Shown piece after piece: positions 1 through 64,000 of a stretch of 64,000 bases of DNA. The stretch covers positions 44,782 through 108,781 of the forward strand of contig JAFTDE010000033.1 of NCBI GenBank assembly GCA_017454335.1, written 5' to 3'. The first letter of the stretch is position 1. Each line of letters begins with the position of its first letter. The notes beneath the pieces were generated by a model. It had not been told where the DNA came from, did no database searches, and saw only the letters and a program-made list of their open reading frames with translations. This DNA is from Bacteroidales bacterium. GTDB taxonomy: Bacteria > Bacteroidota > Bacteroidia > Bacteroidales > UBA932. Position numbers and translations under genes: made by a program.

Positions 1-1
1 T

Positions 2-508
2 TTCAGTTTCGAATTTACCGAATGGGGGCACGTCATCGCAACATACAACTTCCCGAAGGAAACCCTGGCCAACTGGTTCTTCGCGAACTCCACGCATGTC
101 GTCGATCTCGCGTTCTTCATCGGCGGCATGCCCCGGGAAATCACCTGTTACGCAAAGGATGAAAGCTCCTGGCACAAACCGGTCAACTTCGCCGGAGCGG
201 GGCTGACGGAAAAAGGAGCCCTGTTCAATTATCAGGCAAACTGGGAAGCGCCCGGCCGCTGGGCCGTCGAACTGCTCACGGCTTCTCATCGCATTTACCT
301 CAAGCCCATGGAGCAGCTCCAACTCCAGGACAAAGGCAGCGTCAAGGTATATCCCGTCGAAATCGACGATCACCTGGACAAGGAATTCAAGCCGGGACTC
401 TATCTGGAGACGCAGGCTTTCCTGGACGGAAACGACCAGAGGCTCTGCTCGCTGGATCATCAAATCAAGGCAGTCAAAGAAGTTTACACCAAAATCGTCG
501 CAGCATGA
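2..508 (+). CDS. Gfo/Idh/MocA-family oxidoreductase, C-terminal part (5' end outside window)
   Basis: The reading frame is open from the first bases of the window, so the gene starts upstream and only about 168 C-terminal residues are visible. The segment THVVDLAFFIGG followed by beta-strand-rich sequence resembles the C-terminal substrate domain of Gfo/Idh/MocA NAD(P)-dependent sugar dehydrogenases; the Rossmann part is missing. The stop overlaps the next start by 4 bases (ATGA), which places it in the same operon as the CDP-sugar genes. A role in making a nucleotide sugar or sugar acid for the surface polysaccharide is inferred from context; the substrate cannot be read. Confidence 0.6.
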   Translation, partial: FSFEFTEWGHVIATYNFPKETLANWFFANSTHVVDLAFFIGGMPREITCYAKDESSWHKPVNFAGAGLTEKGALFNYQANWEAPGRWAVELLTASHRIYLKPMEQLQLQDKGSVKVYPVEIDDHLDKEFKPGLYLETQAFLDGNDQRLCSLDHQIKAVKEVYTKIVAA

Positions 509-1302
509 AAGTCGTTCTGTTAGCCGGCGGATTCGGTTCCCGCATCTCGGAAGAATCCGTTTATAAGCCGAAGCCCATGATCGAGATCGGCGGCAAGCCC
601 ATCTTGTGGCACATCATGAAGGAATATGCCTGGTTCGGTCACAATGAGTTCATCATCTGTGCCGGATACAAGCAGGAATACATCAAGGACTGGGTCGCAG
701 ACTATTTCCTGCACAACAGCGACGTATCCTTCGATTTCAGGAATGGGAAGAATGAGATGACCGTGCTTCACAGCGAGATGGAACCGTGGAAGATCACCGT
801 GGTCGATACCGGTTACAATACGATGACCGGCGGGCGGATCAAGCGCGTACAGAAATACGTGGGAAACGAGACCTTCCTGATGACCTACGGAGACGGTGTC
901 TGCGACGTGGACATCAACAAGCTCATCGCCTTCCACCGGAGCCATGGGAAGACCGCGACGCTGACGGCGGTGAAACTGGCCCAGGACAAGGGCGTGCTGA
1001 ACATCACCAGCGACTATGCCGTCACCTCCTTCCGCGAGAAGAACAAGACGGACGGCGCCCCCATCAATGCCGGATACATGGTGTTGGAACCGGCTGTCTT
1101 CGATCTTCTGGACGGAGATGCGTGTGTTTTCGAACGGAAGCCGCTCGAGACCCTGGCCGCGCGGGGCGAACTGATGTCCTACATCCACGAAGGCTTCTGG
1201 CAGTGCATGGACAACATCCGCGAGAAAACGCTCCTGGAAAACCTGCTCAAAGCAAACGCCGCCCCGTGGAAGCGCTGGGAGAGCGAAGTCCCTAACCTGT
1301 AG
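505..1302 (+). CDS. rfbF: Glucose-1-phosphate cytidylyltransferase
   Basis: This 265-residue nucleotidyltransferase has the N-terminal signature LAGGFGSRISEES followed by KPKPMIEIGGKPI, typical of RfbF/DdhA, which makes CDP-glucose from CTP and glucose-1-phosphate. The length matches the family (about 255-265). It is the first committed enzyme of CDP-dideoxysugar synthesis and is directly followed by rfbH and rfbG. The start overlaps the upstream stop by 4 bases, implying translational coupling. Action is cytosolic. Confidence 0.93.
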   Translation: MKVVLLAGGFGSRISEESVYKPKPMIEIGGKPILWHIMKEYAWFGHNEFIICAGYKQEYIKDWVADYFLHNSDVSFDFRNGKNEMTVLHSEMEPWKITVVDTGYNTMTGGRIKRVQKYVGNETFLMTYGDGVCDVDINKLIAFHRSHGKTATLTAVKLAQDKGVLNITSDYAVTSFREKNKTDGAPINAGYMVLEPAVFDLLDGDACVFERKPLETLAARGELMSYIHEGFWQCMDNIREKTLLENLLKANAAPWKRWESEVPNL

Positions 1303-1306
1303 TGCC

Positions 1307-2650
1307 ATGGCGGACAAGGAAAAACTGAAAGCACAGATTCTCGAACTGACGCGGGAGTATTACAAGGAAGTGCATGGCCAGCCCCGGGCATTCGTCCCCG
1401 GCGAGACCAAGGTCAATTACGGCGGCCGCTATTTCGATGACGCCGAGATGGTGAACCTGGTGGATTCCGCCCTGGATTTCTGGCTGACGGCCGGCCCCTG
1501 GGCGCACAAATTCGAAACCCGTTTCGCCAAGTGGCTGGGCGTGAAGTACTGCTCGCTCTGCAACAGCGGTTCCAGCGCGAACCTGCTGGCGTTCAGCGCC
1601 CTGACCGCGCACGAACTGGGCGACAGGGCCATCCGGCGCGGCGACGAGGTCATCACCGTAGCCGCCGGCTTCCCCACGACGGTCGCCTGCATCGTGCAGT
1701 TCGGTGCGGTGCCCGTGTTCGTGGACATGAGCATCGAGGAGAGCAACATCGACACCACCCAGCTGGAAGCGGCGCTCAGTCCCCGGACCAAGGCCGTGAT
1801 GGTGGCCCACTCCCTGGGCAATCCCTTCAATCTCGAAGCCGTCGTCGCTTTCTGCCGCAGGCACGGGCTCTGGCTGGTCGAGGACAACTGCGACGCGCTG
1901 GGCTCCGAGTACTTCATCGACGGCGAATGGAAGAAGACCGGCACCATCGGCGACATCGGCACCAGCAGTTTCTATCCTCCCCACCACATGACGATGGGCG
2001 AAGGCGGTGCCGTCTATACCAACAACAGGGAACTGGACAAATACGTGAAGAGTTTCCGTGACTGGGGCCGCGACTGCTGGTGCATGGGCGGTGTCGACAA
2101 CACCTGTGGCTGCCGCTTCACCGGCCAGTTCGGCAAGCTCCCCCAGGGCTACGACCACAAGTACGTGTACAGCCATCTGGGCTACAACCTGAAGGCGACC
2201 GACATGCAGGCGGCCATCGGATGCGCCCAGCTGGACAAACTGGACTTCATCGTACAGCGCCGCCGCGAGAACTTTCAGATCCTGTACGACGGGCTGAAGG
2301 GCACCCCGGGGCTCCTGCTTCCCGAAGCGCAGCAGAACAGCCGGCCCAGCTGGTTCGGCTTCTTCATTACGGTCCGGGAAGACGCCGGGTACAGCCGGAA
2401 CGAACTGACCCGCTATCTGGAGGATCACCAGATCCAGACCCGCAACCTCTTTGCCGGGAATCTGCTGATGCATCCGGCCTTCGAGGGGTATGTGGAAGGG
2501 AAGGACTACCGCACCGTGGGCGATCTTCCCGTGACGGACAGCATCATGAGGAACTGCTTCTGGCTGGGCGTCTATCCCGGAATGACTCCGGAGAAACTGC
2601 AGTATATGACAGATACCATCAAGGCCTTCGTGGCCGCAAAAACCCGGTAG
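1307..2650 (+). CDS. rfbH: CDP-4-keto-6-deoxyglucose 3-dehydrase (E1), RfbH/DdhC/AscC type
   Basis: This 447-residue protein has the aspartate-aminotransferase-like fold of sugar dehydrases. Where aminotransferases carry the cofactor lysine, it has histidine (SFYPPHHMTMGEGG, about residues 221-234), the hallmark of PMP-dependent E1. Cysteines at about 257, 259, 267 and 269 (CWC...CGC) match the [2Fe-2S] ligand region of this enzyme. E1 removes the C3 hydroxyl of CDP-4-keto-6-deoxyglucose and needs an iron-sulfur flavin reductase (E3/AscD), which is not seen in this window. Only 4 bases separate it from rfbF. Confidence 0.93.
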   Translation: MADKEKLKAQILELTREYYKEVHGQPRAFVPGETKVNYGGRYFDDAEMVNLVDSALDFWLTAGPWAHKFETRFAKWLGVKYCSLCNSGSSANLLAFSALTAHELGDRAIRRGDEVITVAAGFPTTVACIVQFGAVPVFVDMSIEESNIDTTQLEAALSPRTKAVMVAHSLGNPFNLEAVVAFCRRHGLWLVEDNCDALGSEYFIDGEWKKTGTIGDIGTSSFYPPHHMTMGEGGAVYTNNRELDKYVKSFRDWGRDCWCMGGVDNTCGCRFTGQFGKLPQGYDHKYVYSHLGYNLKATDMQAAIGCAQLDKLDFIVQRRRENFQILYDGLKGTPGLLLPEAQQNSRPSWFGFFITVREDAGYSRNELTRYLEDHQIQTRNLFAGNLLMHPAFEGYVEGKDYRTVGDLPVTDSIMRNCFWLGVYPGMTPEKLQYMTDTIKAFVAAKTR

Positions 2651-2651
2651 C

Positions 2652-3734
2652 ATGATTGATCTGTTCAATGGCTTTTACCAGGGCAAGCGCGTCCTTGTCA
2701 CCGGCCACACCGGTTTCAAGGGCAGCTGGCTGAGCATCTGGCTGCATGAACTGGGCGCCGAAGTCGTCGGCGTCGGCCTCGATCCCTACTCCGAAAAGGA
2801 CAATTTCGTCCTTTCCGGGATCGGGAAGAAAATCCGGGCGGACATCCGGGCGGACATCCGCGACGGCGGGAAGATGAAGGAAATCTTCGCCGCCTGGCGG
2901 CCGGAGATCGTCTTCCACCTGGCCGCCCAGCCGCTGGTGCGCCTCAGCTACGAAATCCCCGTCGAGACCTACCAGACCAACGTGATGGGCACCGTCAACA
3001 TCATGGAGGCCATCCGGGCGACGGACAGCGTGCGGGTCGGCGTGATGATCACGACCGACAAGTGCTACGACAACAAGGAACAGCTGCGCGGATACCAGGA
3101 AGACGACCCGTTCGGCGGCTACGATCCGTACAGCAGCAGCAAAGGTGCCTGCGAGATCGCCATCCAGAGCTGGCGCAGGAGCTTCTTCAACCCTGCGGAT
3201 TTCGGAAAGAAGCACCACGTCAGCCTGGCGAGCGTACGTGCCGGCAACGTGATCGGCGGCGGCGACTGGGCGAAAGACCGCATCATACCGGACTGCATCC
3301 GCGCCCTGGAGGCGGGCAAGCCCATCGAGATCCGCAGCCCGAAGGCGGTCCGCCCCTGGGAGCACGTCCTGGAACCGTTGAGCGGATACCTGCTGCTGGC
3401 GCAGAAAATGTGGGAGCACCCGACGGAATACTGCGAAGGGTGGAACTTCGGTCCGGAACAGGAAAGCGTGCTGACCGTATGGGAAGTCGCATCCGCCATG
3501 ATAAAGAGCTTCGGTTATGGCGAGCTGAAGGATGTCTCCGATCCGGGAGCTCTTCATGAAGCCCGGCTGCTTATGCTGGACATCACGAAAGCCAAGACCC
3601 GTCTGGGCTGGCGGCCCCGGCTGGATGCCACACAATGCGCCCTGCTGACGTCCGACTGGTACAAGCGGTATAAGAACGAGGATGTGTACGGCATCTGTAT
3701 CGATGAAATAGAAAGGTTCACGCTATGGAAATAA
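2652..3734 (+). CDS. rfbG: CDP-glucose 4,6-dehydratase
   Basis: This 360-residue SDR enzyme starts with the NAD-binding segment VLVTGHTGFKGSWL and has the catalytic SSSK region (YDPYSSSKGACE). It converts CDP-glucose to CDP-4-keto-6-deoxyglucose, the substrate of RfbH. It follows rfbH by one base and overlaps the epimerase gene by 10 bases. A perfect 12-base tandem duplication at 2832-2855 gives the repeated residues IRADIRAD near residue 61; the frame is kept. Confidence 0.93.
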   Translation: MIDLFNGFYQGKRVLVTGHTGFKGSWLSIWLHELGAEVVGVGLDPYSEKDNFVLSGIGKKIRADIRADIRDGGKMKEIFAAWRPEIVFHLAAQPLVRLSYEIPVETYQTNVMGTVNIMEAIRATDSVRVGVMITTDKCYDNKEQLRGYQEDDPFGGYDPYSSSKGACEIAIQSWRRSFFNPADFGKKHHVSLASVRAGNVIGGGDWAKDRIIPDCIRALEAGKPIEIRSPKAVRPWEHVLEPLSGYLLLAQKMWEHPTEYCEGWNFGPEQESVLTVWEVASAMIKSFGYGELKDVSDPGALHEARLLMLDITKAKTRLGWRPRLDATQCALLTSDWYKRYKNEDVYGICIDEIERFTLWK

Positions 3735-4261
3735 TCAAGACTCCGTTCGAAGGCCTGCTGGTCCTGCAGACCGTCCATTTCCAGGACAAGCGGGGAGGAT
3801 TCCAGAAACTGTTCAACTTCGATTTCTTCCGGGAGAACGGGCTGGACTGCGATTTCAGGGAATTCTACTACTCCGTCAATTACCGGAACGTCCTGCGCGG
3901 GATGCATTTCCAGATACCGCCCTTCGACCACACGAAACTGGTCTATGTCAGCAAGGGAAGTATCCTGGACGTCGTCGTGGACATCCGGAAGTCCTCCGCG
4001 ACCTACGGGCGCTGCTTCTCCAACGTACTGGATGAACGAAAAGGCCAATACCTGTATATCCCCAAAGGATTCGCCCATGGTTTCCTGTCGCTGGAAGACG
4101 GGAGCATCGTCAATTATGCCCAGACTTCTTGCTATTCCAGGGACCATGACTGCGGGATCGATTCCCTTTCCGTCGGCTTCGACTGGGGCGTTGAAGACCC
4201 TGTCCGTTCCGGGCGGGACCTGAGCTTCGAGAAACTCGCTGACTTCAAATCACCGTTTTGA
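3725..4261 (+). CDS. dTDP-4-dehydrorhamnose 3,5-epimerase-like sugar epimerase (AscE-like)
   Basis: This 178-residue cupin-type protein has family landmarks: an N-terminal DKRGGFQKLF segment, the VLRGMHFQIPP histidine segment, and PKGFAHGFLSLED. RfbC-family enzymes epimerise C3 and/or C5 of 4-keto sugars. The neighbours make CDP-linked, not dTDP-linked, sugars, so the likely substrate is CDP-4-keto-3,6-dideoxyglucose with C5 epimerisation, as for AscE in ascarylose synthesis. That substrate is inferred from context. The start lies inside the end of rfbG. Confidence 0.85.
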   Translation: MEIIKTPFEGLLVLQTVHFQDKRGGFQKLFNFDFFRENGLDCDFREFYYSVNYRNVLRGMHFQIPPFDHTKLVYVSKGSILDVVVDIRKSSATYGRCFSNVLDERKGQYLYIPKGFAHGFLSLEDGSIVNYAQTSCYSRDHDCGIDSLSVGFDWGVEDPVRSGRDLSFEKLADFKSPF

Positions 4262-4263
4262 TC

Positions 4264-5145
4264 ATGAACATTCTGGTAAGCGGTGCCACGGGTTTTATCG
4301 GCACCCACCTGACAAGCGAATTGAGGAAACAGCACCGCCTGTTCATCCTCGGCCAGTTCGACGGGGACCCGGAGAAACTGGGGCTTCCGGGCATCACGAT
4401 GACGGACGACATCCGGTCTCTGGCGGACTATATCCGGGAGCATGAGATCGAGGGCGTCATCCACCTGGCCTCCCTGTACCTGGCAGCCCATACGCCCGAG
4501 CAGGTGAAAGACCTGGTCTCCTCCAATGTCTATTTCGGGACGGCCATCCTGGAAGCGGCCTCCCTGGCCGGATGCGTCAAATGGTTCCTCAACACCGGCA
4601 GCATCTGGCAGAACTACAATGTCAAAGGATCCGAGTACAACCCGGTCAACCTGTACGCCGCCACGAAACAGGCCTTCATCGACATGGCGAAGTATTACCG
4701 GGAGGTCTTCGGCATCCGCTTCTGCACCTTGAAGCTGTGCGACACCTATGGGCCGAACGATACGAGGAGAAAGCTGTTCAAGCTCTTCAAGGATTACTCC
4801 GAAAGCGGCGAAGTGCTGAAGATGTCCCCCGGGGAACAGAAACTGGACCTGCTGTACATCACGGACATCGTCGCCGGTTTCACCCATCTGGCGGAAATGC
4901 TGTCCGACGGCACGGAACTCGACGATGAGTATGTGCTGACTTCCGGCCGGCAGATCCCGCTCCGGGAACTGGCGGAGCTGTTCACCGAGGTGTCAGGGCG
5001 CAGGCTGAACATCGAATGGGGCGGGAGGCCGTATCGCGAACGGGAGGTCATGATTCCCTGGAAAGGCAAGCCGCTCCCGGGATGGAAAGCGCAGGTGGAC
5101 GTAGAGAAAGGCATTCAATTATTCATAGGACAAAGTGCGCAATGA
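4264..5145 (+). CDS. NAD(P)-dependent SDR sugar 4-ketoreductase (CDP-abequose synthase / AscF-like)
   Basis: This extended SDR of about 293 residues carries the Rossmann motif SGATGFIG at the N terminus and the catalytic YAATK near residue 135. The ATG at 4264 is preferred over an in-frame TTG at 4258 because it lies just past the upstream stop. Last in a CDP-sugar run, it fits the reductase that sets C4 of a 3,6-dideoxyhexose (abequose, tyvelose precursor or ascarylose); the stereochemistry cannot be told from sequence by eye. It overlaps the next gene by 4 bases. Confidence 0.8.
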   Translation: MNILVSGATGFIGTHLTSELRKQHRLFILGQFDGDPEKLGLPGITMTDDIRSLADYIREHEIEGVIHLASLYLAAHTPEQVKDLVSSNVYFGTAILEAASLAGCVKWFLNTGSIWQNYNVKGSEYNPVNLYAATKQAFIDMAKYYREVFGIRFCTLKLCDTYGPNDTRRKLFKLFKDYSESGEVLKMSPGEQKLDLLYITDIVAGFTHLAEMLSDGTELDDEYVLTSGRQIPLRELAELFTEVSGRRLNIEWGGRPYREREVMIPWKGKPLPGWKAQVDVEKGIQLFIGQSAQ

Positions 5146-6107
5146 TTGACGATTTGGTGATCATCGTTCCGACCTTCAACCGCCCTGATTATCTCAGGCG
5201 GGTGGTCCGGTATTACTCGTCATTCCCCTGCCGGGTATACATCTGTGATTCAAGCGCGGAAGACGCGGGGATCAAAAGCGACGGGAATATCATCTACCGC
5301 TGGGCTCCGGAGAAGAACTTCAACAAGAAGGTGCTGGATACGGTTGAAGAGACATCCGCGGATTTCTATGCCCTGTCCCCCGACGATGATTTCATCAAGG
5401 AGGAGACCCTGATGGAGTGCCTGACGTTCCTGAGAGACCATCCGGATCATTCCCTCGCCGGAGGGAAACAGGTCTTCTTCAAGGAAGGCCTCGGCGAAGG
5501 ATTCTACAGTACGGACGCCATGAACCGGATGCACGGGATCAATGAAATCCCCGCCGAGCCCAAAGAAGACTATGTCCGCTATTTCTGGAGCCATTACCAG
5601 AACATCCTGTGGTCGGTTTTCAGGAAAAAGGCGATCCGGGATGCGTTCGCGGCGCTGAACAGCTGCAACTATGACAACGGGAACTTTGTCGAACTGTCCC
5701 TGGGTCTGGAGAGTCTGCGGAACGGCCGGATTTACATTTCTTCCAACGCGCTGAATTTCAGGGAGATCATTACGCGGGAGCACTGGGGCTCCACCACCCC
5801 GACGATATCCCGGGACCACATGAAAAGCGAGCCGGCGCTGGCGGAAGACATCAGAAGATTCCATGACTATTATCGCGGAGATCCGTTTGCGGAATTCTGC
5901 CTGGACTGTCACCTGGACGCCGCCCCGCGGGAGAGTCTGTCGGAAAGGATGACGAAACGGATACCCGTTTCCGTCCGGAAGTCTTTTCTGTTCGCCCCGC
6001 TCAGGTTCGCCTCCCGGCTGCTGACCCGGTCAAAAAAGACTGCCGGGAAGGATCCCGTCTTCCCGGATGACGTGATGGAAGCAAAAATCGCCCAAGCCCT
6101 GAAATAG
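5142..6107 (+). CDS. Family 2-like glycosyltransferase
   Basis: This protein of 321 residues begins LVIIVPTFNRPDYLRRVV, the nucleotide-binding strand of GT-A glycosyltransferases, and has an acidic LSPDDDF segment near residue 85 that can serve as the metal/DXD site. A C-terminal extension is rich in basic residues. The ATG at 5142 overlaps the upstream stop (ATGA), so it belongs to the CDP-sugar operon and may transfer the dideoxyhexose; donor and acceptor are unknown. Confidence 0.75.
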   Translation: MIDDLVIIVPTFNRPDYLRRVVRYYSSFPCRVYICDSSAEDAGIKSDGNIIYRWAPEKNFNKKVLDTVEETSADFYALSPDDDFIKEETLMECLTFLRDHPDHSLAGGKQVFFKEGLGEGFYSTDAMNRMHGINEIPAEPKEDYVRYFWSHYQNILWSVFRKKAIRDAFAALNSCNYDNGNFVELSLGLESLRNGRIYISSNALNFREIITREHWGSTTPTISRDHMKSEPALAEDIRRFHDYYRGDPFAEFCLDCHLDAAPRESLSERMTKRIPVSVRKSFLFAPLRFASRLLTRSKKTAGKDPVFPDDVMEAKIAQALK

Positions 6108-6110
6108 CAT

Positions 6111-6962
6111 ATGAGAAAGATCATCAAGAAAATCATCCGGGGCATTGAAAGATTCCTGAAAGAGCTGTTCGGGACCTTGAAATGGCTGTTCTACTTCATC
6201 CTCAAGACCGACTGCCGGAATCACGTTCCGCACGTTGACGGAGCGGAGCGGCTGATCGTCCTCGCCACCGGCCCTTCTCTGACCGAAGCGATCGGGAAAA
6301 TCGATTTCTCATCCGCGGATGTCAGCGCGATGAATGTGTTCTTCAATTCTCCGTGGTACAGGATAATCCGCCCGCGCTACTATGTCATCGCCGACCCGCT
6401 GCTGTTTTCCAAGGAAGAATACTATGCCCCGCTCATGACCGATACGGACTGGGACATGTACCTGTTCGTGCCCTACGAATGCTGGAACGGGAACCGGCAG
6501 TTGAAACACGTCCCCAATCCGCACATCACGGTGGTTCCCTTCCAGATGGAAGTGTTTGAAGGCTTCCGCTTTATGAAGGATTTCATCTACCGGAAAGGGC
6601 TGTCGATGCCCAAGGCACAGAATGTCCTGGTCGCTTCCATTTTCACAGGCATCAACATGGGGTACAAAGAGATTCTGCTGTACGGAGCCGACCACTCCTG
6701 GACAAAGACGCTGGGCGTGAATGCCCAGAACCAGGTATGCACCGTCAATACGCATTTCCAGGACAACGCCCCGGTTACTTTCTCCCCCTTCTGGAAGAAT
6801 CCGGACACGAAGGAAGCCTATACCATGCAGGAGCTGCTGCGAGCCTTCGCCGATATGTTCGCCTCCTACCATGAAATCCGCCACTATGCCGACAAACACG
6901 GCTGCCGCATTTTGAACTGTACCCCGGATTCCCTCATCGACGCCTTCGAACGTCTTGCTTAA
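6111..6962 (+). CDS. Putative glycosyltransferase, GT42/DUF115-like
   Basis: This 283-residue protein has an N-terminal basic and hydrophobic stretch (residues about 1-35) suggesting membrane association. Next comes VLATGPSL, then a MNVFF segment, and later MGYKEILLYGADHSW. This order (GxGPSL, then a GYKEIxLxGxD segment) is reminiscent of GT42 sialyltransferases and of DUF115/MAF proteins. The similarity was judged by eye, so the activity is uncertain. It lies 3 bases after a glycosyltransferase gene in a polysaccharide operon. Confidence 0.55.
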   Translation: MRKIIKKIIRGIERFLKELFGTLKWLFYFILKTDCRNHVPHVDGAERLIVLATGPSLTEAIGKIDFSSADVSAMNVFFNSPWYRIIRPRYYVIADPLLFSKEEYYAPLMTDTDWDMYLFVPYECWNGNRQLKHVPNPHITVVPFQMEVFEGFRFMKDFIYRKGLSMPKAQNVLVASIFTGINMGYKEILLYGADHSWTKTLGVNAQNQVCTVNTHFQDNAPVTFSPFWKNPDTKEAYTMQELLRAFADMFASYHEIRHYADKHGCRILNCTPDSLIDAFERLA

Positions 6963-6975
6963 TCAACCCACGCCT

Positions 6976-7599
6976 ATGATTTCCCCCCTCCAATACCTTT
7001 TCGTCCTGCTGAACAAGTTGTCCGTGCGCGGCAGGGACAACGTCGTCGACCCGCGCGGCGCCGACATCAAGCGCTGCCGCTTCCGCATCCGCGGGAACGG
7101 CAATGAATTCCGCTGCCGCAGCCTGCTGAAGCAGTCCGCCGTCATGATCGAAGGCGACGGCAACCGTATCCTCATCGAGGCCGGGGGCGAACTGCGCAAC
7201 CTCCGCCTGTGGATCAAAGGGAACAACTGCGAAATCCGCATCGGCTCCCAGCTGATCTTCAACGGCGGGCGGATCGTCTGCGCCGGCAACGGGAACGGCG
7301 TCAGCGTCGGGAACGACTGCATGTTCGCCGAGGGAATCGAGATATGGGCCTCCGACACCCATCCCGTCTATCAGGAAGACAAGTTGATCAACCCTTCCCG
7401 GCCCGTCAGCATCGGGAACCATGTCTGGATCGGCACGAACGCCATGATACTGAAGGGCAGCCGGATCGCCGACGGCAGCATCGTCGGCATGGGCTCGCTG
7501 GTCCGGGGTGAAATCCCGGCGGACAGCATGGCCGTCGGGAATCCCGCCCGCATCGTCAAGAGCGGGGTACGCTGGGACAAATCCGCGATCGAAGCGTAA
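6976..7599 (+). CDS. Hexapeptide-repeat acyltransferase (WbbJ/LbH family)
   Basis: This protein of about 207 residues shows repeated short hydrophobic/glycine steps (ISIG-like turns such as IRGNGNEF, IEGDGNRI, VSVGNDCMF) of a left-handed beta-helix. The C-terminal signature VSIGNHVWIGTNAMILKGSRIADGS is typical of xenobiotic/WbbJ-type O-acetyltransferases; the histidine in WASDTHPVY is the likely catalytic base. Acetyl-CoA is the expected donor and a sugar of the polysaccharide the acceptor. ATG 6976 is preferred over an upstream TTG that overlaps the previous gene. It is the last gene of the plus-strand run and abuts a convergent gene. Confidence 0.82.
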   Translation: MISPLQYLFVLLNKLSVRGRDNVVDPRGADIKRCRFRIRGNGNEFRCRSLLKQSAVMIEGDGNRILIEAGGELRNLRLWIKGNNCEIRIGSQLIFNGGRIVCAGNGNGVSVGNDCMFAEGIEIWASDTHPVYQEDKLINPSRPVSIGNHVWIGTNAMILKGSRIADGSIVGMGSLVRGEIPADSMAVGNPARIVKSGVRWDKSAIEA

Positions 7600-8391
7600 T
7601 TACAGTGCTTTGTGCCGCTCGGCCAGGAAGCGCAGGAGCGGATAGGAAATAAACTTCGGCGTGTATCGCTTGAAGAATCGGACAAGACGTTTGCGGCGAA
7701 GCTGCGAACGTCTTTCTTTTTCGATGTCCACCCCGCGGGAGGCGATGATGTCGTAGAGTTCGTTGGCGGACTCGATCTGGTGGTCGAAGGTGGTTCCCCC
7801 GCGCATCTCGACATGGGCGATGTCCCGGTCGAAATGGACGAACTTCGCCCCGGAGAGGTAGAAGTGCGACAGCTGCTCGAAGTCGGCCGCATAGCGGAAG
7901 CGCGTATCGAAGGGGTGGGAGCGCAGCAGCTCCGTCCGCACGAAGGTCGCCTGGTGAGAAATGCACATCTTGTGGTTCAGGTAGGCCTGTCCGGGACGAA
8001 CCTGATACGATCCGTACTCGAAGACCTGGACGGAATTGCCATAGATCACATCCGCCTCGGGATTCAGGCCGATGAACTCGGCCACATCGCCGAGCACATC
8101 GTAGTCCGCGAAAACATCATCCGCATTCAGGAACAGCACGAAGTCCCCGCTGGCCGCCCGGATTCCCTTGTTCATGGCATCGTAGAGGCCTTTGTCGGGT
8201 TCGCTGACGAAGTGGTCGATGCGGTCGGCATAGCTCCGGATCAGCTCGGCGGCACCGTCCGTGCTGGCCCCGTCGATCACGATGTACTCCGTATTGCCGT
8301 AGGTCTGGGACAGGACGGATTCCAGGGTGCGCGCAATCACGTGCACCGTATTGTATGAGACCGTGACGACGGAGATTTTCGGCGCCTTCAT
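7600..8391 (-). CDS. Glycosyltransferase family 2
   Basis: This 263-residue protein starts ISVVTVSYNTVHVIARTLES and contains IDGASTDG, SEPDKGLYDAMNKGI and FLNADDVF, the classic GT2 nucleotide-sugar and DXD elements. It is a WcaA-like transferase. The start overlaps the stop of the upstream minus-strand gene by 4 bases, so the two form a pair. Its stop codon directly abuts the convergent acetyltransferase stop, with no room for a separate terminator. Confidence 0.9.
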   Translation of the reverse strand: MKAPKISVVTVSYNTVHVIARTLESVLSQTYGNTEYIVIDGASTDGAAELIRSYADRIDHFVSEPDKGLYDAMNKGIRAASGDFVLFLNADDVFADYDVLGDVAEFIGLNPEADVIYGNSVQVFEYGSYQVRPGQAYLNHKMCISHQATFVRTELLRSHPFDTRFRYAADFEQLSHFYLSGAKFVHFDRDIAHVEMRGGTTFDHQIESANELYDIIASRGVDIEKERRSQLRRKRLVRFFKRYTPKFISYPLLRFLAERHKAL

Positions 8392-9176
8392 GCTTCCGTA
8401 TGTTTTTTATGCAGCGCCCGGCGCAGTTTCCAGGGCCAGCGGGCCATCCGCTGCGGCACCTTGACGATCCAGCGCAGGATCTTGTTCAACACGAATGCGA
8501 TGCGGTCCGCCAGCGTAAAGACCGGCAGCGGCAGTCCCCGCTGCGCATACGCTTCCCGGATCAGCGCGTCGATCCGGGCCTTCTGCCGCCCCTGGGAAGG
8601 CTCGACCCGGCGGACCAGCCAGGAAGGCATCGAATAGAAGCGGGAGAACCAGGAGTGCAGGCAGAGCGTGCGTCCCTGCTCGTCCAGGGCGACGGTAGAG
8701 ATCCCGTCCGCATGGCGGCGGCAGGGCAGGTACAGGGTCCTGAACTCGGCAGCCAGCCACAGGAAGAAGGGGTAATAGGGCTCGGCATCCCCGAAGCTGC
8801 GCGGCGGCAGGGCCTCCCGGGAGAATTTGGTGCGGATCAGCGACAGGTTGAAGACATTGAAGAAGGGATTCGTGACAATGGCATTGCGCCCGGTCGTCGC
8901 CGCATCCCCGTCCGAATAGCCCGCATTGGCCCATCCTTCGCGGATCACCCGGTCCACCAGCTCGCGTACGGCCTGCGGGTCCGTCAGGAAGGCGTCTTCG
9001 TCGATATTGACGGCGATATCGCAGTCCCGGTCCCGCAGCATCGTGAAGAAATACCCGTCCGCGGACTGGTCCGTCAGGCGGACGCAGGGATAGCCCAGGT
9101 CCTGGAACAGGCCCTTGGCATAGCGGTACAGGCGGAGGTCAAACGACCGGGTATATACTTTTACACGTGGTTCCAT
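8388..9176 (-). CDS. Hypothetical glycosyltransferase-like protein
   Basis: This 262-residue protein was not matched to a named family by eye. An acidic segment VNIDEDAFL near residue 77 could be a GT-A metal site, and a basic tail (KVPQRMARWPWKLRRALHKKH) suggests membrane attachment. It is co-transcribed with a family 2 glycosyltransferase (4-base overlap) inside a polysaccharide locus, so a transferase role is inferred. The divergent neighbour is an acyltransferase. Confidence 0.5.
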   Translation of the reverse strand: MEPRVKVYTRSFDLRLYRYAKGLFQDLGYPCVRLTDQSADGYFFTMLRDRDCDIAVNIDEDAFLTDPQAVRELVDRVIREGWANAGYSDGDAATTGRNAIVTNPFFNVFNLSLIRTKFSREALPPRSFGDAEPYYPFFLWLAAEFRTLYLPCRRHADGISTVALDEQGRTLCLHSWFSRFYSMPSWLVRRVEPSQGRQKARIDALIREAYAQRGLPLPVFTLADRIAFVLNKILRWIVKVPQRMARWPWKLRRALHKKHTEA

Positions 9177-9210
9177 ACGCTTTGGGGATGTAAAGTTAGG
9201 ATTTATTTCC

Positions 9211-9218
9211 TACATTTG
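9211..9218 (+). promoter_or_regulatory. -7 box (TACATTTG) for the acyltransferase gene at 9229
   Basis: The sequence matches the Bacteroidota sigma -7 consensus TAnnTTTG and ends 10 bases before the ATG, giving a very short leader. It sits in the 52-base divergent gap. The opposite strand shows only a weaker TAACTTTA at about 9191-9198. Confidence 0.6.
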
Positions 9219-9228
9219 CCAACGGAAT

Positions 9229-10245
9229 ATGGAAGCAATCACACAGAACAAGGCATATTACCCCTGGATCGACCACGCCAAATCGCTGGGCATCCTGCTG
9301 ATGGTCGTCGGACATGTGTGGACGGTCGACCCGGCCGTACGCCAGGTCATCTACTCCTTCCACATGCCGTTGTTCTTTGTCATTTCCGGTTTCCTGTACC
9401 GCCAGCTGTCCCTGTCCGAGCACCTGGTCCGCGACTGGCGGAGGCTGCTGGTCCCCTACCTGCTGATCAACATCGTCTGCATGCTGATCCGGCTGGCCGG
9501 CGAATCCTTCGGCGATCCCTATTACGACCTGATCGGGCACCTGATCGCCAAGTCGAAAGCCATCCTGACCGGAGTCAGCCTCCCGATCCACGGCATGGAG
9601 CCGGTCTGCGGCCCTTCGTGGTTCATCCTGGCCATCTTCCTGCTGCACCTGCTGTTCTGCCTGTGCCCGAAGGAAGGGAAGAAACGGCACCTGTTCATGG
9701 GGCTCGTCAGCGCCGCCGCCATCCTGACGACCGTCCTGCTGCGCCGGAACGGCATAGACATCATCGGCCCGGCGGACGCCGCCATCATGGCCGTCCCCTT
9801 CTTCTGTGCGGGTCTGTGGATGCGCGAACTGAACTGGGAGCGCCTCCAGAGCGGCATACTCATCGCCATGCTCCTGGGATCCGCCCTGATGGTCGCCCTG
9901 CTGAACGGGACCAACGGGCCGGTCGACATGAACGTGCTGAACTACGGTCACAACATCTTCCTGTTCTATTTCGCGGCCATCTTCGGCACCCTGGGGGCCT
10001 TCTGCCTGTGCCAGCTGGTCGGCAAACTTCACTGGAAGGCGCTTGACGGATTCGCCCGGACCATGTCCGTCGGAACCATTCCCATCGTGGGATTCCACCG
10101 TTTCGGCATCCTGGCCGCCGAGCAGCTGGGCCTGACCGGCCCCACGGAAAGCATCCTGGTGGCCGTGGCCATCTGGCTGGCCTTCTTCCCCATCATCCTC
10201 CTCTGCCAGAAATGGTTCCCCGCCATTCTCGGCTACAGGAAGTGA
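9229..10245 (+). CDS. Acyltransferase family 3 membrane protein (O-acetyltransferase)
   Basis: This integral membrane protein of 338 residues has about ten hydrophobic segments. The N-terminal IDHAKSLGILLMVVGHVW contains the conserved histidine of acyltransferase 3 proteins, and FHMPLFFVISGFLY is the second family signature. Such proteins O-acetylate surface glycans or lipids. It stands alone on the plus strand with its own promoter, between two minus-strand groups of polysaccharide genes. Confidence 0.85.
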   Translation: MEAITQNKAYYPWIDHAKSLGILLMVVGHVWTVDPAVRQVIYSFHMPLFFVISGFLYRQLSLSEHLVRDWRRLLVPYLLINIVCMLIRLAGESFGDPYYDLIGHLIAKSKAILTGVSLPIHGMEPVCGPSWFILAIFLLHLLFCLCPKEGKKRHLFMGLVSAAAILTTVLLRRNGIDIIGPADAAIMAVPFFCAGLWMRELNWERLQSGILIAMLLGSALMVALLNGTNGPVDMNVLNYGHNIFLFYFAAIFGTLGAFCLCQLVGKLHWKALDGFARTMSVGTIPIVGFHRFGILAAEQLGLTGPTESILVAVAIWLAFFPIILLCQKWFPAILGYRK

Positions 10246-10263
10246 CGGTGCCCGCCCGGGGCA

Positions 10264-11337
10264 TTAATCTTTCCTGGGGAAGTGCTCCAGAAGGGCAGCA
10301 TGGATACCCCGTATAAGGGCCGGGGTGGCGTACGGGACGAAGAGCACCTTGCGGGTGTCGAGGGTGAGGTCATAGCGGCCGAAGAAACCAAATGAAATCA
10401 GGAAGGAGAAGTTCTCGGCGAGGCATTCTTCGGGAACGCAAATATAGTCGGTGTTGCGGCCCAGAAGATCATAAAAACCGGGCACATCTGCAATCGGAAT
10501 CATGGTATCCGGCTCATCGAGCGGCACCAGAACGCTTTGCATATAAGCATAGAAACTCGCATCGGGGTCTTCCTCCGCAGCCTCGGCGTAGGTGCCCGGA
10601 TAAACTGCGACCAGGGCGCAGCGGCGCTTTTGCCCCTCTATGGTAAACTCTCCCCAGCAGTCATCATGATCCACATCCGGGTTTTGCAGCAGCAAATTCC
10701 TGACGGCAGGCCCGAACTCCACCTCATGGTCCATCACGTGGAAACCGATGAGGCTGTACAACGCAGCGCGGAACTCGGCATTGTTGCGGGTCAGGCAATG
10801 GAAGATTTCGTGAGATATGAGCGCGCGGCCGAAATGGATGAGGTATTCCAGGTAATCGGCGTCAAATTCCGGATCCGCATGGAACGCGCGAGTCAGGTAC
10901 TCTGCCTCGTCGGCGCTCAGGTAGATCTCGTTCTTCTGCGTATAGCCGCCCATGTGCCCCTCATCCCCCATGGCGGTTTTGATAAACACCAATTCGTCGG
11001 ATATCGGCAGGCGGAAGCCCAACTCGGCTGCGCGGCCTTCTATGAAATCCATCACCTTGCTGATGGATTTCTTCTCCTCGTCGGTAAACTCACCTATCTG
11101 CCCGACGGCAACGGCCTTGAACTCCTCCAACGACTGTCCGGAAGACTGCAACTTCCAATCGATATCGTTCTGAGTCAAAGCCTCCAGATAGTCGGTATTG
11201 GCCAGTTTCAGCTTCTTTCCCTCCTCCTGGGTGGCGAAACGATATTTCAGGGTTGATGATTTCTGGTCGGTGCACGCGCTCAGTCCCACCATCAGCATCA
11301 AGCAGCACAGGGCTGCCCGGATCAAAGGCTTTATCAT
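10264..11337 (-). CDS. Lipoprotein with HEXXH metallopeptidase-like motif, unknown family
   Basis: The 357-residue protein begins with a lipoprotein signal peptide ending in GLSAC (lipid cysteine about residue 22). Residues about 171-180, RALISHEIFH, contain an HEXXH zinc motif in a helical context, with a glutamate eight residues further (NNAEF) as a possible third ligand, so a gluzincin-like peptidase is plausible. The family was not recognised. It is the last gene of a minus-strand run, 4 bases after a GNAT gene, and is predicted to be anchored at the cell envelope. Confidence 0.6.
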   Translation of the reverse strand: MIKPLIRAALCCLMLMVGLSACTDQKSSTLKYRFATQEEGKKLKLANTDYLEALTQNDIDWKLQSSGQSLEEFKAVAVGQIGEFTDEEKKSISKVMDFIEGRAAELGFRLPISDELVFIKTAMGDEGHMGGYTQKNEIYLSADEAEYLTRAFHADPEFDADYLEYLIHFGRALISHEIFHCLTRNNAEFRAALYSLIGFHVMDHEVEFGPAVRNLLLQNPDVDHDDCWGEFTIEGQKRRCALVAVYPGTYAEAAEEDPDASFYAYMQSVLVPLDEPDTMIPIADVPGFYDLLGRNTDYICVPEECLAENFSFLISFGFFGRYDLTLDTRKVLFVPYATPALIRGIHAALLEHFPRKD

Positions 11338-11341
11338 CGTT

Positions 11342-11863
11342 TTATCTGATTTTCAGACGCAGGACCCGGATGGGCCGGCCGGCGCCCTGATACTGGGTTT
11401 CGTCAATGACGCTTTCCCCGGTCGGGACGAAACCGCATTTTTCCATGACGCGCCCGCTGGCCGGGTTGTCGATGAAGTGTCCGGATATCAGGGACCTGAT
11501 ATCTGTCACACGACGGATATGTTCGATCATCAAAGCGAGCGCCTCGGTGCAGATACCCCTGTTCCAGTATGGTTTGGCTATCCAATAACCGATCAGCGGC
11601 TCGCCCTCCCGGGCGGGCAGATTGCAATTGCATGACGGACCGTAACCCATTGCGCCGATCGCCTCCCCCGTTTCCTTGAGTTCAATGGCCCAGGTATTGG
11701 TGGCATCACAAAAGACCGTCCTGATGACCTCCAGGCTGTCTTCGACCGACTTGTGCGGCGGCCATCCGGCCCGTGGCCCCACGTCGGGATCCGACGCCCA
11801 CTTGTACAACACAGGGGCGTCGCTGTCCCGCCAGGGGCGGAGGATGATGCGGTCGGTTTCCAT
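11342..11863 (-). CDS. GNAT-family N-acetyltransferase (RimJ/RimL-like)
   Basis: About 173 residues from the METDRIILRPWRDSD start, typical of the RimJ/RimL subgroup. The acetyl-CoA region is near YWIAKPYWNRGICTEAL, followed by HFIDNPASGRVMEKCGF, a strong family signature. A longer in-frame start at 11953 would run into the upstream glycosyltransferase and adds low-complexity sequence, so it was rejected. The acceptor is unknown; in this locus it may be an amino sugar or a protein amine. Confidence 0.8.
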   Translation of the reverse strand: METDRIILRPWRDSDAPVLYKWASDPDVGPRAGWPPHKSVEDSLEVIRTVFCDATNTWAIELKETGEAIGAMGYGPSCNCNLPAREGEPLIGYWIAKPYWNRGICTEALALMIEHIRRVTDIRSLISGHFIDNPASGRVMEKCGFVPTGESVIDETQYQGAGRPIRVLRLKIR

Positions 11864-11880
11864 CAGCACAAAGCAGCAAC

Positions 11881-12660
11881 TCAGCCCAGGATCAGATCCC
11901 GCAGCGCGAGGATCCAGCCTTTCTTGAGGACCAGGTATTCGATTTCCAGGCAATAATCACGGTAGTAGCCCTTTTCCCGGGCGAAACGCCGGATCCGGCG
12001 GATGGACGAAAGGCGCGCAGCCGCGCGGGAACGGTCCCGGCGGCGCGTTACCGAACCTTCGTGCAGGCGGTAATGATACAGCGGCGCATCCACCTTGGCG
12101 ATGCCGTTGGCGGCCAGCACGCTGCAGGTCAGGAAACAGGTATCCTCGGCACTGTGGCTGGGCGGGAACACGATACCCCGCTCCACGATCAGCGAGCGCC
12201 GGTACAGGAAGGTTGTGAAGAAAGATACGAAATGCCGCAGGAAGGCGCGCTTGTCGCCGGTATGGGTGTTGCGCGCCACTTTCCCGCCCATTTCGATATC
12301 GCAGCAGGCCAGGTCCGTCCCGGCGGAAACGGCGGCCTGATACAGCGATGAACAAAAGTCCGGATCCACCGTATCGTCACTGTCCACGAAGGCCACGAAC
12401 TCCCCCTTCGCCTCCGAAATGCCCAGGTTCCGCGCAGCTCCGGGTCCGCTGTTCTTCGGCGTGCTGACCAGCCGCAGGGTCTTCGGCCCCCGGTAGGCGG
12501 ACATGCGCTCCTGCAGGCGCCGGACCGATCCGTCCGTCCCATGGTCGTCCACGAAGACCAGCTCCAGGCTGTCCATCGTCTGGGCCAGCAACGAATCCAC
12601 ACAGGCGTCGATATAGTCCTGCGCGTTAAAGACCGGTATGATGACGGATACTTCAGGCAT
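11881..12660 (-). CDS. Glycosyltransferase family 2
   Basis: This 259-residue protein has the GT2 pattern VSVIIPVFNAQDYIDACVDS, FVDDHGTDGS, GPGAARNLGI and FVDSDDTVD, with the DXD at about residue 97. The C-terminal part contains RRSLIVERGIVFP and a SAEDTCF segment, usual for WcaA-type transferases. The start overlaps the end of the upstream YfhO-like gene by 8 bases, so the two are likely translated from one message. Confidence 0.9.
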   Translation of the reverse strand: MPEVSVIIPVFNAQDYIDACVDSLLAQTMDSLELVFVDDHGTDGSVRRLQERMSAYRGPKTLRLVSTPKNSGPGAARNLGISEAKGEFVAFVDSDDTVDPDFCSSLYQAAVSAGTDLACCDIEMGGKVARNTHTGDKRAFLRHFVSFFTTFLYRRSLIVERGIVFPPSHSAEDTCFLTCSVLAANGIAKVDAPLYHYRLHEGSVTRRRDRSRAAARLSSIRRIRRFAREKGYYRDYCLEIEYLVLKKGWILALRDLILG

Positions 12661-15115
12661 CCTGCTCCGCTTTACGGCGTTTCACACGACGGACGACGGC
12701 AGCCGCGATGAAACCCGCCATCACCAGGTACATCAGCAGGATGCAGACCGTAGCGACCGTATCCCCCTTGCGGACACTGTCCGGATCGAACTCGAAATGG
12801 ATGGCGTGGGTGCCGGCCGGGACGTTGAGCGCCCGCAGCGTATAATCCGCCCGGAAATGTTCGACAGGCGTCCCGTCGATCGTCGCCTTCCAACCATAGG
12901 GATAGTAGATCTCGGAAAACACCAGGGTCCCCGGCGTGGAAGAACTGTACGTATAATCGATGAAACGGGGATGGAACTTGGTCAGCGCGACGCTCGCATC
13001 CGGCGCGATTCCCGGATGCAGGTCCGGGACGGAAGCGGCGAAATCCGCTCCCACCACGGCGGTCCTGGCCAGATCCACTTCCATCAGCGCGTCGCTCTCA
13101 GCCTGGGCGCCGTCCGCCACCAGGATATCGCTGACGAACCAGGCATTGCCCAATGCACCGGGGTTCAGCTGCGGCTGCGGGCTTCCGCCCTCGCCGGGAA
13201 CGACGAGATACTTGGCGTTCAGCATGTTGATCACCGGCATGTGCATTTCCGCCAGGTGTGCGCTGATCAGGTCCTGATAACGGCGCAGCTTGGCTGCATG
13301 GTATCCGCCGATCGACTTGAGATAATACGAAGTCCGGGCCTCGTTGAAGGGACTGTTGCAGAGGTTGTAAACCCGGAAATGCGGGTCCTGGTCCTGCAGG
13401 ATCGCCTGCTCGTAAGGCTGCATCTCGAAAGGATCCGCCTTGCGCGTCACGGACACGAAATTGTCATCGTTGAAATAGCGCCGGTCCACCGGCCACATGT
13501 CGCAGAGGATCAGCACGCCCAGTGCGGCAATCATCCACTTTTTCTGGAGTTTCCCCTGGATGAACGGCCGGATCACGGCCGCGGCGCCGAAGATGAAGAG
13601 AAGGGAACGGAGGCTGTCCTGCCGCAAGAGCTTGGCACGCTCCTCCACGATGGCCGCATACAGCCAGTCCGGCAGCGACGCCGACCACGCAGCATCATAC
13701 GAAGAAGTGAACGAGAAGATACTGCCGCCCAGCAGCCAGAACAGCAGGCAGATGCCGGAAGTTATGGCGCCGCTGATGCCTAAACAGCGCAGCAGGCGCT
13801 TCTTCTCCACGTTTCCTTCCACGATTTCCTTCAACGCCAGGAAACCCAGCAGCGGCATGGCGATTTCGGCGACAATCAGGATGGAGCTGACCGCCCGGAA
13901 CTTGTCGTACATCGGGAAATACTTGAAGAAAAGCTCGGTCAGCCACATGAAATTGGATCCCCATGCCAGCAGGACGGAAAACAGCGTCGACGCCACCAGG
14001 GCCCACTTGTACGGTCCCTTGACGATCAGGCAGCCCAGCAGGAACAGGAAGCACACGATGGCGCCCATATAGACATTGCCGGCCGTGAAGGGCTGCTCGC
14101 CCCAGTACAGCGGGACATTCTTGCAGAAATCAGCGGCCGCGCGCGGTGCGATGCCATGCTCGGTCAGGGCATTGTACACGTCGGATTTTTTTCCCAGGGA
14201 GGCATTGGAAGTCCCGCCCTTGAAACCCGGAATCAGGAAGCTCAGCGTCTCGTCGATCCCGTAGCTCCACTGCGTCGCATACGCAATGTCCAGCCCGGAT
14301 CCGCCTCCCTGCTGCGCGCCTTCCTCCAGATCGGAATGGCCGCCGCGCATCGTCTGCTCGGCATATTCGGCGTTGGCGAAGATATTCGAAGTCCCGGTAC
14401 CGAAACCGATACCCAGGGCCGCGACAAAGAGCGCCGTCCCGACCAGCAGGTCCTTCCAGCGCTTCTCCCGGATGTGGATCCACAGTTCGGCACAGTAGAA
14501 CAGCCCGATCATCAAGAGGATGTAATAGGCCATCTGCGGGTGCATGCTGAATCCCATCGCGGTAAAGAACATCGTAAAGATCACGCCCAGACCGTACTTC
14601 TTCCGGAAAATCAGGTAGAGTCCCGCCGCCACCAGCACCATGTAGGAGATGGAAATCGTCTTGCCCCCGTGCCCGGCGGCGATGATGACGATGAAGTAGG
14701 AGGACAGCGCAATGGCGATGGCTCCCACGATGCTCAGCCATTTGTCCACCCCGAAGGAACGCAGGAGCGCGAAAAAGCAGATGAGGTAGAAAATGATGAT
14801 CCAGGCGGGATGCAGCGGCCCCCGGTGCAGGAAGGCCTTGAAGGGTCGGATCAAGGCGTCGGAGTGGTAGCGGTTGCCGCCGATCTGGTAATTGGGCATG
14901 CCGCTGAACATCGACGCATTCCACCAGCCGTATTCTCCGTCGGCGGGATCGACCTTCGCCGCATCCTGGACCGCTGCCAGTCCGTTGATGTCATCGGAAG
15001 AGGTCAGCACCTTGCCCTGCAGTTCCGGTTTGCAGTACACATAGCCCAGGATGACGAATAAAACCACGGCCAGGATATAGGCCCCGTATTTGGAGAAAAA
15101 TGCCTTGAAACTCAT
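12653..15115 (-). CDS. YfhO-family multi-spanning membrane protein (GT-C-like)
   Basis: This large membrane protein of 820 residues has about a dozen hydrophobic segments in the first two thirds, then a soluble beta-rich domain, then a final membrane segment and a basic tail (RRVKRRKAEQDA). The C-terminal TLVFSEIYYPYGWKATIDG is a recognisable YfhO signature. Members are linked to glycosylation of wall polymers or lipids using polyprenyl-sugar donors. The start at 15115 (MSFKAFF) is preferred over 15139 because it leaves a normal 21-base gap to the -7 box. It leads an operon with a GT2 enzyme. Confidence 0.8.
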   Translation of the reverse strand: MSFKAFFSKYGAYILAVVLFVILGYVYCKPELQGKVLTSSDDINGLAAVQDAAKVDPADGEYGWWNASMFSGMPNYQIGGNRYHSDALIRPFKAFLHRGPLHPAWIIIFYLICFFALLRSFGVDKWLSIVGAIAIALSSYFIVIIAAGHGGKTISISYMVLVAAGLYLIFRKKYGLGVIFTMFFTAMGFSMHPQMAYYILLMIGLFYCAELWIHIREKRWKDLLVGTALFVAALGIGFGTGTSNIFANAEYAEQTMRGGHSDLEEGAQQGGGSGLDIAYATQWSYGIDETLSFLIPGFKGGTSNASLGKKSDVYNALTEHGIAPRAAADFCKNVPLYWGEQPFTAGNVYMGAIVCFLFLLGCLIVKGPYKWALVASTLFSVLLAWGSNFMWLTELFFKYFPMYDKFRAVSSILIVAEIAMPLLGFLALKEIVEGNVEKKRLLRCLGISGAITSGICLLFWLLGGSIFSFTSSYDAAWSASLPDWLYAAIVEERAKLLRQDSLRSLLFIFGAAAVIRPFIQGKLQKKWMIAALGVLILCDMWPVDRRYFNDDNFVSVTRKADPFEMQPYEQAILQDQDPHFRVYNLCNSPFNEARTSYYLKSIGGYHAAKLRRYQDLISAHLAEMHMPVINMLNAKYLVVPGEGGSPQPQLNPGALGNAWFVSDILVADGAQAESDALMEVDLARTAVVGADFAASVPDLHPGIAPDASVALTKFHPRFIDYTYSSSTPGTLVFSEIYYPYGWKATIDGTPVEHFRADYTLRALNVPAGTHAIHFEFDPDSVRKGDTVATVCILLMYLVMAGFIAAAVVRRVKRRKAEQDA

Positions 15116-15136
15116 ATCTAATCGCAGGATATTATG

Positions 15137-15144
15137 CAAAAATA
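15137..15144 (-). promoter_or_regulatory. -7 box (TATTTTTG) for the YfhO-like gene
   Basis: The minus-strand match to TAnnTTTG lies 21 bases before the chosen start at 15115. It is back to back with the tRNA-Gly promoter; the two boxes are 11 bases apart. Confidence 0.5.
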
Positions 15145-15155
15145 ATCATTTTTAT

Positions 15156-15163
15156 TATCTTTG
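15156..15163 (+). promoter_or_regulatory. -7 box (TATCTTTG) for tRNA-Gly
   Basis: An exact TAnnTTTG match ends 9 bases before the first base of tRNA-Gly. No other promoter is visible before the beta-galactosidase gene that follows the tRNA. Confidence 0.65.
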
Positions 15164-15172
15164 TGAACAATT

Positions 15173-15246
15173 GCAGGATTAGCACATCGGTAGTGCATTG
15201 GCTTCCCAAGCCAAGGAGGAGGGTTCGACTCCCTTATCCTGCTCCA
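15173..15246 (+). tRNA. tRNA-Gly (anticodon CCC)
   Basis: The 74-base cloverleaf includes an encoded CCA. The acceptor GCAGGAT pairs with ATCCTGC; the D stem is GCAC/GTGC. The anticodon stem TTGGC/GCCAA encloses loop TTCCCAA, giving anticodon CCC, and the T arm is AGGG/CCCT around TTCGACT. Discriminator is T. Confidence 0.95.
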
Positions 15247-15264
15247 TTTTTATTTATACCCCCG

Positions 15265-17682
15265 ATGAAACGAGTCATTTTCTTTCTGGCTGCCGTCGTA
15301 CTGCTGACAGGCTGCCGTGCGGACATTTCCCCGCGCTGTGTCCAGGACTTCAATTTCGACTGGTACTTCGCCCTGGGCGACAGCCCCGAGTTTGCCGAAG
15401 CGGCCGAGCCCATGGAGGCTCCGGCCTGGTCACGGGCCGACTTCGACGACAGCGCCTGGCGTCCCCTGCACCTGCCGCACGACTGGGCCGTCGAGGGGGA
15501 ATTCTCCGCCACGAATCCGTCGGGACCCGGCAGCGGCGCCCTCCCGGGCGGCATCGGATGGTACCGCAAACGCTTCGTCACCCCGAAAGGGGACCTTCAC
15601 TCCATCGAATTCGACGGGGTGTTCATGAACAGCACGGTTTACCTCAACGGCCACGCCCTGGGCACCCGCCCGTACGGGTACAGCTCGTTCAGCTATGACC
15701 TCACACCTTACCTGCGTCCGGTCGGGGAAGAGAACATCATCGCCGTCCGCTGTGACAACGCGGACCAGCCCAACTCCCGCTGGTACGCCGGCTGCGGCAT
15801 CTACCGCGATGTGCGCCTGGTCAGCACGGCCTCCTCGCGCGTCGCCTACAACGGCGTCTTCCTGAAGACCCGGGACAACCAGGTGGATGTCAGCGTGACC
15901 CTGGAAGGGGAAGCGGTCGACCTTGTCCGCTTCGAAATCCTGGACCCGCAGGGCAACTGCATCAGCGAAACCACGACGAAAACGCCCAGCCTGCGCTGCA
16001 CCGCCACGGTGGATGCACCCAACCCGCGCAACTGGGACATCGACGACCCGGCCCTGCACACCCTGGTGGTCAGCCTGATCAGGAATGACCGGGTCATCGA
16101 CCGCTACGAACAGCGTTTCGGCTTCCGCACGATGGCCTGGGACAAGGACACGGGCTTCTACCTCAACGGGCGGAACGTCAAACTGTTGGGCGTCTGCCTG
16201 CACCACGACATGGGCTGCCTGGGCAGCGCCGTACACCGCCGCGCGCTGGAGCGTGAACTGACCATCCTCAAGGAGATGGGCGTCAACGCCGTGCGCTCCT
16301 CGCACAATCCCCCGGCACCCCAGCTGCTGGAACTCTGCGACGAGATGGGCCTGATGGTCATGGACGAGGCCTTCGACATGTGGCGCCGGAGAAAGACGCG
16401 TTTCGACTACTCCCGCTTCTTCGACGAGTGGAGCGACCGCGACCTGACCGATTTCATCATCCGGGACCGCAACCACCCCAGCATCATACTCTGGAGCATC
16501 GGGAACGAAATTCCCGAGCAGACCGGCCGCACCCCGGAAGAGATCGAGGCGAACATGGAGACCGCCCGGCACCTCGCCGACCTGGTGAACAGCCTGGACG
16601 GCACGCGCCTGGTGACCTCGGGCTGCGACCACGTGAACAGTACGAACAACATCCTGCGCAGCGGTGCCGTGGACATCGTCGGCCTGAACTACCGGCACTT
16701 CCTCTACGATTCCGTACGCGTCTGGTATGCCGACATGCCCATCATCGGGTCCGAAACCGTTTCGTCGCTGAACAGCCGCGGCGTCTACAAACAGCCCTCC
16801 ACCCGCATCGAGACCTACGGATGGCCGCGCGAGCAGCTCTCCCCGGACTCCCCCTTCTATCACCAGTGCACCGCCTACGACGCCTCGCACGCCTCCTGGT
16901 CCGCCCTGCACGAGGAAGCCTGGATCGCCGTGCGCGACCGCGACTGGGTGGGCGGCACCTTCATGTGGACCGGCTTCGACTACCTGGGCGAACCGACGCC
17001 GTACGGCTGGCCGTCGCGCAGTTCGTATTTCGGCATCGTGGACCTGGCCGGCTTCCCCAAGGATCCCTACTGGCTGTACCGCAGCGAATGGACGGACGAA
17101 ACGACCCTGCACCTGTTCCCGCACTGGAACTGGGCGCCGGGCGACAGCATCGACCTCTGGGCCTACTACAACAACGCGGACGAGGTTGAACTGCTGGTCA
17201 ACGGGAAGTCCCTGGGACGCAAGGCCAAGACGGACAGCTGCCTGCACGTCATCTGGCCGCAGGTTCCCTTCGAGCCCGGCCGGATCGAGGCCGTTTCCTA
17301 CAAGGACGGCCGCCGCGTCGCCTCCGAGGTCCACGAGACCACCGGACCCGCCGTCAAGCTGCGCCTGACCCCGGACCGCAGCACCATCGCCGCGGACGGC
17401 TATGACCTCAGCTACGTCACCGTCGAGGCGCTCGACGCCCAGGGCCGCGTGGTGCCCGATGCCGGCACCATGCTGGAATTCCGCGTGAAGGGCAAGGGCG
17501 AACTGGCCGGCATCGACAACGGCAACGCCGCCGACACGCTCTCGCTCAAGGGCACGCGGAAAGCCATGTTCAACGGCAAGGCCCTGGCGGTCGTGCGCTC
17601 GCTCAAGGACGAAAAAGGCGCCGCGACCCTGACGGTCAGCAGCGCCCTCGGCGAAACATCGGTGCAGATCCGCACCCGTTAG
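15265..17682 (+). CDS. GH2 beta-galactosidase-like lipoprotein
   Basis: The 805-residue protein starts with a lipoprotein signal peptide (LLTGC, lipid Cys17). A jelly-roll sugar-binding domain (about 30-190), an Ig-like domain and a TIM barrel follow, with Glu415 in WSIGNEIPE as likely acid/base and Glu497 in PIIGSETVSS as likely nucleophile. The tail (about 570-805) holds Ig-like modules including DUF4982-type sequence. GH2 enzymes remove beta-galactose or related sugars; the exact substrate is open. The start lies only 18 bases after tRNA-Gly with no promoter between. The stop overlaps the convergent plsX stop. Confidence 0.88.
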   Translation: MKRVIFFLAAVVLLTGCRADISPRCVQDFNFDWYFALGDSPEFAEAAEPMEAPAWSRADFDDSAWRPLHLPHDWAVEGEFSATNPSGPGSGALPGGIGWYRKRFVTPKGDLHSIEFDGVFMNSTVYLNGHALGTRPYGYSSFSYDLTPYLRPVGEENIIAVRCDNADQPNSRWYAGCGIYRDVRLVSTASSRVAYNGVFLKTRDNQVDVSVTLEGEAVDLVRFEILDPQGNCISETTTKTPSLRCTATVDAPNPRNWDIDDPALHTLVVSLIRNDRVIDRYEQRFGFRTMAWDKDTGFYLNGRNVKLLGVCLHHDMGCLGSAVHRRALERELTILKEMGVNAVRSSHNPPAPQLLELCDEMGLMVMDEAFDMWRRRKTRFDYSRFFDEWSDRDLTDFIIRDRNHPSIILWSIGNEIPEQTGRTPEEIEANMETARHLADLVNSLDGTRLVTSGCDHVNSTNNILRSGAVDIVGLNYRHFLYDSVRVWYADMPIIGSETVSSLNSRGVYKQPSTRIETYGWPREQLSPDSPFYHQCTAYDASHASWSALHEEAWIAVRDRDWVGGTFMWTGFDYLGEPTPYGWPSRSSYFGIVDLAGFPKDPYWLYRSEWTDETTLHLFPHWNWAPGDSIDLWAYYNNADEVELLVNGKSLGRKAKTDSCLHVIWPQVPFEPGRIEAVSYKDGRRVASEVHETTGPAVKLRLTPDRSTIAADGYDLSYVTVEALDAQGRVVPDAGTMLEFRVKGKGELAGIDNGNAADTLSLKGTRKAMFNGKALAVVRSLKDEKGAATLTVSSALGETSVQIRTR

Positions 17683-18698
17683 GCTTCGTAATGCTCATAC
17701 GGCGCCAGACCGGCCTCAATCTTGGGGCCGAGGCCGCTGATTTCCATCTTGTAAGCCTGCTCGATGCACTTTTCCACGGCAACGGCCTTGCTGCTGCCGT
17801 GTCCCTTGACGATGACTTTCGACGTTCCGAGCAGCACGCTGCCGCCGTAGTTCTGGTAGTTCATGAATTCCTTTTCCTCCATGAACATCCGCTTCATCAG
17901 CAGGGCGCCCAGCTTGTAGATCCAGCGGGAATAGATGTCCTTCTTCAGCTTTTTCAGCAGTTCCAGCGCCGTCCCTTCCGTGGTCTTGGTCAGGACATTG
18001 CCGCTGAACCCGTCGCACACGACCACATCGTAGCTGCCGGACAGCAGGTCGCGGCTCTCCATGTTCCCGACAAAGTTCAGCTCCGCGGTCTCCCCCAGCA
18101 GGGCGTAGGCTTCGCGGCGGACGTCGTCCCCCTTCTCCGCCTCCTTTCCCACATTCAGCAGGGCCGTGCGCGGATGCGCCACACCATAGACATTCTCCAG
18201 GTACAGCGAGGACATGATCGCGAACTGGCGCAGCATTGCCGCGTCCACTTCGACGTTGGCACCGCTGTCGCAGATGCCGACGATCCCGCCCGACATGGTG
18301 GGCAGCAGGGGGCAGAAAGCCGGCCGGATCACGCCCCGGAGGCGTCCGATGCGGACCAGCGCGCCGGTCACCAGGGCCCCGGTGGATCCGGTGCTGACCA
18401 TGCCGGCGATATCGTCCCGGTCGCGCAGCAGCATGATGGCCTTCATCATCGAGGAGTCCCGTTTCAGCCGGATGGCGTCGGTGGGCTTCTCGTCACAGCC
18501 GATCACCTGCGGCGCATGGATGATTTCCAGCCGGGCCGCGTCGTAATCGCGCCCCTGCAGGCAGGAGCGGAGCTGCGTCTCGTCCCCGGTCAGGATGAGA
18601 TACAGGTCCGGAATGAGGGCCAGGGCACGCAGGCCGCCCTCCACATGGGCCTGGGGACTGTGGTCCCCGCCGAAGCAGTCCAGGATGATCTTGACCAT
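17679..18698 (-). CDS. plsX: Phosphate acyltransferase PlsX
   Basis: This 339-residue protein opens with IILDCFGGDHSPQAHVEGGL and has the family segments DSGANVEVD and VVCDGFSGNVLTKTTEG. PlsX interconverts acyl-ACP and acyl-phosphate, feeding PlsY or, in reverse, loading salvaged acyl groups onto ACP. It is the last gene of the fakA-fakB-acyltransferase-acpP-plsX run and overlaps acpP by one base. The usual partners rpmF and fabH are not adjacent here. Confidence 0.95.
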   Translation of the reverse strand: MVKIILDCFGGDHSPQAHVEGGLRALALIPDLYLILTGDETQLRSCLQGRDYDAARLEIIHAPQVIGCDEKPTDAIRLKRDSSMMKAIMLLRDRDDIAGMVSTGSTGALVTGALVRIGRLRGVIRPAFCPLLPTMSGGIVGICDSGANVEVDAAMLRQFAIMSSLYLENVYGVAHPRTALLNVGKEAEKGDDVRREAYALLGETAELNFVGNMESRDLLSGSYDVVVCDGFSGNVLTKTTEGTALELLKKLKKDIYSRWIYKLGALLMKRMFMEEKEFMNYQNYGGSVLLGTSKVIVKGHGSSKAVAVEKCIEQAYKMEISGLGPKIEAGLAPYEHYEA

Positions 18699-18934
18699 TA
18701 CTTCTTCTGTTGGGCGTTCAGATAGTTCACGACGTCGCCCACCGTCACGAAGGTGGCGAGTTCTTCATCGGGGATGACGATGCCGTAGTCGTCTTCGATA
18801 CGCATCAGCAGCTGGAGGATGTCCAGCGAATCGGCGCCCAGTTTCTTGATCTGGGATTCGAGCGTAACCGTCGCGGGATCCGCGATCCGCAGTTGTTTGG
18901 CCAGAATTTTCTGGACCTCGGGAAACATATCCAT
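18698..18934 (-). CDS. acpP: Acyl carrier protein
   Basis: This acidic 78-residue protein has the phosphopantetheine attachment motif GADSLD, with Ser36 as the modified residue, and the family's IPDEE helix III. The start chosen is the ATG at 18934, just after the upstream stop; 18928 is an alternative and longer starts would run into the upstream gene. Its position between an acyltransferase and plsX suggests it may serve this operon; whether it is the only ACP of the cell cannot be told from this window. Confidence 0.92.
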   Translation of the reverse strand: MDMFPEVQKILAKQLRIADPATVTLESQIKKLGADSLDILQLLMRIEDDYGIVIPDEELATFVTVGDVVNYLNAQQKK

Positions 18935-18938
18935 ATTC

Positions 18939-20066
18939 CTAAGCAAGTTTTTTGACATAAGCACGGCGGCGTTTGTGGTCTTCGCGGCCAAAACGGCGCC
19001 AGAGATTCTGTATCGCGTAATTGTCTTCGATATTCAGGTTGGTCTCCGCATAGCGGATGCCGCTCTGGCCGAGCATCTTGCCCAGTTCGGCGGCCACCAT
19101 CACGCTGACGCCGCGGTTCAGCCACTCGGGATCGACGCCGATCAAGCCCAGATCGATCACTTCCGGCCGGTATTTGGCCCGGAGCAGGTCCCAGAGGAAA
19201 CGCGGCGTGATCCGGCCGCGGGAGCGGCGCACCGCCTGGGCGAGGCTGGGCAGGCATACGCCCAGCAGGACAACCTTGTCATTCTCGTCCAGCACGACGG
19301 CGACATACTTCAGGCTGATGATCATCTTGAAATTGTCGATCATCAGCTTCTTCATCCCGGGTGTGAACGGAACGGTCCCGTACAGCTGGTCATAGGACTT
19401 GTCCAGGATTTCGAACAGGCCGTCGGCGTAGCGGTTCAGGAAGTCGCTCACGTTCCGGGCCGGGCCGATCTTGAGGTGGTAACGGCGCATCACGAAATCC
19501 GCCATCTTCTGCATCTCGGCCTGGTCCTCGGGGGTCGGAGCCGTTATCTTGCTCTCCGTCCAGTCCACTTCCTTGACATAGCCCAGGCGCTCGATGTACT
19601 CGGGATACCAGGGACCGTTATACTGCTCTTCAAAGGTGCTCAGCTGGTCAAAACCTTCGACCAGCAGCCCTTCACGCTCGAGGTCGGAGAACCCGAGCGG
19701 TCCGCATACCGTGTCCATTCCGCGCGAGACGGCCCAGCTTTCAACGGCCGCGAAAAGGGCTTTCGCGACTTCGAAGTCCCGGATACAGTCGAAACGGGTG
19801 AAACGGACCCGTTTCTCGCCCCGTTTCTCGTTACTGGCCCGCTGGATGATGCCCGAGATGCGCCCGACCATTTCCCCGTCGCGGTACGCATTGTAATACA
19901 CGGTCTCGCAACAATCGTTGTAGACATAATCCTTGCGGAAAATCTTCCGCTCATCCATGCGGAGGGGCGGAACATAACAGGGATTGTCCTTGTACAGACG
20001 GTCGGGGAAACGGAGGAAGTCATGCCGTTCGCGGCAGCTGCGGACCTCCCTGATCTCTATTTCCAT
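18939..20066 (-). CDS. GNAT-fold acyltransferase-like protein
   Basis: The protein has about 375 residues from the MEIEIREVRSC start. It has no signal peptide. The conserved stretch GPLGFSDLEREGLLVEGFD near residue 115, the NGPWYPEYIERLGY segment and the C-terminal NIEDNYAIQNLWRRFGRE place it in a large family of GNAT-related proteins of unclear function. It overlaps the DegV gene by 10 bases and directly precedes acpP, so an acyl-ACP or acyl-CoA donor is plausible, but that is inference. Confidence 0.65.
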   Translation of the reverse strand: MEIEIREVRSCRERHDFLRFPDRLYKDNPCYVPPLRMDERKIFRKDYVYNDCCETVYYNAYRDGEMVGRISGIIQRASNEKRGEKRVRFTRFDCIRDFEVAKALFAAVESWAVSRGMDTVCGPLGFSDLEREGLLVEGFDQLSTFEEQYNGPWYPEYIERLGYVKEVDWTESKITAPTPEDQAEMQKMADFVMRRYHLKIGPARNVSDFLNRYADGLFEILDKSYDQLYGTVPFTPGMKKLMIDNFKMIISLKYVAVVLDENDKVVLLGVCLPSLAQAVRRSRGRITPRFLWDLLRAKYRPEVIDLGLIGVDPEWLNRGVSVMVAAELGKMLGQSGIRYAETNLNIEDNYAIQNLWRRFGREDHKRRRAYVKKLA

Positions 20067-20932
20067 CGGTTCCTGGCATAAAAGGCAATACCGACGCCGT
20101 TCGGGCCGCAGTGGCTGCCGGCGGTCGGATTGGTCGTCACACATTCGATCTGCAGGTCCTCGCCGAAACGCTGGTGCAGCATCTGCGACAGCTGTTCGAC
20201 CAGGGCGGGGGCATCCGTATGACCGATGATGAAACGGTGTTTCTTGATGTCCAGACCGGTCTGCTCGACGTACTGGACCAGACGTTCCATCACCTGGGTG
20301 CGGCCCTTGACCGTCCCGATGCTCTCCATCTTGCCCTCGGTGCTCATGTGGATGACCGGACGCAGTCCGATCAGGCCGCCCATCGTCGCGGCGAGTCCGC
20401 TGACACGGCCGCTGTGGCGCATGAACTTCAGGTCATCGGCGAAGAAATACTGGACATAATGGTCCACCTCTTTCTTTCCCCATTCGACCGCCTCTTCCGC
20501 CGTCATGCCCTTGTTCAGCAGGTCGCCCAGTTCGCGGGCCATCAGGTAGCTCACGATGGTGATGCCCTTGGTATCCACTTCGTAGAACTTGCGGCCGGGA
20601 TACTTCTGCAGCAGGGCGGCCACGGCCTTGTCCATGGTATCGAAGGTCATCGACATGGCCCGGCTGAAATGGATGTACAGGATGTCGTTGCCCGCGGCGA
20701 ACTCCGGTTCGAAGTAGGCCGTGTATTTCTCTTCGCTGATCGCGCTGGTGGTCGGCACGACGCCGCCGCGCAGCATCTCGTAGAAGGAATGCGGGTCAAA
20801 GGTGGTGAAATCCTCGTAAGGATAGATGGTCTTGCCGTCGATACTGTACGGCATGCTGACCAGTTTGTAACCGTACTCGGCTGCAACCTCCAGGTTGAAG
20901 TCGGAGTCCGTATCGACAAATTTCGTTAACAT
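20057..20932 (-). CDS. DegV-family fatty-acid-binding protein (FakB-like)
   Basis: This 291-residue protein has the DegV landmarks TTSAISEEKY (N-terminal phosphate/fatty acid site), FYEVDTKGITI, RHSGRVSGLAATMGGLIGLRPVI and a C-terminal GPNGVGIAFYAR. DegV/FakB proteins hold a fatty acid and present it to the kinase FakA. It overlaps fakA by 7 bases, so a dedicated FakA-FakB pair is the natural reading. Chain-length preference cannot be inferred. Confidence 0.9.
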   Translation of the reverse strand: MLTKFVDTDSDFNLEVAAEYGYKLVSMPYSIDGKTIYPYEDFTTFDPHSFYEMLRGGVVPTTSAISEEKYTAYFEPEFAAGNDILYIHFSRAMSMTFDTMDKAVAALLQKYPGRKFYEVDTKGITIVSYLMARELGDLLNKGMTAEEAVEWGKKEVDHYVQYFFADDLKFMRHSGRVSGLAATMGGLIGLRPVIHMSTEGKMESIGTVKGRTQVMERLVQYVEQTGLDIKKHRFIIGHTDAPALVEQLSQMLHQRFGEDLQIECVTTNPTAGSHCGPNGVGIAFYARNRWK

Positions 20933-22587
20933 AGCACAATGATATAGTCGTACACCGGCTGCGCTCCGTCAGTCGGAATGATTTCAGTTCTCGGGTAATC
21001 CGCCTGCAGCCGCTCCACCAGGGCCTGGGCCTGATCCGAAGGCGTATCCTGACCCCACAGGACCAGGGCGACGTCATGGCCGGCCAGGTCCAGCTGCGCG
21101 GCCGCCAGTCGTGCCGCTTCGTTCCGGTCCGGGTCGGCGGACAGGATCCGTCCGTGGACGAATCCGATATAATCCCCCTCGTGCACCGTCACGCCGTCCT
21201 GCTGCGTATCCCGGATGGCCCGGGAAACCAGGCAGGTCTGGACCGAATCCATCGTTTCCTGCACGGAAGCGACCAGTTCGTCAGTATCGTGGCAGTCCCG
21301 GTCCAGCGAAGCCGCGGCGACATATCCTTCGCCGATGGATTTGCTCGGGAGGACCACCACACGGGCTTTCCGGTACAGCTCGGCCGCCTGCCGGGCGGCC
21401 AGGATGATATTGGAATTGTTCGGGAACACCAGGATGGTCTCGGCGTCGATGCGGTCGAAGGCCTCCAGGAAGTCCTGGGCGCTCGGATTCATCGTCTGCC
21501 CACCGGCGATCACTTCCTCGACGCCGGCGTCCTTGAACATCTGCACCACGCCCGCACCGGAGGCCACCGCGACGATACCGTAACGGAGGCGGTGGCGTAC
21601 ATAGTCCGCCTGCTGCGGCGCCTGGGAGAAATGGTCCTGGATGGTCACTTCGCTGTGCTGCAGCGTCATGTTCTCGATCTTGACGGTCAGGAATTCGCCC
21701 CAGCGCTGGACATGCGAGAGGATTTCGCCCGGCGTGTGCGTATGGACATGGGCCTTGACGATGCTGCCGTCCCGGAAACAGACGACCGAATCCCCGGCTC
21801 CGTCCAGGTAGTCCTTGATGACGGATGCGTCGAAGGCGTCCACGGGACCGACCTTGGCCGTCTGCAGGCGCAGCAGGAATTCCGTGCAATAGCCGAATTC
21901 CAGCACCGAATCCGGGCCGAAATCATCCAGCCGGACGGCGGGCTTCCCCGCAGGATCCGCAGCGGAACGGGATTCGCTGATCCGGCCGCACAGCGCGTCG
22001 TGCATGCCGTCCACGATGCACAGCAGCCCGGCGCCGCCGCTGTCCACGACCCCGGCGTCCTTCAGAACGGGCAGCAACTCCGGCGTATGGGCCAGCGATG
22101 CGCGCATCGCTTCCATCAGGGCGGCGAACCACTGCTCCAGATCCGGGACGCCCTCGGCGGGAACCCCTTCCACGCCCTCCCGCAATACGGTCAGGATGGT
22201 CCCCTCGACGGGGTTGCTGACGGCATGGTACGCGGACTCGACACCGCTTTTCATCGCAGCGGCGAACTGTTTCACATCGGCCTGGTCCAGCCCGGACAGT
22301 CCTTCGGAAATACCGGCGAAGATACGGGAAAGGATCACCCCGGAATTGCCCCGGGCACCCAGCAGCATCCCATGCGAGAGCGATGCCGCCACTTCAGACA
22401 AGGACGCATCGGCGGCTGCTTCGCGCACACCGGCATCGAGCGTCATATACATGTTGTCCCCCGTGTCACCGTCGGGGACGGGAAATACGTTTAGGTCATT
22501 GACCGCCTGCCGGTTCCCGTCGAGCTTGACCGCCCCTTGCGAGACCATGGCAGAGAACAGCTTTCCGGTCAAGGTTTCAGTAATCAT
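20926..22587 (-). CDS. fakA: Fatty acid kinase FakA (DhaL/DAK2-domain protein)
   Basis: The 553-residue protein has an N-terminal DhaL domain with the ATP/Mg loop NVFPVPDGDTGDNMYMTL (Asp39, Asp41, Asp44), a middle linking domain, and a C-terminal DegV-like domain rich in YRKARVVVLPSKSIGEG-type sequence. FakA phosphorylates the fatty acid bound to FakB, yielding acyl-phosphate. It is the first gene of the five-gene minus-strand operon. A -7 box lies only 4 bases upstream of the ATG. Confidence 0.9.
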   Translation of the reverse strand: MITETLTGKLFSAMVSQGAVKLDGNRQAVNDLNVFPVPDGDTGDNMYMTLDAGVREAAADASLSEVAASLSHGMLLGARGNSGVILSRIFAGISEGLSGLDQADVKQFAAAMKSGVESAYHAVSNPVEGTILTVLREGVEGVPAEGVPDLEQWFAALMEAMRASLAHTPELLPVLKDAGVVDSGGAGLLCIVDGMHDALCGRISESRSAADPAGKPAVRLDDFGPDSVLEFGYCTEFLLRLQTAKVGPVDAFDASVIKDYLDGAGDSVVCFRDGSIVKAHVHTHTPGEILSHVQRWGEFLTVKIENMTLQHSEVTIQDHFSQAPQQADYVRHRLRYGIVAVASGAGVVQMFKDAGVEEVIAGGQTMNPSAQDFLEAFDRIDAETILVFPNNSNIILAARQAAELYRKARVVVLPSKSIGEGYVAAASLDRDCHDTDELVASVQETMDSVQTCLVSRAIRDTQQDGVTVHEGDYIGFVHGRILSADPDRNEAARLAAAQLDLAGHDVALVLWGQDTPSDQAQALVERLQADYPRTEIIPTDGAQPVYDYIIVLC

Positions 22588-22591
22588 GGTG

Positions 22592-22599
22592 CAAAGATA
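22592..22599 (-). promoter_or_regulatory. fakA: -7 box (TATCTTTG) for the fakA operon
   Basis: An exact TAnnTTTG match on the minus strand ends 4 bases before the fakA ATG, so transcripts would start at or next to the start codon. Its upstream (-33) region falls in the U-tract and 3' arm of the xylA terminator. Confidence 0.65.
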
Positions 22600-22601
22600 G
22601 G

Positions 22602-22640
22602 CAAAAAAAACAAAAGCCGGCGGAAATCATCCCGCCGGCC
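22602..22640 (-). terminator. Rho-independent terminator after xylA
   Basis: On the minus strand GCCGGCGG (22639-22632 complement) and its partner at 22616-22623 form an 8-bp GC stem with an 8-base loop, followed by TTTTGTTTTTTTT. It closes the xylB-xylA operon just before the fakA promoter. Confidence 0.85.
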
Positions 22641-22661
22641 TGATAAGCAACGCTTTCTGTC

Positions 22662-23975
22662 CTAGATATACAGATTGATCAGCGTTTCGTACAGTTCCTG
22701 CTTGCCGGAGACCTGCTTCGGTTCGCCGTGCTTCCTGGCGTAGGCGACGGCGTCCTCGAGGGTCAGCAGACCCTGCTCGAACTTCTTGCCTTCGCCGGAA
22801 TCGTACGAAGCATAGCGCTCCTTGCGCATCTGCTCGATCGGGGACTTCTCCAGCACCTCGGCGGCCACTTCGAGGGCGCGCGCCATCACGTCCATGCCGG
22901 AGATATGGGCAAGGGCGATGTCCTCCAGGTCCGTGGAGTTGCGGCGGGTCTTGGCGTCGAAGTTGCTGCCGCCGACCAGTCCGCCGTTGCGGATGATGAC
23001 CATCATCGCCTGGACCAGTTCGAACAGGTCGACCGGGAACTGGTCGGTGTCCCAGCCGTTCTGGTAGTCGCCGCGGTTGGCGTCGATGCTGCCCAGCAGC
23101 CCGGCGTCGGAAGCCGCCTGCAGTTCATGCTCGAAGGTATGGCCGGCCAGGGTGGCGTGGTTGACCTCGATGTTGATCTTGAAATCCTTGTCCAGGCCGT
23201 GCGCACGCAGGAATCCGATGACCGTCTCGGTATCCACGTCATACTGGTGCTTGGTCGGTTCCATCGGTTTCGGCTCGATCAGGAAGGTTCCCTTGAATCC
23301 CTTCGCACGGGCGTAGTCGCGGGCCATGCGCAGCATGGTGGCCATGTGCTCCTTTTCCCGCTTCATGTCGGTGTTCAGCAGGGACATATATCCCTCGCGG
23401 CCGCCCCAGAACACATAGCACTCATCGCCGAGTTCGATGGTGGCGTCGATGGCGTTCTTGATCTGGACCATCGCCCGGGCGGCGACATCGAAGTCCGGGT
23501 TGGTGCTGGCGCCGTTCATGTAGCGCTTGTGGCTGAACACGTTCGCCGTGCCCCAGAGCAACTTGATGCCGGTCTCGGCCTGTTTCTGCTTGAGATAGGC
23601 GACCACTTCCTTCAGGTTCTTCTCATACGCCTCGATCGTATCCGCCTCGGCGACGAGGTCCACATCGTGGAAGCAATAATAGCCGATGCCCAGTTTCTGC
23701 ATCAGCTCAAATCCGGCGTCCACCTTGTTCTTGGCGGCCTGCACCGGATCGGGATCTCCGTTCCAGGGGAAGGTTTTGGTGCCGGGGCCGAACTGGTCGC
23801 CGCCTTCGGCGCACAGGGTGTGCCACCAGGCCATCGCGAATTTCAGCCAGTCCTTCATCTTTTTCCCGGCCACGACCTTCTCGGGATCATAGTAGTGGAA
23901 TGCCATGGGGTTCTTGGAACCCTTCCCTTCGAAAGGAATCTTACCTACGCTAGGGAAATACTCTTTTGTTGCCAT
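22662..23975 (-). CDS. xylA: Xylose isomerase
   Basis: This 437-residue class II enzyme has [10 protein letters not shown] (catalytic histidine), the metal-binding segments [16 protein letters not shown] and [13 protein letters not shown], and the substrate segment WGGREGY. It converts D-xylose to D-xylulose. It follows xylB by 2 bases and is the last gene of the cluster, ended by a strong terminator. Confidence 0.96.
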
Positions 23976-23977
23976 GT

Positions 23978-25456
23978 CTATTGGATTGATTTGTTCAGTT
24001 CATTTTTCCATGCCTGGAAAGCATCTTCCAGGCCTTGTTTCCAGAGGGCGGCCGGTTCGATGACGTCCAGCCGCTCCAGGGTGGCGAAGGTCTCTTCCGC
24101 ATCGGCATAGTAGCCGGCGCCCAGGGCCGCGCCGCGGGCCGCACCCAGGGCTCCGTCCGTATCGAAGAGTTCGATGCGGGCGTCGCACAGCGTCGCCAGC
24201 GTACTGCGGAACAGGGGGCTGAGGAAGAGGTTGGCCCGTCCGGCCCGGATCACATCGGGTTTCAGGCCCAGGTCCTTCATCAGGTCGATCCCGTAACGGA
24301 ACGCGAAGGCGATGCCCTCCTGGACGGCGCGCAGCAGTTCGGCCCGGCGGTGCCGCACCAGGTCCAGCCCGGCGAAACGGGCGGAAGAGGCATGGCCCGC
24401 CAGCATCCGTTCGGCACCGTTGCCGAAAGGCAGGACCAGCAGGCCGTCAGACCCGACCGGGGCCTGGGCGGCCAGTTCGTTCATTTCCGGGTAGGACAGT
24501 TCCGGGCAGATGTGGTGATGCGCCCAGGAATTCATGACGCCGGTTCCGTTGATGCACAGCAGCACGCCCATGCGCTGTTCGGCCCCGGGCGTCACATGCA
24601 GGAAGGTGTTCACGCGGGACTGCGCGTCCGGCTTGGGGAAGTCGGTCACCCCGTACACGACGCCGCTGGTGCCGCCGGTCGCGGCAATCTCTCCGGGACG
24701 GAGGACATTCAGGGAGAAGGCATTGTTGGGCTGGTCGCCGGCCCGGTAACTGACCGGGGTGCCGGCCGGGATGCCCAGCTCTTCCTGGATCTTCCCGCTG
24801 GTGCGCAGCGAGGCGCCCAGGGCCGGGACGAGCTCGGCGAACTTGTCCGCCTCGATGCCGAAGTATTCGGCGACGAAATCCGCCCGGCACTGCTGGCGGA
24901 AGTCCCACAGCACCCCTTCGGACAGGCCGCTCGCCGTCGTCGTGACCTCTCCGGTCAGCTGATAGGCGATGTAGTCCCCGGGCAGCATGAACTTCCAGAT
25001 CCGTTCGTAGACGTCCGGCTCGTTCCGCTTGACCCAGGCCAGCTTGCTGGCCGTGAAATTGCCCGGAGAATTCAGCAGGCTGTTCATGCAGCGATCGTAC
25101 CCGATCTCTTCCAGGGCCTGCTGGCCCAGGGCCACGGCGCGCGAATCGCACCAGATGATGGCTTCCCGGACGGGACGGACATCCCGGTCCACCGCCACCA
25201 GGCCGTGCATCTGGTAGGAGATGCCGATGGAGCGGACCTTTCCGAGATCGTGGCCGGCGGCGCGCAGTTCCTGCACGCCTTCGCACAGGTAACGCCACCA
25301 GCTGTCGGGGTCCTGCTCGGCCCAGCCTTTCTGCGGGGCATGGATCGGCGCCTCGGATTTGGGATTCATCGTGCTGGCCACACAGCGGCCGCTGGCGATA
25401 TCCAGCAGCGAGACCTTGATGGAAGAGGAGCCTACGTCAAAACCAAGTGAATACAT
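23978..25456 (-). CDS. xylB: Xylulokinase (FGGY family)
   Basis: This 492-residue sugar kinase starts with the phosphate loop [15 protein letters not shown], has [12 protein letters not shown] with the substrate-binding MHG, and the second-domain signature GGTSGVVYG. It phosphorylates D-xylulose to xylulose-5-phosphate. The neighbour xylA supports xylose as substrate. No xylose transporter or XylR regulator is seen in the window. Confidence 0.95.
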
Positions 25457-25468
25457 GAGCTTGCGGGA

Positions 25469-26941
25469 TTAAAGGTTTTTCTGACAACGCCGGGTTTTCC
25501 ACAGGCAGAAAAGGACCAGGCAGAGGAAGAATATACCGGCGGCGATCCAGATGCCCCAGGCGGCCGGAAGGTTGAATCCGACCTTGTTCGTCGCAATGTA
25601 CGACAGGCAGATGCCCGTCATGAAGCAGGCCGGCAGCAGGGCGATCAGGTACAGGGGGTCCTTCCGCTCCCTGGACAGGAAAACGGCGATCGCCCAGAGG
25701 GTAAAGCACGCCAGCGTCTGGTTGGACCAGCCGAAATAGCGCCAGACCATGTTGAAACCATTCTCGTCGGCGATGTTGAACCACAGCACCAGGGCCGTCA
25801 CCACGAAGATGGGGAGGCTGACCAGCAGGCGGTTCCGGCGCTTGTCCTGCGACACGTGCAGGGCGTCGGAGATGATCAGGCGCGCACTGCGCAGGGCCGT
25901 GTCGCCGCTGGTGATCGGGGCGGCCACGACGCCCAGCAGGGCCATGACGCCGCCCAGGACGCCCAGCCAGGTCCGGGAGACGGACGTAACCACTTCCGGA
26001 GCCGCCGCGCCGATCCGGGAACCGACCGCTTCCGCTCCCCCGTCGAAGAAGAAATACGAACCGACCGCAGCCCAGACCAGGGCGATGATGCCCTCGGTGA
26101 TCATGGCGCCGTAAAACACCGGGCGGCCCAGTTTCTCATTTTTCAGGCAACGCGCCATCATCGGGCTCTGGGTCGCATGGAAACCGCTGATGGCGCCGCA
26201 GGCGACCGTGATGAACAGGCAGGGCAGGATGGGCTGGGAATCCATGCCGGCCAGGCCCTTCTGCGCCCCGAGATTGCCCAGTCCGTCCCAGATCTCCGGC
26301 AGGTCCGGCCACTTGACCAGCAGGCACACCAGCAGGGAGATCGCCATGAACAGCAGGGCGAAGGCGAACAGCGGATAGATGCGTCCGATGATCTTGTCCA
26401 CCGGCAGCAGGGTCGCGATGATGTAATACACGAAGATGACCAGGATCCATAGCATCACCGACCGGGTGCCGCCGTCTCCCGCGATGTCCCCGAGGATCAG
26501 GGCGGGGCTGTACACGAACACGGCGCCGACCATCAGCAGCAACAGGACGGAGAAGACCAGCATGACCTTCTTGGTCCCGCCTCCCAGGTACTTGCCGATG
26601 ATGTCCGGCAGCGACATCCCCTTGTTCCGCAGGGACAGCATGCCGGAGAAATAATCGTGCATCGCCCCGGCCAGGATGGATCCGAAGACGACCCACAGAT
26701 AGCATGCGGGGCCGAATTTGGCACCCATGATCGCACCGAAGATCGGACCGGTTCCGGCGATGTTCAGCAATTGGATCATGAAGACCTTCCAGGTGGGCAT
26801 CGGAAGGTAGTCCACCTTGTCGTTGATTTCATAGGCCGGCGTCATCCGTGAAGGGTCCGGCTTGAAGACACGCTCGACAAAGCCGCCATACAAGAGGTAG
26901 CCCAGCACGAGCGCAACGATGCAAATGAGAAATGAGTACAT
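25469..26941 (-). CDS. cstA: Carbon starvation protein A family transporter
   Basis: The 490-residue membrane protein begins with a hydrophobic helix and the conserved DKVDYLPMPTWKVFMIQLLNIAGTGPIFG segment (residues about 42-70), followed by KFGPACYLWVVFGSILAGAMHDYFSGM. It has about 13 hydrophobic segments. CstA proteins take up pyruvate or peptides. It is 12 bases from xylB and 9 bases from the DUF2207 gene, in one run with the xylose genes; its substrate here is unproven. Confidence 0.92.
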   Translation of the reverse strand: MYSFLICIVALVLGYLLYGGFVERVFKPDPSRMTPAYEINDKVDYLPMPTWKVFMIQLLNIAGTGPIFGAIMGAKFGPACYLWVVFGSILAGAMHDYFSGMLSLRNKGMSLPDIIGKYLGGGTKKVMLVFSVLLLLMVGAVFVYSPALILGDIAGDGGTRSVMLWILVIFVYYIIATLLPVDKIIGRIYPLFAFALLFMAISLLVCLLVKWPDLPEIWDGLGNLGAQKGLAGMDSQPILPCLFITVACGAISGFHATQSPMMARCLKNEKLGRPVFYGAMITEGIIALVWAAVGSYFFFDGGAEAVGSRIGAAAPEVVTSVSRTWLGVLGGVMALLGVVAAPITSGDTALRSARLIISDALHVSQDKRRNRLLVSLPIFVVTALVLWFNIADENGFNMVWRYFGWSNQTLACFTLWAIAVFLSRERKDPLYLIALLPACFMTGICLSYIATNKVGFNLPAAWGIWIAAGIFFLCLVLFCLWKTRRCQKNL

Positions 26942-26950
26942 GGTTCTTGT

Positions 26951-28576
26951 CTATCTGGCTCCCCCGCCGAATCCGCCGCCATGGAAGCCGCCGCCTCCGC
27001 CGAAGGAAGCGCTGCCTCCGAAGCCGCCCGCACTCTGACCGGAGCGCACATGGGCGTTCGTAATGGCCGTGGACATCTGTCGGGTCATGAATATAACCTG
27101 CCGGGCAGTCATCGGATCCCGGTACACCGTCTGTTCGAAGATCTTCGGATCGATATCCTTCAGTTCCCGGGCCACCTTGTCGGCAATGCCGTACAGGGCG
27201 CCGAACACCAGGTAGTCGTTCCAGACGGCGACTTCCTGGGAGAAGCGCTCGTCCACGAGGGTGAAATCCTTGAGGAACTTGCGGAAACCGAGCACGTTGC
27301 GGGCCTGCTGCTGGCCGTCCGGCGAGAAGTTGTCGCCCGCCGGCATGAATCCGTCCGCTTGCAGCGCGGCCTTGGCATCCGTCTCCTGGGTCTTGGTCCA
27401 CTTCTCCACGCGGGAGGTATGGCGCCGGCTCCAGCGCGAGAATTCCTTGTCCTGCAGGATTCCGTCCGAACCGGAGGCTTCCTGCATCATCTGGTACAGG
27501 CCCAGTTCGCACGCGCCGAGTCCGGACAGGTCCCGGCCGCTGAAGCAGATCTCCACCTTTTCGTCCGCATCCTTGCGGATGCTCAGGTAACCCTGCTCGA
27601 TCATCCGGAGGATCAGCGCGCCGGCCAGCGTGTCGCTGCGGCGGTTGGTGTCGATCTTGGCCAGCACATAATTGGACTCCAGGACATTGCCGCCGAAAGG
27701 CACGTCCCGGCACCAGTCGATCGTCTTGATGTTCTTGAGACCCAGGATCTTCTTCTTGCGGCGGCGGTCGGACCAGTAGGCGCCGGCCAGCGGGAGCCCG
27801 AATGACAGCACGCCCAGGATGGTCATGAACAGGCCGACGAATTCGTCTTCTTCGTCATCGTCGTCGAAGGACGCCCCTTCCATCGCCTGTTGCAGGCGGG
27901 TTTCAAAGGGTTCGTCCACCGGATTGTTCCGGGCGAACAGGCCCTGGTCGAAACGCAGCAGCAGGATCAGTGCGCTGTTGGAGCGGAAGCGCCCGGTGGA
28001 AACGGCCTCGACATGGCCCTCCGTCATGGAAGTCGTACCCTCGTAGCCGAATCCCCAGACGCGGCAGTTGTCCTCGGACAGGACCTGCCCCTGCGCCTCA
28101 ACCAGCGCGTGCACGTGCTCGGGCCGCCCGGTCAGTCCGGGTGAGACCAGCTGCAGGTGCAGGGCGTCGAAATCGTCGAAATTCTCGATGGCGCGGTCCA
28201 TGGTATAGGAGGCTGTGTAGACATGGTGCCCATAGCTGCCCAGTCCCCAGCAGAGTTCGACGCCGTTCCGCTTGGTCACGACACCGCACTTCCGGGCCTT
28301 CTGGCCCAGACTGCGGTCCACGTCCCAGGTCCCGATGTTGGAGAACACGGCCCCGGACTCGTCCTGCACGGAAAAGTCCCGGATCGTGATGGCATCCAGG
28401 TTGGATTTGACCAGGTACCACTCGGTCCCCTCGTCGGCATCGATGTCCCAGACCTCAACAACGCGGGCGCTCCCGTCAGGCAGGAGCGTCACACGGATGT
28501 CGATGTCCCGGATACCGGTGGCGGACAGGGTCCAGGCCACCAGCGGGAGAATGGCGCAGAGCAGCAGCCGACGCAT
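26951..28576 (-). CDS. DUF2207-domain membrane protein
   Basis: This 541-residue protein has a signal peptide, an exported beta-rich domain (about 20-230), a membrane segment near LFMTILGVLSFGLPLAGAYW with a basic follow-up (SDRRRKKK), and a cytosolic domain. The C terminus is glycine-rich (GGSASFGGGGGFHGGGFGGG), as usual in this family. Function is unknown; members commonly occur beside LemA, as here (1-base overlap). Confidence 0.85.
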   Translation of the reverse strand: MRRLLLCAILPLVAWTLSATGIRDIDIRVTLLPDGSARVVEVWDIDADEGTEWYLVKSNLDAITIRDFSVQDESGAVFSNIGTWDVDRSLGQKARKCGVVTKRNGVELCWGLGSYGHHVYTASYTMDRAIENFDDFDALHLQLVSPGLTGRPEHVHALVEAQGQVLSEDNCRVWGFGYEGTTSMTEGHVEAVSTGRFRSNSALILLLRFDQGLFARNNPVDEPFETRLQQAMEGASFDDDDEEDEFVGLFMTILGVLSFGLPLAGAYWSDRRRKKKILGLKNIKTIDWCRDVPFGGNVLESNYVLAKIDTNRRSDTLAGALILRMIEQGYLSIRKDADEKVEICFSGRDLSGLGACELGLYQMMQEASGSDGILQDKEFSRWSRRHTSRVEKWTKTQETDAKAALQADGFMPAGDNFSPDGQQQARNVLGFRKFLKDFTLVDERFSQEVAVWNDYLVFGALYGIADKVARELKDIDPKIFEQTVYRDPMTARQVIFMTRQMSTAITNAHVRSGQSAGGFGGSASFGGGGGFHGGGFGGGAR

Positions 28577-29118
28577 CAGCGCATGGAAGGCATCTCGGTC
28601 TTGCCCTGCGGCTCGGCAAGGTAATCCCGCGTACTGAAGTGGAAGATGGCGGCAGCGATGGAATCCGGGAACATCCGGATCAGCTTGTTGTACTTGGTCA
28701 CGGTGTCGTTGAAGGTCATGCGGCTGACGCGGACCTGGTTCTCGTACCGGTTGATATCATCCAGCGATTTGACGTACAGTTCGTTGGCTTTCAGTTCGGG
28801 ATATTTCTCAACGACCACGTTGATCATCTTGAGGGCGGACTCGATCTGGGCTTCCTGGGCCTGGGCGTCCTGGACGCTCGAGTCGCGGCCGATGAGCGAA
28901 CGCTGGGCGATGACGTCCTTGATGGTGTTGTATTCGTGCTCGTCATAGCTTTTGATCTGCTCGGCAATGGCGGTCAAGGCATCCCAGCGGCTGTTCTGCT
29001 GGACACCGATCTGGCTGAGGGCATTCTTGGACAACTCATCCGCATTGACAAGTTTACGCTGGGCGCTGATGAGCCACAGAACGAGAAGGACGATAATGAC
29101 AATAATGGCGATTAACAT
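28576..29118 (-). CDS. lemA: LemA family protein
   Basis: The 180-residue protein has an N-terminal membrane helix (LIAIIVIIVLLVLWLIS), then the LemA helical domain with ALSQIGVQQNSRWDALTAI and the ENELxxxxxRYN-like segment (DINRYENQVRVSRMTFND) ending in YNKLIRMFPDSI. LemA proteins are small membrane-anchored helical bundles of unclear role. It leads a run lemA-DUF2207-cstA-xylB-xylA. Confidence 0.93.
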   Translation of the reverse strand: MLIAIIVIIVLLVLWLISAQRKLVNADELSKNALSQIGVQQNSRWDALTAIAEQIKSYDEHEYNTIKDVIAQRSLIGRDSSVQDAQAQEAQIESALKMINVVVEKYPELKANELYVKSLDDINRYENQVRVSRMTFNDTVTKYNKLIRMFPDSIAAAIFHFSTRDYLAEPQGKTEMPSMR

Positions 29119-29140
29119 AAGGCTTGAAGTTTTAATTTTC

Positions 29141-29148
29141 CAAATATA
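29141..29148 (-). promoter_or_regulatory. -7 box (TATATTTG) for the lemA operon
   Basis: The minus-strand match to TAnnTTTG ends 22 bases before the lemA start. It is divergent from the box at 29162-29169, with 13 bases between them. Confidence 0.55.
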
Positions 29149-29161
29149 CGCAAAATCTTGC

Positions 29162-29169
29162 TACATTTG
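29162..29169 (+). promoter_or_regulatory. -7 box (TACATTTG) for the lipoprotein gene at 29178
   Basis: The match ends 8 bases before the ATG, giving a predicted leader of only a few nucleotides. Confidence 0.6.
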
Positions 29170-29177
29170 TCCCTGCT

Positions 29178-30161
29178 ATGAAGAAGTCTTTTGCTATTTT
29201 TTTCACCCTCGTGCTGCTGTCCGCCTGCGGTGTACAGCGCAAGGTCACGGTCATTCCCCTCAGCGTCCCGACCCAGGCCGAAGCGGACTCGCTGGTCCGC
29301 GCCCTGGCGGGGACGGAAGAACCCCTCCGGGCCTTTGCCCTGGAGACCGAAGCCGGGCCCCGCGTCTGGGGCTTCGTCCCCGCCGCCGACCTCAGCGGCG
29401 TGGCCGTCTATACCCTGGCCCCGGAGAAGGGCGCCTGGGCCCTCGAGAACCGGACGGACTTCCCCTGCGACAGGACGAATGACGTTCTTTTCAAGGAATT
29501 CACGGACAGCGCCACCGTGCGCAGTTTCGGCGGCCAGACCTGCCTGACCTTCGCCACCTGGGCGGAGTCCGACAAGCACGGCCAGCATACCATCTTCCTG
29601 TACAAACCCGCCACCGGGAGTTTCGAGAACCTGTCCTTCTCGGGCAAGAAACTGGCGGACGGACGTCTGGAAGGCAGTTCCAACAAGAATTTCCAGCTGA
29701 ATGCCGGCAGCCCCGAAATGCGCTGGGCCATCGCCGCACAGGCCGCGAACCCGCGCCTGGTGGAACTCAGCGAGGCGGACCTGATGACCGACCAGGCCAT
29801 CGCATGGTGGCTGGAGAAGAACCCCACCGCGCTGACCCGCGCCACCCGGATCAGCTTCGGACAGATCCCGGCCGAGAGTTCGCTGGTCGCCGCCTACAGG
29901 AAGGCCTCCAAACAGAGCGCCGCTCCCTACAGCGCCGCGCTTTTCGATCTCCGGGGATACACGGTCATCGTCGTCTACAACCGCGACAGCGCCAGCTACA
30001 GCCTCGCCTGGGCGGAACCGCAGGCCCGCAACAAGAATACGGACCGCCTGCTGAACAACATCTACTTCGAGAGCGGCAGCACCCTGGCGCTCTTCTACTA
30101 CCAGGGCCGGACGACATTCAAATATCGCCTGACCCTCGCGAACGGTTCACTCAGAAGATAA
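29178..30161 (+). CDS. Hypothetical lipoprotein
   Basis: This 327-residue protein has a lipoprotein signal (LVLLSACGV, lipid Cys17). The rest is soluble and beta-rich with no recognised domain. It is alone on the plus strand between divergent lemA and a convergent HAD gene whose stop directly abuts its own. Likely in the periplasm or outer membrane; function unknown. Confidence 0.7.
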   Translation: MKKSFAIFFTLVLLSACGVQRKVTVIPLSVPTQAEADSLVRALAGTEEPLRAFALETEAGPRVWGFVPAADLSGVAVYTLAPEKGAWALENRTDFPCDRTNDVLFKEFTDSATVRSFGGQTCLTFATWAESDKHGQHTIFLYKPATGSFENLSFSGKKLADGRLEGSSNKNFQLNAGSPEMRWAIAAQAANPRLVELSEADLMTDQAIAWWLEKNPTALTRATRISFGQIPAESSLVAAYRKASKQSAAPYSAALFDLRGYTVIVVYNRDSASYSLAWAEPQARNKNTDRLLNNIYFESGSTLALFYYQGRTTFKYRLTLANGSLRR

Positions 30162-30752
30162 TCAGCCCAGCAGCAGGGCACGGATCTGTTCCGCGGATTC
30201 GAAGCGCACGGCAGGAAGGCCGGCCGCTTCCGATCCGCGGACGTTGTCGGGGTTGTCGTCGATGAACAGTGACTCCGAGAAATCCAGGCCGTAGCGGTCG
30301 CGCAGCAGGTGGAAGATGCGCGGATCCGGTTTCAGCAGCTTCTCCTCGCCCGACACGACGATGCCCTCCATCAGGGCCAGCGTCGGAAACAGGTGCCGGA
30401 TGGTACGGAAGGTTTCCGCCGACCAGTTCGTCAGGCCGTACGTATGATAGCCCCGCGCCTTGAGATCCCGTACGACGGCGTTCATCCCGGGGATTTCCCG
30501 GGGGACCATCCGGGTCCAGTCGGCGAAATACAGGCGGATTTCCTTTTCCCACTCGGGGAACAGGGCGATCCGCTCCCGGATTCCCTGTTCGACCGGTTTC
30601 CCGCCGTCCATCTCCACATTCCACTCGTACGGGCAGATGTGGGTCAGGAACCACTCCGACTTTTCGGGGTCGCCGAAATACGTATCATAGAAATAGCGGG
30701 GGTTCCAGTCGAGGATCACGCCCCCGAAATCAAAAACGATATTGCGCAGCAT
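30162..30752 (-). CDS. HAD-superfamily hydrolase
   Basis: This 196-residue protein starts at MLRNIVFDFGGVILDWNP, the HAD motif I (DxxG variant with FDFGGV), and has the helical cap, LTNWS (motif II, Thr/Asn), KPDPRIFHLL (motif III Lys) and FIDDNPDNV (motif IV Asp pair). It resembles YihX/haloacid-dehalogenase-like phosphatases of sugar phosphates. Its ATG overlaps the stop of the upstream peptidase. Confidence 0.88.
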   Translation of the reverse strand: MLRNIVFDFGGVILDWNPRYFYDTYFGDPEKSEWFLTHICPYEWNVEMDGGKPVEQGIRERIALFPEWEKEIRLYFADWTRMVPREIPGMNAVVRDLKARGYHTYGLTNWSAETFRTIRHLFPTLALMEGIVVSGEEKLLKPDPRIFHLLRDRYGLDFSESLFIDDNPDNVRGSEAAGLPAVRFESAEQIRALLLG

Positions 30753-31780
30753 CACTTCACGCGGATGGAACGCCCGATGCGAAGGGTCGTCTTGGGCGTA
30801 ATGTTGTTCAACTTGCAGATATTGTTCACCGTCGTCCCGTACTTCAGCGCAATGCCGGACAGGGTGTCCCCGGAACGGATGGTGTGGTAGCGCATGGCGG
30901 CACGCTCCCTGGCGATGCGTTCCTCCTCGGCGCGTTCCTGCTCTTCGGTCAGGTAGATTTCCTCTTCCTCGTCCTCGGAGGCGGGCACATAGGTCGCAGA
31001 GGGATTCAGCAGGCGGCGGTGCAGCACATAAGCGCCCTGCCGGAGATCGCCGCTCTCGAAATCGATGATCCACTGCGGATCGAAGGCATATCCCTTGTAC
31101 CGGGTCTCAAAATGCAGGTGCGGACCGGTCGCACGGCCGGTGGACCCGCCCAGCCCGATGACATCCCCGTTGTGCACCCAGTCGCCCACCTGGACATCCA
31201 TCTGCGAAAGGTGTCCGTAGAAGGTCTCCAGCCCGTTCGCGTGCCGGATCACAACCAGGTTGCCGTATCCGCTGGCCCGGGCCGCATAGCGTACGCGCCC
31301 GTCAAAGGCGGCGCGGACCGGCGTTCCTTTCGGATACGGGAGATCCACACCCTGGTGCTGGCGTCCGCGCCGGATGCCGAACTTGGAGAAGACCTTGGTC
31401 TGGTACGGACAGGTGTACTGGCTGGCCGAATCCACCAGCCAGAGGGTGATCCGCAACGGCAGATCATCATACTTGACCTGATAGGGATTGACGACGGAGC
31501 TGCTCCAGGACTCGCGGAACACCGCATCGGTCAACAGCGAATCCGCGTTCTTGACGTACTGCCAGGTGTTGTCACTGCGCAGCACCATCATCACGCGGGG
31601 ATCGGAAGTCTCCAGGGTGTCCACGGCCGGAGCCTGCTGGCCGGGTATCAGGGATTTGACCGGTTCGAGCGCCGGCCGCGGGACCAGCAGTCTGGCCCGC
31701 TTCATCGTCATCGTCGTGTCCTGCGCCCCGGCCGCCAGCGGCAGGAGTATCGCCAGGAAAAGGAAAAGGCTTCGCTTCAT
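30752..31780 (-). CDS. M23 peptidase with C-terminal LysM domain
   Basis: This exported protein of about 342 residues begins with a signal peptide (MKRSLFLFLAILLPLAAGAQ). The peptidase core has RQHQGVDLPYPKGTPV and GPHLHFETRY, supplying the H-x3-D and HxH zinc ligands of LytM endopeptidases. A LysM domain (YHTIRSGDTLSGIA...) occupies the last 50 residues and would bind peptidoglycan. It is expected to cut peptide cross-links. It overlaps the upstream mutase gene (ATGA). Confidence 0.92.
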   Translation of the reverse strand: MKRSLFLFLAILLPLAAGAQDTTMTMKRARLLVPRPALEPVKSLIPGQQAPAVDTLETSDPRVMMVLRSDNTWQYVKNADSLLTDAVFRESWSSSVVNPYQVKYDDLPLRITLWLVDSASQYTCPYQTKVFSKFGIRRGRQHQGVDLPYPKGTPVRAAFDGRVRYAARASGYGNLVVIRHANGLETFYGHLSQMDVQVGDWVHNGDVIGLGGSTGRATGPHLHFETRYKGYAFDPQWIIDFESGDLRQGAYVLHRRLLNPSATYVPASEDEEEEIYLTEEQERAEEERIARERAAMRYHTIRSGDTLSGIALKYGTTVNNICKLNNITPKTTLRIGRSIRVK

Positions 31781-33147
31781 CAGGATTTCTGGGCACCGAA
31801 TTGCTCGGTGAGAATGGTCGTCACCTCCGCGATCCTGCGCTGCAGCAGTTCTTCTGTCGTCGCTTCGCAGATGAAACGGAGATAAGGTTCGGTATTGGAC
31901 GGGCGGATGTTGAACCACCAGTCAGGATATTCCAGCCGGTATCCGTCGAAGTCCATCAGGGCATCCGGCTTGCGCTCCGCGGTGAAATGCGCGCAGACCG
32001 CCTTCATCGCGCCCTGCTTGTCCTCGACGCGGAAATTGATCTCGCCGGAGTTCCGGTAGTGCGTCATCGCGGCGATCTCGTCGCTCAGCCGGCGTCCCTG
32101 CCGCTTGAGGGCGGCCACGATCCGCAGCACCAGGATGGATGACAGCATGCCGCTGTCCGAATAGAAAAAGTCCTTGAAATAATAGTGTCCGGCCAGCTCG
32201 CCACCCCACAGACCGTCGATTTCACGCAGCTTGGGAGCGGCGAAAGCCCGGCCGACGCGCCAGGTATGCAACTCGGCGCCGTATCCGGCGAGGAATTCGC
32301 CGACGGACTTCGAACTGCGGATTTCCTGCAGCACGCGCGGATTCTTCTCGCCGCGCTCGTCCACGAAGTAACGGGCCAGCAGGGCGACGACCAGGTCCGG
32401 AGCGACGAACTCGGCGCGGTCGTCCACGAACATCACACGGTCGGCGTCGCCGTCATAGATGACACCGATGTCCGCGCCCGTCCTGCGGACCAGTTCCCGC
32501 AGCGGCTGGACATTCTTGGGCACCAGCGGATTGGGTTCATGGTTCGGGAAACGGCCGTCCATCGTATCGAAAATGTAGTGCGTGTTCTTCTCGCCGAAAA
32601 TATCCTTCGCCAGCAGGGTGGACATGCCGTTCGACAGGTCGAAGGCAATGTTCAGCTCCGACAGGTCCGGCTTGAACCTGCGCAGGAAAGCCAGGTAGTC
32701 CTCGCGGATCTCCTTGGGGGCCACGCTCCCCTTCCGGGCGGCGGGCGGCGTGGGCCGGCCGGCGTCGATCCAGTCCCGGATCTGGCCCAGGCCCGTATCC
32801 AGACCCACCGGCAGGGCGTTCTCGCGGGAGACCTTCATGCCGTTGTACTCGGCGGGATTGTGCGAGGCCGTGATCTGCACCGAAGCCTTGTATCCGTAAT
32901 AGGCCGTGGCGAAATACACCATCGGGGTCGAAGTCAGGCCCAGGTCCAGCACATCTGCGCCGGCATCGGTAATGCCCTCGACCAGGGCGTCATGGATCTC
33001 CGGGGAAGAGACCCGGCAGTCCCGTCCGACCAGGACTGTATCGGCATGGAGAAGTTCAGGAAGGAAGTAACCGACCTTGTAAGCGGTCGTCCGGTCGAAA
33101 TCCTGGTTGTAGATTCCGCGGATGTCATATGCATGAAAAGCGCCCAT
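31780..33147 (-). CDS. manB: Phosphomannomutase/phosphoglucomutase
   Basis: This 455-residue alpha-D-phosphohexomutase has the N-terminal FHAYDIRGIYN, the phosphoserine loop QITASHNPAEYNG (Ser95), the metal loop YDGDADRVMFVDD and the substrate loop LWGGELAGHYYF. The C-terminal phosphate-binding RPSNTEPYLR is intact. It supplies mannose-1-phosphate or glucose-1-phosphate for nucleotide sugars. Confidence 0.93.
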   Translation of the reverse strand: MGAFHAYDIRGIYNQDFDRTTAYKVGYFLPELLHADTVLVGRDCRVSSPEIHDALVEGITDAGADVLDLGLTSTPMVYFATAYYGYKASVQITASHNPAEYNGMKVSRENALPVGLDTGLGQIRDWIDAGRPTPPAARKGSVAPKEIREDYLAFLRRFKPDLSELNIAFDLSNGMSTLLAKDIFGEKNTHYIFDTMDGRFPNHEPNPLVPKNVQPLRELVRRTGADIGVIYDGDADRVMFVDDRAEFVAPDLVVALLARYFVDERGEKNPRVLQEIRSSKSVGEFLAGYGAELHTWRVGRAFAAPKLREIDGLWGGELAGHYYFKDFFYSDSGMLSSILVLRIVAALKRQGRRLSDEIAAMTHYRNSGEINFRVEDKQGAMKAVCAHFTAERKPDALMDFDGYRLEYPDWWFNIRPSNTEPYLRFICEATTEELLQRRIAEVTTILTEQFGAQKS

Positions 33148-33149
33148 GG

Positions 33150-33704
33150 TTATTTGATTTTGGTGTTATAGACTGTGGAGACTTTGCCGTGGGAGATGTT
33201 CCCGAGTTTCTTGGAGAGCATCTTGCGCCGGATCGGCGGCAGCAGGTCCGTGAACAGCACCCCGTCCAGGTGGCTCATCTCGTGCTGGACCATCCGGGCC
33301 GCGAACTTGTCGAGATCCTCCCGGACCTTCTCGAAGCGTTCGTTGTAGTATTCCACCGTGATGGCGGCGGGCCGGGTCACGTCCGCGTAGATGCCGGGGA
33401 CGCTCAGGCAGCCTTCGGAGTATTCATTCTGCTTTTCGCTCTCCGAAACGATGACAGGATTGATCATCGTGCGCTTGAAGCCCTTGAGGTAGTCGTAGGT
33501 GTCCGCCACCTCGTCCCCGTCCACGACCAGGACCCGCAGGCTGACGCCGATCTGCGGGGCGGCCAGGCCGCAGCCCTCCGAACGTGCGAGCGTATCGTGC
33601 AGGTCCGTAATCAGTTGCTGTAATTCTTCCTTGCGGTTCAGGTCCGCCTCGTCGGCTTTGCGCCGGAGCACTTCCGCTCCGTAGAGATAGATGGGTTTGA
33701 TCAT
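33150..33704 (-). CDS. def: Peptide deformylase
   Basis: The 184-residue enzyme has the three deformylase motifs: GCGLAAPQIGV (about 44-54), EGCLSVPG (metal-binding Cys99) and HEMSHLDG (His141, Glu142, His145). It removes the formyl group from new proteins. The start overlaps the end of ruvX by 4 bases, so the two are coupled. Confidence 0.97.
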   Translation of the reverse strand: MIKPIYLYGAEVLRRKADEADLNRKEELQQLITDLHDTLARSEGCGLAAPQIGVSLRVLVVDGDEVADTYDYLKGFKRTMINPVIVSESEKQNEYSEGCLSVPGIYADVTRPAAITVEYYNERFEKVREDLDKFAARMVQHEMSHLDGVLFTDLLPPIRRKMLSKKLGNISHGKVSTVYNTKIK

Positions 33705-34114
33705 CGTTTCCTGTCCAAATAACTTTGCAAAATAATCGCGGCGCTGATTTTGTCCACCGAGGACTTGTCCCGCCGGTCCTTCTTCTTCATCCCGCCGTCG
33801 ATCATCGCCCGGTGCGCCAGCACCGACGTGAAGCGCTCGTCCTCCAGGGTGACGGGCACGGCGGGGAAATGCCGCTGCAAGGCCTTCAAAAATAGTTCCA
33901 CATCCGCCGCGGCGGCGGCCAGCCGTCCGTTCAGGTTGACCGGATACCCCACGACAAAGCGGGTGATCGTCTCGGCGGCGGCGTATTTTTGGAGATATTC
34001 TATTATCTTTGCAGCAGGGACAGTTTCGAGGGGAGACGCGAAGATGCCGAGCGGGTCGCTGACAGCGACACCGACCCGGGCTTTTCCGTAGTCTATTCCG
34101 ACAATTCTGTCCAT
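33701..34114 (-). CDS. ruvX: Putative pre-16S rRNA nuclease / Holliday junction resolvase homologue
   Basis: About 137 residues from MDRIVGIDYGKARVGVAVSDP. The RNase H-like fold shows the first acidic residue in GIDYG, the FVVGYP strand, TLEDERFTS and the C-terminal KDKISAAIILQSYL-type helix. YqgF/RuvX takes part in 16S rRNA 5' maturation. The -7 box lies only 6 bases from the ATG. Confidence 0.93.
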   Translation of the reverse strand: MDRIVGIDYGKARVGVAVSDPLGIFASPLETVPAAKIIEYLQKYAAAETITRFVVGYPVNLNGRLAAAAADVELFLKALQRHFPAVPVTLEDERFTSVLAHRAMIDGGMKKKDRRDKSSVDKISAAIILQSYLDRKR

Positions 34115-34120
34115 CCGCTG

Positions 34121-34128
34121 CAAATTTA
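34121..34128 (-). promoter_or_regulatory. -7 box (TAAATTTG) for ruvX-def
   Basis: The minus-strand TAnnTTTG match ends 6 bases before the ruvX ATG at 34114. The divergent M23 gene has no clear box. Confidence 0.55.
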
Positions 34129-34138
34129 GTTTAAAAGT

Positions 34139-34990
34139 ATGGGAGTACAAAATCGGGAAGAATGGAACAAGGCGTACCGCCTGACCCTGACCGAGGACCG
34201 TTCGCACAAACGCATCCGGGCTTACCGCTTCTCCAAGCTGAGCCTGCTGATCGCCGCGATTACCGTCGCGGTCGTCCTGATCGGGGGCTTCTACCTGCTG
34301 TTCGCCTTCACGCCCCTGCGCACGACCATCCCCGGATACCCGAACGCCCACTCCAAGCGCGACGCCGTCGCCAATGCCATCCGCATCGACTCGCTGGAAA
34401 GCACCATCACACGCTGGGAACTGTATGCGGACAACCTGGGGCGCGTGCTCTCCGGCGAGCAGACCCTCGACCTGGACAGCATCATCAAGGGCAATACCAC
34501 CCGGTACCTCCAGAACAAGTCCATCGAGGAACTGCAGCGGCAGGACTCCATCCTGCGCGAAACCGTCCGCCAGGAAGAGCAGTTCGGCGTTTCCCCGGAA
34601 GCGGACCGCGTCCTTCCGATCAACGGCCAGCACTTCTTCCCGCCCGTCAAAGGCGTCATCTCCCAGGGCTACGACAAAGCCCTCCATCCGGGAATCGACG
34701 TCACCGCGCCGGCCAATTCGGTCGTCAGCGCCGTCCTGGACGGGACGGTGGTATTTGCCGGCTGGGACGATGCCAACGGTTACTCGCTGGTCATCCAGCA
34801 TGCAGGAGACATCCTTTCCACATACAAACACAACCAGAAGCTTCTCAAAGCCGCCGGGGACAAAGTCACGGCCGGCACCCCCATCGCCCTGGTCGGCAGC
34901 ACGGGCTCGCTGACCACCGGTGAACACCTGCACTTTGAACTATGGTACCAGGGAGAAGCCGTCGATCCCGCAACTTACATCAGTTTCTAG
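34139..34990 (+). CDS. M23 family peptidase, membrane-anchored
   Basis: This 283-residue protein has a short basic N-terminal tail with one membrane helix at about 38-60 (LLIAAITVAVVLIGGFYLLF), then a coiled-coil-like region and a C-terminal LytM domain. Zinc-ligand motifs HPGIDVTAP and GEHLHFELW are present. Bacteroidota commonly carry such an enzyme before dxr. It probably acts in the periplasm on peptidoglycan. The stop overlaps the dxr GTG start by one base. Confidence 0.9.
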   Translation: MGVQNREEWNKAYRLTLTEDRSHKRIRAYRFSKLSLLIAAITVAVVLIGGFYLLFAFTPLRTTIPGYPNAHSKRDAVANAIRIDSLESTITRWELYADNLGRVLSGEQTLDLDSIIKGNTTRYLQNKSIEELQRQDSILRETVRQEEQFGVSPEADRVLPINGQHFFPPVKGVISQGYDKALHPGIDVTAPANSVVSAVLDGTVVFAGWDDANGYSLVIQHAGDILSTYKHNQKLLKAAGDKVTAGTPIALVGSTGSLTTGEHLHFELWYQGEAVDPATYISF

Positions 34991-36138
34991 TGAAAAGACG
35001 CATCGCAATTCTTGGATCGACCGGATCCATCGGAACACAGACGCTGGACGTCGTACGCCAGCACCCGGACCTGTTCGAAGTAGAAACCATCTCGGCCAAC
35101 ACCAATACGGAGCTGCTGATCCGGCAGGCGCTGGAATTCCATGTGGGCAATGTCGTCGTCTGCGACGAATCCCGCTACCAGGTCCTCGCCGATGCCCTGC
35201 AGAGCCATGACATCAAGGTATTTGCCGGCGTGGACAGCCTGTGCGAGCTGGTCAGCAGTTCGCAGGTGGACATCGTCGTCGGGGCCATGGTCGGGTTCAG
35301 CGGGCTGAAGCCTTCGCTCGCCGCGCTGCGTCACGGCAAGATCCTGGCTCTCGCCAACAAGGAGACCCTGGTCGCCGCCGGCAGCATCGTGATGGCCACG
35401 GCCCGAGAGAACAACGGCGTCATCCTGCCCGTCGATTCCGAGCACTCCGCCATCTTCCAGTGCCTGATGGGCGCCTCCGGCAATGCGGTCGAACGCATCC
35501 ACCTGACTGCGTCGGGCGGGCCTTTCCGCAACTGGGACAAGGACGCCCTGGCCCGGGCGACGCCGGGCGAAGCGCTCAAGCATCCGAACTGGGACATGGG
35601 CGCCAAGGTGACCATCGACTCCGCGACCATGATGAACAAGGGACTGGAAGTGATCGAGGCCCGCTGGCTGTTCGACGTCGGGGCGGAACGGATCCATGTC
35701 GTCGTGCATCCCGAATCGATCATCCATTCGATGGTCGAATTCGAAGACGGGGCCATCCTGGCCCAGCTGGGATGTCCGGACATGCGCGAGCCCATCGCCT
35801 ATGCCCTGAGTTTCCCCCGCCGCATCACCGTCGGCAACCGCAAGGTGGATTTCGCGGCACTGGGTTCGCTCCATTTCAGCGAACCGGACACCGGCCGTTT
35901 CCCCTGCCTGGCCCTCGCCTATGAGGCGCTGGGGCGCGGCGGGAACATTCCCTGCGCCATGAACGCAGCCAACGAAGTTGCCGTCGCCGCCTTCCTGCGC
36001 GGCCGGATCGGATTCTACGACATCCCGCGCATCATCGAACAGGTCATGTCCGGCGCAATTTTTGCAGCGGACCCTTCCCTGGAGGAGATCCTCGCCACGC
36101 ATCGTGAAGCGACGGCCCTCGCCAGCCAGTTAATATAG
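34990..36138 (+). CDS. dxr: 1-deoxy-D-xylulose 5-phosphate reductoisomerase
   Basis: The 382-residue enzyme starts with GTG (VKRRIAILGSTGSIGTQTLDV), the NADPH-binding Rossmann motif. LANKETLVAAG, PVDSEHSAIFQCL and the SGGPF loop of the active site are intact, as is the MNKGLEVIEA metal region. It makes MEP in isoprenoid synthesis; uppS, an isoprenoid-chain enzyme, is also in the window. It abuts the M23 gene and is followed by rseP after one base. Confidence 0.95.
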   Translation: MKRRIAILGSTGSIGTQTLDVVRQHPDLFEVETISANTNTELLIRQALEFHVGNVVVCDESRYQVLADALQSHDIKVFAGVDSLCELVSSSQVDIVVGAMVGFSGLKPSLAALRHGKILALANKETLVAAGSIVMATARENNGVILPVDSEHSAIFQCLMGASGNAVERIHLTASGGPFRNWDKDALARATPGEALKHPNWDMGAKVTIDSATMMNKGLEVIEARWLFDVGAERIHVVVHPESIIHSMVEFEDGAILAQLGCPDMREPIAYALSFPRRITVGNRKVDFAALGSLHFSEPDTGRFPCLALAYEALGRGGNIPCAMNAANEVAVAAFLRGRIGFYDIPRIIEQVMSGAIFAADPSLEEILATHREATALASQLI

Positions 36139-36139
36139 A

Positions 36140-37441
36140 ATGGACGCTCTCATCAAGGCCTTGCAGGTCATCCTTGCGCTTTCCATCCTGATCATCATCC
36201 ACGAGGCCGGACATTTCACCTTTGCCCGTCTTTTCAAGATCAGGGTGGAGAAATTCTACCTGTTTTTCGACATCGGTGGCAAGGCCCTGCTGAAATTCCG
36301 CCGGGGGGAAACCGAATACGGCATCGGCTGGCTGCCGCTGGGCGGTTACTGCAAGATCGCCGGCATGGTGGACGAGTCGATGGACACGGAGGCGCTGAAG
36401 CGCGAGCCCCAGCCCTGGGAATTCCGCACCCGTCCCGCCTGGCAGCGGCTGCTGGTCATGGTCGGAGGCGTGCTGTACAATTTCCTCTTCGCCATCCTGC
36501 TCTACATCACCATCATGGGCATCTGGGGGCAGTCCTACATCAGCAACGAAGGCGCGCAGATCTACGTGGACGACCTCGCCTACGAGATGGGCTTCCGCAA
36601 CGGAGACCGGATCCTGCGCTTCGACGACTATGTCCCGGAGAATTTCGGGATGCTGCAGGCCGACCTGGCCCGCCGGAAGGTGCGGGAGGCGGTTCTGCTG
36701 CGCGGCACGGACACGGTCCGCCTGTACATCGACCATGCGATGATCGGCCAGGTGCTCAACACCCCGATGATGTTCGACCTGGCGATACCCTTCGTGGTGG
36801 ATTCCGTCGCAGCGGAAGGGCCCAATGCCGCCGGCGCGCTGCGCCGCGGAGACCGGATCGTCAGCCTCGACGGCCAGCCGGTTTCCTTCGTGCAGGATGC
36901 CCTGCCCCTGCTGGCGGCGCATGCCGGAGAGGGCATATCGGCGGATATCGAACGGGAGGGACAGCTCCTGACGGTCGGTCTGAACGTCAGCGACCAGGGT
37001 CAGATCGGGGTATACATGCCCGCCGTGAACATCCAGCGGCGCAGCTACAACGTCCTGACCGCCATCCCGGCCGGTTTCCGCTATGCCGTCAGCACGGTCG
37101 GCGGATACCTCCAGGACCTCCGGCTGCTGGCCACCCCTTCGTCCGGCGCCTACAAGTCCGTCGGCAGTTTCATCGCCATCGGGCAGGTGTTCCCGTCCAC
37201 CTGGGACTGGTACCGTTTCCTGTCCATCATGGCCCTGCTGTCCATCATGCTGGCGGTGATGAACCTCCTGCCCATCCCGGGGCTGGACGGCGGCCACATC
37301 CTCTTCGTCCTGGTGGAAATCATCACGGGGCGCAAGCCCAGCGACCGCTTCCTTACGATCGCCCAGATGGTCGGCATGGTCCTGCTGCTGGCGCTGATGG
37401 TTCTCGCTTTCGGCAATGATATCGGAAGATTAATCCATTAA
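36140..37441 (+). CDS. rseP: RIP metalloprotease RseP
   Basis: The 433-residue site-2 protease has the zinc motif HEAGH (His21, Glu22, His25) in the first membrane helix, at least one PDZ-like region (about 190-270), and the second catalytic motif LPIPGLDGGH near the C terminus. It cleaves membrane-embedded substrates such as anti-sigma factors. It follows dxr by one base. Confidence 0.93.
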   Translation: MDALIKALQVILALSILIIIHEAGHFTFARLFKIRVEKFYLFFDIGGKALLKFRRGETEYGIGWLPLGGYCKIAGMVDESMDTEALKREPQPWEFRTRPAWQRLLVMVGGVLYNFLFAILLYITIMGIWGQSYISNEGAQIYVDDLAYEMGFRNGDRILRFDDYVPENFGMLQADLARRKVREAVLLRGTDTVRLYIDHAMIGQVLNTPMMFDLAIPFVVDSVAAEGPNAAGALRRGDRIVSLDGQPVSFVQDALPLLAAHAGEGISADIEREGQLLTVGLNVSDQGQIGVYMPAVNIQRRSYNVLTAIPAGFRYAVSTVGGYLQDLRLLATPSSGAYKSVGSFIAIGQVFPSTWDWYRFLSIMALLSIMLAVMNLLPIPGLDGGHILFVLVEIITGRKPSDRFLTIAQMVGMVLLLALMVLAFGNDIGRLIH

Positions 37442-37453
37442 ACGTACAAAGAT

Positions 37454-38440
37454 ATGAAACGACTCTTCGCATTTCTTTCCTTCGTCCTGCTGCTGGCAGG
37501 CTGCAAAGGATCCGGGACCCTACTGCCCAATGTCAGCGGCAAGGCCGGCGAAGTCCTGATCGTGATGGACAAGGCCAACTGGGAAGGCAACCTGGGCAAC
37601 GACGTCCGCGACCTGCTGGCGTCCGACTGTCCGTACCTGGCACAGCGTGAACCGCTTTACTCGCTCGTGAACGTCATCCCCACGGGCTTCGTGGACCTGT
37701 TCAAGGTGCATCGCAACATCGTCATATTCAATATCGACCAGCAGGTCGCCGAACCCGGCATCCAGTACCTGTCCGACGCCTGGGCGGCACCGCAGTGCCT
37801 GATCCAGGTGAGCGCGGCCGACGCCGCCCAGGCCAGCGAGCTGGTCCGGGCCAACGGCAAGACCATCGCCGCCTACATCGAACAGGCCGAGCGGGACCGC
37901 ATCATCCGCAACGCCATCCGCTACGAAGAAGGTTCGCTCGCCCCGCAGGTAGCCGAGATCTTCGGCGGATCGCCGCGTTTCCCCTCCGGGTACAAGCTGA
38001 AGAAGAAGACCGGTGATTTCGTATGGATTGCCGATGAGAAGCAGTACACGATGCAGGGGGTGTTCGTATACCGCTACCCCGTGGACGACGAATCGCCCTT
38101 TGAGGTGGACAAGATCATCGCGCACCGCAACCAGGTCCTGATGGCCAATGTCCCCGGCATGTTCGAGAATACGTACATGACGACCGGCGAGTTCATGGAG
38201 CCGACCGTGGAGTACATCCGCTTCCGCGGCCGCGAATTCACCCAGACGCGCGGACTGTGGGAAGTCGAGAACGACTACATGGGAGGCCCCTTCGTCTCCC
38301 ACTCCTTCTACAGCCCGGACGGCAAGGATATCATTGTCGTTGAGGGATTTGTGTACGCACCCCGCTACGACAAGAGGCAGTACCTCCGCCAGGTCGAGTC
38401 GATCGTCTATTCCTGGGAATGGAAGAATGAAGAGAAATAA
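37454..38440 (+). CDS. DUF4837-family lipoprotein
   Basis: This 328-residue protein has a lipobox (LLLAGCKGS, lipid Cys17). The segments GKAGEVLIVMD and the C-terminal GPFVSHSFYSPDGKDIIVVEGFVYAP match what I know of DUF4837 proteins, which in Bacteroidota often follow rseP. Its function is unknown. It lies 12 bases after rseP, in the same operon. Confidence 0.8.
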   Translation: MKRLFAFLSFVLLLAGCKGSGTLLPNVSGKAGEVLIVMDKANWEGNLGNDVRDLLASDCPYLAQREPLYSLVNVIPTGFVDLFKVHRNIVIFNIDQQVAEPGIQYLSDAWAAPQCLIQVSAADAAQASELVRANGKTIAAYIEQAERDRIIRNAIRYEEGSLAPQVAEIFGGSPRFPSGYKLKKKTGDFVWIADEKQYTMQGVFVYRYPVDDESPFEVDKIIAHRNQVLMANVPGMFENTYMTTGEFMEPTVEYIRFRGREFTQTRGLWEVENDYMGGPFVSHSFYSPDGKDIIVVEGFVYAPRYDKRQYLRQVESIVYSWEWKNEEK

Positions 38441-38464
38441 TTTGTCATTTCAAGAAATAATTTC

Positions 38465-38472
38465 TATCTTTG
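38465..38472 (+). promoter_or_regulatory. -7 box (TATCTTTG) for the tRNA-Glu/rpsT/tRNA-Pro unit
   Basis: This exact TAnnTTTG match lies 39 bases before tRNA-Glu. No other promoter is visible up to the terminator at 38951-38985, so all three genes appear to share it. Confidence 0.7.
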
Positions 38473-38511
38473 CACCCCTCTAAAAAGCGAAAGCTTGGCC
38501 GGGGGCATTGA

Positions 38512-38586
38512 GGTGGGTTCGTATAACGGCTAGTACTCAAGATTTTCATTCTTGCAATAGGAGTTCGATTCTCCTACCCACTACCA
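38512..38586 (+). tRNA. tRNA-Glu (anticodon TTC)
   Basis: The 75-base cloverleaf has an encoded CCA. The acceptor GGTGGGT pairs with ACCCACT (one G-T pair at the end). The anticodon stem CAAGA/TCTTG encloses loop TTTTCAT, giving TTC. The T stem is GGAG/CTCC around TTCGATT. Confidence 0.95.
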
Positions 38587-38607
38587 AAATTTAAAAAAAG
38601 TAAAACA

Positions 38608-38859
38608 ATGGCAAACCACGCTTCAGCAGAGAAGGCCAATCGCCAGGGCGAGCGGCACAGATTGCATAACAGGTATTATGCAAAGACTACACGCAACGCG
38701 ATCCGCGAGATCCGCAACACCACCGACAAGGATGCAGCCGAGAAGAACGCTCCGAAGGTGTTCGCAATGATCGACAAACTCGCCAAGATCGGTGTGATCC
38801 ACAAGAACAAGGCTGCCAACCTCAAGAGCGGCATCCAGGTTTACATCAACAAGCTGTAG
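38608..38859 (+). CDS. rpsT: 30S ribosomal protein S20
   Basis: The 83-residue, very basic, helical protein begins [32 protein letters not shown], typical of S20, and ends with the [13 protein letters not shown] segment that packs on 16S rRNA. The leader between tRNA-Glu and the ATG is 21 A-rich bases, with no promoter. Confidence 0.96.
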
Positions 38860-38874
38860 TCCCCGGAAACTTAT

Positions 38875-38951
38875 CGAGAAGTAGCGCAGTTGGCTAGCGC
38901 ACCACGTTCGGGACGTGGGGGTCGGGCGTTCGAGTCGCCTCTTCTCGACCA
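38875..38951 (+). tRNA. tRNA-Pro (anticodon CGG)
   Basis: The 77-base cloverleaf has an encoded CCA. The acceptor CGAGAAG pairs with CTTCTCG. The anticodon stem CCACG/CGTGG encloses TTCGGGA, giving CGG. It starts 15 bases after the rpsT stop. Confidence 0.95.
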
Positions 38952-38985
38952 GCGGGATGACCAAATCGGTCATCCCGCTTTTTTT
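38951..38985 (+). terminator. Rho-independent terminator after tRNA-Pro
   Basis: A perfect 12-bp stem (38951-38962 with 38968-38979) and 5-base loop is followed by seven T. Its first base is the last A of the tRNA-Pro CCA. The convergent gene ends at 38987. Confidence 0.92.
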
Positions 38986-38986
38986 G

Positions 38987-40375
38987 TCAGAAATCGAATT
39001 CCGCCCGATGGTTGCGGTAGGAGTATCCGCGGCCGGGACGCTTGAAGCGGATGACCGGCGGCATCGAACAGGAGACGCCCTGCGAATCGGTATAGTTCCA
39101 GGTCTGCGCCGAAAGCAGTTCCCACAGGCGGTCACGGTTCAGGGGCTGGCAATACAGGATGTCGATGGCGGGAACCCCGGCAGCGTTGCGGCGGAAATAG
39201 ACCCCGAGCGCTCCCGGCTGAGCCTCCAGATAAGCACACAGATGCGGAAGCACTTCGGCGGCATCCAGGGTCTCGAAATCCGGATCGGCGAATTCGCATA
39301 CCCAGGGCTCGGTGTCCGCGAAGACCTCGCGGCGAAGACGCAGCTCCGGAACGCCGTCCACTTCGGTGCGGATGCTGAACTCCCGGCTGAAAGGCCGGAA
39401 GGCAGGGACCTCCGACGAATCCATGGACGCCAGGGCTTCCGTCTCCCCTTTCGGGCTGCGCTCTCCCAGGCGGATGTCCCGCTTCATTCCCAGCGCAAAG
39501 ACAATCACGGCCACGGTCAGCATCGGCGGGATGAAGCGGCCGAATCCGCGGCGTATGCCCCGGCGCATGACGGGGGCGATGGCCAGCGCTTTCTTGGGAC
39601 AGGCATTGACACATTCGGCGCAGAGCGTGCAGTCGATGACTCCGCAGTTCCGCGTATTGCGCAAGTCGATGGTATAGGGGCAGACCCGGATGCAGGACTC
39701 ACAGTGGTTGCAAGCCCCATCGTCGCGGACGACCCGCAGCAGATGCAGCCAGGTTTTTGCGCCCAGCCATTCGCCGACGGCGCCCAGCAGGCACAGCGCC
39801 CCTGCGCACCAGATCCACGGCAAGTCCCGGCCGGAAAGGCCGCGCAGCAGCAGATACAGGCCGGTGACGGCCAGGGACGGCAGCCACAGCCGCAGCAGTA
39901 CGGTCACGGCCCCGACCGGGCAGAAATACTTGCACCAGAAACGGTCCACGATCAGTCCGCCCAGCACCAGGAGGACGGCGCAGACGATCAGCGTCGGAAG
40001 CGTCCAGCCACCGGGCTGGATCCGCCCGTCGCGGTACAGCGCAAACAGGCAGGCGAACAGCACGGGATACTTGAAAAGTCGCAGGATCCGGTCCGACAGT
40101 GTCCCGGGCGTCAGTATGGCCGGCCGGATGCCCAGGCGGTAACGGATACGCACAAAGAGATCTTCCAGTGTACCGGCGGGGCACACATACCCGCAGAAGA
40201 AGTTGGCGAAGAGCACGCACAGACCCGCAAATCCGGCGACGGCCCACTTCCACCAGTCGGGACGAGCCCCGGCCAACAGTCCCCCGTCCCATCCGACCAG
40301 CAGCAGGACGAGGAGAACCACACTTCCCCATTGCAGCAGGAAACGCGGCCAGTTGAACTGGGTGTTCCTTCTCAT
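38987..40375 (-). CDS. 4Fe-4S polyferredoxin-type membrane protein (NapH/NosR-like)
   Basis: The 462-residue protein has about five hydrophobic segments, two membrane-proximal motifs CGYVCPAG and CKYFCPVGA, and a tandem ferredoxin domain CNHCESCIRVCP...CTLCAECVNACP (about residues 225-270). A soluble C-terminal domain of about 170 residues follows. NapH/NosR-like proteins relay electrons across the membrane; no partner reductase is adjacent. The -7 box lies 7 bases from the ATG. Confidence 0.8.
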   Translation of the reverse strand: MRRNTQFNWPRFLLQWGSVVLLVLLLVGWDGGLLAGARPDWWKWAVAGFAGLCVLFANFFCGYVCPAGTLEDLFVRIRYRLGIRPAILTPGTLSDRILRLFKYPVLFACLFALYRDGRIQPGGWTLPTLIVCAVLLVLGGLIVDRFWCKYFCPVGAVTVLLRLWLPSLAVTGLYLLLRGLSGRDLPWIWCAGALCLLGAVGEWLGAKTWLHLLRVVRDDGACNHCESCIRVCPYTIDLRNTRNCGVIDCTLCAECVNACPKKALAIAPVMRRGIRRGFGRFIPPMLTVAVIVFALGMKRDIRLGERSPKGETEALASMDSSEVPAFRPFSREFSIRTEVDGVPELRLRREVFADTEPWVCEFADPDFETLDAAEVLPHLCAYLEAQPGALGVYFRRNAAGVPAIDILYCQPLNRDRLWELLSAQTWNYTDSQGVSCSMPPVIRFKRPGRGYSYRNHRAEFDF

Positions 40376-40382
40376 TGCGCGT

Positions 40383-40390
40383 CAAATATA
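40383..40390 (-). promoter_or_regulatory. -7 box (TATATTTG) for the polyferredoxin gene
   Basis: The minus-strand match ends 7 bases before the start at 40375. It is divergent from the symporter promoter. Confidence 0.6.
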
Positions 40391-40411
40391 TGAAAATTCG
40401 CAGGAAATGGC

Positions 40412-40419
40412 TAAATTTG
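40412..40419 (+). promoter_or_regulatory. -7 box (TAAATTTG) for the DASS symporter gene
   Basis: The TAnnTTTG match lies 34 bases before the ATG at 40454. Directly downstream, at 40421-40439, an inverted repeat ACCCGC-7-GCGGGT covers the expected transcription start. Confidence 0.55.
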
Positions 40420-40420
40420 G

Positions 40421-40439
40421 ACCCGCTTTTTATGCGGGT
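40421..40439. repeat. Inverted repeat ACCCGC(7)GCGGGT at the expected transcription start
   Basis: Six-base perfect arms are separated by TTTTTAT. The position fits either an operator or a 5' leader hairpin; no T-run follows directly, so it is not an ordinary terminator. Confidence 0.5.
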
Positions 40440-40453
40440 AGTATTATTTGATA

Positions 40454-41908
40454 ATGGAAAAAGGTAAATTATCTGTCAAGTATTGTGTCCTTCTGCCCAT
40501 CGTGCTGATAGTCACAGTCTTTCTTTGGGTCGCCCCTTCCGGCTTCTTCGGTATCGACGGACTGACCGCCACCCAGCAGCGCACCATTGCCATTTTCGCC
40601 TTTGCGGCGCTGATGTGGATCTTTGAAATCGTACCCAACTGGGTCACCTCGCTGATCGTCATCGTGGGGTCCCTGCTGACCATTTCCAACCGGAGTTTCG
40701 CCTTCTGCATGAATACGGGCGACGACAGCATCTTCGTCCCGTTCAAGACCCTGATGTCCGCCTTCGCCGACCCGACCGTCATGCTGTTCATGGGCGGGTT
40801 CGTCCTGGCCATCGTCGCCTCGAAATACGGCATGGACGTCACCATGGCGCGCATCCTGCTCAAGCCCTTCGGCACCAATCCCAAGTTCGTCCTGCTGGGC
40901 GTGCTGCTGGTCATCGCCATCTTCTCGATGTTCATGAGCAACACCGCCACGGCCGCCATGTTCCTGGCATTCCTCGCCCCGGTGTTCGCCTCGCTCCCGG
41001 CGGAGGACAACAAGGGCAAGGTCGGCATCGCGCTGGCCATTCCGGTCGCCGCCAATGTCGGCGGCATCGGCACCCCGATCGGCACCCCGCCGAACGCCAC
41101 CGCCAAGGGCATCCTGGAGAACAACGACCTGACCGTCACCTTCGGCGACTGGGCCCTGCGCATGATCCCCTTCGTGATCATCATGCTGCTGCTGGCCTGG
41201 GTGCTGCTGATGGTGCTCTATCCCTTCAAGTCCAAGGAAATCAAGCTGGAGATCAAGCCCAGCGAGCAGAAGACGACCTGGCGCACCTGGGTGGCCTGGA
41301 TCACCTTCGGCGTGACGATCCTGCTGTGGATGACCGAGCAGCTTACGCACCTGAACGCAAACATCGTCGCCCTGATTCCGCTGGCCGTGTACACCGCCAC
41401 GGGCGTCTTCACCAAGGAAGACATCAAGGAGATCAACTGGAGCGTGCTGTGGCTGGTCGCCGGCGGCTTCGCCCTGGGATACGCCCTGGACGGCACCGGT
41501 CTGGCCAAGGCGCTGGTCACCTCCATCAACTTCAGCGCGATGAGCATCATCGTCGTCTTCGTCGTCGCCGGCCTGATCTGCTACTTCCTCAGCAACTTCA
41601 TCTCCAACTCCGCCACGGCCGCCCTGTTGATCCCGATCATGGTCGCGATGGGCAACGGCCTGCTGAACAGCGACAACGCCGGGGCCTTCACCGCCATGGG
41701 CGGCCAGCACGCCCTCGCCATCTTCGTTGCGGTCTGCGCCTCGCTGGCGATGCTGCTGCCGATTTCGACCCCGCCGAACGCCATCGCCGCCTCGACCGGA
41801 ATGGTGGAAACCAAGGACATGACCAAAGTCGGCCTGATCGTGGGCGTCGTCGGCTTGATCCTGGGCTTTGTCTGGGTCACCAAACTGTTCCCGTTCGCAC
41901 AGATTTAA
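40454..41908 (+). CDS. DASS-family (SLC13) sodium:dicarboxylate/sulfate symporter
   Basis: This 484-residue protein has about 11-12 membrane segments. The two inverted-repeat signatures are MSNTATAAM (Ser162-Asn163-Thr164) and ISNSATAALL (Ser384-Asn385-Ser386), each followed by a proline-glycine rich segment (GTPIGTPPNA, PISTPPNAIA). These bind sodium and carboxylate in VcINDY-type carriers. C4-dicarboxylates are the best guess; sulfate or citrate are possible. ATG 40454 is chosen over a TTG at 40448. Confidence 0.9.
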   Translation: MEKGKLSVKYCVLLPIVLIVTVFLWVAPSGFFGIDGLTATQQRTIAIFAFAALMWIFEIVPNWVTSLIVIVGSLLTISNRSFAFCMNTGDDSIFVPFKTLMSAFADPTVMLFMGGFVLAIVASKYGMDVTMARILLKPFGTNPKFVLLGVLLVIAIFSMFMSNTATAAMFLAFLAPVFASLPAEDNKGKVGIALAIPVAANVGGIGTPIGTPPNATAKGILENNDLTVTFGDWALRMIPFVIIMLLLAWVLLMVLYPFKSKEIKLEIKPSEQKTTWRTWVAWITFGVTILLWMTEQLTHLNANIVALIPLAVYTATGVFTKEDIKEINWSVLWLVAGGFALGYALDGTGLAKALVTSINFSAMSIIVVFVVAGLICYFLSNFISNSATAALLIPIMVAMGNGLLNSDNAGAFTAMGGQHALAIFVAVCASLAMLLPISTPPNAIAASTGMVETKDMTKVGLIVGVVGLILGFVWVTKLFPFAQI

Positions 41909-41915
41909 AACGTAT

Positions 41916-43187
41916 ATGAAGAAAGTTCTGTTTATCATCTTCACAGCGCTGACGCTCGGCTCGGGCGCCATGGCCCAGGAGAGCAAGCCGACCTTCAAAT
42001 GGTACGGTTTTGTCCGCAACTTCTTCACCTTCGACACCCGCGAGAGCCTCAGCGGCGTCGAGGACCTGTTCTTCTATGTCCCGCGGGACCGGAAGATCGT
42101 GGACGGTGAAGACGTCAACGCCGTCAACAGTTTCCGCTTCGCCGCCCTGACTTCGCGGCTGGGCGTGGACATCAACGGATACCAGATCAACGGCTGGAAC
42201 GTGGACGCCCGGTTGGAAATGGACTTCCATGCAGGCGTGACCGGCGTGACCGGCACCGCCCTGACGCGTCTGCGCCAGGCCTATGTCTCCTTCGCCAAGG
42301 ATAACTTGAGCATCAAGGTGGGTCAGACCTGGAATCCGATGGCGACCGACCTGCCGGTCATCTTCGACGTCAATTCCGGAGCCCCCTTCGGTCCCTTCGG
42401 CCGCAGCCCGCAGCTGACCGCAGAATACAGCTTCACGAACGCCCTGTCCATGACCGGATCGATCCTCTGGCAGATGCAGTACACCTCGCAGGGTCCTTCC
42501 TGGGATGCGGCTTCGCACACGTACAAATCCGCCGCTTCCGCCGACTACATCAAGTACGGCCTGATCCCCGAAATCTTCCTCGGACTGAATTACAAGTCCG
42601 GCGGCTTCCTGGCCCGCGCCGGCGTCGACATGACCTCCATCCGTCCCCGTCACCTCGACGGAGCGACCGGGGTCAAGGTCAACGACCGCATCACCAATGT
42701 ATCTCCGTACCTGTTCCTGCAGTATTCAGACGGCCCGTTCATCGCGAAATTCAAGACGATCTTCGCCCAGAGCGGCGAACACCTCTTCCTGAACGGCGGC
42801 TACGGCGTCACGGCGTTTAACGCCGACCACAGCTGGAGCTACGCCCCGACGCGCAATTCCTCGTCCTGGCTGAGCCTGTGCTACGGCAGGCAGGTGCAGG
42901 CCGTCTTCTTCGCCGGATACGCCAGAAACTTCGGAACGGCGGTCGACATCATCAGTCCCGACTACCTGTATTTCAACAAGAACAGTTTCTCTAACATGAA
43001 CGCCATGTGGCGTCTGACCCCGGGCATCATGTACAACATCGGCAAGATCACCCTCGCCTTCGACTGGGAGATCACCAGCGTTCAGTATGGCAAATGGGGC
43101 ATCGGCGACACCCGCGCCCTCGCCACCCAGGACCTGCACTGGATCACCAACAACCGGCTCCAGGCGATGGTCCGCTATTCGTTCTGA
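41916..43187 (+). CDS. Outer-membrane porin-like beta-barrel protein
   Basis: Starting at MKKVLFIIFTALTLGSGAMAQ, this 423-residue exported protein is rich in alternating aromatic strands and ends LQAMVRYSF, the C-terminal Phe expected for barrels recognised by BamA. It is similar in style to DcaP-like porins (ESLSGVEDLFFYVP, FRFAALTSRLGVDI, TRLRQAYVSF, IKVGQTWNPM). It follows the symporter by 7 bases, so it may carry the same anion across the outer membrane. Confidence 0.72.
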   Translation: MKKVLFIIFTALTLGSGAMAQESKPTFKWYGFVRNFFTFDTRESLSGVEDLFFYVPRDRKIVDGEDVNAVNSFRFAALTSRLGVDINGYQINGWNVDARLEMDFHAGVTGVTGTALTRLRQAYVSFAKDNLSIKVGQTWNPMATDLPVIFDVNSGAPFGPFGRSPQLTAEYSFTNALSMTGSILWQMQYTSQGPSWDAASHTYKSAASADYIKYGLIPEIFLGLNYKSGGFLARAGVDMTSIRPRHLDGATGVKVNDRITNVSPYLFLQYSDGPFIAKFKTIFAQSGEHLFLNGGYGVTAFNADHSWSYAPTRNSSSWLSLCYGRQVQAVFFAGYARNFGTAVDIISPDYLYFNKNSFSNMNAMWRLTPGIMYNIGKITLAFDWEITSVQYGKWGIGDTRALATQDLHWITNNRLQAMVRYSF

Positions 43188-43189
43188 CG

Positions 43190-43227
43190 AAAAAACGGGT
43201 CCCCGGAGGCAGCAGCCGCGGGGACCC
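43190..43227 (-). terminator. Rho-independent terminator serving gdhA (hairpin 1)
   Basis: The stem GGGTCCCCG/CGGGGACCC (43197-43227) read on the minus strand is followed by GTTTTTT. It lies next to the porin stop but serves transcripts coming from gdhA. It is an inverted near-copy of the hairpin at 43245-43276. Confidence 0.82.
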
Positions 43228-43244
43228 GATCAATTCAGGGAGAA

Positions 43245-43286
43245 GGGTCCCCGCGGCTGTCTGCCGTCCGGGGACCTTTCTGTTTT
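43245..43286 (+). terminator. Rho-independent terminator serving the symporter-porin unit (hairpin 2)
   Basis: The stem GGTCCCCG/CGGGGACC (43245-43276) is followed by TTTCTGTTTT on the plus strand. The loop is longer than in hairpin 1, but the two are close inverted copies. Confidence 0.78.
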
Positions 43287-43298
43287 CTGATTCGGCGT

Positions 43299-44642
43299 TT
43301 AGACGACGCCCTGCTCCAGCATCGCGGTGGCGACCTTCATGAAGCCGGCGATGTTGGCGCCCTTGACGTAATCCACGCTGCCGTCCGGCTGGGTGCCGAA
43401 CTTGACGCACTGCTCGTGGATGGACTTCAAGATGAAGTGCAGCTTCTCATCGACTTCCTGGCCGCTCCAGCTGATGTGCTCGGCATTCTGGGTCATTTCC
43501 AGGCCGGAAGTGGCCACGCCGCCGGCGTTGACCGCCTTGCCCGGGGCAAAGAGGATGCCGTTGTGCTGGAAGAAATGGATGGCACCCGGCTGGCAGCCCA
43601 TGTTGGACACCTCGCAGCAGCACCAGCAGCCGTTTGCCTTCAGCTCCTTCGCATCGTCCTCGGAGAGTTCGTTCTGGAAGGCGCAGGGAAGGGCGATGTC
43701 GCAGGGGATGCTCCAGGCCTTCTTGCCCGGCGTGAAATGCGCCGCGGCGGGGAACTTGGTCGCCATGTCCTCCACGCGGTCGCGGTTGGAGGCGCGCATG
43801 ACCAGCATGTAGTCGATCATCTCGCGGGTGATGCCGTCAGGGATGGCGCAGACGCCGTCCGGGCCGGAAATGGCCACGACCTTGGCGCCCAGTTCGAGGG
43901 CCTTGATGCAGGCGCCCCAGGCCACGTTGCCGAAACCCGAGACCGCCACCTTGCAGCCCTTGATGTCCTTGCCCGCAGGGTGCAGCAGGTTCTGCGTGAA
44001 ATACAGCGCGCCGAAACCGGTGGCCTCCGGACGCAGGATCGATCCGCCCCAGGTGGCACCCTTGCCGGTCAGCACGCCCGTGTTGTACTCCCGTGCGAGT
44101 TTCTTGTACATGCCGTACATGTAACCGATTTCGCGGCCGCCCACGCCGACGTCCCCGGCCGGGATGTCCTGGTCGGGACCGATGCAGTTCCAGAGCTCCA
44201 GCATGAACGCCTGGCAGAAACGCATGATCTCCTCGTCGGTCTTGCCCTTGGGGTCAAAATCGCTGCCGCCCTTGGCGCCGCCCATCGGAAGGGTCGTCAG
44301 GGCGTTCTTGAAGGTCTGCTCGAAACCGAGGAACTTCAGCATGGACGGAGTCACCGCCCGGTGGAAGCGCAAACCGCCCTTGTAGGGGCCGATCGCGCTG
44401 TTGAACTGGACACGGTATCCCGTATTGGTCTGGACTTCGCCGCGGTCGTCCACCCAGGTGACACGGAACGAGAAAATGCGGTCGGGTTCGACCATCCGCT
44501 CCACGATCCGGGATTTCTCGAACTCCGGATGCTGGTTGTAAACCTCCTCGATGGACTCAAGGACCTCCTGAACGGCCTGGAGATATTCACTCTCCCCCGG
44601 ATACTTGGCCTGGAGGCGGGCCATAATGTCTTGTGTTTTCAT
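43299..44642 (-). CDS. gdhA: NADP-type glutamate dehydrogenase
   Basis: The 447-residue hexameric-type enzyme has the conserved KGGLRFH and PMGGAKGGSDFDPKG (Lys124 in the catalytic region) and the SGFGNVAWGA Rossmann site. It makes glutamate from 2-oxoglutarate and ammonia. It lies 20 bases downstream of korB, probably in the same operon. Confidence 0.95.
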   Translation of the reverse strand: MKTQDIMARLQAKYPGESEYLQAVQEVLESIEEVYNQHPEFEKSRIVERMVEPDRIFSFRVTWVDDRGEVQTNTGYRVQFNSAIGPYKGGLRFHRAVTPSMLKFLGFEQTFKNALTTLPMGGAKGGSDFDPKGKTDEEIMRFCQAFMLELWNCIGPDQDIPAGDVGVGGREIGYMYGMYKKLAREYNTGVLTGKGATWGGSILRPEATGFGALYFTQNLLHPAGKDIKGCKVAVSGFGNVAWGACIKALELGAKVVAISGPDGVCAIPDGITREMIDYMLVMRASNRDRVEDMATKFPAAAHFTPGKKAWSIPCDIALPCAFQNELSEDDAKELKANGCWCCCEVSNMGCQPGAIHFFQHNGILFAPGKAVNAGGVATSGLEMTQNAEHISWSGQEVDEKLHFILKSIHEQCVKFGTQPDGSVDYVKGANIAGFMKVATAMLEQGVV

Positions 44643-44662
44643 AATATGTGGTTGAGTTTTGG

Positions 44663-45682
44663 TTATTTCACCTCCCAGGTGCTTCCGCTGTGCAGCAGGT
44701 CATCGACGCAATGGATCCTGGATTTGGCCATGACTTCCTTGACCTGGTCGCGGACACCGTCGTCATAGGTGATGTCCTTGACGTCCCGGATGACACCGAG
44801 GGCGACCGGGTAATCGGGGCCTTTCATGTCCGCCAGGGCCATGTGCAGGCCGATGTTGTCCGTATGGGCGTCGTGCACCAGGATGTCTTCCAGCGTGAAT
44901 CCGCCCTCTCCGATGCGGACGACGCGCAGTTTGCGGCCGTCATACACCAGGCCTTTTTCCTTCTCCTTGCCGAAAATCATCTTCTCGCCGTGGCGCAGCA
45001 CGATCGTGTGGTCGGCACGGACGGCGGGATCGGACAGGTTCCGGTGGGCTCCGTCATTGAAAATCACGCAGTTGGTCAGGAACTCCATGACCGAACAGCC
45101 GTCGTGCAGGGCGGCCGCCGTCATGATTTCCTCGTTGAGCGCCAGCTCGACGTCCAGGCTGCGGGCGAAGAAAGTGCCCTTGGCGCCCAGCACCAGCGAA
45201 CCGGGGTTGAACGGATGCTCGACCGTTCCGTACGGCGAGGTCTTGGTGATCGCGCCGAACTTGGAGGTCGGGGAATACTGTCCCTTGGTCAGACCGTAGA
45301 TCTGGTTGTTGAACAGCATGATGTTGATATCGATGTTGCGGCGGATGGCATGGATGAAGTGATTGCCGCCGATGGCAAGCGCATCACCGTCGCCACAGGC
45401 CTGCCAGACCGTCAGCCAGGGATTGGCCACCTTGATGCCGGTCGAAATGGCCGTAGCACGGCCGTGGATGCTGTGGAATCCGTACGTGTCCATGTAGTAA
45501 GGCAGGCGCGACGAGCACCCGATGCCGGACACCACGACGTAACGTTCCTTCTCATATCCCAGCGCCTGGCTGACCTTGGGGAGCGCCCGTTGCAGCGCGG
45601 CGAGCACGGCGTGGTCGCCGCAACCCGGGCACCAGCGGACCTCCTGGTCGCTCTTGAAATCCTTGAATGAAAGATTTGCCAT
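44663..45682 (-). CDS. korB: 2-oxoacid:ferredoxin oxidoreductase, beta subunit
   Basis: The 339-residue protein carries RWCPGCGDHAVLAAL (Cys18, Cys21, iron-sulfur) and the TPP-binding GDGDALAIGGNHFIHAIRRNI with NNQIYGLTKGQYSPTS. With KorA it oxidatively decarboxylates a 2-oxoacid, probably 2-oxoglutarate, reducing ferredoxin, or works in reverse. It sits 3 bases from korA. Confidence 0.93.
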   Translation of the reverse strand: MANLSFKDFKSDQEVRWCPGCGDHAVLAALQRALPKVSQALGYEKERYVVVSGIGCSSRLPYYMDTYGFHSIHGRATAISTGIKVANPWLTVWQACGDGDALAIGGNHFIHAIRRNIDINIMLFNNQIYGLTKGQYSPTSKFGAITKTSPYGTVEHPFNPGSLVLGAKGTFFARSLDVELALNEEIMTAAALHDGCSVMEFLTNCVIFNDGAHRNLSDPAVRADHTIVLRHGEKMIFGKEKEKGLVYDGRKLRVVRIGEGGFTLEDILVHDAHTDNIGLHMALADMKGPDYPVALGVIRDVKDITYDDGVRDQVKEVMAKSRIHCVDDLLHSGSTWEVK

Positions 45683-45685
45683 AGC

Positions 45686-47533
45686 CTATAACTCCTTTTT
45701 GATCGCTTCGACCAGTTCGCCCACGAGGAACGGCTGGCCCTGAACCTTGTTGAACTTGATGATGTTCGCTTCGGGGATGCGTCCTTCCAGCCAGGATGCG
45801 AACTGGGCGATATTCAGCTCGCAGACCAGGATCTTTTCGAAGCGGGAGAACACCTGCGCCGTATTGGCAGGCAGCGGGTAAATGTAGTCGAAATGCGCAT
45901 AGCTGACCTTCTCGCCCGCTTCGCGCAGTTCGCGCACCGCGGAATCGATGTGCCCGTAGGTGCCGCCCCATCCGACGACCAGCAGCTTGCCTTCCGGCTC
46001 GCCGAGGACCTCCAGCTCCGAAATGGAAGCGGCGATCTTCTCGACCTTGGCCTGCCGTTCGGCGATCATCAGGGCATGGTTCGCCGGATCGGACGAAATG
46101 GCGCCCTCGTGGTTCTTCTCCAGGCCGCCGACCCGGTGCTCGAAGCCCTTCTGGCCGGGGATGGCCCAGCGGCGGACCATCGTTTCGGGATCCCGCTGGA
46201 AAGGATAGTACTTCTGTCCTTCTTTCAGCACGCCCTGGACATAGGGCGGTTTGATTTCCGGATAATCCTTCATCGAAGGAATCAGCCAGGGCTCGCTGCC
46301 GTTGCCGATAAAGCCTTCGGACAGCAGGATGACCGGCGTCATGTGCTCCAGGGCGATCTTGGCCGCCTGGAACGCCGCGTCGAAGCAGTGTGCCGGCGAA
46401 TGGGCCGCCACGATCGGAATCGGACATTCGCCGCTGCGTCCGTACAGCGCCTGGTAGAGGTCGGACTGTTCGGTCTTGGTCGGGATGCCGGTGGAAGGGC
46501 CGGCACGCTGGACGTCCACGACGACCAGCGGCAATTCGGTCATCATCGCCAGGCCGAGCGCCTCGCTCTTCAGCGACAGGCCGGGGCCGGACGTGGTCGT
46601 CACCGCGAGGTTGCCCGCGAAGGCGGCGCCGATCGCCGTGCAGATGCCGGCGATCTCGTCTTCCGCCTGCAGCGTCTTGACGCCCAGGCTCTTGTGGATG
46701 GCGAGTTCTTCCAGGATACCGGTGGCGGGCGTGATCGGATACGATCCGCAGAACAGCGGCAGGCCCGCCTTCTCGGAAGCCGCGATCAGGCCCCAGGCCA
46801 CGGCCTGGTTGCCGGAAATGTTGCGGTACGTGCCCTTGCGCGCGTTCCGGGCCGGTTCAATCACATAGGTGTTGGGAATCGCCTGGATGTTGGCGGCGTA
46901 GTTGAATCCGTCGTTCAGCACCTTGCGGTTCGGTTCGATCACCTCCGGGTGCTTCTTGGCGAATTTCTTTTCCAGATAGGTATAGATGTACTCCAACGGC
47001 CGGCTGTAGATGAAACAGGCCATGCCGAGGGTGAACATGTTCTTGCATTTGAGCTTGGCCTTCTGGTCCATGTCGAAGTCTTTCAGGCTCTCCAAGGTCA
47101 TCGTGGTGATCGGAGAGACAATCAGGGTGCGGTCCTCGATGCCGAGTTCGGCGAAGGGATTGTCGGTCTGGAAGCCGGCCTTGCGCAGGAGCGCGTCATC
47201 GAAGCTGTCCTGGTCCACCAGCACCATCGCGTGGCGCTTGCACCATTTTGCGTTGGCCTTGAGGGCCGCCGGATTCATGGCCACCAGCAGGTCGCAGAAG
47301 TCACCGGGCGTGGTGACCTTGTCATTGCCGATGTGCACCTGGAAACCGGAAACGCCGGAAATCGTGCCGTGCGGGGCACGTATTTCGGCGGGATAGTCCG
47401 GGAATGTCGAAAGTCCGTTGCCGTAGATGGCGGACATATCTGCAAAAAGAGATCCGGTGAGCTGCATACCATCTCCCGAATCTCCTGCAAATCTGATTAC
47501 AACATCCCGCGTGTCAATTACTTTGTGCTGCAT
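45686..47533 (-). CDS. korA: 2-oxoacid:ferredoxin oxidoreductase, fused gamma-alpha subunit
   Basis: This 615-residue protein has the gamma domain at the N terminus (VIRFAGDSGDGMQLTGSLF, about 10-190) fused to the alpha pyrimidine-binding domain beginning near GSYPITPATGILEEL. The arrangement is that of two-subunit KorAB of Bacteroidota. The substrate is probably 2-oxoglutarate given gdhA next door, but 2-oxoisovalerate cannot be excluded. Confidence 0.93.
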   Translation of the reverse strand: MQHKVIDTRDVVIRFAGDSGDGMQLTGSLFADMSAIYGNGLSTFPDYPAEIRAPHGTISGVSGFQVHIGNDKVTTPGDFCDLLVAMNPAALKANAKWCKRHAMVLVDQDSFDDALLRKAGFQTDNPFAELGIEDRTLIVSPITTMTLESLKDFDMDQKAKLKCKNMFTLGMACFIYSRPLEYIYTYLEKKFAKKHPEVIEPNRKVLNDGFNYAANIQAIPNTYVIEPARNARKGTYRNISGNQAVAWGLIAASEKAGLPLFCGSYPITPATGILEELAIHKSLGVKTLQAEDEIAGICTAIGAAFAGNLAVTTTSGPGLSLKSEALGLAMMTELPLVVVDVQRAGPSTGIPTKTEQSDLYQALYGRSGECPIPIVAAHSPAHCFDAAFQAAKIALEHMTPVILLSEGFIGNGSEPWLIPSMKDYPEIKPPYVQGVLKEGQKYYPFQRDPETMVRRWAIPGQKGFEHRVGGLEKNHEGAISSDPANHALMIAERQAKVEKIAASISELEVLGEPEGKLLVVGWGGTYGHIDSAVRELREAGEKVSYAHFDYIYPLPANTAQVFSRFEKILVCELNIAQFASWLEGRIPEANIIKFNKVQGQPFLVGELVEAIKKEL

Positions 47534-47554
47534 ATCAGTGTTTAAGTTGTGGTT

Positions 47555-48118
47555 CTATTGTGCCTGAGCCTGAGCCTGAGCCTGGAGTTCAGCCTGCAGC
47601 GACTCGAGGGTGCGGTCCGCAGGGATGTTCAGGGCCTTGCGGGCCATCGGCGTCACGTCCGTGCTCTGGGTGTCGTCGAAGTAGACCAGCGAGGAAGCGT
47701 CGAAGACATAGATGAATCCATTCTCCTTGGCCAGCTTGGTCAGGGTCTCCTGCGCCTTCTGGTAAATCGGGGCCATCAGCTGCTGCTGTTGCTGCTGCAG
47801 TTCGGCTTCGACGGTCTGGCTGAAGTCCTGGATGCGGGCCTGGATGTCCAGCAGCTCCTTCTCCTTGCTGTCGCGGATGGCGGCGGTCATCGTGCTGCCC
47901 TTCTGCTGGTACTGGGTCAGCTTGGTATTGTACTCATCCAGCATCGCCTGGTAGGTCTCCTGGAACTCCTGGGTGGAAGCGGAGATGGTAGCGCGGGCCT
48001 TATCGGCTTCCGGCATCAGCTGGACAAGCTCGGAGAAATTGACGTGCGCAAACTTGGGCTGCGCAAAAGCGGCAATGCTGACGAATGCCATCGTAACGAT
48101 AAAGACAATCTTTTTCAT
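47555..48118 (-). CDS. skp: OmpH/Skp family periplasmic chaperone
   Basis: This 187-residue protein has a signal peptide (MKKIVFIVTMAFVSIAAFA), the family start QPKFAHVNFSELVQLMP, and a long central coiled coil. It ends with an AQAQAQAQ tail encoded by a hexanucleotide repeat at 47563-47586. Skp holds unfolded outer-membrane proteins before BamA, whose gene is just upstream. Confidence 0.92.
   Translation of the reverse strand: MKKIVFIVTMAFVSIAAFAQPKFAHVNFSELVQLMPEADKARATISASTQEFQETYQAMLDEYNTKLTQYQQKGSTMTAAIRDSKEKELLDIQARIQDFSQTVEAELQQQQQQLMAPIYQKAQETLTKLAKENGFIYVFDASSLVYFDDTQSTDVTPMARKALNIPADRTLESLQAELQAQAQAQAQ
47563..47586. repeat. Hexanucleotide tandem repeat (CCTGAG)x3 plus a variant copy
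   Basis: It encodes the alternating Gln-Ala tail of the Skp homologue, so copy-number change would alter the tail length without a frameshift. Confidence 0.8.
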
Positions 48119-48147
48119 ATCTACTTTAATTTTAAATTGTTTACTGT

Positions 48148-50727
48148 TTAGAACTGTTGTCCGATCACGAAATGGAACTGGCTTTTGCCATGTTGGGTAT
48201 CATCGAAACCGTAGCCCCAGTCAACACCCAGCAGACCGATCATCGGCAGGAAGACACGGATGCCCACGCCGGCGGAACGCTTGATCTCGAAGGGATTGAA
48301 TTTCTTGATGTCTGACCAGCAGTTGCCACCCTCAAGGAACGCCAGGGCGAAAATGGTGGAACTGGGTTGAAGCACGACCGGGTAGCGCAACTCGACGGTG
48401 AATTTGTCATACACGTTACCCGCATAGGAATAACCGTTGCTGTTATATACCGATGGCATATAGGGCGTCAGGGAATAGTTGGAGTAACCGCGCAGGGCAA
48501 TCACCTCGGAGCCGTAGGAGCTGTAGCCCGACATACCGTCGCCGCCGACGAGGAAGCCCTCGAACGGGGAATAACCCCAGTTGCGGTTGTAATAGCCGAG
48601 GTATCCGAACTGCGCCCGCGCCATCAGGACCAGGTCGCCGGCCAGCTGGATGTAGGTCGCACCGGAGAATTTCCACTTGTTGTACTCGATCCACTTGTAG
48701 CGGTTGCGCGAACTCCAGTTGCCGCTGTTGTAGTTGACGTCCCGCCAGCTGTTCACCGGGATCTTGTTCCCGGCGGCGTCGTAGTCATACTTGCGCAACA
48801 GCGAGAACGGCGGGGTCAGCTGGACGGACAGCGAGAAGTCGGAACCCGAACGCGGGTAGATCTGCTGGTCCGTCGAGTTGCGCATCAGGTTCATCGAATA
48901 GCTGATGTTGTGCGAGATGCCGTCGTCGAAGATGAAGAATCCGGAGTACCAGTTGGTCAGGCGGTAGGACTGCCAGCTGAGACCGTTGTACAGCACGAAA
49001 TAGCTGTCGGGCCATTTCAGCCGGCGTCCCAGCGAGGCGGCGAATCCGTACACCTCCATCTGCTTGTCATGGCTGAGCAGACCCAGCGCCAGGTAGGAGT
49101 TGGTCTGCCGCGTATAGTACAGGGACAGGTTCAGCGAGGTCGGCTTCTTGCCGAACAGCCAGGGCTCGGTGAAACTCGCGGTCAGGGCCGTATAGTAAGT
49201 GCCGTTGGTCTGGAAACGGAAAGCCAGGTTCTGGGCGTCGCCCAGCGGAACCGGCCGCCAGGCGCTCTTGTCGAAGATCCGGTGCGTGGAGAAGTTGTTG
49301 AAACTGACGCCGACGGTGGCGACGAAGGTGTTGCCGCCCCAGCCGCCGGAGACCTCCAGCTGGCTGGAAGGCTTCTCGGTGACGTTGTAGATGATATCGA
49401 CCGTGCTGTTGGCCTGGTTCGGGATGATGGACCAGCCCTGGGAGGGATCCATGATGGATTCCGGGTCGAACTGGCCCAGCGAGGCGATCTCGCGCAGGGA
49501 ACGCTCGAAGTTGCTCTGGCTGAACAGCTGGCCGGGACGGGTGAAGATCTGGCGGCGGACGACCTTCTCGTTGGTCAGGTCGTTGCCGTTGATGACGATG
49601 TTGTTCAGCGTGGCCTGCTTGCCTTCGGAGATGCGGATCTCCACGTCCACGGAGTCGTTCTGGATATTGGTCTCGACCGGGTTGAGCTGGAAGAAGAGGT
49701 AACCGTTGTCCCGGTATGCCTTCGACACGTCGTAATCGGTCTGCTTGCCGCCGCCGAACAGGCGCTTCTGCATCGTGACGACATCGTACACGTCACCCTT
49801 GTTCAGCTGCAGGATGGAATTCAGCGTGTTGGCCGAATAGACCGAGTTGCCGGTCCAGGTGATGTCGCGGAAATAGTATTTGTCGCCCTCCTCGAACTCC
49901 AGGTCGATGGCCAGGCGGTTCGGTTCGATGTAGTACACCGAGTCGCGGACCAGCCGGGCGTCGCGGTAACCCGCTTCGCTGAAGGCGTTCAGGGCCGTTT
50001 TCTTGTCATTGACGTATTCCTTGGCGTCGAACTTCTTGGAGCTGAAGAAGTTGTAAATCTTGTTCGATTTGGTCTTCTTCATTTCCTTGGCGATCTTGTA
50101 GTCCTTGACGTGCTCGTTGCCGATGAAATTGATGTCCTTGATGCGGACTTTCTTTCCCTTGTCGATATTGAAATCCACCCGGGTGGCGTTGGCGATGAGG
50201 CTGTCCCTGCGGACATCCACGTCGACGGTGCAGAGCAGGAAACCCTTCTCATGGAAATAGGACTTGATCAGGTCCACCGAAGTCTTTTCGATGTACTCGG
50301 AGAACTCCCCGCCACGGCGGAGCTTCAGCTTCTCCGTCAGGTCCTTGCGCTCGGAAGAACTGACGCCGGTAAAATTCCAGCGGGACAGCCTCGGGCGCTC
50401 GCGCAGCGCGATCCGGAAGATGGCGGAATCCCCGGCGGCACTCAGGCTGTCGATCGAAACGGACACATCCTCGAAGAAACGCTGAAGGAGCAGGCGCTTG
50501 ACGATATTGGAGACGTCTTCGCTGGGCACGGTCACCTCCATTCCCTCTTCCAGACCGGTCAGCTGGATGATCTGCTGGGAACTGTAGTAACTGTTGCCCT
50601 CTACCCTGACACCGCTCACGACGACCTTCCGGGGATGGTTGTAATCCACCTCGACATCCTGGGCGCGCAACCCCTGGAAGGGGATCAGCAGCAGGCAGGC
50701 AAAAACGTAAATCAATCTATACTTCAT
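48148..50727 (-). CDS. bamA: Outer membrane protein assembly factor BamA
   Basis: This 859-residue Omp85 protein starts at MKYRLIYVFACLLLIPFQG (signal peptide), then has five POTRA-like repeats (VSGVRVEGN, IKDINFIGNE, FRDITWTGN, LNNIVINGND among them) and a 16-strand barrel ending HFVIGQQF. It inserts outer-membrane barrels. The ATG at 50727 is preferred over 50748. The GSEVIALRGYSNYSL segment is the conserved RGF/VRGY-like loop. Confidence 0.95.
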   Translation of the reverse strand: MKYRLIYVFACLLLIPFQGLRAQDVEVDYNHPRKVVVSGVRVEGNSYYSSQQIIQLTGLEEGMEVTVPSEDVSNIVKRLLLQRFFEDVSVSIDSLSAAGDSAIFRIALRERPRLSRWNFTGVSSSERKDLTEKLKLRRGGEFSEYIEKTSVDLIKSYFHEKGFLLCTVDVDVRRDSLIANATRVDFNIDKGKKVRIKDINFIGNEHVKDYKIAKEMKKTKSNKIYNFFSSKKFDAKEYVNDKKTALNAFSEAGYRDARLVRDSVYYIEPNRLAIDLEFEEGDKYYFRDITWTGNSVYSANTLNSILQLNKGDVYDVVTMQKRLFGGGKQTDYDVSKAYRDNGYLFFQLNPVETNIQNDSVDVEIRISEGKQATLNNIVINGNDLTNEKVVRRQIFTRPGQLFSQSNFERSLREIASLGQFDPESIMDPSQGWSIIPNQANSTVDIIYNVTEKPSSQLEVSGGWGGNTFVATVGVSFNNFSTHRIFDKSAWRPVPLGDAQNLAFRFQTNGTYYTALTASFTEPWLFGKKPTSLNLSLYYTRQTNSYLALGLLSHDKQMEVYGFAASLGRRLKWPDSYFVLYNGLSWQSYRLTNWYSGFFIFDDGISHNISYSMNLMRNSTDQQIYPRSGSDFSLSVQLTPPFSLLRKYDYDAAGNKIPVNSWRDVNYNSGNWSSRNRYKWIEYNKWKFSGATYIQLAGDLVLMARAQFGYLGYYNRNWGYSPFEGFLVGGDGMSGYSSYGSEVIALRGYSNYSLTPYMPSVYNSNGYSYAGNVYDKFTVELRYPVVLQPSSTIFALAFLEGGNCWSDIKKFNPFEIKRSAGVGIRVFLPMIGLLGVDWGYGFDDTQHGKSQFHFVIGQQF

Positions 50728-50745
50728 CTTCGACAGATAAATGTG

Positions 50746-50753
50746 CAAATATA
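50746..50753 (-). promoter_or_regulatory. bamA: -7 box (TATATTTG) for bamA
   Basis: The minus-strand match ends 18 bases before the ATG at 50727 and sits between uppS and bamA, so bamA-skp and possibly korAB-gdhA can be transcribed independently of nadK-uppS. Confidence 0.55.
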
Positions 50754-50758
50754 CGCAT

Positions 50759-51439
50759 TTATTTGACTTTTCCGAAACGGCGGTCCCGCGAGGCGAACTC
50801 GTTCAGGGCTGCCAGGAACTCCTCCTTTCTAAAATCAGGCCAAAGTGTGTCGGTAAACACAAATTCGGTGTATGCCGTCTGCCAGAGCATGTAATTGCTG
50901 ATGCGTTTCTCGCCGGACGTGCGGATCAGCAGGTCCGGATCCGGGAATCCGGCCGTGACCAGATAGGCTCCGATGTCCGTGCCGCCCTCCCGGGCCATGC
51001 GCGCGGCAGCCTGGCGGATGTCCCACTGGCCGCTGTAGCTCATGAAAAGGATCAGGGTCAGGCGCGCGTTCGCAGCGGTCTGCGCCATCATGTCATCGAT
51101 GGTCGCATTCAGCGCGTCCGACAGGCGGGCGCGGTTGCCCAGCACGACGAAACGCACACCGTTGTTCATGAAGGTGGGCAGTTCGGCGCGCATCGTTTTC
51201 ATCATCAGTTCCATCAGGCCCATCACCTCGGCCTGCGGACGGTTCCAGTTCTCTTCGGAGAAAGCATAGAAGGACACGTAGGGAATGCCCCATTCGACGC
51301 AGGCTTCCGTAACCGCACGGACGCTCTGCACCCCCTCGAAATGGCCGTAGATGCGCTCTTGGCCGCGCGCCTTGGCCCACCGGCCGTTGCCGTCCATGAT
51401 CAGGGTGACGTGTGTGGGAAGTTTATCTGGCAGTTTCAT
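50759..51439 (-). CDS. uppS: Isoprenyl transferase (undecaprenyl diphosphate synthase)
   Basis: The 226-residue cis-prenyltransferase has VTLIMDGNGRWAKARG (catalytic Asp16), the YVSFYAFSEENWNRP segment and the C-terminal DLLIRTSGEKRISNYMLWQ. It builds the lipid carrier used by wall and polysaccharide synthesis. It overlaps nadK by 4 bases. Confidence 0.95.
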   Translation of the reverse strand: MKLPDKLPTHVTLIMDGNGRWAKARGQERIYGHFEGVQSVRAVTEACVEWGIPYVSFYAFSEENWNRPQAEVMGLMELMMKTMRAELPTFMNNGVRFVVLGNRARLSDALNATIDDMMAQTAANARLTLILFMSYSGQWDIRQAAARMAREGGTDIGAYLVTAGFPDPDLLIRTSGEKRISNYMLWQTAYTEFVFTDTLWPDFRKEEFLAALNEFASRDRRFGKVK

Positions 51440-52263
51440 GGCAATTTCGGATCTTCGCCGTTACGGACGTCCTCGCCCCACAGCAGTTTGCTGCACAGGG
51501 CCTCGAAAAAATGGAAATGCCCCGGCTTGATGCAGCGCAGTTTGACCGGAGCGGGCCCCACGAAGATCCGCGCATCGGCGGGCAGCACGATGGCGTTGTT
51601 GTCGGCGGTGAAATTGACGCCGGCATCCCGCGAACGGAACGAAAGCTCGACCCGGGCATCTTCAGGCACGATCAGCGGCCGCACGTTCAGGTTGTGCGGC
51701 GCGATCGGCGCGATGATCGTCACCTTGGAATCCGGCGTACAGATCGGCCCGCCGACACTCAGGCTGTACGCCGTCGAACCAGAACTCGTCGATACGACCA
51801 GGCCGTCGGCCCAGTAAGTAGGCAGGCTGTCCCCGTTCACGCATACATCCACGCCCAGCATGGCCGCACCGCCGCGCACCACGGAAACCTCGTTCAGCGC
51901 CAGGGCGCAGGAGTGCCGGTCGGAGCAACGGATGTCCGCCTGCAGCATCTGCCGGGATTCGATGCTGTATGCTCCGCCCAGCAGCGCTTCCGCCACATCC
52001 CCGGGACGGCATTCGGACAGGAAGCCCAGGCGCCCGAAATTGACGCCGGCGATCGGGATGCCGGCCGGAGCGGCGAACCCGGCGGCCGTCAGGAAGGTGC
52101 CGTCTCCGCCGCAGCTCAGCAGGGCGTCGGTTCCGGGGCGGAACTGATCGGCCGAATCGGCGGGATACACCTCGCACCCGGCGTGCTCGAGTTCCTCGAT
52201 CAGGGCGACAAAACGCGGATCCCCGAGAAGTTTGGCATTTTTAATGTAGTAAGCGAATCTCAT
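51436..52263 (-). CDS. nadK: NAD kinase
   Basis: This protein of about 275 residues starts at MRFAYYIKNAKLLGD and has the ATP-binding GGDGTFL (52-58) and the substrate NE/SxGSTAYSLSVGGP segment. It makes NADP from NAD. The ATG at 52263 is chosen over more upstream in-frame starts, which enter the pdxJ region and lack homologous sequence. Confidence 0.94.
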   Translation of the reverse strand: MRFAYYIKNAKLLGDPRFVALIEELEHAGCEVYPADSADQFRPGTDALLSCGGDGTFLTAAGFAAPAGIPIAGVNFGRLGFLSECRPGDVAEALLGGAYSIESRQMLQADIRCSDRHSCALALNEVSVVRGGAAMLGVDVCVNGDSLPTYWADGLVVSTSSGSTAYSLSVGGPICTPDSKVTIIAPIAPHNLNVRPLIVPEDARVELSFRSRDAGVNFTADNNAIVLPADARIFVGPAPVKLRCIKPGHFHFFEALCSKLLWGEDVRNGEDPKLP

Positions 52264-52272
52264 AAATGACTT

Positions 52273-52280
52273 CAAATTTA
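52273..52280 (-). promoter_or_regulatory. nadK: -7 box (TAAATTTG) for nadK-uppS
   Basis: The match ends 9 bases before the nadK ATG. It is divergent from the pdxJ box at 52314-52321. Confidence 0.55.
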
Positions 52281-52313
52281 CTACTTTATTTATAAAGATT
52301 GGACAATTATTCG

Positions 52314-52321
52314 TATTTTTG
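52314..52321 (+). promoter_or_regulatory. pdxJ: -7 box (TATTTTTG) for pdxJ
   Basis: The match ends 5 bases before the pdxJ ATG, predicting an essentially leaderless transcript. Confidence 0.6.
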
Positions 52322-52326
52322 TCCTT

Positions 52327-53046
52327 ATGACCCGACTGAGCGTAAACATCAATAAAATTGCCACCCTGCGCAATGCCCGCGGGGGCAACATGCCGGATGT
52401 GCTGCAGGCAGCCCTGCGCTGCGAAGACTTCGGCGCGGAAGGCATCACCGTTCATCCCCGGCCGGACGAGCGGCACATCCGCTACAGCGACGTGCGCGCC
52501 ATCAAACCGGCCATCCGGACCGAGCTGAACATCGAGGGGAACCCCATTCCTTCCTTCGTGGATCTGGTCTGCGAAGTGCGTCCCGCCCAGGTCACCCTGG
52601 TTCCGGACGCGCCGGACGCACTGACCTCCAACGCCGGCTGGGACACGATCGAGCACAGGGATTTCCTGACCCGGACCTGTGCGCGCTTCAAGTCCCTGGG
52701 CATCCGCACCTCCATCTTCATCGATCCCGATCCCGAAATGGCCCGCGGCGCCAGCGCCTGCGGCGCGGACCGGGTCGAACTGTACACCGCCTCCTACGCC
52801 GAAGCCTATCCGAAGGACCGCGAGGCCGCTGTCGCCCCCTTCGTCGCCGCCGCCCGGGCCGCCCGGGACTGCGGGCTGGGACTGAATGCCGGACACGACC
52901 TGAACCTGGACAACCTCGCCTGGTACATCCGCAACATCCCCTGGACGGACGAAGTTTCCATCGGGCATGCCATCATCTGCGACGCCCTGTACATGGGGCT
53001 GGAGCAAACTATCCGGGCCTACCTGCAGCAGATTCGGAATTTTTAA
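52327..53046 (+). CDS. pdxJ: Pyridoxine 5'-phosphate synthase
   Basis: The 239-residue TIM-barrel enzyme begins [21 protein letters not shown] and has [20 protein letters not shown] and [13 protein letters not shown], matching PdxJ. It condenses 1-deoxyxylulose-5-phosphate with 3-amino-2-oxopropyl phosphate to make vitamin B6. It is divergent from nadK. Confidence 0.95.
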
Positions 53047-53047
53047 C

Positions 53048-53055
53048 TATTTTTG
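53048..53055 (+). promoter_or_regulatory. -7 box (TATTTTTG) for the second Skp-like gene
   Basis: A TAnnTTTG match lies directly after the pdxJ stop, 38 bases before the ATG at 53094. Confidence 0.5.
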
Positions 53056-53093
53056 CAGACTTTAATCAGGACAATATCAAGAACTAAAGCAAT

Positions 53094-53708
53094 ATGAACA
53101 AAACTCCTTTGATCCTTAGTATCGTCTCGCTCGTGGGCGTCGTTGCGCTCGCAGCCGCGATGATCTTTGGCAATCCCGGCAAGCAGAAAGCCCAGCCGGA
53201 AGCCTCCGATGCATCCGCAACCCAGGGTGCCATTGCGTTTTTCAACCTCGACCGCATTCTCGAAGAGTATGATATGGCCAACGACCTGCGCACCGTCGTA
53301 GAATCCAAGGTCCAGAGCATCCAGGAAGAGGTCAACCGCCGCGGCTCCCGTCTCGAGAAGGATATCGCCTCGCTTTCCGACAAGATCAACAAGGGCCTGA
53401 TCACCCGTTCGGTCGCTGAAGTCCAGAGCCAGAAGCTGCAGGAACAGCAGGCCAACTTCAACAACTACGCGAACCAGAAGTCGCAGGAGATCGCCGAAGA
53501 GCAGCAGGTCATGATGAACCAGATCGCCGACGCGATCAAGACCTTCATCGACGCCTACAACGCCGACAAGCAGTATTCGATGATCTTCGCGACCCAGGGT
53601 GACATCCTGCCCGCTCCCGTCGTGGCCGGAGACGACGCCCTCGACATCACGAACGAGCTCCTGGAAGGCCTGAACGCCGAATACATCAAGACCAAGAGCG
53701 CGAAGTAA
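53094..53708 (+). CDS. OmpH/Skp-like protein with N-terminal anchor
   Basis: This 204-residue protein has a hydrophobic segment (LILSIVSLVGVVALAAAMIFG, about 6-26) without a clear cleavage site, a short linker, and then an OmpH-type domain IAFFNLDRILEEYDMANDLR with a long coiled coil (about 60-150) and a C-terminal YSMIFATQGDILP. It may be a membrane-anchored version of the chaperone. It heads a run with a periplasmic-binding-fold gene, trxB and bamD. Confidence 0.8.
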   Translation: MNKTPLILSIVSLVGVVALAAAMIFGNPGKQKAQPEASDASATQGAIAFFNLDRILEEYDMANDLRTVVESKVQSIQEEVNRRGSRLEKDIASLSDKINKGLITRSVAEVQSQKLQEQQANFNNYANQKSQEIAEEQQVMMNQIADAIKTFIDAYNADKQYSMIFATQGDILPAPVVAGDDALDITNELLEGLNAEYIKTKSAK

Positions 53709-53712
53709 AGCG

Positions 53713-54990
53713 ATGCGCAGAGGCCTGCTCATAGCGATGACCATCCTGTGCCTGGCGCCTTCCTGCGCTTCGGCACAGTGGTATCTGTTCCCCGGCACCA
53801 AGTCCCGTCCAGACTCGAGCACCGTCACGGTGTCCGAGCCCAGGCAGCAGCAGCCCGCGGAAACGCAGCCGCTGCCCGAAGGGACGGAAGCGGACGAGCC
53901 CCGGGACAGCAGCAGGTTCTCCATCTTCGACCTGTTCGACATCTTCACCCCCGACATCCCGGAACGCGTGGCGCTGACCCTGCTCCTCCCCTTCAATACC
54001 GGAGGCACGGTGAACGCCAACATGATGGATTTCTACAGCGGAGCGCTGCTCGCAGTCCGGGATCTCGGCAACGAAGGTGTCAAGATCGACCTCAATTCCG
54101 TCGACGAAACGGTCAAGCGCCCCATCTTCTCCAACCCGTTCATCCAGAGCGACGTGGTCATCGGACCTGTCAGCACGGATGACCTCCGCCAGGAGCTGCA
54201 CCACTGCCCCGCCGGCAAGTACCTGATCTCGCCGCTCGAGCCCAAGGCTGCGGCACTGGCCGACTCGGCCCGCGTCATCCAGGCCCCTGCGCCGTGGGAA
54301 TGCCAGGCCAGCGAATCCATCCGCTGGCTGCAGGAAGAGTTTACACCTTCCGACAAGCTCGTCCTGGTCGTGGAGAAAAATGTGGAGCTGAATGAGTCCG
54401 GCCGCTATCTCAAGGCCCTGCTGGACGAAAGCGGCATCCCCTATGCGACCATCTCCTACGGCATCCTGCAGGGAATGAGCATCGCGTCGAGTTTCACCGC
54501 CAGCAGCACCCGCACCGGCACGACCCGCTTCGTCATCGCCTCCGACAACGAGGCCTTCGTCGGTGATGCCATCCGCAACATCGGCATGCTGAAACACCGC
54601 AACCTCGATGTCGCCGTGTACAGCACCTCCAAGATCCGCTCGTTCTCGACCATCGAGACCGAAGACCTGCACAATGTCAACCTGCGCGTCGCGGCATCCT
54701 ATTATATCGATTATACGGATCCCGCCGTCAAGCAGTTCATCCTGGCATACCGTGCCCTGTTCCACACCGAGCCGGGCGCCTTCGCCTTCAGCGGCTACGA
54801 TACGACGCGCTATTTCGTGGACATCTGCACGAAATACGGACGGATGTGGCCCATGAAGCTGGAGGAATACGGCGGGCGCGGCCTGCAGTCCTCTTTCCGT
54901 TTCCGGAACATACCGGGTGCCGGATTTGTCAACCAGGCGGTACGGCGTATCATCTACGCCCCCGATTACACCATCACCGTCGTAAACTGA
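53713..54990 (+). CDS. Periplasmic-binding-protein-fold protein (LpoA/leucine-binding-like)
   Basis: The 425-residue protein has a signal peptide (MRRGLLIAMTILCLAPSCASAQ), a low-complexity Pro/Gln/Ser linker (about 30-65), and a type 1 periplasmic-binding fold (RVALTLLLPFN...MDFYSGALLAV...VVIGPVSTDD...FVIASDNEAFVGDAIRN). No transporter genes are adjacent. In Bacteroidota related proteins carry LysM repeats; none is seen here. A role in wall synthesis is possible but not shown. Confidence 0.65.
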   Translation: MRRGLLIAMTILCLAPSCASAQWYLFPGTKSRPDSSTVTVSEPRQQQPAETQPLPEGTEADEPRDSSRFSIFDLFDIFTPDIPERVALTLLLPFNTGGTVNANMMDFYSGALLAVRDLGNEGVKIDLNSVDETVKRPIFSNPFIQSDVVIGPVSTDDLRQELHHCPAGKYLISPLEPKAAALADSARVIQAPAPWECQASESIRWLQEEFTPSDKLVLVVEKNVELNESGRYLKALLDESGIPYATISYGILQGMSIASSFTASSTRTGTTRFVIASDNEAFVGDAIRNIGMLKHRNLDVAVYSTSKIRSFSTIETEDLHNVNLRVAASYYIDYTDPAVKQFILAYRALFHTEPGAFAFSGYDTTRYFVDICTKYGRMWPMKLEEYGGRGLQSSFRFRNIPGAGFVNQAVRRIIYAPDYTITVVN

Positions 54991-54996
54991 ACGTTT

Positions 54997-55917
54997 ATGG
55001 AAACCACCCAATGTCTGATCATCGGTGGCGGCCCGGCCGGGTACACAGCCGCCATCTACGCGTCACGCGCCGCCCTGCAGCCCGTCCTGTATGAGGGGAA
55101 CGCCCCGGGCGGACAGCTGACCATGACCACGCTGGTCGAGAACTATCCCGGCTTTGCCGGCGGCGTGGATGCCAACGAACTGATGGCCGCCATGCGCGAG
55201 CAGGCCGTCCGGCTGGGCGCCGACATCCGCCGCGGCGCCATCACCGAAATCGATCTTTCGCAGCGCCCCTTCCCCGTCAAGCTTTCGGACGGGAAGGAAC
55301 TGTCCGCCGAGACCATCATCATCGCCACCGGCGCGGTCGCGCGCTGGCTGGGCCTGCCTTCCGAGCAGAAATTCCGCGGACTGGGCGTATCCGCCTGCGC
55401 CACCTGTGACGGTTTCTTCTACCGCCGCAAGGACGTCGCCGTCGTCGGCGGCGGGGACACCGCCTGCGGGGAAGCCCTGTACCTGGCCGGCCTGTGCCGC
55501 AAGGTCTATCTCATCGTCCGCCGTGACGTGCTCCGGGCCTCCGTGGCCGTGCAGGAGCGGGTGAAAGCGGCCGAAAACATCGAGATCCTGTGGAACTGCA
55601 ACACCCGGGAAATCCTGGGCGACGCATCCGGTGTCACCGGGGCCCGCATCGAGCGCAAGGATGGCGAGGTTTTTGATATCCCTGTCGATGGCTTCTTTGT
55701 CGCCATCGGGCATCATCCGGTTTCGGAACTCTTCTCCAAGTGGGTGAAGACGGATGCGGAAGGATACATCGTGACGGACGGGCGCAGCAGCGCGACCAAC
55801 GTCCCCGGCGTTTTCGCCGCGGGAGACGTACAGGATCCGGACTACCGCCAGGCCATCACCGCCGCCGCATCGGGCTGCCGGGCTGCACTGGATGCCGAAA
55901 GATTCCTGAAGAAATGA
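54997..55917 (+). CDS. trxB: Thioredoxin-disulfide reductase
   Basis: The 306-residue flavoprotein has an FAD motif IIGGGPAGYTAAIYASRA, the redox CATC (Cys134, Cys137) in SACATCDGFFY, the NADPH motif VVGGGDTACGEAL and the C-terminal GVFAAGDVQDPDYRQ. The stop overlaps the bamD start by 4 bases. Confidence 0.96.
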   Translation: METTQCLIIGGGPAGYTAAIYASRAALQPVLYEGNAPGGQLTMTTLVENYPGFAGGVDANELMAAMREQAVRLGADIRRGAITEIDLSQRPFPVKLSDGKELSAETIIIATGAVARWLGLPSEQKFRGLGVSACATCDGFFYRRKDVAVVGGGDTACGEALYLAGLCRKVYLIVRRDVLRASVAVQERVKAAENIEILWNCNTREILGDASGVTGARIERKDGEVFDIPVDGFFVAIGHHPVSELFSKWVKTDAEGYIVTDGRSSATNVPGVFAAGDVQDPDYRQAITAAASGCRAALDAERFLKK

Positions 55918-56702
55918 AACGATACACCCTCATCGCCCTGGTCCTGTTCTCAGCACTCGTGCTGGACGCCTGCAAGTCCGAGTACGAGGCCCTGCTGAGC
56001 GGAAACGATACGAACGCCAAGTACGAAGCCGCCTTTGACTATTACAACAAGGGCAAGTACAACCGGGCCGCCCAGCTGTTCGAGAGCCTGTCCGTGATGA
56101 CCAGCGGAACGGCGCGGGACGACACGGTCCAATACTACTGGGCCATGAGCAACTACCGCTACAAGGACTATTACACGGCCCAGGCCAATTTCGAGTCCTT
56201 CGTCAACAAGTTCCCGCGCAGCCCCTTCACGGAGAACGCGCGCTACCTGCTGCTGGACTGCATGTACCGGGGCACCCTGCGTTACGAACTGGACCAGACG
56301 CCCACCTACAAGTGCATCACGGCCATCAGCGAGTACATCATCGACTATCCGGACAACGAGCACATGGAAGAATGCCGCGCCGCCCTGGACGAACTGAACG
56401 ACCGCCTGGAGCGCAAGGCCTTCGAGAACGCCCGCCTGTACTACACGATGGAATACTACGACGCGGCCAGCATCGCCCTGCGCAATGTCCTGAAGGACAA
56501 TGCCGAGAACCGCTACCGCGAAGAAATCCTCTACCTGATCGCCATGACCTCGTACAAGTATGCGGACATGAGCGTCCCCGAGAAACAGGAGGAGCGTTTC
56601 CTGGTGTTCCGGGACGACTATCTGAACTTCATCGCGGAGTATCCGGAGTCCGCCCACCGGAAAGAACTGGATACGCTGTTCAACCGCGTCCGGGATATTT
56701 GA
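55914..56702 (+). CDS. bamD: Outer membrane assembly lipoprotein BamD
   Basis: The 262-residue protein has a lipoprotein signal (LVLDAC, lipid Cys20), followed by TPR-like repeats (FDYYNKGKYNRAAQLFESL, TAQANFESFVNKFPRSPFTENARYLLLDC). It matches BamD, which works with BamA in barrel insertion. It lies in the same region as bamA but not in the same operon. Confidence 0.92.
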   Translation: MKRYTLIALVLFSALVLDACKSEYEALLSGNDTNAKYEAAFDYYNKGKYNRAAQLFESLSVMTSGTARDDTVQYYWAMSNYRYKDYYTAQANFESFVNKFPRSPFTENARYLLLDCMYRGTLRYELDQTPTYKCITAISEYIIDYPDNEHMEECRAALDELNDRLERKAFENARLYYTMEYYDAASIALRNVLKDNAENRYREEILYLIAMTSYKYADMSVPEKQEERFLVFRDDYLNFIAEYPESAHRKELDTLFNRVRDI

Positions 56703-56745
56703 AAAATATTGAAACTTCCTGCGTCCCTCGTATCGTAATTTGAGT

Positions 56746-57066
56746 ATGGAAAAGAAAATACCTACCAACACGATCACGAGGGACGTGAAGTTCCTCGCCC
56801 AGCCTACGGGCAACATCTACGAAACCGTCGTCATCCTCTCCAAGCGTGCGAACCAGATCGCCCTGGCCGAGAAGAAGGAACTCAGCAAGAAGCTGGAGGA
56901 CTTCCGCAACGAGCGCGACACCATGGAAGAGATCTTCGAGAACAAAGAGCAGATCGAAATCTCCAAATACTACGAGCGCCAGCCCAAGCCGGACCTCGTT
57001 GCCATCAGCGAATTCGAGAACGGCGAGATTTTCTATCGCCAGGCCCAGGGAGACGAAGACCGGTAA
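56746..57066 (+). CDS. rpoZ: RNA polymerase omega subunit (Bacteroidota type)
   Basis: The 106-residue protein has IPTNTITRDVKFLAQPTGNIYETVVILSKRANQIA, typical of the divergent omega of Bacteroidota, ending in the acidic/aromatic ISEFENGEIFYRQ. The ATG at 56746 is preferred over a TTG at 56740. Bacteroidota omega commonly sits between bamD and downstream genes, as here. Confidence 0.92.
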   Translation: MEKKIPTNTITRDVKFLAQPTGNIYETVVILSKRANQIALAEKKELSKKLEDFRNERDTMEEIFENKEQIEISKYYERQPKPDLVAISEFENGEIFYRQAQGDEDR

Positions 57067-57081
57067 GAGGGTCCCTTCCGG

Positions 57082-58749
57082 ATGCTTGAGAGCCTGCACA
57101 TACGCAACTACGTCCTGATCGACGAGCTGGACATCCGGTTCCCGGAAGGCCTGGTGATCATCACCGGCCAGACGGGAGCGGGCAAGTCCATCCTGCTCGG
57201 CGCCCTGTCCCTCGTGACGGGCGGCAAGGGCGACGCCAGCCTCATCTCCGACGGGGCGGAGAGCTGTGTGGTGGAAGCCGGATTCCGGCTTCCGGCGGAC
57301 AGCGGCTCCCTGCGGGCCCTCCTGGAAGAAAACGACCTGGACTGGGAAGACGGATCCCTGAGCATCCGCCGCGTCCTGTACCGCTCCGGACGTTCGCGCA
57401 GCTTCGTCAACGACGTACCCGCCACCGCTCCCCTGCTGGCCGAACTGGCCACCCTGCTGATCGACATCCACTCCCAGCACCAGAGCCTGCTGCTGACGGA
57501 CCCGGCCTTCCAACTGCGTGTCCTGGACCATTTCGCCGGCAACACGCCGCTGCTGGAAGAGACCGCCGCCTGCTGGCGGAGCCTCCAGCAACTCCGGCGG
57601 GAACACGCGGAACTCCAGGAGCGCATACAGCGCCTGGAAGCGGAGCGCAGCTACAACCAGGCGCAATACAACCAGCTGGAAGCGGCGCATCTGCGCATCG
57701 GTGAACTGGAGGAACTCGAACAGGAACAGGAGCAGCTCGCGCACGCGGAACAGATCAAGGAGTCCTTCGCGCAGATCCGTTCGGCCTTCGAGCCCCAGGA
57801 CGGGGCCGGGATCGACGGTTCCCTGCGCGAAATCCGGCGGCTGCTGGAACGCTCGGCCAAATTCATTCCGGCCCTGCAGGACCTGTCCGGGCGCGTCGAA
57901 TCCGCCCGCATCGAACTGGCGGACATCCGCGACGAGGCGGAAAGCCAGGACGAGCGCATCAGCCTGAGCGAGGAGCGCCTCGCTACCGTCGAGGAGCGCA
58001 TGTCCCTGCTGTACGGGCTGATGAAAAAACATTCCTGCCAGGACATCGCGGAGCTGTGCGCCCTGCGGGACCGCTACGCAGGCGAGCTCGATTCCGCCGC
58101 CTCGGCCGGCGAAACCCTGGCCGAAATGGCCGGGCAGATCGAGGCGCTGGAGGCCCGGCACCGCGACTGCTGCAGCCGGCTGCATGAACGCCGCAACGCG
58201 GCTGCAGGCGACTTCCAGGCCCAGATCGAATCTTCGCTGCACTTCCTGGAACTGGACCGCGCCGTATTCCGGGTCGGGCTCTCCCCGGCCGAAGCCGGAG
58301 CCAGCGGCAGCGACCGCATCCACTTCCTCTTCTCCGCAAGCGGCGCGCAGCCGGTGGATGTCGCGCGCTGCGCATCAGGCGGCGAAATATCCCGTATCAT
58401 GCTGTGCCTCAAGGAAATGATGGCCCGCTTCGTGGGCATGCCGACCCTGATTTTCGACGAAATCGACACGGGCGTCTCCGGCAGTGCCGCGGACCGGATG
58501 GGCCAGCTGATCTGTACCATGGGAGCGTCCATGCAGGTCTTCGCCATCACCCACCTGCCGCAGGTCGCGGCCAAGGGCAGCGCGCACTACCTGGTCAGCA
58601 AGACGACGGATCCGCAGTCCGGACGCACGGTATCCGGCATCGCCCAGATCAGCGGCGAAGACCGGGTCCGGGAAATCGCCCGCATGCTCAGCGGCGCCAC
58701 CCTCACCCCCGAAGCCATCGCCAACGCCCAAACCCTGCTGAAACGCTGA
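57082..58749 (+). CDS. recN: DNA repair protein RecN
   Basis: The 555-residue SMC-like ATPase has the Walker A GQTGAGKSILLGAL (about 29-42), a long central coiled coil (about 160-370), the signature CASGGEISRIMLCLK and Walker B TLIFDEIDTGVSG. It acts in double-strand break repair. It starts 15 bases after rpoZ. Confidence 0.95.
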   Translation: MLESLHIRNYVLIDELDIRFPEGLVIITGQTGAGKSILLGALSLVTGGKGDASLISDGAESCVVEAGFRLPADSGSLRALLEENDLDWEDGSLSIRRVLYRSGRSRSFVNDVPATAPLLAELATLLIDIHSQHQSLLLTDPAFQLRVLDHFAGNTPLLEETAACWRSLQQLRREHAELQERIQRLEAERSYNQAQYNQLEAAHLRIGELEELEQEQEQLAHAEQIKESFAQIRSAFEPQDGAGIDGSLREIRRLLERSAKFIPALQDLSGRVESARIELADIRDEAESQDERISLSEERLATVEERMSLLYGLMKKHSCQDIAELCALRDRYAGELDSAASAGETLAEMAGQIEALEARHRDCCSRLHERRNAAAGDFQAQIESSLHFLELDRAVFRVGLSPAEAGASGSDRIHFLFSASGAQPVDVARCASGGEISRIMLCLKEMMARFVGMPTLIFDEIDTGVSGSAADRMGQLICTMGASMQVFAITHLPQVAAKGSAHYLVSKTTDPQSGRTVSGIAQISGEDRVREIARMLSGATLTPEAIANAQTLLKR

Positions 58750-58753
58750 AGCC

Positions 58754-59209
58754 ATGGCCAGAATCAAGAAAACACCGGACACCAAAGCCCTGAGCAGCCT
58801 GCTGCGGGACCGCGGCATGCGCGTCACGGCCCAGCGGATCGCCGTACACGAAGCCATGTGCGAACTGGTCCACGCCAGCGCAGACCAGGTGTACGAGTAC
58901 GTCATCAAGCACAGCACGACTTCCCTCACCCTCTCGTCGGTGTACAACATCCTCTCGCAGATGGCGCGGATCGGGGTTTACCGCCAGCGCCTCAGCCGGG
59001 ACAACAAACTGTACTTCGACGTGGACGTGTCCAGCAACATCCATCTGTACGACACCCACAACCACGAGTTCCGGGACATCACGGACGACAGTCTCCGCCA
59101 GGACATCGCAGGATACCTGCGCCACAAGCGTTTCCGCGGGTACAGGATCGACGATGTCGATGTCCTGATCCTCTGTCATCCCACACGCAAGAACAAACCA
59201 CTAAACTGA
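58754..59209 (+). CDS. Fur-family metalloregulator
   Basis: The 151-residue protein has the DNA-binding winged helix (LLRDRGMRVTAQRIAVHEAM...TLSSVYNILSQMARIG) and the metal-sensing segment HLYDTHNHEFRDI. The classical C-terminal CxxC zinc pair is absent (a single Cys in LILCHPTRK), as in some Fur/PerR-like members. Whether it senses iron, peroxide or zinc cannot be told. Confidence 0.9.
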   Translation: MARIKKTPDTKALSSLLRDRGMRVTAQRIAVHEAMCELVHASADQVYEYVIKHSTTSLTLSSVYNILSQMARIGVYRQRLSRDNKLYFDVDVSSNIHLYDTHNHEFRDITDDSLRQDIAGYLRHKRFRGYRIDDVDVLILCHPTRKNKPLN

Positions 59210-59216
59210 CTGCAAT

Positions 59217-59870
59217 ATGAAAGTTATCAACCTCGGAGAACACAGCTCCGCACTCAACAGTTTCGTCGCCCAGATCCGGGACCGGAATTTCCAGAAGGAC
59301 GGCCTCCGCTTCCGGACCAACCTGACCCGGATGGGGCAGATTTTCGGTTACGAGATCAGCAAGACCCTCGCCAGCCAGGAACTGACCGTCGAGACCCCCC
59401 TGGGCATTTCCGTCATCCCGGTTCCGGGCGAGCAGGTGGTCGTATCCACCATCCTCCGTGCGGGCCTGCCCCTTCACGACGGCGTCCTGAGCTGTTTCGA
59501 CAACGCCGGGAATGCGTTTGTCGCCGCATACCGCAAGTATGACTCCGAGGGTGAATTCCACATCCATACGGAATACTGCACCACGCCGGACCTGAGCGGA
59601 AAGACCCTGATCATGGCGGACACGATGCTGGCCACGGGATCGTCCATCGAAGTCGCCTACGCCGTGCTGTGCAAGGAAGGCGGCGTGCCGGGCAAACTGC
59701 ACCTGGTCTGCCCCATCGCCAGCGCCCAGGCCGTGGAGCACCTGAAAAAGAACATGCCGGACGACGCCACCCTGTGGGTAGCGGCCATCGACCCCGAACT
59801 GACGGGGCATGCCTACATTGTTCCGGGATTGGGAGACGCCGGCGACCTGGCCTACGGAGCGAAGCTATAG
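59217..59870 (+). CDS. upp: Uracil phosphoribosyltransferase
   Basis: The 217-residue enzyme has RAGLPLHDGVLSCF, the PRPP-binding motif MADTMLATGSSIEVAYAVL and the C-terminal PGLGDAGDLAYG that shapes the uracil site. It salvages uracil to UMP. Its 3' end overlaps the convergent rpoN stop by 6 bases. Confidence 0.94.
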   Translation: MKVINLGEHSSALNSFVAQIRDRNFQKDGLRFRTNLTRMGQIFGYEISKTLASQELTVETPLGISVIPVPGEQVVVSTILRAGLPLHDGVLSCFDNAGNAFVAAYRKYDSEGEFHIHTEYCTTPDLSGKTLIMADTMLATGSSIEVAYAVLCKEGGVPGKLHLVCPIASAQAVEHLKKNMPDDATLWVAAIDPELTGHAYIVPGLGDAGDLAYGAKL

Positions 59871-61277
59871 CTCGCGACGCCAGCGGGCCAGCGGGATACC
59901 GAGCTGGCCGCGGTACTTGGCGATCGTGCGCCGCGCGACCTTGTATCCCCGTTTGTTCATCTCTTCGACAAGCTGCTCATCCGTGAGCGGCTTTTTCTTG
60001 TCCTCATTGTCCACGCACTCCTGCAGGACCTTCTTGAGCTCGCGGGTGGAGACCTCCTCGCCCTCCTTGTTCTCCATGCCTTCGGAGAAGAAATACTTGA
60101 GCGGGAAGATGCCGAAATGGGTCTCGATGAATTTGCTGTTGACTACGCGCGAAATCGTGGAAATGTCGAAGCCGGTGACCTCGGCGATGTCTTTCAGCAC
60201 CATCGGACGCAGATCCGTCTCGTCGCCGGACACGAAATAATCGTGCTGGAAGTCCAGGATGGCCTGCATGGTGCGCTGCAGGGTATTCTGGCGCTGTTTG
60301 AGCGCCTCGACGAACCATTTGGCGGAATCGAGTTTCTGGCGCACGAAGGATACGGCTTCCTTCTGGGCCCGCTCCGATCCGCTCTTGGCGGACATCAGCA
60401 TGTCCGCATATTTCTTGTTGACCCGCAGTTCGGGCAGCGAGAAACGCGGCATGGTGAAACTGAGATCCCCGTCGTGCTCTTCCAGCACGAAGTCGGGCAC
60501 GATCTGCTGGGCCTGGTCGGTATAGGAATCGTCGATCTGGCCGCCCGGCGAAGGGTTCAGCTTGACAATGCGCGCGATGGCCGCCTTGAGTTCCTCCTCG
60601 CTCAGGCCCAGACGGCTCATGATCTTGGGGAAATGCCGGTTGGAGAATTCCTGGAACTCATCGGTCAGGATGCGCTGCGCGTTCACGACATCGGGGGTCT
60701 GCCGGCAGTTGCGGAGCTGCAGCAGCAGGCACTCGCGCAGGTCCCGGGCGCCGACGCCGGCCGGGTCGAACTCCTGGATCATGCGCAGCAGGCGCTCGAT
60801 TTCCGCCGCGTCGGTCTCGATGCCGGCACGGAAAGCCAGGTCATCCACAAGGGATTCGAGGTCGCGGCGCAAATATCCGTCTTCGTCCAGGCTGCCGATG
60901 ATGAACGCGGCGATGTCATACTGATGGCGGTCCAGGTTGCGGAAGCCCAGCTGGTTCATCAGGCTCTGCGTGAAACTCTCCCGGACCGAGAAGGTATTGT
61001 ATTCGGGGCGCGGGTCCTTGCCCCAGTTGCTCACTTTCAGACGGTAGGCGGGGATGTAGTCGTCCTCCTTGATCTCGTCCAGCGAGACGTCCCGCTGCTC
61101 GTTCTCGTCGCTGCTGCGCTCGGGATCGGGCGTATCGTCCAGCACGGGATTCTCCTCCAGCTCGGCGCGGATCCGCTGTTCCAGTTCCTGGATGGGCAGC
61201 TCGATGAGCTTGATCGTCTGGATCTGGAGCGGCGAGAGTTTCTGCGTCTGCTTGAGTTCGAGTCCCTGCTTGATCAT
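59865..61277 (-). CDS. rpoN: RNA polymerase sigma-54 factor
   Basis: The 470-residue protein has the glutamine-rich N-terminal activator region (LKQTQKLSPLQIQTIKLIELPIQELEQRI), the core-binding region with DVGARDLRECLLLQL-like sequence, and the C-terminal RpoN box ARRTIAKYRGQLGIP. It recognises -24/-12 promoters with enhancer-binding activators; none of those are in the window. Confidence 0.97.
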   Translation of the reverse strand: MIKQGLELKQTQKLSPLQIQTIKLIELPIQELEQRIRAELEENPVLDDTPDPERSSDENEQRDVSLDEIKEDDYIPAYRLKVSNWGKDPRPEYNTFSVRESFTQSLMNQLGFRNLDRHQYDIAAFIIGSLDEDGYLRRDLESLVDDLAFRAGIETDAAEIERLLRMIQEFDPAGVGARDLRECLLLQLRNCRQTPDVVNAQRILTDEFQEFSNRHFPKIMSRLGLSEEELKAAIARIVKLNPSPGGQIDDSYTDQAQQIVPDFVLEEHDGDLSFTMPRFSLPELRVNKKYADMLMSAKSGSERAQKEAVSFVRQKLDSAKWFVEALKQRQNTLQRTMQAILDFQHDYFVSGDETDLRPMVLKDIAEVTGFDISTISRVVNSKFIETHFGIFPLKYFFSEGMENKEGEEVSTRELKKVLQECVDNEDKKKPLTDEQLVEEMNKRGYKVARRTIAKYRGQLGIPLARWRREL

Positions 61278-61280
61278 CTC

Positions 61281-61844
61281 CTATTCAGCGTTTTGGCGGC
61301 GGACGATCCGGATGGTGTCCACGCGGAAGGAATCATCTCCGAGGGCCGGGTAGCGGAAGCGTTCGCGGACGATGAAAGCCGACGGAAAATCGACTTTGAT
61401 CTGCCTGAGGGCCGCCAGCGCTTCGGCACGTGTGCGGAAGTCGCCGACCGTCACCTTGAAGAAAGGATTGGTGAAGGTACGGTAGGCGGCATAGCCGGGG
61501 TATTTCGCCTTGAAGCGGCCGACGGCGGCTTCGGAGTCTCCGCGGGCCGTCTGCTTGTTATCGAAAAAGATGCGGATGCGGTATCCGTTCATCTGTTTCT
61601 GGGCATTGTTCTCGATGTGCCGGGCCAGGGCGTCCTGGACGGCAGCCGGCTGGGAGAAGGAGACATTGCCGGACATCACCGAGTAGATGGTCTGGCCGCT
61701 GATGGTCGTATCTTCGGCGGACAGCGGGACAAAGACCAGCGAGTCCACGATCTCGAAGCCCTCGGGGACCACCAGCTCCTGGGCCCGGAGGGCCAGGAAC
61801 GGCAGCAGCAGGAGCAGCGCGAGAAGCAGGATCTTCTTGTTCAT
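61281..61844 (-). CDS. SPOR-domain exported protein
   Basis: The 187-residue protein has a signal peptide (MNKKILLLALLLLLPFLALRAQ) and a C-terminal SPOR-like repeat (GYRIRIFFDNKQTARGDSEAAVGRFKAKYP, then VTVGDFRTRAEALAALRQI). SPOR domains bind denuded glycan strands at the division site. It lies 3 bases upstream of rpoN and after a LEA14-like lipoprotein. Confidence 0.88.
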   Translation of the reverse strand: MNKKILLLALLLLLPFLALRAQELVVPEGFEIVDSLVFVPLSAEDTTISGQTIYSVMSGNVSFSQPAAVQDALARHIENNAQKQMNGYRIRIFFDNKQTARGDSEAAVGRFKAKYPGYAAYRTFTNPFFKVTVGDFRTRAEALAALRQIKVDFPSAFIVRERFRYPALGDDSFRVDTIRIVRRQNAE

Positions 61845-61845
61845 A

Positions 61846-62307
61846 TCAGAATTGTTCTATCAGGGTTCGTAACGGAATATCCTTGTATTCAATAGTCTTG
61901 CCAGAACTGCGGCCGACTCCGACACGGGCGGAGAAATCGATCGTCACCTCGTCGGGATTCCAGGCGTTGGGGGTGGTCAGCAGCTGGAGGATGCTGGTCT
62001 CGGCATCCAGCTGGCCGTGCAGCGGAACCAGATAGCTGCTGTCTTTCTGGCGGTCCACCGTCAGGTCCGGGGCCGTCAGGTGCAGGAAGGGTTCGGTGCC
62101 GCGCTTGACGGTGCCCTGAACTTCCCGCAGGGTGAAAGCCGGCCCGGGATTGGACACGTCCAGGCGCACGACGGCGTCGGCCGAACGGAATCCGTTCGGC
62201 GTCAGGCTGACCAGCCCGACGTCCGTGATGCGGGTGTCCACCAGGGGGCGGGCGCATCCGGCCAGGAGGGCCAGGCAGGCGATCAGAATGGGAACGAGTC
62301 TGCGCAT
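61846..62307 (-). CDS. LEA14-like (WHy/NDR1-type) lipoprotein
   Basis: This 153-residue protein has a lipobox (LALLAGCAR, lipid Cys18) and an immunoglobulin-like LEA2/WHy domain (VDTRITDVGLVSLTPNGF...VRLDVSNPGPAFTLREVQGTV). The role of such envelope lipoproteins is unclear. Together with the SPOR and rpoN genes it forms a minus-strand run. Confidence 0.8.
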   Translation of the reverse strand: MRRLVPILIACLALLAGCARPLVDTRITDVGLVSLTPNGFRSADAVVRLDVSNPGPAFTLREVQGTVKRGTEPFLHLTAPDLTVDRQKDSSYLVPLHGQLDAETSILQLLTTPNAWNPDEVTIDFSARVGVGRSSGKTIEYKDIPLRTLIEQF

Positions 62308-62314
62308 ATCGTGA

Positions 62315-62322
62315 CAAAGATA
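62315..62322 (-). promoter_or_regulatory. -7 box (TATCTTTG) for the LEA14-like/SPOR/rpoN run
   Basis: The match ends 7 bases before the ATG at 62307, again giving a very short leader. It faces the miaB box with only 14 bases between. Confidence 0.6.
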
Positions 62323-62336
62323 CGAAAAAATCTATC

Positions 62337-62344
62337 TATCTTTG
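62337..62344 (+). promoter_or_regulatory. miaB: -7 box (TATCTTTG) for miaB
   Basis: The match ends 9 bases before the miaB ATG at 62354. Confidence 0.6.
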
Positions 62345-62353
62345 TCCCCGCCT

Positions 62354-63658
62354 ATGAAGAAGGTCTATATCGAAACATACGGCTGCCAGATGAACGTCAA
62401 CGACACGGAGGTCATTTTCTCCATCCTGGCGGCACACGGATACACCCGGACGACGGAGATTGCCGACGCCGACGTGGTCATGGCCAACACCTGTTCCGTC
62501 CGGGACAACGCCGAGCAGCGGATCTGGGGCCGCATCGACCAGTTCCAGTACCTGCGCAAGAGCCGCCCGGGTCTGGTGATCGGCATCCTGGGATGCATGG
62601 CCGAACGGCTGAAGGACCGCCTGCTGGAATCCGGCAAGGTGGACATCGTCGCCGGTCCTGACGCCTACCGTTCCCTGCCGGCCCTGCTGGAAGCCGCCGG
62701 TCCCGGGCATCCGCAGATCAACGTCCTGCTGTCGCGGGACGAGACCTACGGGGACATCGCTCCGGTACGTACGGACACCAACGGCGTATCCGCCTTCATT
62801 TCCATCATGCGCGGCTGCAACAACGTCTGTTCCTACTGCGTCGTCCCCTATACCCGCGGGGCGGAGCGCAGCCGGGACTACCACAGCATCGTGCGCGAGG
62901 CCTGTGACTGTTTCGAAAAAGGGTACCGGGAGGTGACGCTGCTGGGCCAGAACGTGGATTCCTATTCTTATGAAGGGACGGGGTTCGCGGCGCTGCTGGC
63001 CATGGTCGCGGAGATCGATCCGGCGCTGCGCGTGCGCTTCGCCACCTCCAATCCGCAGGACATCTCGGACGAGGTCATCTACACGATGGCCGGATACGAC
63101 AACATCTGCAAGCACATCCACCTGCCCGTCCAGTCCGGGTCGAACCGCATCCTGGAGAAGATGCGGCGGCGTTATACGCGGGAATGGTACCTGGACCGGG
63201 TCCGCAAGATCCGCAGCGTCCTGCCGGGCTGCGGCCTCACGACGGATGTCATCGCCGGATTCTGCTCGGAGACCGAAGAAGACCACCGGCAGACCCTCAG
63301 CCTCTTCGAGAAAGTGGGCTTCGACACGGCCTTCATGTTCTATTATTCCGAGCGCCCGGGCACCCTCGCGGCACGGAAATACCCCGACGACGTGCCCCTC
63401 GAGGTCAAGACGCGGCGCCTCAACGAAATCATCGAACTGCAGAACGGCCTCAGCCTGCGCAGTTACCGGGCCGACATCGGCAAGACCTACCGGGTGCTGG
63501 TCGAAGGCCCGTCCAAGCGCGATGCGTCCTGCCTGTGCGGCCGCGCCTCGAACAACAAGATGTGCGTATGGCCGGACACGGAACACAAGGCGGGCGAATA
63601 TGTGGATGTGACGGTCACGGACTGCACTTCCGCAACACTTCTGTGCAAGTTGAAGTAA
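62354..63658 (+). CDS. miaB: tRNA-2-methylthio-N6-isopentenyladenosine synthase MiaB
   Basis: This 434-residue radical-SAM enzyme has the auxiliary cluster cysteines (Cys11, Cys47, Cys81) in UPF0004, the radical-SAM CxxxCxxC (Cys155, Cys159, Cys162) in RGCNNVCSYCVVPYTRG, and a C-terminal TRAM domain. It methylthiolates A37 of tRNAs reading UNN codons. ATG 62354 is chosen over 62342. Confidence 0.95.
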   Translation: MKKVYIETYGCQMNVNDTEVIFSILAAHGYTRTTEIADADVVMANTCSVRDNAEQRIWGRIDQFQYLRKSRPGLVIGILGCMAERLKDRLLESGKVDIVAGPDAYRSLPALLEAAGPGHPQINVLLSRDETYGDIAPVRTDTNGVSAFISIMRGCNNVCSYCVVPYTRGAERSRDYHSIVREACDCFEKGYREVTLLGQNVDSYSYEGTGFAALLAMVAEIDPALRVRFATSNPQDISDEVIYTMAGYDNICKHIHLPVQSGSNRILEKMRRRYTREWYLDRVRKIRSVLPGCGLTTDVIAGFCSETEEDHRQTLSLFEKVGFDTAFMFYYSERPGTLAARKYPDDVPLEVKTRRLNEIIELQNGLSLRSYRADIGKTYRVLVEGPSKRDASCLCGRASNNKMCVWPDTEHKAGEYVDVTVTDCTSATLLCKLK

Positions 63659-63686
63659 AAATATTTGCAAGGTTCATTATTTTTCG

Positions 63687-63694
63687 TACCTTTG
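63687..63694 (+). promoter_or_regulatory. -7 box (TACCTTTG) for tRNA-His
   Basis: The match lies 16 bases before tRNA-His, with a TTTG at 63664-63667 about 19 bases upstream as a possible -33 element. Confidence 0.6.
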
Positions 63695-63710
63695 CAGTCC
63701 TTCCAACACG

Positions 63711-63786
63711 GTGCGATTAGTTCAGTTGGTAGAGCACCAGATTGTGGTTCTGGGTGTCGTGGGTTCGAGCCCCACATCGCACCCCA
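63711..63786 (+). tRNA. tRNA-His (anticodon GTG)
   Basis: The 76-base cloverleaf has an encoded CCA. The acceptor GTGCGAT pairs with ATCGCAC, discriminator C, and the base at 63710 is the G(-1) that tRNA-His needs. The anticodon stem CCAGA/TCTGG encloses TTGTGGT, giving GTG. Confidence 0.95.
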
Positions 63787-63836
63787 AGCAGAAAAGGGTC
63801 GGCAGTACGCCGGCCCTTTTCTGCTTGGGGTGCGAT
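63776..63836. repeat. 28-bp inverted repeat enclosing a bidirectional terminator
   Basis: Arms 63776-63803 and 63809-63836 pair along 28 positions with one G-T pair and a 5-base loop. The inner GGGTCGGC/GCCGGCCC with flanking AAAA/TTTT looks like a bidirectional rho-independent terminator. The outer part repeats in inverted form the last 11 bases of tRNA-His (acceptor 3' strand plus CCA). Confidence 0.8.
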
Positions 63837-63857
63837 GTCCGCCTTCGGCGGATCGCA
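63837..63857. repeat. Short second hairpin after the tRNA-His repeat
   Basis: TCCGCC and GGCGGA (63838-63852) form a 6-bp stem with a 3-base loop, extended imperfectly by GCGA/TCGC. Its role is unclear; there is no T-run. Confidence 0.45.
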
Positions 63858-63882
63858 CTGTCTATCCCCCCTGCACCCCTGA

Positions 63883-64000
63883 TGTGCACCCCAAAAGTTA
63901 GACAAAACTTTAAGGGGTTATGCCTGGTAAAACACATTCGTTTGAAGAAAAGCTGATAGTTGTTCAGCGCTATCTTTCTGGAGAGAGTGCGTCTTCTCTC
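63883..64000 (+). mobile_element. Left end of an IS3-family-like insertion sequence (continues past window)
   Basis: The sequence TGTGCACCCCAAAAGTTAGA resembles the left terminal repeat of IS3/IS150-type elements and precedes a short AT-richer segment with a transposase OrfA-like start. The exact left boundary is uncertain by a few bases and the right end is outside the window. Confidence 0.6.
63920..64000 (+). CDS. IS3-family OrfA-like transposase, N-terminal 27 codons
   Basis: The frame reads MPGKTHSFEEKLIVVQRYLS then GESASSL, and is open at the window edge. The pattern F-E-E-K-L-x-V-V-x-x-Y-L-S-G-E is the start of the helix-turn-helix in IS3-group OrfA proteins. Base use is AT-richer than in the surrounding genes, consistent with recent arrival. 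Confidence 0.65.
   Translation, partial: MPGKTHSFEEKLIVVQRYLSGESASSL

Follow-up and report, generated by a model that had tools for sequence, protein, structure and literature searches.

PMC11271967 assigns FakAB to Gram-positive pathogens and FadD or Aas to Gram-negative bacteria, and cites two acyl-ACP synthetase isoforms for Alistipes finegoldii. The locus described here lies in a window of 64,000 nucleotides, meaning the whole stretch of DNA analysed, from a Bacteroidales genome (GCA_017454335.1, contig JAFTDE010000033.1), and is a real and conserved five-gene operon of the FakAB type. A literature search found no paper pairing FakB/DegV with GNAT, rumen or gene neighborhood. The features of the locus are the following:

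20926..22587, minus strand: fakA, fatty acid kinase catalytic subunit of 553 aa with DhaL/Dak2, middle and C-terminal domains
20057..20932, minus strand: fakB, DegV-family fatty acid-binding subunit of 291 aa
18939..20066, minus strand: GNAT-like gene, 375 aa, tandem GNAT fold belonging to no curated family
18698..18934, minus strand: acp, the operon's acyl carrier protein of 78 aa with a GADSL site
17679..18698, minus strand: plsX, acyl-phosphate:ACP acyltransferase of 339 aa from an operon-specific clade
22614..22641, minus strand: terminator-like stem of 12 pairs followed by a T run, separating fakA from the xylA-like gene upstream

The original prediction of five overlapping or nearly abutting minus-strand genes for FakA, FakB, a GNAT, an ACP and PlsX held for all positions, and the families matched. 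The overlaps are 7 nt between fakA and fakB, 10 nt between fakB and the GNAT-like gene and 1 nt between acp and plsX, and a gap of 4 nt separates the GNAT-like gene from acp. The likely start of the GNAT-like gene is the ATG at 20066, the mechanically called reading frame starting at 20144. The stem upstream of fakA is a consensus match only and is weak evidence, since the scanned stretch contains 10 stems of this kind where shuffles predict 3.6. A strict Bacteroidales promoter pattern matched 4 times in the window and never upstream of fakA.

FakA has all three of the domains Dak2, FakA-like_M and FakA-like_C above cut-off (PF02734, PF21645 and PF13684), scores 525.8 bits with TIGR03599 (cut-off 396.1) and finds its best PDB match in 7w7h_A over residues 6-550. 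Its PDGDTGDN motif (38-45) and residues C234, H280 and H282 are invariant in 12 genus sequences. FakB scores 161 bits with PF02645 and 174.6 bits with TIGR00762 (cut-off 99.7), is alignable to solved FakB1/DegV proteins in the PDB, and shows no variation at PTTS (60-63), S90 and H274 among 13 sequences of the genus; these we take to be the positions binding the carboxylate end of the fatty acid. FakA reaches 439.7 bits with the FakA_VfrB model (NF038248), below its cut-off of 975, and FakB 67.9 bits with the FakB1 model (NF038249), far below its cut-off of 350. Both being equivalog models, the low scores weaken equivalence to the named proteins and not family membership, which leaves room for another ligand or partner. 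Clostridia-side genomes often have a FakA in addition to that of the operon: of the 18 searched (17 with Bacillota titles and one without phylum), 15 have two or three FakA scoring above cut-off, and each of 6 Bacteroidota genomes has a single one.

PlsX scores 305.7 bits with PF02504 and 320.8 bits with TIGR00182 (cut-off 243.4), and the ACP 51.4 bits with PF00550 (cut-off 20.8) and 70.6 bits with TIGR00517, just above the cut-off of 70.45. The ACP of the operon is real, as predicted; a second ACP, whose presence near fabF had been suggested as a check, does exist and scores higher, but it is on another contig and not beside fabF. The window PlsX and 24 other operon PlsX form one group (SH-aLRT 100), the sampled operon PlsX of Bacteroidota and Bacillota making up a single clade. 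PlsY (PF02660) was found in none of the 37 genus genomes, the window's own included, and in 14 of 24 from elsewhere in the order; the control set of this search rings in 8 of 14, and with incomplete drafts the absence rests on the 37 genomes together. Like the families, the operon and its conservation, this absence is read directly from the sequences. With no PlsY in the genus the operon PlsX cannot feed PlsY, and acyl-phosphate to acyl-ACP is its likely direction. A housekeeping PlsX copy is ruled out by the same absence and by the separate PlsX group. The 13 of the 37 genus genomes that have FakB are also the ones with above-cut-off PlsX, and this match, together with the missing PlsY, strengthens the pathway reading; formation of acyl-phosphate by FakAB and of acyl-ACP by PlsX is plausible.

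Complete or partial versions of the five-gene set are present at 80 further loci (the best 80 of 227 in a FakB locus scan, the window locus being extra), which is more than chance and rules out a chance arrangement confined to this genome. FakB of these best 80 loci is 59-82 % identical to the query across two phyla. A search for a conserved order fakA-degV-GNAT-acpP-plsX had been suggested, and the set does recur among them, but the acp-plsX order of the window is an exception; plsX-acp is the order in 53 of the 54 loci showing both genes (best 80 of 227), L108 being the remaining one. The Bacteroidota setting, predicted to be notable, is indeed uncommon, as a sample of 395 genomes from across the phylum had DegV in 24. 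It is not exclusive, however: 52 of the best 80 loci are titled Bacteroidota and 27 Bacillota, phylum being that of the record title and the binning of Clostridia-titled contigs not being settled by neighbour genes. In 21 of the 24 DegV-bearing genomes the frame with DegV is roughly 600 aa or longer, which suggests Dak2-DegV fusions, and such a fusion was shown in three genomes of the order (G041, G052 and G055). In the PlsX tree Bacteroidales nest among Clostridia, whereas a FakA tree with four distant FakA as root shows the reverse with Clostridia nesting among Bacteroidales, so that the two disagree on the direction of transfer. An MMPL-type transporter gene is present at 37 of the 52 Bacteroidota loci (best 80 of 227), and in most of those laid out gene by gene it stands directly before fakA.

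The GNAT-like protein matched nothing in Pfam and NCBIfam at E <= 0.001, the GNAT families of Pfam included, and so falls outside PF13444 and PF04339, presumably the families of OlsB/GlsB and bacterial ceramide synthase. AlphaFold models it with a tandem GNAT fold (pLDDT 90.4, pTM 0.88). Foldseek gave 188 matches at E <= 0.001, with tandem GNATs as the best (E down to 7e-12) and FemX, Eis2 and N-myristoyltransferase lower down, the matches listed having 8-15 % identity. Against PDB sequences only chance-level matches were obtained, both singly and as a profile (best profile E 0.13). A paralogue (L094:825-1943) scores 35 bits with PF00583 (cut-off 20.7). Relatives are widespread, being found in 56 of 61 genomes, and most of their contexts hold no recognised lipid gene. 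At L094, in the window's own genome, a relative is transcribed away from an AMP-ligase gene and an ACP-like one, and at L250 two tandem relatives follow a serine palmitoyltransferase scoring above its cut-off.

Among the best 80 of 227 FakB loci the GNAT is present in 76, among them 49 of 52 titled Bacteroidota and 26 of 27 titled Bacillota, and operon-type PlsX in 50 of the 52 and 11 of the 27. At 15 of the Bacillota loci (best 80 of 227), one of them truncated by the contig end, the GNAT is kept with no plsX nearby, and above-cut-off PlsX was found in all 10 of their genomes that were searched. No other gene accompanies FakAB as regularly as the GNAT, which stays also where plsX and acp are absent. 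It is not indispensable, as L161 has fakA-fakB-plsX-acp but lacks, in the 8 kb visible after fakB, both the GNAT and any relative of the PF01553 acyltransferase gene that is present in variant operons; G011 has fakA-fakB with no GNAT adjoining. The original prediction had passed over the GNAT as the most constant third member, plsX and acp being less constant. We read it as an acyltransferase that would use the activated chain.

The locus is probably an operon that activates fatty acids and includes an enzyme devoted to using the product. FakB would present free fatty acid to FakA, which would use ATP to form acyl-phosphate, and the operon PlsX would pass the acyl group on to the operon ACP. 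From acyl-ACP, or less likely from acyl-phosphate, the GNAT-fold protein would transfer the chain to a putative acceptor, which is probably a lipid precursor with an amine or hydroxyl group. We infer each of these reactions, above all the GNAT substrate. In favour are the families and conserved positions of FakA and FakB, the matching occurrence of FakB and PlsX in a genus with no PlsY found, the regularity of the GNAT and its tandem fold, the additional FakA of Clostridia-side genomes, the PF01553 acyltransferase of two variant operons, the lipid or acyl-carrier genes beside some GNAT relatives and the MMPL-type transporter gene. The loci without GNAT (L161, G011), the low equivalog scores, the chance-level PDB sequence matches of the GNAT with low identity in its fold matches, and the many relatives in contexts with no recognised lipid gene count against it. 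The acyl-ACP may also supply other acyltransferases of the cell, which would matter in species without FabH. A wider proposal is put forward tentatively, as possible though short of probable: FakAB may be the entry of a separate lipid pathway, horizontally shared by herbivore-gut Bacteroidales and Clostridia, leading from environmental fatty acid to an acylated lipid via a new acyl-ACP-dependent tandem-GNAT family, with export by the MMPL transporter and LolA in many Bacteroidales. In one FabH-less Bacteroidales lineage it might then have become a main acyl-ACP source, and the FabF that is kept would elongate salvaged chains for use in 3-hydroxy lipids.

Alternatively, the operon could replace de novo synthesis by general salvage, mainly giving acyl-ACP for phospholipid and lipid A in species without the start of fatty acid synthesis, with the GNAT as a side enzyme. 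FabH (PF08545 above 70 bits) was found in 1 of 13 operon-bearing and 13 of 24 other genus genomes (raw counts, two-sided Fisher p = 0.011), and in 1 of 6 versus 6 of 7 among the 13 genomes at least 90 % complete (p = 0.029). Two operon-bearing genomes, G005 and G036, formally pass with 25-26 bits over 39 positions and were scored as having no FabH; counting them gives 3/13 versus 13/24. At the conserved fabH-fabK-fabF-fabZ locus fabF alone is kept in 5 of 6 carriers read (G000, G011, G022, G023 and G027), that of G000 passing TIGR03150, although FabH alone was searched genome-wide in these drafts and fabK and fabZ could lie elsewhere. However, FabH was lost in one lineage, a clade of 11 genomes of which 6 have the operon and 5 do not, and G003 combines the operon with fabH-fabF-fabZ. 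Comparison of independent pairs did not support a link between FabH loss and the operon (p = 1, from 2 pairs on starred branches), and the link, suggestive in raw counts, is not claimed. Replacement by salvage also leaves the GNAT as steadiest partner, and Clostridia with further FakA, unexplained, and is considered rather unlikely.

More doubtful still is that FakB binds another carboxylic acid of the herbivore gut, for example short, branched or hydroxylated, so that a specific product is acylated and membrane fatty acid is not salvaged. The low FakB1 equivalog score beside a FakB identity of 59-82 % across two phyla would fit this, as would the locus titles, which carry ruminant sample or catalogue names in 57 of the best 80 of 227 loci, horse faeces in 3 and other or unstated sources in 20; yet the presumed carboxylate-binding positions are conserved and the PDB relatives are DegV/FakB proteins. 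That the GNAT is a protein or small-molecule acetyltransferase merely co-transcribed, such as a regulator of the pathway, is very improbable. Glucosamine and histidine acetyltransferases are among its fold neighbours and no acyl substrate is known, but its presence at nearly all loci of two phyla, the PF01553 acyltransferase found where the GNAT is missing in two variants (G034 and G039), and the relatives adjoining serine palmitoyltransferase and the AMP-ligase/ACP-like pair argue against it.

An activation operon with its own acyltransferase, if confirmed, would mean that a fatty-acid capture route best known from Gram-positives also works in Gram-negative gut bacteria. A conserved FakAB-PlsX-ACP set with no PlsY detected singles out the PlsX direction from acyl-phosphate to acyl-ACP, and the operon offers a small putative acyltransferase family that is directly testable. 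Should some carriers depend on host or dietary fatty acids, this would bear on rumen and gut lipid exchange and on the efficacy of drugs against fatty acid synthesis.

Compared with known systems, the kinase and carrier domains in the Dak2-DegV fusions of other Bacteroidota are relatives of FakA and FakB, but the fusions are single chains of about 600 aa (G041, G052 and G055; for 21 of 24 genomes on frame length alone), and in the 11-14 kb read around those three no relatives of the operon GNAT, plsX or acp were found. The Aas route of Alistipes finegoldii is likewise of the Bacteroidota and leads from exogenous fatty acid to acyl-ACP, using AMP-forming acyl-ACP synthetases where the window system would use FakAB and PlsX. 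The proposed GNAT role resembles that of OlsB, GlsB and bacterial ceramide synthase, which transfer acyl groups from an acyl thioester to an amine. With the FakAB-PlsX route of Firmicutes (Staphylococcus, Streptococcus) the window system shares a three-domain FakA, a DegV-type FakB and a PlsX joining acyl-phosphate and acyl-ACP. It differs in its Gram-negative host, in PlsY not being found in the genus, in having its genes in a single operon together with an ACP and a PlsX from an operon-specific clade, and in a near-constant GNAT-fold protein.

The original prediction had placed five overlapping or nearly abutting minus-strand genes in the window, and reading of open reading frames together with family models confirmed all five at the coordinates below, with neighbours that overlap or sit 4 nt apart.

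20926-22587, minus strand: fakA, fatty acid kinase
20057-20932, minus strand: fakB, DegV-family carrier
18939-20066, minus strand: tandem-GNAT-fold acyltransferase-like gene (GNAT)
18698-18934, minus strand: acp
17679-18698, minus strand: plsX, acyl-phosphate:ACP acyltransferase
15163-17682, convergent to plsX: glycoside hydrolase family 2 gene, overlapping the plsX end by 4 nt

By family matches the upstream neighbours are a xylose isomerase-like TIM barrel, an FGGY sugar kinase and a CstA protein, and a terminator-like stem lies between them and the operon. The sequence TATCTTTG at 22599-22592 (minus strand) ends 4 nt ahead of the fakA ATG and resembles the Bacteroidales -7 promoter box; no accompanying TTTG box was found upstream of fakA at the spacing tried. 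The fakA message is possibly leaderless. The window lies on contig C18 of an assembly of 2.16 Mb in 63 contigs, 78.8 % complete.

Within the genus, DegV was found in 13 of 37 genomes, the window's own included, and PlsX above cut-off in the same 13. The order is fakA-fakB-GNAT-plsX-acp in nine carriers of the operon (G003, G005, G006, G019, G022, G023, G027, G028 and G036), unlike the window's operon, in which acp precedes plsX. At L085:1903-4488, L084:1314-3840, L097:5062-7591 and L093:744-3364 variant operons carry an acyltransferase of PF01553 type, about 440-458 aa long, instead of GNAT or alongside it. A divergent plsX-acp-PF01553 set follows fakB directly, without GNAT, in G034, is found on a separate contig from fakA-fakB in G011, and stands two genes beyond fakA-fakB-GNAT in G004; in G039, of another family, the order is fakB-PF01553 acyltransferase-plsX-acp on a contig that begins within fakB. 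A very divergent PlsX accompanies these variants in G004, G011 and G034. In the alignment the G011 FakB (L092:9764-10585) is missing some residues around position 43 and no longer follows the other sequences beyond about residue 255, as a frameshift or rearrangement would produce.

A named genome collection scanned with 13 FakB sequences gave 227 relatives, and the best 80 were retained: 52 loci from Bacteroidota, 27 from Bacillota and one unplaced by NCBI titles, which are submitters' labels on bins that may be contaminated. Among these best 80 of 227, GNAT was present in 49/52, 26/27 and 1/1 loci respectively, operon-type PlsX in 50/52, 11/27 and 1/1, and ACP in 49/52, 4/27 and 1/1, and an MMPL protein in 37/52 Bacteroidota versus 0/27 Bacillota loci. 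The fakA-fakB-GNAT-acp-plsX arrangement proposed for checking recurs as a gene set, but not in the order of its last two genes: in the best 80 of 227, acp-plsX is shared only by L108, the window's nearest relative, and the 53 other loci with both genes have plsX-acp. Loci without GNAT in this sample were L116 and L178 (2.5 and 3.1 kb visible after fakB), L149, a G034-type variant with PF01553 acyltransferase and divergent PlsX, and L161, with neither acyltransferase in 8 kb visible. Fifteen Bacillota loci had GNAT and no nearby plsX, L159 among them ending at a contig edge, and PlsX above cut-off was found elsewhere in all ten of their genomes searched. In many Bacteroidales loci an MMPL transporter gene precedes fakA and a LolA gene adjoins the operon (L085:6888-9365, L087:6761-7279 and others), with scores short of the named NCBIfam models HpnN and flexirubin LolA2, which they respectively resemble.

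The neighbouring genes within the Clostridia loci were not diagnostic. FakA above cut-off occurred in two or three copies in 15 of 18 Clostridia-side genomes (including that of L175, whose title gives no phylum) and once in each of six Bacteroidota genomes, a coherent difference that stray Bacteroidales contigs would not explain. Eight Clostridia-side genomes have three (G061-G063, G065, G066, G074, G076 and G077). In the PlsX tree (the window's and 24 of 62 operon PlsX found), operon PlsX of both phyla formed one group with SH-aLRT 100, though the program warned of meeting long branches, apart from 12 other-Bacteroidales PlsX, the three divergent PlsX (G004, G011, G034) and 13 further Clostridia-side PlsX, themselves grouped at only 70. 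The GNAT tree, of 75 rows, and the FakA tree, of 38 (the window's, 33 operon and four other FakA), each place the Bacillota rows on one side of a branch supported at 99; across the 81 rows of the FakB tree the phylum label requires three changes. The four trees indicate that the two phyla share a history of the set, horizontal transfer, in either direction, being the simplest account.

PlsY (PF02660) was found in none of the 37 genus genomes, and the same search matched 14 of 24 further genomes from the order; PlsX of the genus thus appears to have no part in the PlsX/PlsY step. By known biochemistry its remaining role would be the interchange of acyl-phosphate and acyl-ACP. PlsX above cut-off is confined in the genus to FakB-bearing genomes, and FakAB would be the evident source of its acyl-phosphate.

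For the operon GNAT no curated family was found in Pfam or NCBIfam and no convincing sequence match among solved structures. Most of its structure model (48 sequences; pLDDT 90.4, pTM 0.88) matches tandem GNAT enzymes, while FemX, Eis2 and N-myristoyltransferase rank lower among the matches, and 62 columns are invariant when the window's protein is aligned with 47 of 76 other operon GNATs. The wider family matched in 56 of 61 genomes, with four copies in the window's own. In G055 a probable lipid gene cluster (L250:5787-12008) has a serine palmitoyltransferase gene (NF047600, 680.6 bits against a cut-off of 640) and, after it, two tandem copies; genes for an aminotransferase, a CDP-alcohol phosphatidyltransferase and a nucleotidyltransferase come next. 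At C18:822-3753 (L094:822-3753) of the window's genome a paralogue and an AMP-binding ligase gene (PF00501) are divergently oriented; behind the ligase lies an ACP-like gene (20.3 bits, below the cut-off of 20.8), possibly a second acyl-ACP route. Most of 19 other loci, with 1.5 kb flanks, were uninformative. The two contexts point to carrier-bound acyl or lipid chemistry, and because of them and of its constancy beside FakAB, the operon GNAT is best read as an acyltransferase using an activated chain.

FabH (PF08545, >70 bits) was found in 1 of 13 carriers versus 13 of 24 other genus genomes. The conserved locus in relatives is fabH-(fabK)-fabF-fabZ (regions L252-L281); in L252, FabH (TIGR00747) and FabF (TIGR03150) pass their cut-offs, and FabK (TIGR03151, 424.8 vs 453.1) and FabZ (NF000582, 111.2 vs 113) fall short of theirs. 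The cluster was read in non-carriers G013, G016, G017, G020, G021, G024, G026, G029, G032 and G033 and, as fabH-fabF-fabZ, in carrier G003; these 11 regions each had a previously known FabH match and were bound to show fabH, and seven have fabK. At this locus fabF stands alone in carriers G000 (the window's genome; L096:4491-10232, contig C12), G011, G022, G023 and G027 and in non-carriers G008, G009 and G012. G030 (97 % complete) lacks even fabF there, the contig of G015 ends just before fabF, G004 and G014 show no fabF before the contig end, and for G005, G006, G019, G028, G034 and G036 the position falls outside the regions covered. A four-protein tree of 23 genomes puts all FabH-less genomes but G014 in one clade (100/100) of six carriers and five non-carriers, and independent pairs gave no support for a link between operon and FabH loss, which leaves replacement of de novo synthesis by the operon as a mere possibility.

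No published account of a fakA-fakB-GNAT-plsX/acp operon was found among the open-licence papers searched, nor a GNAT-type ceramide synthase in passages of PMC10865984 and PMC9278070. The Bacteroidota setting, which had been called notable, is uncommon: most of the phylum lacks DegV (present in 24 of 395 genomes drawn across it). Other Bacteroidota have chains of about 600 aa, and in three read (L078, L079, L080) a single chain matches both FakA and FakB. In published work, acyl-phosphate for PlsY is made with B. subtilis FakAB (PMC13400652), Alistipes finegoldii lipid metabolism is described as proceeding without participation of CoA thioesters (PMC9304779), and PMC11271967, which refers to two A. 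finegoldii Aas isoforms, assigns FakAB to Gram-positive pathogens and FadD or Aas to Gram-negative bacteria.
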